A stretch of 21,544 nt of DNA. Source: a virus. A program made the translations under genes and the position numbers. Under the pieces are notes generated by a model. That model worked only from the letters and a program-made list of their open reading frames with translations. It did no database searches and was not told the origin of the DNA. This document shows, one piece after another, positions 1-21,544 of this stretch. The stretch covers positions 1 to 21,544 of the IMG/VR virus record IMGVR_UViG_3300023174_007610; one strand, 5' to 3'. Position 1 is the first letter of the stretch. Every line of letters starts with the position of its first letter.

Positions 1-838
1 CTACATGTGATAACGCGCTACTTTCCGCGCAAATTGACTGTGCCACGTTTGCGATGTGAGTGTTCCATCCCTCAGATGGATCAAGCGCAACTTGACGACT
101 AACCTCGTCGTGATTTCCGTTTACTACAGCAACTACAACGCGATCTACCAACGGGGCAAACGCCTTGATTTGAACCATAAGCACACCTATACCTACACGT
201 ATCTGTTCGGTAAGACCCATATCCGAGGCGGAGTGACTTTGCAGTCTTCCACCTTGAGAAACGTTTCCCTCAACGTGATCTCCTAGGAGCGCGATAACAA
301 CCGTGCCTATACCTCTTCCAACTTTTCTCAGGTCATGTAAACGATGAACAGCACCTTCAGTTGCTGTTTGAATACGCTCTACTGTCTCCTTGGTGCCCTC
401 TCCGTTAGCTTTCTTACCTAGTTGCTGGTCGCTGGGCGCAAAAATAAAGGCAAGGTCTCCGGTTGTCACGGGAGGCTTCTTGCCAGGCTTCCAATTTTGT
501 AAATTTTTCATTAGATCTTTTACGTCTAGGTCTAACTCTGTTTGAGATGATATTGGAACGATGTTAATTCTTTGTGATTCTAGAAGCTCGCCGTCGTATC
601 TCTGCCAACGCGATTTTCTTACCGACGTAATCGCCCAGTGCTCCGGGTTAAGATCAAATTCTATTAGTAACTCTCTTGCATCAGGAATATCCGAGATGGG
701 ACGCGGTATCGAGATTACATAACCGCCGTCATCTCCTACGTCCATACGTGGACGCCATGCCTCATCAGGTGCGCTGTTCTTGGTCTTGAAGTCAGAGCCT
801 GAGCGCCCCGGAACCGAGAGCTTATCAAATAATGTCAT
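1..838 (-). CDS. Metallophosphoesterase / Mre11-like phosphatase, 3' end cut by window edge
   Basis: I translated this minus-strand frame by hand; it is open from ATG at 838 to the window edge, giving 279 residues without the C-terminus. It reads as a calcineurin-like metallophosphoesterase. Metal-site motifs are SDQQLGK (about 135-141), LGDHVEGN (185-192) and NGNHDE (240-245). The first motif has D-x-Q where many relatives have D-x-H, followed by a Gly-rich EGTKETVER stretch; as I recall, actinophage members look similar. The N-terminal 120 residues form a separate region I do not recognise. It starts 11 nt after the stop of the small HTH-like gene, so the two form an operon. Likely roles are DNA-end processing or phosphodiester hydrolysis in phage DNA metabolism. 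The enzyme class is well supported, the substrate is not. Confidence 0.82.
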   Translation of the reverse strand, partial: MTLFDKLSVPGRSGSDFKTKNSAPDEAWRPRMDVGDDGGYVISIPRPISDIPDARELLIEFDLNPEHWAITSVRKSRWQRYDGELLESQRINIVPISSQTELDLDVKDLMKNLQNWKPGKKPPVTTGDLAFIFAPSDQQLGKKANGEGTKETVERIQTATEGAVHRLHDLRKVGRGIGTVVIALLGDHVEGNVSQGGRLQSHSASDMGLTEQIRVGIGVLMVQIKAFAPLVDRVVVAVVNGNHDEVSRQVALDPSEGWNTHIANVAQSICAESSALSHV

Positions 839-849
839 CTGGGCGTTGC

Positions 850-1128
850 CTACGCACTAATCTTGGGATTAGATCCAAAACAGCGGCAGGCGCCGCGGCG
901 ATGCTTTGTCACCGCAGAGTCTCCAACGTCTAAGCCTTCTTCTCGCAAAGCTGAGGCAATGGTTGTGTTAGGCAGACGACCTGGAGCGCCGTAAGGTACC
1001 TCAAGCACCTCGGCAAGCTTTGCCTTATCTTCCTTTGAAAGTTGTTCGCCTGTTAGCAGGCTTCCGATCTTGCACGGCAGTCCTGCACCGATTCCTGATG
1101 ATTGGGATAGGCGTTCTGCAAGCGACAT
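850..1128 (-). CDS. Small helix-turn-helix-like DNA-binding protein
   Basis: This is a 92-residue protein. The frame extends to a TTG at 1140, but ATG at 1128 is preferred because GGAG sits about 6 nt upstream of it. Residues 54-82 fit a short HTH of the type seen in actinophage regulators: TTIASALREEGLDVG, then a turn and a second helix ending H-R-R-G-A-C-R-C. The C-x-C and the histidine could form a small metal site or simply end the recognition helix. It lies directly upstream of the metallophosphoesterase on the same strand. It may be a regulator or a partner that brings the phosphoesterase to DNA; this is inference. The TCACCGCA octamer at 909-916 lies inside it. Confidence 0.6.
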   Translation of the reverse strand: MSLAERLSQSSGIGAGLPCKIGSLLTGEQLSKEDKAKLAEVLEVPYGAPGRLPNTTIASALREEGLDVGDSAVTKHRRGACRCFGSNPKISA

Positions 1129-1157
1129 ATTACTCTCCAAGTTATTGTCTACGTGCT

Positions 1158-1181
1158 ACTTAACGGCATCTCCAGTTAAGT
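1158..1181. promoter_or_regulatory. Inverted repeat upstream of the HTH-like gene, possible operator
   Basis: ACTTAAC (1158-1164) and GTTAAGT (1175-1181) are perfect 7-bp inverted arms around a 10-nt spacer. They lie 30 nt upstream of the ATG at 1128. A palindrome here is what an autoregulated HTH protein would use, but no binding evidence exists. A second, weaker dyad (TAAGCA, 7-nt loop, TGCTTA) lies at about 1229-1247. The rest of 1129-1331 is AT-rich and shows no gene. Confidence 0.35.
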
Positions 1182-1331
1182 GAACCATAAGCCGCGGGCT
1201 AACGGTTAGGAAAATTGTAACAAGAAGTAAGCAAAAGTACTGCTTATTTGGCAAATAAAAGTTAAATTAAAAGTATTCTTAACTGTGCTTTTAAGTGTAC
1301 TTACAACAGGAATACAGTACAGAAGAGGCGC

Positions 1332-1360
1332 AAAAGGCAGTTGAAGAAAACTGCTTCTTT
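1332..1360 (-). terminator. Terminator of the membrane-protein gene
   Basis: On the minus strand, GCAGTT (complement of 1349-1354), a 6-nt loop and AACTGC (complement of 1337-1342) are followed by CTTTT. It touches the TAA at 1360-1362. The plus strand also reads the hairpin followed by TTCTTTT, so it may work in both directions. It separates the membrane-protein gene from the HTH/phosphoesterase operon. Confidence 0.7.
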
Positions 1361-1734
1361 TAGGCGGCTGGAGCTTTCTTTTTACGGGTCTTTGTCATCT
1401 TAGGCTCAACTGGAGCGGGACCCTGGTGCATTTCAGGAAGAGAAAGTAGTTGAAGCAGTACGTCCTTTATAAACTTAACCTCTACCGCCGTCTCCTTGGC
1501 AAGCTGCGAGCTAGCGTTCATCTGGTCCTTCATGGAGTTTCCGCCATTTTCCCAGAGCTGGTACTCGACGCGGTCCATACGGTCGGACATCGTTCTTCCT
1601 TGTTCATCGACGCCGATGGCCGACTCGACACGGTTGATGATCTTATAGATCTTATAGATGAAGGCTAGGAGAAATAAGCCTCCGCCTATAATTCCAACCA
1701 CTGCACCTACCTGCATTGAAAGTTGATTAAGCAA
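1360..1734 (-). CDS. Single-span membrane protein, possible holin or lysis accessory
   Basis: This is a 124-residue protein. A TTG start at 1734 is favoured because GAAGGG lies about 8 nt upstream; an internal ATG (residue 7) has no good SD. Residues 9-29 form one hydrophobic span (VGAVVGIIGGGLFLLAFIYKI). A charged, probably helical region follows (about 35-95), then a Lys/Pro/Ala tail ending KTRKKKAPAA. One N-terminal span with a charged coil and basic tail resembles small actinophage membrane proteins found near lysins, some proposed as holins. Here the endolysin is about 3.5 kb away on the other strand, so the holin idea is only a suggestion. It is divergent from the primase gene. Confidence 0.6.
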   Translation of the reverse strand: MLNQLSMQVGAVVGIIGGGLFLLAFIYKIYKIINRVESAIGVDEQGRTMSDRMDRVEYQLWENGGNSMKDQMNASSQLAKETAVEVKFIKDVLLQLLSLPEMHQGPAPVEPKMTKTRKKKAPAA

Positions 1735-1884
1735 GGTGGTTGCCCTTCAGTTGGGTATTAAAGATATATCAAATTATATATTAAGGATTAAGTTATTAGT
1801 TGTTTCGGTTGTTTACTTCTATGGCATGTACCCTTTATAGTCGCCAAGTAACAAAGATTCTAGATAAGTGATATGATAGCTCTT

Positions 1885-1909
1885 CTCTAGAAATATAGAG
1901 TTTTATAAT
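1885..1909 (+). promoter_or_regulatory. Promoter of the replication/lysis operon with overlapping dyad
   Basis: A consensus -10, TATAAT, lies at 1904-1909, about 50 nt before the ATG at 1960. Just upstream, CTCTA (1885-1889) and TAGAG (1896-1900) form a 5-bp dyad in the spacer, where a repressor could sit. I see no convincing -35. An alternative -10 (TATGAT) lies at about 1872. The rest of the 1735-1959 divergent gap is AT-rich without a visible gene. Confidence 0.5.
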
Positions 1910-1959
1910 GATCTGATTGGAGCTAACGACGTAAAGATGCTACAGCAGGGTAATCAAAT

Positions 1960-4581
1960 ATGAGCAATTGGGAATCAGCAGAGGGACGCTTAGGTCCTGC
2001 AGCAAGCTGGTATGCAACTCATAACTGGTCAATACTTCCTTGCTATGGAATCGTCGGAGGCCGCTGTACTTGTGGCGGCGCACACGTTGAGCCAAAAGAT
2101 GTAGGCAAGCACCCATCACTTCCAGAGTGGAACAAGTTTGCAACTACAGACGCTGCAACTGTTAACTCTTGGTGGGACAGAGATCCGAACATGAACATCG
2201 GTGTCATGTGTCGTTCAAGTGGATTTTTTGTAATTGATATTGATCCGCGCTCAGGTGGACCAGATTCATTTGAAAAGTTTGAAGCTTTAGTCGAAGGATT
2301 CTTGCCTCCAACAGTTGAGGCAATCACAGGTGAGTACACAATCGCCGGTGGAAAAGTTATGCGAGGACGTCACTTATTTTATAAGTGCGAAGAGTCAGAG
2401 CAGCTTGTTGGAAATTTAAAGAAGGCAAATCTTCCGGGCGTTGATATTAAGCACAACGGCTACGTCCTTATTACTCCGTCACGACACTTCTCTGGAGTTT
2501 GCTACGAGTGGGTACCAGGTCGTGCGCCGTGGGAAATTGAAATGGCAACAGCGCCTGAAGAGCTATTGCAGTCTCTTCGCAAAAAGAATAGCCGTCGCGG
2601 CGGTACAAATCTTGGTGAAGGCGACTGGAGTTTCTTAGAAGACTTAGATTTTGCTGGCGAGCGTATTGACGTAGAGCGTCTGCTCGAAGAAGGAATTGAA
2701 GAAGGCTCACGCGCAGTTGATATCTATTCAATGACATGTGCGCTTGCAAATAAGTTCCCTGTTAACACAGAAGCTGGAAAGCTTGCTGTTGAAACTATGA
2801 TGATTCGCTTTAACGCTGAAAAAGTGCGTCCGCCTCTTGAGCTTGAAGGCCAAGGCGGATTGTTGATGCATGTTCGCAGAGCTATACAGTTTGTTATTGA
2901 CAATCCAAAATCAGAGCGCATGTGGCCAGGATTACAAGAGTGGGCAAACAAGTCTCAAGACGAAACACGATCTAAGCCTTTAAAGCAGCAAGAGATTAGA
3001 ACAACTGAAAATTATTCACCGCAAGATACATATAACGCACCTGGAACTATCGGCGGATCGATTACACAGTCAATTTCAGACGGCGATTCAATTTCTGAAG
3101 CATCAAGTCTTTTAAAGATGGATGTGCCTAAGGACGTTGACGCAGTTAACGAGAACGACGGCGGTGAACCTGGTAAGCGCACGCTTACAGATACAGGAAA
3201 CGGTCGTCGTCTTGTAGATGCGTTTGGTCCTGCAATTCGATATACACCTGGGCTTGGCTGGTTTCACTGGGACGGCGGATACTGGAAGCCAGACGTTGAG
3301 AATCTTGAACTGCAAGAATTGACAAAGAAGCTTGCACCGGTTATCGCATCCGAGGTAGTTAACTATGAGGACGCGGACAAGCAAGCAGAGTTAATGAAGT
3401 GGGCGTTACAGGCTAAGTCAAACTCACGCATCGCAGGATGCATTGAAAACGCAACGTCCGATCCTCGCGTGCAGGTTGAGGTTAACGCATGGGACTCAGA
3501 TGAAACACTGCTTGGTGTTGCAAATGGAGTTATTGATCTTCGCACAGGAGAACTTCTTAAGGGCCGTCCAGATTTATTTATTACTCGCCGCGCACCTGTT
3601 GCATACACGCCAGGAATGCGAAATGTTAAGTGGGAACAGTTCTTAGACTTTGCAACATCAGGAGATAAAGAATTACAGGATTGGCTACAACGCGCGGCTG
3701 GATACTCTTTAACTGGTCTACGCACATACGACGTTATGTTCTTAATTTACGGACCTGCTGGTTCAGGTAAGAACACATTAGTTGAAGCGTTGGTAAAGTG
3801 CATGGGTACGCAGCAATACGCGTGGCCTTTAGACTCTTCTATTCTTGCTCAAGGCGACGGTCAAGCAAACGGATCAGATCTTTATCACTGGGCTGAACTT
3901 CGCGGTCGTCGTTTAGTCTGGGTTGATGAGTTGCCAGAGTCTGAAAGACTTAAGGAAAACTCAGTTAAGAAGCTTACAGGATCTTCTGAAATCTCTGCGC
4001 GTTCGCCTGGTGAAAAGCCATTTACGTTTTCATCGCGCGCAAAACTGTGGGTAACAACTAATCACCGTCCTATCATTAACGATGACGCGATGTGGCGTCG
4101 TATTCGCCCAGTGCCTTTGACAAACGTTCCTGAAAATCCAGACCCAGACCTAAAGCACTACATCTTTGATCCTGAAGGAGCCCTCCCAGCAGTTCTATCA
4201 TGGGCAGTTGAGGGCGCGATTAAACTGCTTGGATCTTCCGCACGAGATGCGTTAGGCACATGTAAGGTCGTAACAGAGGCGTCTGAAATCTACAGAAAGA
4301 ACGAAGACCGTATCGGTATTTTCTTAAACGAAGAGACAAAGGAGTCTGAAGGAACTGTAGTCCCTATTAAGGCTTTGTACTCTGTGTATCGCGCTTGGAG
4401 CGAAGAGCGCGGTGAACGACCAATGACACAGATCGCATTCCAGCGTAAAATATCAGATCGTGGAATGACTGTAGTCGGTCTTGGTTCAAAAGCTGAAATT
4501 CAAGGTCGTGTACTTGTTCCGCGCGCTGTACAAACTGGCGAGGTCGATTGGGGTCTCGCTTCTCGATACTCTCGCGGTTAG
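1960..4581 (+). CDS. Bifunctional primase-polymerase / SF3 (D5-like) helicase
   Basis: This 873-residue replication protein has two modules. The N-terminal third is a prim-pol domain: a Cys/His-containing loop (C-x-C-GGAH, about 34-42), then GKHPSLPEW, then the acidic pair in VIDIDP (D93, D95). An acidic linker (about 330-410) separates it from a D5_N-type region and an SF3 helicase. Walker A is GPAGSGKNT at about 598-606; Walker B is LVWVDELPE at about 651-659. A sensor-like VTTNHRP follows, then an arginine-rich RRIRP region. The C-terminus (about 780-860) has the winged-helix-like layout of D5-family proteins. Its likely job is origin unwinding and primer synthesis, as in P4-alpha and D5 proteins. 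It heads an operon with the nuclease (9-nt gap) and endolysin. The SD is weak (CAGGG). TCACCGCA occurs once inside it, at 3016. Confidence 0.9.
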   Translation: MSNWESAEGRLGPAASWYATHNWSILPCYGIVGGRCTCGGAHVEPKDVGKHPSLPEWNKFATTDAATVNSWWDRDPNMNIGVMCRSSGFFVIDIDPRSGGPDSFEKFEALVEGFLPPTVEAITGEYTIAGGKVMRGRHLFYKCEESEQLVGNLKKANLPGVDIKHNGYVLITPSRHFSGVCYEWVPGRAPWEIEMATAPEELLQSLRKKNSRRGGTNLGEGDWSFLEDLDFAGERIDVERLLEEGIEEGSRAVDIYSMTCALANKFPVNTEAGKLAVETMMIRFNAEKVRPPLELEGQGGLLMHVRRAIQFVIDNPKSERMWPGLQEWANKSQDETRSKPLKQQEIRTTENYSPQDTYNAPGTIGGSITQSISDGDSISEASSLLKMDVPKDVDAVNENDGGEPGKRTLTDTGNGRRLVDAFGPAIRYTPGLGWFHWDGGYWKPDVENLELQELTKKLAPVIASEVVNYEDADKQAELMKWALQAKSNSRIAGCIENATSDPRVQVEVNAWDSDETLLGVANGVIDLRTGELLKGRPDLFITRRAPVAYTPGMRNVKWEQFLDFATSGDKELQDWLQRAAGYSLTGLRTYDVMFLIYGPAGSGKNTLVEALVKCMGTQQYAWPLDSSILAQGDGQANGSDLYHWAELRGRRLVWVDELPESERLKENSVKKLTGSSEISARSPGEKPFTFSSRAKLWVTTNHRPIINDDAMWRRIRPVPLTNVPENPDPDLKHYIFDPEGALPAVLSWAVEGAIKLLGSSARDALGTCKVVTEASEIYRKNEDRIGIFLNEETKESEGTVVPIKALYSVYRAWSEERGERPMTQIAFQRKISDRGMTVVGLGSKAEIQGRVLVPRAVQTGEVDWGLASRYSRG

Positions 4582-4590
4582 GAAGATTTC

Positions 4591-5256
4591 ATGCGCAAGC
4601 ATAACACGACAAAAGGCGTTTTGCCTCTAGTACTTTTTATTATCGTAGCAAGCTCAACAGGAGCGTTTGCAGCAGACAAGGCAACAGAGTTTGCAACTGT
4701 TGATGCTGGAATTAAGGCGCTAAAGGTTGCGCCGGATGTTCGCACAGGTTACGCACGTTCATTATTTAAGCACTGGTCAGATCTCGATAAGAACGGCTGC
4801 AATACGCGCAACGACGTGATTATTCACGAGGCACTTGTAAAGCCTAAGATTGACGCAGGATGCAAGATCGTCAAAGACACAGGCAAGTGGTACTCTGCTT
4901 ACGACGGATTGACCGTTACAAATTTTTCTGGTCTAGACGTTGATCATATGGTTCCTCTTGCCGAAGCTTGGGACTCAGGCGCTAACAAGTGGGACGCGGC
5001 AAAGCGTGAACAATACGCAAACGACATGGGAGATGAGAACGCGTTGATTGCTGTCACCGCGACCACGAATCGCTCGAAGTCAGATCAGGATCCAGCTGAT
5101 TGGCTTCCTGCAAAGGATGTTTGCACATACATTAAGAATTGGGTTCACGTAAAACTACGTTGGTCACTTACAGTTGATGACAAAGAGCTTAAGGCAATTA
5201 AGGACGCAAACGCAAAGTGTCCTAAGGCAAAAATTACAGTAGTAATTGTTAAGTAA
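4591..5256 (+). CDS. Secreted HNH-type nuclease (GmrSD C-terminal/DUF1524-like)
   Basis: This is a 221-residue protein. Residues 1-28 form a signal peptide: RKHNTTK, a hydrophobic core VLPLVLFIIVASS, then an AFA/AD cleavage site. The mature part carries the HNH core LDVDHMVPLAEAW (D118, H119), then DENALIAV (N150) and TNRSKSDQDP (N160 region), as in secreted actinobacterial HNH nucleases. Four cysteines (70, 91, 178, 210) could make two disulfides, which fits export. The SD GGAAGA overlaps the upstream stop, so translation is probably coupled. A phage nuclease with an export signal is unusual. It might degrade DNA outside the membrane, aid lysis, or act against competitors. Family assignment is firm; role is inference. 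Confidence 0.85.
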   Translation: MRKHNTTKGVLPLVLFIIVASSTGAFAADKATEFATVDAGIKALKVAPDVRTGYARSLFKHWSDLDKNGCNTRNDVIIHEALVKPKIDAGCKIVKDTGKWYSAYDGLTVTNFSGLDVDHMVPLAEAWDSGANKWDAAKREQYANDMGDENALIAVTATTNRSKSDQDPADWLPAKDVCTYIKNWVHVKLRWSLTVDDKELKAIKDANAKCPKAKITVVIVK

Positions 5257-5276
5257 ATAAACTAGGAGAAAATAAA

Positions 5277-6053
5277 ATGGCAGCAGCCCAAGGAACAGCC
5301 GCGCGTCTCATTGAGGTTGCGCTTGCTGAAGTAGGAACAGTAGAAGGACCTCGCGACAACGAAACGAAATACGGAGCATTCACTAAGGCTAATTTCTTAG
5401 CGTGGTGTGGTTCTTATATTATGTGGTGTGCAAATCAAGCTGGAGTTAAGGTGCCTAACACCGTTTCAACAGTTGCAGGCGCAGACGGCTTTAAGAAAAT
5501 GAAGCGCTGGTACGACAATGACGGAGTAAACACTCCAGAGCCTGGCGACATCGTTTACTTTGACTTTCCAGGAGACGGTGTAGACCGCATCTCGCACGTT
5601 GGAATTATCGTAAAGGATAACAAGGACGGCAGCATGACATGCCTAGAGGGTAACACCTCAGGTATTCCTAAGGGTGACCAGCGCAACGGAGGCGAAGTAT
5701 GTAAAAAGATTCGCGCGTACAAGAAGGGCGCTAAGCAAGGATTGCCTATGGCAGTCGTTGGTTGGGGTCGTCCAGACTATGCTGGATCTGCTGCTGCTCC
5801 AGTCGCAGTTAAAGAAGTGAAAGAAAAAGATACAACTGGAAAAGTTTATCCTGGAGAAACTATTGATCCCGGCGAGGCAAGCATTCACGTTAAGACTGTT
5901 CAAGCCGCGCTTGGTATTAAGCCAGCCGACGGTCAATTTGGACCTGTCACAAAGAAAGCGGTGATGGCACACCAGAAGGCTAAGAAGCTGCCTGTGACTG
6001 GTATCGTTGATGCAAAAACTTGGAAATCTATTACAGGATTGCCTGTTAAGTAG
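5277..6053 (+). CDS. Endolysin: CHAP amidase/endopeptidase with C-terminal peptidoglycan-binding domain
   Basis: This is a 258-residue protein with SD AGGAG 8 nt before the ATG. Residues about 8-165 form a CHAP/NlpC-like cysteine peptidase. The catalytic Cys44 lies in FLAWCGSYIMWCANQAG, His107 in ISHVGIIV and the third polar residue in CLEGNTSG (124-126). EPGDIVYFDF is the usual pre-histidine strand. A Lys/Glu linker (about 180-192) leads to a PG_binding_1 domain at about 198-256, including VQAALGI, DGQFGPVTKKAV and TGIVDAKTW. The enzyme would cut peptidoglycan at the end of infection. There is no signal peptide, so release would need a holin, for which the small membrane protein at 1360-1734 is the only local candidate. 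It is last in its operon. Confidence 0.9.
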   Translation: MAAAQGTAARLIEVALAEVGTVEGPRDNETKYGAFTKANFLAWCGSYIMWCANQAGVKVPNTVSTVAGADGFKKMKRWYDNDGVNTPEPGDIVYFDFPGDGVDRISHVGIIVKDNKDGSMTCLEGNTSGIPKGDQRNGGEVCKKIRAYKKGAKQGLPMAVVGWGRPDYAGSAAAPVAVKEVKEKDTTGKVYPGETIDPGEASIHVKTVQAALGIKPADGQFGPVTKKAVMAHQKAKKLPVTGIVDAKTWKSITGLPVK

Positions 6054-6115
6054 AGCTTTTAGGTATACAGTATTACTAGTTTTTGGTGTCCCGGGAGAGA
6101 ACGCCTAAAACATAG

Positions 6116-6160
6116 AGAGCCGGACAGCGTGAGTAATCGCGCGTCCGGCTCTATCTTTTT
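6116..6160 (+). terminator. Strong intrinsic terminator after the endolysin
   Basis: AGAGCCGGAC (6116-6125) and GTCCGGCTCT (6143-6152) make a perfect 10-bp stem, followed by ATCTTTTT. On the minus strand the stem is followed by CTATGTTTT, so it may also stop transcripts of the convergent Cys-cluster gene. A second wider pair, TTTTAGG (6057-6063) and CCTAAAA (6104-6110), lies just upstream. Confidence 0.85.
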
Positions 6161-6198
6161 AAGTCTATAGTTTTATTAGTAAATTCACGAGGTAGTTT

Positions 6199-6630
6199 CT
6201 ACACTGTGTGTGCTTTATCCATTTCTTGTAAAAACTTTTCAGACCCGATCCAGTTTTTCCCTCCTTCAACTTCCCAAGCAATATTTATTCGATTACCAAG
6301 TGCGTACAGAAGTAAGTTAGATAGAACTCCAGCCTTTAACACATCGCCTGCCTCAACTACATTAAGATACTCTGTGCCCAACTTAGTTTTTCTTTTTTCA
6401 ATAATTGTGTTAATAAGATTAGGCTTCATATACTCTGGTATTTCAGGGTTTATTAGCCATTCACATTTGTAGCTTGCACAAGGATTTTTAGGTCGTTCTT
6501 CATAGACGGTGCAGCCATTGCCAATAGCTACAAAATGGCAAGGCTTGCTTTTAAAGAAGCTTTTACCAAGCGCCTCGCCTACTAAATGCCCTTCGCAGCA
6601 TTTAGTGCAATCACCGCACTGTCGATTCAT
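6199..6630 (-). CDS. YkgJ-family Cys-cluster (putative metal-chelating) protein
   Basis: This 143-residue protein has the family pattern C-x2-C-x2-CC at the N-terminus (C5, C8, C11, C12). Further cysteines are at 31, 40, 51 and 56, in the context VYEERPKNPCASYKC. This matches the YkgJ/UPF0153 cysteine cluster thought to chelate Zn or an Fe-S centre. The C-terminal half has no recognisable domain. It is transcribed alone toward the endolysin terminator. A possible -10 (TAGTAT) lies in a tandem CATACTA repeat at 6663-6677 (plus-strand reading). The SD is weak (GAAAGAA). Its function in a phage is unknown; metal-dependent protein modification is a guess. Confidence 0.72.
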   Translation of the reverse strand: MNRQCGDCTKCCEGHLVGEALGKSFFKSKPCHFVAIGNGCTVYEERPKNPCASYKCEWLINPEIPEYMKPNLINTIIEKRKTKLGTEYLNVVEAGDVLKAGVLSNLLLYALGNRINIAWEVEGGKNWIGSEKFLQEMDKAHTV

Positions 6631-6687
6631 TTGCGTTCTTTCGTGCGTATAAGTTCCATGTTCATACTAGCATACTAACACTATTTT

Positions 6688-7020
6688 TTATTCTATGTAA
6701 ACTAGAACCCAGTTGCCTGCTTCTTCATCCCAATCATAGATATCAGTAGATTCCGTGCTTATTTCCGGGTAAGCCACTGGAGGCTGCCAAAGCATCAAGC
6801 CACTGTCCCAGGTCCAAGATGGATATGGACTTCCTGGCGTGAAGTACTCTCCGGTCCATATGCTGCTATCAACAACTACACTTACTTCTCCGACAGGGTA
6901 ATAGGCAGTTGCAGAGTACTCTTGTTTTACTCTCTCTATAGTTTCAATGTCACCTTCAATACACACTGACGTACCAATAAGCACATTATTGACATCGACA
7001 AAACCATAATTAACTTCCAT
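6688..7020 (-). CDS. Small Trp-rich tail-associated protein (paralogue of 14976-15302)
   Basis: This is a 110-residue protein with a very strong SD, TAAGGAGGTG, that includes the stop codon of the preceding tail-tip gene. It is therefore translated with that gene. The C-terminal half carries PYPSW, LMLWQPPVAYP and YDWDEEAGNW, a spaced Trp/Pro pattern recurring in small proteins next to tail genes of many aquatic phages. The protein at 14976-15302 has the same pattern (PYASW, WEPPVAMP, YTWNEDTVSW). Function is not established; a tail-fibre chaperone or small decoration protein fits the position. There is no signal peptide or membrane segment. Confidence 0.6.
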   Translation of the reverse strand: MEVNYGFVDVNNVLIGTSVCIEGDIETIERVKQEYSATAYYPVGEVSVVVDSSIWTGEYFTPGSPYPSWTWDSGLMLWQPPVAYPEISTESTDIYDWDEEAGNWVLVYIE

Positions 7021-7031
7021 GAGACACCTCC

Positions 7032-8378
7032 TTATGAAACATAAACAACAACTATACCTTGTCCGCCAGCTCCTCCGCTACCGCCAGCTGTCGCGGTTCC
7101 ACCTTGAGTGCCGCCTCCACCGCCACCACCTCCTCCGCCGCCTCCTGGAGCAGTAGCAGCGCCTCCGGTAGACCCTGTGTTTGAGTTGCCATCATCTATC
7201 CCAAGTTTTACGTTTACAACCCAAATAGAGCTTCCACCTTGGCCACCAACTGCGCCTTGAGGCGCCGCACCTGATCCGCCTGACCCGCCGGCATAGTTAT
7301 AAGTGCTGCCACCATTTCCATATGCGCCACCGCCACCACCGCCACCACCACCTCCGAATGACAATGAAGGGATATTAGCGTCAGATAAATTGATAGCTGA
7401 GTTGTTAGCAGTTCCAGCATTTCCAGGACTACCAGCGCCTCCAGCACTGTTCCCATTACCACCATTGCCACCGTTAGTAGAATTTGAAACTACAGCGCCT
7501 GCTACATTCGAGAATCCACCAGAACTTGCGTTAGCGAGTCCACCGAAGTTTGAAGTACTGCCAACGCTTACTGCAAATACATCACCTGCGGTAACTGCAT
7601 AGTCCTTAAAACCTACACCAGCTCCGCTTCTACCACCTGCGCCGCCTTTACCAGAGGGAGAAGGCGCTGATGCTGACCCAGAAGAACCTGAAGCTCCTGC
7701 TGAAATTACAATAGCAGCAAGTCTAGTTTTACCTGCTGGGACCGTGTAGTTACCTGATGCGTTAAATGTTTGTGACAGAGCATAGGCAGGCGCAACTGGA
7801 GTAGCAGAGTTTGACGCACTTGACGCCGCGCTAGTGCCGTTAGCGTTTGTGGCTGTAACCGTGAATGTATACGCAGTACCATTACTCAATCCTGTAACTG
7901 TAATTGGTGATGCACCTGTGCCTGTAAATGATCCAGGACTTGATGTCGCTGTGTATGTAGACACTGCTGCTCCACCCGTCGCACCCGCTGTGTAGGCTAC
8001 GGTTGCGCTGCCATTTCCAGCAGTAGCTGACCCAATGGTAGGCGCTTGAGGTACAGTTGTTGCGGTAATTGAATTTGACGCTGATGATGCCGCGCTTGTG
8101 CCCGCTGCTGAGGTTGCAGTAACACTAAATGTATACGATGTGCCAGACTGCAAACCAGTCACTGTTAGAGGGCTTGATGCACCAGATGCAGTAAATCCAC
8201 CAGGCGAGCTAGTGACTGTGTAGCTAGTAATAGGTAGCTTGCTTGTAGGTGCAGTAAATGTTACCGTCGCAGCGCCATTGTTATACGCACGACCTGTACC
8301 TACGTTAGTTGCTGTTCCTATAGTAGGCGCAACAGGTATTGATTTAGCGCCCGACGCGCCGGATCCAAGAATGGGCAT
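7032..8378 (-). CDS. Glycine-rich tail-tip adhesin with two FN3 domains
   Basis: This 448-residue protein starts MPILG, the hallmark of five paralogues in this window. Residues about 14-108 and 109-196 are two fibronectin type III domains (endings TSYTFSVTATS and TAYTFTVTATN). The join ALSQTFNASGNYTVPAGKT (about 200-218) leads into a Gly/Ser/Ala-rich domain with runs of up to ten glycines, ending GIVVVYVS. Glycine-rich tips of this kind, like the poly-Gly type II sandwich of T-even-like gp38 adhesins, bind host receptors; that role is inferred here. It is read from a compact promoter with no room for an SD. It is the only tail-tip paralogue on the minus strand and lies 14 nt after the recombinase stop. 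Confidence 0.8.
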   Translation of the reverse strand: MPILGSGASGAKSIPVAPTIGTATNVGTGRAYNNGAATVTFTAPTSKLPITSYTVTSSPGGFTASGASSPLTVTGLQSGTSYTFSVTATSAAGTSAASSASNSITATTVPQAPTIGSATAGNGSATVAYTAGATGGAAVSTYTATSSPGSFTGTGASPITVTGLSNGTAYTFTVTATNANGTSAASSASNSATPVAPAYALSQTFNASGNYTVPAGKTRLAAIVISAGASGSSGSASAPSPSGKGGAGGRSGAGVGFKDYAVTAGDVFAVSVGSTSNFGGLANASSGGFSNVAGAVVSNSTNGGNGGNGNSAGGAGSPGNAGTANNSAINLSDANIPSLSFGGGGGGGGGGAYGNGGSTYNYAGGSGGSGAAPQGAVGGQGGSSIWVVNVKLGIDDGNSNTGSTGGAATAPGGGGGGGGGGGGTQGGTATAGGSGGAGGQGIVVVYVS

Positions 8379-8384
8379 AACGTT

Positions 8385-8390
8385 ATTCTA
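8385..8390 (-). promoter_or_regulatory. -10 box of a leaderless promoter for the minus-strand tail-tip gene
   Basis: Read on the minus strand, GATAGAAT is followed by six bases (AACGTT) and the ATG at 8378. A start site 6-7 nt after TAGAAT falls on the ATG itself. No SD fits in the space. It lies between the recombinase stop and the adhesin start. Confidence 0.6.
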
Positions 8391-8392
8391 TC

Positions 8393-9082
8393 TTACTTTG
8401 GTTCTTCTGATTGTTGATCTAGCACGTACTTAATGCTAGAGGCAGACCATTTCCCACCGTATGCGGTAGGAATACCTTCAACGTCGAGCATCCGCGCTAT
8501 AGCGCGAAGAGAAAGACCTTTTTCTCGCTCTTCAACAATACGACTGCGAATCTCGTCTGAGATCAACTGCTTGGGTCCTAGGTCTACTCCCCAGACTTGC
8601 CCGCTGTCTCGTCTGTGTTTATGTACATCTTTTTGACGCTCTGCGATGATGCCTCGTTCCATCTCAGCAAGAGCAGACATGATGGTTGTGACGAACCTAC
8701 CTTGATAAGTTGAGGTGTCGAGGTTGAGATCTAAAAGTACAAGACGCCAGTTGTTCTTAGCCGCACGGTCTACAATTGACAGGAAGTCAGTGGTAGATCT
8801 TGCAAGACGGTCAATACGAGTAACAATTAACGCCTGGGCAGTTCCATTATCTAATCTAGTTAGCGCGTCACGTAGAACAGGTCTGCCTGTAATTGACTTA
8901 CCGCTACGGCCTTCTTCAAGCAAGACTTCAACACTTGAGAAGCCTGCAAACTCCGCTGCATTACGTAAAGTCTTCTCCTGAGCTTCCATACTCATGCCGT
9001 CATTAACCTGCATCTGTGTGCTGACTCGAGCATACAAAAGGGCGTGTTCTACCTGCTTTTCAGGCTGTACATTCTTAGTCAA
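8393..9082 (-). CDS. Serine recombinase (resolvase/invertase class)
   Basis: This is a 229-residue protein. The start is TTG at 9082, with AGAAGG 8 nt upstream. The catalytic domain has YARVS with the nucleophile Ser21 and Arg19, EEGRSGKSITGRP, TRIDRLARS (about 88-96) and the E-helix region ALAEMERGIIAERQ (138-150). The short C-terminal domain (about 185-225: LSLRAIARMLDVEGIP, then GGKWSASSIKYVL) resembles the HTH/recombinase segment of large serine recombinases, but the whole is far too short for a large serine integrase. It probably acts as a resolvase, invertase or small transposase-type recombinase. Four TGTACA boxes lie at and upstream of its start and could be its sites or operators. 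It sits between two tail-fibre transcription units. Confidence 0.88.
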   Translation of the reverse strand: MTKNVQPEKQVEHALLYARVSTQMQVNDGMSMEAQEKTLRNAAEFAGFSSVEVLLEEGRSGKSITGRPVLRDALTRLDNGTAQALIVTRIDRLARSTTDFLSIVDRAAKNNWRLVLLDLNLDTSTYQGRFVTTIMSALAEMERGIIAERQKDVHKHRRDSGQVWGVDLGPKQLISDEIRSRIVEEREKGLSLRAIARMLDVEGIPTAYGGKWSASSIKYVLDQQSEEPK

Positions 9083-9169
9083 AAACAGTACCTTCTATCG
9101 CTAATGTACAATATTTCAATACCTACAACTATACAAAGACATTGTACATCCTTAAGGTCAAGGATGTAC
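9066..9169. repeat. Cluster of TGTACA boxes and inverted repeats at the recombinase promoter
   Basis: TGTACA occurs at 9066-9071, 9105-9110 and 9143-9148, and as TGTACG at 9165-9170, with spacings of 39, 38 and 22 bp. ATGTACAAT (9104-9112) and ATTGTACAT (9141-9149) are perfect 9-bp inverted arms. GTACATCCTT (9144-9153) and AAGGATGTAC (9160-9169) are perfect 10-bp inverted arms around AAGGTC. Resolvase res sites are compound inverted-repeat sites next to the gene, so this could be the recombination site, an autoregulatory operator, or both. Confidence 0.5.
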
Positions 9170-9219
9170 GAATTTTAACAGGGTTTAAGCGGTCTGGCAG
9201 GGCTTAGAGTATGAAATCG

Positions 9220-12543
<3,324 letters not shown>

Positions 12544-12591
12544 ATTACCCCTACCCTAAAAACTAGTTATGTATAATCTATCACGTTTTAG

Positions 12592-12633
12592 CTACTTCTT
12601 AGTAGGACTTCTTGGTGCCTTAGCGGGAAGTAG
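12592..12633. repeat. Inverted repeat in the divergent intergenic region
   Basis: CTACTTC (12592-12598) and GAAGTAG (12627-12633) are perfect 7-bp inverted arms between the divergent collagen and acidic-protein operons. ACTTCTT also occurs twice within it. It may be a shared operator. Confidence 0.25.
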
Positions 12634-12665
12634 AAGTAATTTAAGATTCAACTACCTAAAAGCTA

Positions 12666-12691
12666 TCACCGCAGGTTATTTAAGATACTAT
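12666..12691 (+). promoter_or_regulatory. TCACCGCA-type leaderless promoter of the acidic protein gene
   Basis: TCACCGCA (12666-12673) lies 12 nt before the -10 TACTAT (12686-12691), which is 6 nt before the ATG at 12698. The same layout with the same distances recurs at 17669-17694. The octamer covers about -32 to -25, where a -35 element or activator site would be. Confidence 0.55.
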
Positions 12692-12697
12692 TAGACA

Positions 12698-12964
12698 ATG
12701 GATTATCCTGAGGACCCAGAGTACGCTGACGATGATGTTCTACAGCAGTACCTTGATGAAGAGGGTTTAGCCTTAGTACCTGTTGAATTCATGCGTGAAT
12801 TGATGCTTCTTATGGAGGCTCACATCGTCAACGTATGCGAAGTAGATAGAGACGAACTCAACGAGATAATGATACGTATGGAGGAGCTTTTAGGAGAAGA
12901 GGGTCTTATGGACCTATCCATGGAAGATATCATTGGCTGGGTAAATACGTTAAAGGACGCCTAG
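12698..12964 (+). CDS. Small acidic protein of unknown function
   Basis: This is an 88-residue protein, rich in Asp and Glu throughout. The N-terminus MDYPEDPEYADDD is followed by mostly amphipathic helix (about 14-85), with LMLLMEAHIV and EIMIRMEELLGEEG. There is no signal peptide, span or catalytic motif. Such acidic helical proteins in phages are sometimes inhibitors or DNA mimics, but nothing specific supports that here. The gene appears leaderless (-10 six nt before ATG) and precedes the structured RNA candidate. Confidence 0.6.
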   Translation: MDYPEDPEYADDDVLQQYLDEEGLALVPVEFMRELMLLMEAHIVNVCEVDRDELNEIMIRMEELLGEEGLMDLSMEDIIGWVNTLKDA

Positions 12965-12985
12965 CCTTCCTGTTATAATTTAACT

Positions 12986-13214
12986 ATCGCTACTGGCCTG
13001 GAGCCGCTACTATTAACTTGTCACGACGAAAGTGAAGTCTAGCTAATCCCGCTACTGCGAATCGTCCTGGACATGACGTACAACTGTCATCCACTCCAAC
13101 TTCAGAGTTGAGTGTCTAGCACTGGCTGGGTAGACATCGAGTGGGTAGTTGATAAGCGGGCTACCTTTAGGGTAGTATACAAAGCGCTGCCAGTGCTAGA
13201 CTCGATTCTTTTTT
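12986..13214 (+). ncRNA. Candidate structured noncoding RNA with own promoter and terminator
   Basis: A consensus TATAAT at 12974-12979 predicts a start near 12986. No worthwhile ORF or SD-preceded start exists. Local hairpins are visible at 13016-13038 (ACT/TCAC with GTGA/AGT), 13069-13092 (ATGAC with GTCAT, 8-nt loop) and 13092-13114 (9 bp, one bulged C, TCAG loop). A perfect 13-bp stem, GTCTAGCACTGGC (13114-13126) with GCCAGTGCTAGAC (13189-13201), encloses 62 nt including CTACC-TTTAG-GGTAG (13161-13175). It is followed by TTCTTTTTT. CGCTACT occurs three times in the 5' half and GGGTAG three times in the 3' half; these can pair, suggesting alternative folds. I could not match it to a known RNA class. 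It could be a trans-acting RNA or a long regulated leader, but the terminator lies before the cupin gene's own promoter. Confidence 0.62.
13114..13214 (+). terminator. Long-stem terminator of the RNA candidate
   Basis: The 13-bp perfect stem closes a 62-nt branched loop and is followed at once by a T-rich tract (13206-13214). The 5' copy of ACTGGC at 12992-12997 can compete for the 3' arm, so termination might be conditional. Confidence 0.6.
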
Positions 13215-13225
13215 ATTATTTATGA

Positions 13226-13231
13226 TACAGT
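13226..13231 (+). promoter_or_regulatory. -10 box of a leaderless promoter for the cupin gene
   Basis: GATACAGT is followed by six bases (CCGTAC) and ATG at 13238. The overlapping TATGAT at 13221-13226 is an alternative -10 that would give a leader of only a few nucleotides. No SD is present. Confidence 0.5.
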
Positions 13232-13237
13232 CCGTAC

Positions 13238-13588
13238 ATGACACCAGAGATCTTTGTTCGCCCTTGGGGCTTTTATGTAATCCTGCACACTGAGCAAAAG
13301 GTGCAGGTTAAACGAATACATGTTGAAAACGGAAGTCGTCTCAGCAAGCAATCTCACAAACACCGCGCAGAGCATTGGTACATCACCTCAGGCTACGCGG
13401 AGGTTGAGCTATTTGACCAGATACTTCATCTTGGCCCAGGAGACTACGTGTCAATCGGAGTTGGAGAAGTTCACCGCGTAAGAGCCGAAGGCGAAGGCGA
13501 CCTAGTCTTTATCGAGATTCAAACAGGTGAGTATCTTGGAGAAGACGACATCCAGCGCTTTGAGGATGACTTTGGGAGAGTAGAGTAA
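13238..13588 (+). CDS. Stand-alone cupin, mannose-6-phosphate isomerase type II-like
   Basis: This is a 116-residue protein covering just the cupin domain of type II phosphomannose isomerase/GDP-mannose pyrophosphorylase. It shows RPWGFY (8-13), VKRIHVENGSRLSKQSHKH (24-42), RAEHWYITSG (43-52), GDYVSIGVGEVHR (68-80), and the family ending IEIQTGEYLGEDDIQRFEDDFGR. Likely metal ligands are H40, H42, E45 and H79. The nucleotidyltransferase half is absent. In the same family this domain interconverts fructose-6-P and mannose-6-P, so a role in sugar metabolism for glycans is plausible. Single-domain versions may do something else. Its stop overlaps the next ATG by one base. Confidence 0.82.
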   Translation: MTPEIFVRPWGFYVILHTEQKVQVKRIHVENGSRLSKQSHKHRAEHWYITSGYAEVELFDQILHLGPGDYVSIGVGEVHRVRAEGEGDLVFIEIQTGEYLGEDDIQRFEDDFGRVE

Positions 13589-14163
13589 TGGAGCAAGAGC
13601 TTCCTACGTGGTTTAATCACGTTAAGCCAAACTTTGAAACCTACCTTACGTTTCCTAATGAAAACATCATACCTGTCCCGCTAAACGTACTGCAGATCGG
13701 CGCGTATAAAGGTGACACTACACAGTGGCTTTTAGACAATAAGAATATCAACAAGATAGTAGACGTTGACACCTGGGAAGGCTCGATCGAGCACGAAGGT
13801 ACGTTTGACTTTAACCAGGTTGAAAGAGTCTACGACGAAAGATTCACCGCAGTTGAGAAGGTCGAGAAGCGCAAGGGTACAAGCGATAGATACTTTGCGA
13901 CGCGCCCTGAAGGTGAAACATTTAACGTCATCTATATCGACGGAGACCACACGGCTTTGCAAACGGCGATTGACTCGCTTAACGCGTGGAAGATCTTAGA
14001 GGTCGGCGGAATCATGATATTTGATGACTACGACTGGCATATGTATCAAGGAACACCCTTACACCCTAAGGACGGTATTGACTGCGTCCTAAGGCTATTT
14101 AGAGGGCGCTACAACCTTATCGTTACGAACTATCAGGTCTGGATTCGTAAGACGGCAGAATAG
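13588..14163 (+). CDS. Class I SAM-dependent methyltransferase (Methyltransf_24-like)
   Basis: This is a 191-residue protein. SAM motif I is VLQIGAYKGDTT (34-45) and the acidic end of strand 2 is VDVDTWEG (58-65). YIDGDHTALQTAIDSL (116-131) and GGIMIFDDYDW (140-150) are the metal-binding-type motifs of the CmcI/Methyltransf_24 group, whose members often methylate sugars or small hydroxylated molecules. It starts in the overlap TAATG with the cupin gene, so the two are coupled. A joint role in building or modifying a glycan, on the virion, DNA or host surface, is inferred. Motif conservation suggests an active enzyme. Confidence 0.8.
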   Translation: MEQELPTWFNHVKPNFETYLTFPNENIIPVPLNVLQIGAYKGDTTQWLLDNKNINKIVDVDTWEGSIEHEGTFDFNQVERVYDERFTAVEKVEKRKGTSDRYFATRPEGETFNVIYIDGDHTALQTAIDSLNAWKILEVGGIMIFDDYDWHMYQGTPLHPKDGIDCVLRLFRGRYNLIVTNYQVWIRKTAE

Positions 14164-14181
14164 ATATCTTATTTATCATAA

Positions 14182-14187
14182 TATGAT
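14182..14187 (+). promoter_or_regulatory. -10 box upstream of the 14223 gene
   Basis: TATGAT lies 35 nt before the ATG at 14223, giving a leader of about 30 nt with SD AAAGGA. This is a conventional leadered promoter, unlike its neighbours. Confidence 0.4.
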
Positions 14188-14222
14188 ACCTTTATCTATA
14201 CCAACAACAAAAGGACGCCTGT

Positions 14223-14918
14223 ATGCCGCTTGAAATGACGTTTACCAATACGTTCGGTATTGATCTTTCTTTATACGAGCCGCAACCCGCTCGCACAATG
14301 ATTCCAGACTGGTACAAAAATACGGAGTCATATATCTCCGGAGAAAAGATTCCCTCAGGTGAAGGACAGACATCCGCAACTATTAAGCGTTGCATGCCCG
14401 TGTTTGATGCGATCACCGCAGGTTATATCCTGACGACGTACGTTGACGTCTATGTATCTCAAAGAGAAGGAGCTCCTTGGTACGAGTGGCCAAGCGCTGG
14501 ACCGATTCAATTTCATCCTATCGAGCAGGCTCCGCTTCATCCGGCGGTAAATGGAGCACCTTTCCCTAAGTGGATTAACCCTTGGTCAATTCGCACACCT
14601 GAGAACTGGTCAATTCTTTTTATGCCTCCCATGCACAGAGAAAATCAGCCGTTCCAGATTCTTCCAGGTATCGTAGACACAGACCAGTACTTCTCACCAA
14701 CTAACTTTCCGTTCGTATTAAACGACGTTAAATTTGAAGGTCTTATCCCAGCGGGAACACCTATGGCACAGGTTATTCCTATCTGTCGTGATTCTTGGCA
14801 GATTAAGGTAGGAGGAGCTGACGAGATGGAAGACCAGATCGCGGTAACCCAGCAACTACGCTCAAGCTTCTTTGATTCCTACAAGCGCAAGTTTCGTCAG
14901 GATAAGAACTACTCATAA
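14223..14918 (+). CDS. Conserved aquatic-phage protein of unknown function
   Basis: This is a 231-residue protein with SD AAAGGA and ATG. Conserved-looking blocks are IPDWYKN (about 28-34), IKRCMPVFDAITAGYILTTYVDVYVS (54-79), KWINPWSIRTPENWSILFMPPMHREN, and GIVDTDQYFSP, then EGLIPAGTPMAQVIPICR. I recall similar proteins in marine and freshwater tailed phages, annotated as hypothetical. Composition is rich in Pro and aromatics, mostly beta, soluble, with no signal peptide. It sits between the methyltransferase and tail-associated genes. I cannot assign a reaction. The TCACCGCA at 14413 encodes part of the ITAG segment. Confidence 0.6.
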   Translation: MPLEMTFTNTFGIDLSLYEPQPARTMIPDWYKNTESYISGEKIPSGEGQTSATIKRCMPVFDAITAGYILTTYVDVYVSQREGAPWYEWPSAGPIQFHPIEQAPLHPAVNGAPFPKWINPWSIRTPENWSILFMPPMHRENQPFQILPGIVDTDQYFSPTNFPFVLNDVKFEGLIPAGTPMAQVIPICRDSWQIKVGGADEMEDQIAVTQQLRSSFFDSYKRKFRQDKNYS

Positions 14919-14932
14919 TATAAAGTATAGTA

Positions 14933-14938
14933 TAGAAT
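14933..14938 (+). promoter_or_regulatory. -10 box upstream of the second Trp-rich gene
   Basis: TAGAAT in AGTATAGTATAGAATAG lies 37 nt before the ATG at 14976. The implied leader of about 31 nt carries a modest SD, AAAAGGTAA. Confidence 0.45.
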
Positions 14939-14975
14939 AGGTCTAACAAGCCTAATCAGAAAAGGTAACTAACTC

Positions 14976-15302
14976 ATGGCAGAACAAAACTACGCATTTG
15001 TCGTCAACGGCACGGTGACAAACATCGCCGTGTTTGACGACCCTACTGAAGAGCTACTTGCTCACTTCAAGGCTGAACTAAGCCTTGACCACATTGTATT
15101 TGCACACGATGAGCCTAAGGCTGCTATCGGTGGCACATGGGACGGTACAAAGTTTACCCTACCTGCACCATACGCGTCATGGGTACTAAACGCAGACAAT
15201 GACTGGGAGCCTCCAGTTGCCATGCCTGTAACAGAAGGCAAGTACTACACATGGAACGAAGACACAGTTTCATGGGACGAGCACGACGTACCTACAGAAT
15301 AA
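14976..15302 (+). CDS. Small Trp-rich tail-associated protein
   Basis: This 108-residue protein is paralogous in design to 6688-7020. Its N-terminal half (NYAFVVNGTVTNIAVFDDP) resembles NYGFVDVNNVLIG of the paralogue. The C-terminal half shares PYASW, DNDWEPPVAMP and YYTWNEDTVSWDE. It precedes a tail-tip gene, from which it is separated by a terminator, whereas the other copy follows one. Its role is unknown; a tail-fibre assembly or cap protein is possible. Confidence 0.6.
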   Translation: MAEQNYAFVVNGTVTNIAVFDDPTEELLAHFKAELSLDHIVFAHDEPKAAIGGTWDGTKFTLPAPYASWVLNADNDWEPPVAMPVTEGKYYTWNEDTVSWDEHDVPTE

Positions 15303-15317
15303 CCTTAAACAAAATAG

Positions 15318-15350
15318 AAACCGCGTCTGTCTAACAGGCGCGGTTTTTAT
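15318..15350 (+). terminator. Intrinsic terminator after the Trp-rich gene
   Basis: ACCGCG-T-CTGT (15320-15330), loop CTA, and ACAG-G-CGCGGT (15334-15344) make an 11-bp stem with one T-G wobble. Five T's follow (15344-15348). Confidence 0.88.
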
Positions 15351-15369
15351 CTATAAAAAATAAGTGTGA

Positions 15370-15375
15370 TAGAAT
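15370..15375 (+). promoter_or_regulatory. -10 box of a leaderless promoter for the 15382 tail-tip gene
   Basis: GATAGAAT is followed by AAGCAC and ATG at 15382. It comes directly after the terminator at 15318-15350, so the gene has an independent promoter. Confidence 0.65.
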
Positions 15376-15381
15376 AAGCAC

Positions 15382-16464
15382 ATGCCTATCATCGGATCAA
15401 GTGCCAGCCCTAAGGGTGTGCCTACAGCGCCTACCATCGGTACCGCGACAGCTGGTGACGCAAGCGCATCTGTAACTTTTACAGCGCCTAGCTTTTCTAA
15501 GCTTCCTATAACTTCTTACACAGTTACAGCAAGCCCAGGTGGTGCAACAGGCACAGGTTCATCAAGCCCGATTACTGTCTCCGGCTTATCTAACGGCACA
15601 GCATACACATTCACAGTCCGCGCATCTCATGCAAACGGTCAATCAGCTGCTTCAAGTGCGTCAAACTCTGCATCTCCGGCTCAGCCAACTTATGCCTTAT
15701 CACAAACATTTAACGCTAGCGGTAATTACACGGTACCAGCCAGTATGACTAAGATTGCAGTCTATGGCTGGGGTGGCGGAGGAGCAGGCGGAAGCACAGG
15801 CTCTCAGTATCAAGGAGCTGGCGGTGGCGGAGGCGGAGGATTTGCTTTTCAAGAGTATTCAGTAACACCTGGACAGAATTTTGTAGTAACTATCGGTGCG
15901 GGTGGTAACAGAAACGGCACTAGAAATGCCGGAACTACATATTTTTCTAGCTTAGGAACTGCAGACGGTGGTACAGCTGGAAGTGCTAATAGCCACACTT
16001 CCGCGGGTTCTGGCGGCGGCGGTTCGTCTGGAGTTTCTGGTGCAGTTACATCTAATGGTGGAAATGGTGGAGCGCAGGGTGGCGCCGGCGGAGCTGCTAG
16101 TAGTCTAACTCTTAACGCTGCTGGCTTAGGTTCTGTAACTCGTGGCGGTGGAGGTGGTGCTGGTGGAGCGCAGACTAACGCTATATCCGACGGAGACGCC
16201 ACTGATCCAGGTCAATCTGGTACAGCGGGAGGCTCTCCAAATGGAGGAACTGGCGGGCAAAGCTACACATCACAGACATTTTCTTACGGCGTAACTAGCG
16301 CTTCGCAAGGAGCAACTGGTGGTGCTGGTGGAACAGCTGGTGGCGGTGGTGGCGGCGGTGGAGGCGGGTACGCTCTTCGCCCTAGCGGTGGATCAGCAGG
16401 TCCTTATAACTCAGGCGCTGGTGGCAACGGTGGTTCTGGTCAGATATTAGTCTACGTTAGATAA
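15382..16464 (+). CDS. Glycine-rich tail-tip adhesin with one FN3 domain
   Basis: This is a 360-residue MPIIG-type paralogue. One FN3 domain spans about 13-97. ALSQTFNASGNYTVPASMT links it to the glycine-rich domain (about 120-350), which has aromatic and polar insertions between Gly runs and ends GQILVYVR. Part of its FN3 domain is identical in sequence to the 17827 protein over 29 residues. The glycine-rich parts diverge most between paralogues, as expected if they determine receptor choice. It is flanked by terminators on both sides and so forms a one-gene unit. Confidence 0.8.
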   Translation: MPIIGSSASPKGVPTAPTIGTATAGDASASVTFTAPSFSKLPITSYTVTASPGGATGTGSSSPITVSGLSNGTAYTFTVRASHANGQSAASSASNSASPAQPTYALSQTFNASGNYTVPASMTKIAVYGWGGGGAGGSTGSQYQGAGGGGGGGFAFQEYSVTPGQNFVVTIGAGGNRNGTRNAGTTYFSSLGTADGGTAGSANSHTSAGSGGGGSSGVSGAVTSNGGNGGAQGGAGGAASSLTLNAAGLGSVTRGGGGGAGGAQTNAISDGDATDPGQSGTAGGSPNGGTGGQSYTSQTFSYGVTSASQGATGGAGGTAGGGGGGGGGGYALRPSGGSAGPYNSGAGGNGGSGQILVYVR

Positions 16465-16472
16465 ACTTAAAC

Positions 16473-16514
16473 AAAACAAAAGACCGCGCCCGTTTGGACG
16501 CGGTCTTTTGTTTT
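16473..16514. terminator. Bidirectional terminator between convergent genes
   Basis: AAAACAAAAGACCGCG (16473-16488) and its perfect complement (16499-16514) form a 16-bp stem around a 10-nt loop. A-runs on one side and T-runs on the other let it work on both strands. It serves the tail-tip gene and the secreted beta-rich gene. Confidence 0.9.
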
Positions 16515-16520
16515 ATCTCT

Positions 16521-17609
16521 TTACGGTAGGCGGCTACCAGAGATAGTTGTTTCCTGACCTGTCCCGAGGTCACGCAGGACAACCTTAATTTGATACTCTT
16601 CTGTAGGCGATAGCCAGTCAACGTTGATTACCTTGCCAACGCCGTCTAGACCAATCGCACTCGTTGAGCCGTTCTTATCTACAATCATTAGAGTTGCCCA
16701 TGTTTTATTGGGGTCAAAGTTTGGAACGTTAGGAACTGAGATACTTGCAGAGCGGTGACCGTTCGTGCCCTGTGTCTGTGCAACAACAGTAGGAGCAGTT
16801 ATCGTTGCCTTATCAACAGCCGCGTCACGAACAGGCTCTGGAGTAACGATAGGCGCAACTGGTGTTGCAACTACCGGATTAGACGTAACCGTCTCTGCAC
16901 CCGTTGTGGTGTCACGCACGGTGGTTTGAACGGTGATGTTTGAGTCCTGTGGGACGGCAGTAATTTGAACCGTGTCGCCGTTATTAGATACACCTACGCT
17001 CGAGTGTGAGCGTCCGTCAGCGATTACCTGAACAGACACCGTCTTGTTTGCGTCTGTTATAACAGGCGCCTTAACTGTAACCGTCACAGAGTTATCGCTT
17101 TCAACTTTAAGCGCAGTTACAACGGGAGCCTTAGTATCTGCAACCGCGTCACCTGTAGGTTCAGGATTAGGATTAGGAATAACTACACCTGTTGTGTCAT
17201 GTGCAGGAGTTTCTACCTTGGTAGCGGAAACTTGAACAGAGACGATGTCGCCTTGGTTGATTGCCTCGAGACGAATAACTCCGTCTGCATCGATGTGCTT
17301 AACACCGCCGGTGCTTGTAAGCTTTACAACAACACCTGTAGTAGACGTTGTTTCCTTCCAGGTAACGATCTTGTCGACTACGCCACCTTGCAGGATTGCG
17401 TACTTGTCTCCAACGACCGGAGCATCTATGATCTCGTCGATAGAAACATTAAAGTACGAGTTGGCCTTAACCTGTGTTCTGTCTTCGTCCTCAAGACGTA
17501 ATATCGTGCCGTTTATATCTGGGTTAAGTCCCCACCAGGCGCTTGCGCCTTGGGCGGGAAAAAGTGAAATCGCGAGCGCAAGTGGTAGCGCTTTTCTAAT
17601 AGGTAACAT
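16521..17609 (-). CDS. Secreted beta-rich (Ig-like) protein of unknown function
   Basis: The frame is open to 17783, but ATG at 17609 is chosen because AAAGGA lies 6 nt upstream and it yields a clean signal peptide: MLPIRKALPLALAISLFPAQGASA, then WWG. The product is 362 residues. Residues 25-125 form a first beta domain (ILRLEDEDRTQVKANSYFNVS). A Pro-rich linker (NPNPEP) is followed by two or three Ig/FN3-like modules rich in V-T-V strands to the C-terminus. There is no LPXTG motif, C-terminal anchor or enzyme motif. An exported protein among tail genes on the opposite strand looks like a moron. Superinfection exclusion or host-surface modification are possible roles, unproven. Confidence 0.65.
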   Translation of the reverse strand: MLPIRKALPLALAISLFPAQGASAWWGLNPDINGTILRLEDEDRTQVKANSYFNVSIDEIIDAPVVGDKYAILQGGVVDKIVTWKETTSTTGVVVKLTSTGGVKHIDADGVIRLEAINQGDIVSVQVSATKVETPAHDTTGVVIPNPNPEPTGDAVADTKAPVVTALKVESDNSVTVTVKAPVITDANKTVSVQVIADGRSHSSVGVSNNGDTVQITAVPQDSNITVQTTVRDTTTGAETVTSNPVVATPVAPIVTPEPVRDAAVDKATITAPTVVAQTQGTNGHRSASISVPNVPNFDPNKTWATLMIVDKNGSTSAIGLDGVGKVINVDWLSPTEEYQIKVVLRDLGTGQETTISGSRLP

Positions 17610-17668
17610 AAGGTGTCCTTTCGTCTTTTTGTTAACGAAGATATAATAACAGGAAAAGTGCAAAACTA

Positions 17669-17694
17669 TCACCGCAGGTGAAACAAGATAGAAT
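17669..17694 (+). promoter_or_regulatory. TCACCGCA-type leaderless promoter of the 41-residue gene
   Basis: TCACCGCA (17669-17676) is followed after 12 nt by TAGAAT (17689-17694), then six bases and ATG at 17701. Thirteen bases from TATCACC onward and AAGATA are identical to the promoter at 12666. Here the octamer also forms TCACC-GCA-GGTGA, a short palindrome. Confidence 0.6.
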
Positions 17695-17700
17695 ACGACG

Positions 17701-17826
17701 ATGGAATCAAGGGAAGACATCGCTAAAGAGGTAGAAGAGTTTATCCTACCTATGTTAGAAAAACCTGGGTATATGAATGCCAAGGGAACTCTTGATATGG
17801 TACTTAATAAAATTAGAGGTAAGTAA
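17701..17826 (+). CDS. 41-residue small protein coupled to a tail-tip gene
   Basis: I found this short frame by translating downstream of the promoter at 17689. It begins MESREDIAKEVEEFILPML, continues with EKPGYMNAKGTLDMVLNKI, and ends RGK. It is charged and mostly helical. Its TAA abuts the ATG of the next tail-tip gene, and its last codons (AGAGGTAAG) serve as that gene's SD. It may be a genuine small protein or a leader ensuring translation of the adhesin. Confidence 0.6.
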   Translation: MESREDIAKEVEEFILPMLEKPGYMNAKGTLDMVLNKIRGK

Positions 17827-18921
17827 ATGCCAATTCTAGGATCAAGTGGCTCACAAAGTGGACGTTTACCAGAAGTCGTGTCTGGAGTTTCTGCTGTTGC
17901 AGGAGATGCGTCGGCTATTGTAAGTTTTACTGAACCAACTTACAAAGGTAAAGGAACTATATCCTACACTGTTACTTCTAGCCCCGGAGGAGCAACTGGT
18001 ACAGGCTCATCGAGCCCTATTACGGTTTCAGGACTTTCAAATGGAACTGCGTATACATTTACTGTAACTGCATCTTCTTCTGGTATAAGCGCTGCTGCAA
18101 GCTCTGCGTCTTCTAGCATAACTCCTGTCGCCCCTATAGTCTACACGTTATCACAGACGTTTAACTCTTCTGGCACTTACACAGTCCCATCGGGCAAAAC
18201 TAAGCTAGCAACATACGTAATTGGTGGCGGAGCTGCAGGCGCTAGCTCTGGCTTTTATCTAGGGTACTTTGGCGGAGGCGGTGGTGGTGGAGTTGCATTC
18301 CAGGACTACGCTGTGACACCAGGTCAAACTTACGCAGTTACTATCGGTGGCGCTGCTACCTCTGGCAACGCTGGCACCGCGTCTTCATTCTCAACGTTGG
18401 CAACTGCTAATGGTGGAACACTTAGCAACCCTGCTGTTGGCGGAAATGGCTCTTCAAACGTAGGCGGGGCAGTTACTGCAACAGGAGGCACTGGTGGGAA
18501 CTACGTTGGCGCCGACGCTGCTGGTGCTTCTGGCACGGGTTCAGGTTCTCTTAGTCTTAATGGCACTGGTCTAGTTTCAGGAATGACTTGGGGCGGCGGA
18601 GGCGGTGGTGGCGGTGGAGGTGGTGCAAATGGTTCTAGCCCTAGATTTAGAGGAGGCGGTGCAGGTGGAGCAGGCGCTGCTGCTGGAAACGTAGGTGGAG
18701 TTGCTGGCAATGGCGGTGCAGGAGGCTACTCTTCAACTGACAGCGCTAACTCGGGTTCAGTTGGTAGCGGTGCTCCCGGGAATGCCGGTTCACAGCCTGG
18801 CGCCGGTGGAGGTGGCGGTGGAGGTGGCGGTCAGGCAGCGCTAAGAAGCGGGCAGCTAGACGGAGCTGCTGGTGCTGGCGGCGCTGGATCTTCTGGCAGA
18901 GTTTACGTTTACATAGCTTAA
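17827..18921 (+). CDS. Glycine-rich tail-tip adhesin with one FN3 domain
   Basis: This is a 364-residue MPILG-type paralogue. The FN3 domain is at about 16-100. The linker LSQTFNSSGTYTVPSGKTKLA (about 107-127) leads to a glycine-rich domain with runs of nine or more glycines, ending GRVYVYIA. Translation is coupled to the 41-residue gene. The FN3 core repeats that of the 15382 protein exactly for 29 residues but with different codons. A plausible role is a receptor-binding tail tip. Confidence 0.8.
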   Translation: MPILGSSGSQSGRLPEVVSGVSAVAGDASAIVSFTEPTYKGKGTISYTVTSSPGGATGTGSSSPITVSGLSNGTAYTFTVTASSSGISAAASSASSSITPVAPIVYTLSQTFNSSGTYTVPSGKTKLATYVIGGGAAGASSGFYLGYFGGGGGGGVAFQDYAVTPGQTYAVTIGGAATSGNAGTASSFSTLATANGGTLSNPAVGGNGSSNVGGAVTATGGTGGNYVGADAAGASGTGSGSLSLNGTGLVSGMTWGGGGGGGGGGGANGSSPRFRGGGAGGAGAAAGNVGGVAGNGGAGGYSSTDSANSGSVGSGAPGNAGSQPGAGGGGGGGGGQAALRSGQLDGAAGAGGAGSSGRVYVYIA

Positions 18922-18956
18922 GTTTATCACCGCAAGTTAATTAACAAGGAGAAGTA

Positions 18957-19841
18957 ATGCCGATTCTAGGAACGGTAAGTTCTGGATATGTAGAGCAGGT
19001 TTATGAACTGGCACAGACCTTTAACGCAAGTGGTACATTTACAATGCCTGCTGGTAAAACACAAATTGCTGTGTACGCCCATGGATCATCTGGAGCTGGC
19101 TATAATGGAAGTGGAAGTGGTCAATTTTTTGCTGGTAGAGGAGGACCTGGAGGTTCAGGTGGAAGTTTAGCTTTTATTGAAGAGCACACAGTGTCTATAG
19201 GGACTAACTTTACTGTAACAGTTGGAGGTGCAGCAGGGCGAGTTACTGCTGGAGGATACGATTACATAAATGGTGGTGCTACAAGTTTTGGAAACATACT
19301 TACAGTTAATGGTTCTCAGTCTGCAACTGGAGACTACTCAAATGCAGTAGGAACTTATACATCTAATTTGAATAACGTACTTTTTGCTTCGGGTGGGGTT
19401 GGTGGAACTTTTGGCAACAGAAGTCAAGCAACTGATCAAGCAAATGGAACGGGTAATAATAGTGCTGGCACTGGTGGTGCTGGTGGTGCTGGTGGAAATG
19501 TTATCCCTACAAATGCCTCACTACCAACACGTTCAGCTGGAGGTGGCGGCGGCGGAGGTGGCGGTGGTGGTTACTCACACCCTAACAGCAATTTTATAAG
19601 TGGAGCATCAGGAGGTTCTGCAGGTTCTGCAAATGCAGGTACAGGGGGAACTGGTGGAAATGGAAAAGGAACTCCAGTTAGATCTTCTAATCTTGGAACT
19701 GCTGGAGGTGCAGGAGCGCAGCCAAGCGGTGGTGGTGCAGGTGGTGGAGGAAACGGAATGGGTTATGTCTCGGGCAGTGGCTCTTTACCAGATAATGGTG
19801 GATTAGGCGCAGCAGGACAGGTAATCGTCTACGTCAAATGA
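18957..19841 (+). CDS. Glycine-rich tail-tip protein without FN3
   Basis: This is a 294-residue protein with SD AAGGAG 6 nt before ATG, leadered unlike several of its paralogues. After MPILGTVSSG it goes straight to the linker (YELAQTFNASGTFTMPAGKTQIAVY) and glycine-rich domain, ending GQVIVYVK. It lacks the FN3 module, showing that the MPILG start and the Gly tip are separable cassettes. It overlaps the thioredoxin gene by four bases (ATGA). TCACCGCA lies 30 nt upstream of its start. Confidence 0.78.
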   Translation: MPILGTVSSGYVEQVYELAQTFNASGTFTMPAGKTQIAVYAHGSSGAGYNGSGSGQFFAGRGGPGGSGGSLAFIEEHTVSIGTNFTVTVGGAAGRVTAGGYDYINGGATSFGNILTVNGSQSATGDYSNAVGTYTSNLNNVLFASGGVGGTFGNRSQATDQANGTGNNSAGTGGAGGAGGNVIPTNASLPTRSAGGGGGGGGGGGYSHPNSNFISGASGGSAGSANAGTGGTGGNGKGTPVRSSNLGTAGGAGAQPSGGGAGGGGNGMGYVSGSGSLPDNGGLGAAGQVIVYVK

Positions 19842-20158
19842 TACAAGCAACAACCAAGAACTTTAAAGAATTATTAGAAAACGACCTGCCTGTACTTGTA
19901 GACTTTTGGGCGGAGTGGTGTGGGCCGTGTCGCATGCTGGCGCCGGTGCTGGAAGAGGTAAGCTCAGAGTACAAGTACGTTTTTATCACCGCAAAGTTGA
20001 ATAGCGACGAGAATCCTGAGATTGCATTTAAGCATGAGGTTAGATCGATACCGACGATGATACTTTTCAAGGGTGGAATTGAGGTAGCAAGAATGACAGG
20101 TGCTAAGCCTAAGCCAGCAATTGTTGCCTGGTTACAAGATCACGTTGAGCTAGGTTAG
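19838..20158 (+). CDS. trxA: Thioredoxin
   Basis: This is a 106-residue single-domain thioredoxin. The active site WCGPC is at 27-31 within VDFWAEWCGPCRMLAP, cis-Pro at 72 in RSIPTMILFKGG, and the length is typical. The start ATG overlaps the stop of the glycine-rich tail-tip gene, so the two are coupled. Phage thioredoxins can serve ribonucleotide reductase, act as polymerase processivity partners, or assist oxidative folding. Placement among tail-tip genes, away from replication, does not single out any of these. There is no signal peptide, so it is cytoplasmic. Confidence 0.93.
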   Translation: MIQATTKNFKELLENDLPVLVDFWAEWCGPCRMLAPVLEEVSSEYKYVFITAKLNSDENPEIAFKHEVRSIPTMILFKGGIEVARMTGAKPKPAIVAWLQDHVELG

Positions 20159-20160
20159 GA

Positions 20161-20166
20161 TAGAAT
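20161..20166 (+). promoter_or_regulatory. -10 box of a leaderless promoter for the 20173 tail-tip gene
   Basis: GATAGAAT overlaps the end of the thioredoxin gene by-pass region and is followed by AACTAA and ATG at 20173. A related but degenerate TCACGTTGA lies at 20140, about where the octamer sits in the 12666 and 17669 promoters. Confidence 0.62.
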
Positions 20167-20172
20167 AACTAA

Positions 20173-21291
20173 ATGCCTATACTTGGAACGTCTTCATCAC
20201 GCGGCGGAGGAACTCCTACCGCACCCACTAGCGTTTCAGCTACGGCGGGAAATGCACAAGCAGTTGTAACTTTCACCGCAAGTTCTTATACAGGCAAAGG
20301 AAGCGTTACCTACACCGCGATTTCAAGTCCTGGAAATATCACCGCGAGTGGGACAAGTCCTATCACCGTTACGGGATTAAGTAATGGAACTGCATATACA
20401 TTTACAGTAAGAGCTACGTCATCGACTGGCGAAATAGCAACTTCAAGTGCAAGTTCAAGTGTTACACCTGTTGCACCTGTTTACACTCTTTCACAAACAT
20501 TTACTGCCTCTGGTACATACACAGTACCCGCCGACAAGACTAAGATTGCTTTAGTTGGAATTGGCTCAGGCGGAGGCGGCGGTGGAGGCGCCGGTGGAAC
20601 TAGAGCTGGTGGCGGTGGAGGTGGAGGTAGCGGCTCTACTTTCTGTATTAGAGAAATTTCAACAACACCTGGAACTAACTATACCGTGACAGTTTCTGCA
20701 GGTGGTTCTGGAGGGTCTTTTGGAAGCGCAAATAGCGATGGAAATCCTGGAAATCCTGGAGGAATTACTTCTTTTGGAAACATTCTAACAGTTAACGGAG
20801 CAAATGGTGGTGCAAAAGGTTCAGCTAGCACTGCTGCTGGCGGGACTGGTGGAACTATAACATATAACGCTGGAATCGCAGATGTTGCAGTTACTGGAGC
20901 TGCTGGTGGCACTGGTGGAGTATATAGTAACTCGATAGGTGGCACTGGTGGAAATATGTCAGCTATAGTTTCTAATGATCCAAACGTTACAACAGTAAAT
21001 ATTTATGGTGGTGCTGGTGGTGGAGGTTCAGGTGGAAGATATTCTAATACGACACCAGACACTACTAGAAATGCTGGTGGTGGGGCCGGATCACCTAGCG
21101 GAGGCGCTGGTGGTGGAGGCTCTAACTATGGAAATATTAGCGGTGGTGCTGGCGGGGGAACATTAAGCTATAGAGGTGGAGGCGCCGGTGGAGGCGGCGC
21201 AGGCGCTGCTAATTTATCTGAAGGAGCATACTCTAGCGGTGGAAACGGTGGAGTTGCAAGTGACTCAGTCATTTTAGTATATGCTAGATAG
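20173..21291 (+). CDS. Glycine-rich tail-tip adhesin with one FN3 domain
   Basis: This is a 372-residue MPILG-type paralogue. The FN3 domain is at about 15-99. The linker TLSQTFTASGTYTVPADKTKIA leads to a long glycine-rich domain with several TGGTGG and GGGGSGG segments, ending VILVYAR. It is the largest of the four plus-strand copies. Its FN3 domain is close to the 15382 and 17827 proteins but not identical. A receptor-binding role is inferred. Confidence 0.8.
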   Translation: MPILGTSSSRGGGTPTAPTSVSATAGNAQAVVTFTASSYTGKGSVTYTAISSPGNITASGTSPITVTGLSNGTAYTFTVRATSSTGEIATSSASSSVTPVAPVYTLSQTFTASGTYTVPADKTKIALVGIGSGGGGGGGAGGTRAGGGGGGGSGSTFCIREISTTPGTNYTVTVSAGGSGGSFGSANSDGNPGNPGGITSFGNILTVNGANGGAKGSASTAAGGTGGTITYNAGIADVAVTGAAGGTGGVYSNSIGGTGGNMSAIVSNDPNVTTVNIYGGAGGGGSGGRYSNTTPDTTRNAGGGAGSPSGGAGGGGSNYGNISGGAGGGTLSYRGGGAGGGGAGAANLSEGAYSSGGNGGVASDSVILVYAR

Positions 21292-21293
21292 CG

Positions 21294-21299
21294 TAGTAT
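21294..21299 (+). promoter_or_regulatory. -10 box of a leaderless promoter for the DUF3039 gene
   Basis: TAGTAT is followed by seven bases (ATCTTGT) and ATG at 21307, in the 15-nt gap after the tail-tip stop. No SD is present. Confidence 0.5.
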
Positions 21300-21306
21300 A
21301 TCTTGT

Positions 21307-21534
21307 ATGAGCGACGTAATAATAGAAGTTGATTCTGAAGCAGATGTTCGGACGAGCGACGGAGATCACGACAAGTTTTCACATTATGTTCACCGCGACC
21401 AGATGATGGAAGCCTTTGTAGAAGGCAAGCCTGCTGTAGCTTTATGTGGGAAAATATGGGTACCAACGAGGGATGGAAAGAAATTCCCCGTATGCAAGAC
21501 CTGTAAAGAAATCTTTGAAACACTAGATAAGTAA
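21307..21534 (+). CDS. DUF3039-family protein
   Basis: This is a 75-residue protein. DHDKFSHYVHRDQMMEA, then GKPAVALCGKIWVPTRDGKKFPVC and KTCKEIFE, is the DUF3039 signature. Cysteines in ALCG and PVCKTC could bind zinc. The family is widespread in Actinobacteria and their phages and has no established function. It is the best single clue to an actinobacterial host. It appears leaderless and follows the last tail-tip gene. Confidence 0.85.
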   Translation: MSDVIIEVDSEADVRTSDGDHDKFSHYVHRDQMMEAFVEGKPAVALCGKIWVPTRDGKKFPVCKTCKEIFETLDK

Positions 21535-21544
21535 CACGTTTTGG

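What the first reader, a model, noticed from the sequence alone, without database searches (positions are those of the whole stretch)
12974..13214. Candidate new structured RNA of about 230 nt between two small phage genes
The sequence shows a TATAAT box, three local hairpins, a perfect 13-bp stem closing a 62-nt loop, and a T-run. No ORF is present. CGCTACT occurs three times (12988, 13005, 13050) and GGGTAG three times (13128, 13143, 13170). CUACU can pair with GGUAG using one wobble, and a single CTACC (13161) can pair with any GGGTAG. ACTGGC at 12992 duplicates part of the closing stem and can compete for its partner. This looks like an RNA with alternative folds. I do not recognise it as tRNA, tmRNA or a known riboswitch.
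Basis: partly seen in the sequence, partly recalled or inferred. Interest (0 to 1): 0.8.

Follow-up and report, generated by a model that had tools for sequence, protein, structure and literature searches.

The report
Phage RNA with exonuclease-block-like pseudoknot
The stretch encodes a real, previously uncatalogued structured RNA of a lake-type phage whose conserved core starts with a tiny knotted fold that recurs in very many phages and strongly resembles the 'coremin' element plant viruses use to stop RNA-eating enzymes, suggesting that DNA phages may protect their RNAs in the same way.

Summary
Comparative data (13 distinct homologues, 41 pairs, 19 with changes on both sides, 96% of cells paired against 27-42% in slid controls) support a structure at 13063-13201 with two pseudoknots, a 13-bp stem and two or three hairpins. 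The proposed alternative folds (CGCTACT/GGGTAG) and the T-run are not conserved. No Rfam family, tRNA or tmRNA matches. The RNA has its own extended -10 element (12971-12979), and its link to the downstream cupin gene is broken in several relatives, so it is probably a stand-alone RNA. Its conserved part begins with a 26-nt H-type pseudoknot (13063-13088). A compact form of that pseudoknot recurs in over 100 phage stretches, up to 8 copies per record, with clear covariation. It shares GUCC...GACGUUAAACU with the plant-virus coremin (xrRNA_C) element, which stalls the 5'-3' exonuclease Xrn1; 30 phage sites carry coremin itself with a 6-nt loop. Best explanation: the pseudoknot blocks a 5'-3' exonuclease (RNase J) and leaves a stable ~140-nt RNA. 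The structure is shown; the exonuclease block is inferred, and some bacterial carriers lack RNase J.

The parts
12971..12979 (+). Extended -10 promoter element TGTTATAAT; predicted transcription start near 12986
   Evidence: TGNTATAAT kept in all homologues including the distant ones (TGATATAAT in L082/L083/L085); start site inferred
12986..13062 (+). 5' domain, type A, one long hairpin; replaced by an unrelated type B in L016, L017, L021, L082, L083, L085
   Evidence: (4 compensated pairs); 71-83% identity to L022/L003/L012
13063..13088 (+). H-type pseudoknot 1 (coremin-like): S1 13063-13066 with 13075-13078, S2 13070-13073 with 13085-13088, loop 3 UACAAC 13079-13084
   Evidence: S2 covaries in the family; S1 and S2 covary in the widespread form
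13091..13096 (+). 5' strand CCACUC of pseudoknot 2, pairs with 13139-13144
   Evidence: CCGUCC/GGACGG in L022: three pairs change on both sides
13139..13144 (+). 3' strand GAGUGG of pseudoknot 2
13097..13110 (+). Hairpin B (CAACU-UCAG-AGUUG)
   Evidence: CAUCU/AGAUG in L082/L083/L085
13114..13126 (+). 5' strand of the 13-bp stem
   Evidence: 10 of 13 pairs with changes on both sides, 100% of cells paired
13189..13201 (+). 3' strand of the 13-bp stem
13136..13153 (+). Short hairpin C (AUC 13136-13138 with GAU 13151-13153); its loop holds the 3' strand of pseudoknot 2
   Evidence: 97% of cells paired, only one-sided changes; weakest element
13160..13176 (+). Hairpin D (GCUACC 13160-13165 with GGUAGU 13171-13176)
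   Evidence: 4 pairs with changes on both sides; GUAUGUC/GACAUGC in L083
13209..13214 (+). T-run; possible local 3' end, not a conserved part of the RNA
   Evidence: No terminator-like site found; missing in L022, L082, L083, L085
13221..13226 (+). TATGAT, -10-like box of the downstream cupin gene (13238-13588), which speaks against a shared leader
   Evidence: Kept upstream of the cupin in homologues, also where the RNA is 1.5 kb away

Best explanation
A stand-alone non-coding RNA gene of a family of freshwater-type phages. Transcription starts near 12986 from an extended -10 promoter. The RNA has an exchangeable 5' domain, then a compact H-type pseudoknot (13063-13088), then a rigid 3' domain closed by a 13-bp stem and tied back by a second pseudoknot. 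The first pseudoknot belongs to a very widespread phage element that shares sequence and layout with the plant-virus coremin element (xrRNA_C). Proposed mechanism: once the 5' end is opened, the host 5'-3' exonuclease RNase J degrades the 5' domain and is stopped just before 13063, leaving a stable RNA of about 140 nt (13063 to about 13203), much as coremin makes the stable ncRNA3 of beet necrotic yellow vein virus. Shown: structure, conservation, independence from neighbouring genes, recurrence of the pseudoknot, coremin likeness. Inferred: exonuclease arrest, RNase J as the enzyme, the 140-nt product. The task of the stable product is not known; a trans-acting regulator or decoy is a guess.
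For: Covariation of the whole structure, 19/41 pairs against 0-3 in slid controls. Sharp rise of conservation at the pseudoknot while the 5' domain is exchangeable, as expected if the mature RNA begins there. RNA kept without the adjacent cupin. Widespread pseudoknot with free covariation of S2 and of the outer S1 pair at 222 sites, up to 8 per record, one strand, reversed control 0, also beside tRNA genes. Shared GUCC/GAC/UUAAACU with coremin; 30 phage contexts with coremin itself carrying a 6-nt loop, loops CGAAAU and CGCAAU identical to ones shown to stop Xrn1; both forms in tandem in L134. A flaviviral xrRNA stops RNase J1 (PMC5760640). Credible named carriers infect Firmicutes, Actinobacteria, cyanobacteria and Rhizobium, groups in which RNase J rings in control genomes, unlike E. 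coli; E. coli genomes and plasmids lack the motif.
Against: No exonuclease assay or transcript data. The window's spacer is UACAAC, not UUAAAC, and its loop (CUGGACAU) lacks G at position 2. Among 38 bacterial genomes carrying the pseudoknot 14 have no RNase J match, including most Omnitrophota, so RNase J cannot be its only partner; the bacterial copies overlap a short ORF and may work differently. The narrow spacing of phage copies to the stop codon (5-6 nt) would also fit a ribosome-related role. The host correlation rests on short BLAST queries and was not normalised for database content.
Confidence: 0.5

Rival explanations
1. Stand-alone structured regulatory RNA (sponge, decoy or antisense) in which the pseudoknot is only an architectural part or binds a protein or ligand; no exonuclease arrest.
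For: Conserved promoter element and fold; the 3' domain is specific to this phage family, so the RNA surely has a task beyond the pseudoknot.
Against: The same pseudoknot occurs alone, many times per phage genome, between genes and next to tRNAs without the 3' domain, which favours a generic mechanical role; strong coremin likeness.
Confidence: 0.25
2. Ribosome-related element: the pseudoknot sits at the mRNA entry of a ribosome halted at the upstream stop codon and controls termination, recycling, re-initiation or readthrough.
For: Phage copies start 5-6 nt after the stop codon in half of 102 sites and never closer than 4; bacterial copies overlap the end of a short ORF with a strong Shine-Dalgarno sequence; coremin also stalls scanning eukaryotic ribosomes (PMC10520033).
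Against: The window RNA is non-coding with no stop codon of a gene nearby; copies next to tRNA genes; gaps of 5 and 6 both occur, so no fixed frame for readthrough.
Confidence: 0.12
3. Cis-acting leader or riboswitch of the downstream mannose-6-phosphate-isomerase-like cupin gene, like the manA RNA motif.
For: The cupin gene follows at 13238 in the window and most relatives; manA RNAs are known from phages upstream of such genes (recalled; the source paper PMC2864571 was listed but not read).
Against: No match to manA RF01745; the cupin has its own TATGAT box at 13221-13226; RNA and cupin are 1.5 kb apart in L010 and L004 and the cupin is absent next to the RNA in L082.
Confidence: 0.08
4. Large intrinsic terminator or chance fold with no RNA function.
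For: 13-bp stem followed by CTCGATTCTTTTTT.
Against: T-run not conserved; stem covaries in step with the inner elements and two pseudoknots; loop of 62 nt is itself conserved.
Confidence: 0.03

Closest known systems
Coremin / xrRNA_C of beet necrotic yellow vein virus and other RNA viruses (PMC10520033, PMC5869530)
   Same: 4-bp hairpin CGUC/GACG, conserved GUCC, GAC and (in the widespread phage form) UUAAACU in the same order; small, intergenic or at the start of a non-coding RNA; a stable ncRNA downstream of it
   Different: Window and main phage form have an 8-nt loop whose bases pair with the sequence after the spacer (4-5 bp pseudoknot) instead of a second hairpin; DNA phages; window spacer is UACAAC; exonuclease resistance untested
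Flaviviral xrRNA / sfRNA system (PMC5760640)
   Same: Idea: a compact pseudoknotted fold stops a 5'-3' exonuclease and leaves a structured non-coding RNA; shown to stop RNase J1
   Different: No sequence or secondary-structure relation; much larger three-way junction fold
manA RNA motif (Rfam RF01745)
   Same: Phage RNA found upstream of a mannose-6-phosphate-isomerase-like gene
   Different: No covariance-model match and not tied to that gene
Small H-type pseudoknots with regulatory roles (preQ1-I, SAM-II/SAM-V riboswitches)
   Same: Same general topology of two short stems and an A-rich third loop (from general knowledge)
   Different: Different conserved sequence; no Rfam match; no consistent downstream gene

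Membership tests
Coremin / xrRNA_C | hp1: 4-bp stem with GUC/GAC | tested here: met
   Window 13063-13066/13075-13078 CGUC/GACG, invariant in 13 homologues
Coremin / xrRNA_C | hp1 loop YGAD or YGNNAD (4-8 nt loops tolerated) | tested here: not met
   Window loop CUGGACAU: length 8, starts with Y, ends A-U, but position 2 is U. Met in 30 hexaloop phage sites such as L134, L343, L333
Coremin / xrRNA_C | Conserved spacer UUAAACUAC | tested here: not met
   Window UACAACUGUC; the widespread phage form has UNAAACU, mostly UUAAACU
Coremin / xrRNA_C | Second hairpin hp2 directly after the spacer | tested here: inconclusive
   In the phage form the spacer is followed by UGCCC, which pairs with the hp1 loop; in the window hairpin B follows only after 8 further nt (13097-13110)
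Coremin / xrRNA_C | Stalls a 5'-3' exonuclease one nucleotide before hp1 | not testable with these tools
   Needs an RNase J / Xrn1 assay
manA RNA (RF01745) | Match to the curated covariance model | tested here: not met
   No match in the window nor in 12 of 13 phage records; the one weak hit (E 0.18) is elsewhere in an unrelated record
Any Rfam 15 family | Match at or above gathering score | tested here: not met
   (only tRNA, FMN and TPP elsewhere in related loci)
tRNA / tmRNA | ARAGORN model | tested here: not met
Intrinsic terminator | Short GC-rich hairpin followed by a U-run kept in homologues | tested here: not met
   none found, loop 62 nt, T-run lost in diverged homologues

The most novel reading that the evidence does not exclude
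DNA phages, and some bacteria, use a coremin-type RNA pseudoknot on a large scale to stop 5'-3' mRNA decay: cistron by cistron in operons (for example before scaffold and capsid genes of Staphylococcus and Lactobacillus phages) and, in the window phage family, to make a stable non-coding RNA analogous to plant-virus ncRNA3 or flaviviral sfRNA. One RNA device would then span plant RNA viruses, dsRNA mycoviruses, DNA phages and bacterial leaders.
Probability: 0.45. Interest if true: 0.93.

Novelty: new variant of a known kind. Interest (0 to 1): 0.8.

Why it matters
In the papers found here, exonuclease-resistant viral RNAs are described only for viruses of eukaryotes. A covarying pseudoknot with the coremin sequence in many DNA phages, placed between genes, would open a new layer of phage-host conflict over mRNA decay, give a simple assay for how single phage cistrons are stabilised, and raise the question of common origin or convergence with plant-virus elements. 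The window RNA would be a phage counterpart of stable decay-product RNAs. No held paper combines xrRNA, RNase J and phage; subscription papers and preprints were largely not searchable.

Tried and rejected
Alternative-fold switch through CGCTACT/GGGTAG: repeats not conserved. Global minimum-energy fold: contradicted by covariation. Closing stem GAAUCG/CGAUUC around the core (in model R1): overlaps pseudoknot stem S1 and is not kept in L082/L083/L085; dropped. Terminator: T-run not conserved. manA riboswitch: no model match. Weak cyano-S1 hit on the minus strand: chance. Exact-pattern hits L080, L081 and L086-L091: judged chance (coding) matches. Vibrio phage hits of 17 nt and the Stenotrophomonas, Lactococcus and ssRNA-phage hits: judged chance. 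The 3' domain was sought in other pseudoknot-bearing phages and not found; an 18-base pattern found only known members. The nearest named phage by primase, Actinomycetia phage DSL-LC01, has no convincing copy. Promoter of a phage RNA polymerase as an explanation of the widespread element: rejected because its bases covary as RNA pairs.

Full report
Checking the observation. A perfect 13-bp stem is expected in 0.05% of dinucleotide shuffles of the region, a 7-mer present three times in 0.85%, a 6-mer three times in 12%. The sense strand folds better than shuffles (z -2.4); the antisense strand does not. Rfam, ARAGORN and the terminator scan are negative.

Homologues. The window is a 21.5-kb IMG/VR record. 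The gene upstream (88 aa, 12698-12964) has no known family; the gene downstream (13238-13588) is a mannose-6-phosphate-isomerase-type cupin. Searches with the cupin and with short exact patterns brought in about 20 viral contigs with the RNA at the same place and three distant ones, L082, L083 and L085. L018, L019, L020 and L023, relatives at the same locus, have no RNA match; in L019 the space between the two genes holds an ORF that looks like a methyltransferase. In L010 a fn3/glycine-rich gene lies between RNA and cupin; in L082 the next gene is a convergent nuclease-like gene. So the RNA is an independent module. TGNTATAAT precedes it in the homologues seen.

Structure. A covariance model realigned 13 distinct sequences. 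The structure with two pseudoknots, the 13-bp stem and hairpins B, C and D gives 95.9% paired cells and 19 of 41 pairs with changes on both sides, against at most 42% and 3 pairs when partners are slid; no shuffle of 500 reaches the observed covariation score. The alignment was fitted to the nested stems and S2, so their counts lean towards them; S1 and the second pseudoknot were not in the model. The 13-bp stem has 10 pairs with double changes. The second pseudoknot, CCACUC/GAGUGG, becomes CCGUCC/GGACGG in L022. Within the family S1 never varies, so its support comes from the widespread form below. Conservation is high from the pseudoknot onward in L003 and L012 (92-97%) and lower in the 5' domain (80-83%) and at third codon positions of the neighbours (54-78%). 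In L022 the pseudoknot is 96% identical although the 3' domain is only 62% identical and keeps most of its pairs. The 5' domain comes in two unrelated types; type A folds as one long hairpin.

The pseudoknot is not private to this family. Model R1 hit several places in a 370-kb phage record, all with CGUCCUGGGCAUGACGUUAAACUGCCC-like sequences. With S2 left free, 222 unique sites were found in 4.7 Mb (both strands) of fetched DNA. S2 covaries (GGGCA/UGCCC, GAGCA/UGCUC, AAACA/UGUUU, GGUCA/UGACC, CGGCA/UGUCG) and the outer S1 pair is a standard pair in 73% of sites (CG 86, TG 26, AT 18, GC 15, TA 13, GT 4); that set includes the bacterial and window-family sites and was gathered mainly by a stricter pattern, so the 43 looser sites carry most of the weight for S2. 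Records carry up to 8 copies, all on one strand, and the reversed control pattern gives none. In 102 phage sites the pseudoknot starts 5 nt (37) or 6 nt (14) after the stop codon of a long frame and never closer than 4; the next start is typically about 23 nt further on. In annotated phages it lies before scaffold and capsid genes (Staphylococcus phage B166, Lactobacillus prophage Lj771) and before the ssDNA-binding protein (S-EIVl).

Link to coremin. The coremin element is GUCCGAAGACGUUAAACUAC: a 4-bp hairpin with loop YGAD (also YGNNAD, and some 7- and 8-nt loops), a conserved spacer, then any small hairpin; it stalls Xrn1 at the nucleotide before hp1 (PMC10520033). I first recalled the sequence and then confirmed it in that paper. 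The phage element shares GUCC, GAC and UUAAACU in the same order. In phage contig L134 the 8-nt-loop form is followed directly by CGUCCGAAAUGACGUUAAACUA, a coremin with hexaloop CGAAAU, a loop shown to be Xrn1-resistant. A scan allowing loops of 4, 5 or 6 nt found 30 distinct phage contexts, all with 6-nt loops, so the absent 4- and 5-nt classes serve as an internal control. The published survey had searched RNA viruses only. I therefore propose, as inference, that the phage element is a coremin-type exonuclease block in which loop-to-3' pairing takes the place of hp2. The window RNA fails two strict coremin features (second loop base, spacer), so I do not file it as a member; the claim is that it works like one.

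Which enzyme. The bacterial 5'-3' exonuclease is RNase J, and a flaviviral xrRNA blocks RNase J1 (PMC5760640). Named phages with credible hits infect Firmicutes, Actinobacteria, cyanobacteria and Rhizobium. The RNase J family rang in Bacillus, Corynebacterium, Lactococcus, Synechococcus and Caulobacter control genomes and not in E. coli; E. coli genomes and plasmids lack the motif (one chance-level hit). Against this, the pseudoknot also occurs in 82 bacterial stretches, mostly overlapping the end of a short ORF, and only 24 of 38 such genomes have an RNase J match, with most Omnitrophota negative. The bacterial use may differ.

Host and novelty. The closest named relative of the window's primase is from Actinomycetia phage DSL-LC01, from a lake, so a freshwater actinobacterial host is likely (inference). 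No paper in the held library combines xrRNA, RNase J and phage, but preprints and subscription papers were largely out of reach.

Confidence. Structured RNA gene: about 0.97. Same fold as the widespread phage pseudoknot: about 0.9. Exonuclease block as its function: about 0.5. Role of the 3' domain: unknown.

Noticed in passing
L230-L309 (82 bacterial stretches), e.g. L255, L276, L242: The pseudoknot overlaps the 3' end of a short conserved ORF with a strong Shine-Dalgarno sequence, encoding peptides like MDITIRYMLRPVAHCKEGCSKVSWARR or MKRFMIPRVAHCSEGCQFQSWA; no NCBIfam match. Looks like an undescribed leader peptide.
   Followed up: partly
L255, L258, L271, L275, L283 and other Omnitrophota loci: Downstream of the leader peptide lies an ORF starting MKLITRDTDYA, which looks like an Rrf2-type regulator, and upstream a promoter with a palindrome GATAC...GTATC; these genomes mostly lack RNase J.
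   Followed up: partly
L328-L358, L134: Coremin with 6-nt loops (CGUCCGNNANGACGUUAAACU) in 30 distinct phage contexts, several near tRNA genes; in L134 in tandem with the 8-nt-loop pseudoknot.
   Followed up: partly
L224 (Staphylococcus phage B166), L319 (Lactobacillus prophage Lj771): The pseudoknot sits just before the scaffold and major capsid genes; in B166 the same place was annotated as a promoter.
   Followed up: partly
L327 (Microbacterium phage A3Wally): A diverged pseudoknot (GGUCCCGGGUGGGACGUAAAACUGCUC) lies directly before a tRNA-like sequence, after another GUCCUGAG...AACUGCCC stretch, as if in tandem.
   Followed up: no
window 7032-8378, 15382-16464, 17827-18921, 20173-21291: Four fn3 plus glycine-rich genes in one 21-kb window; a similar gene is inserted between RNA and cupin in L010: a mobile tail-protein module?
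   Followed up: no
window 13221-13226 and similar boxes before other genes: A TATGAT-type box lies only about 11-15 nt before some start codons, suggesting leaderless or near-leaderless phage transcripts.
   Followed up: no
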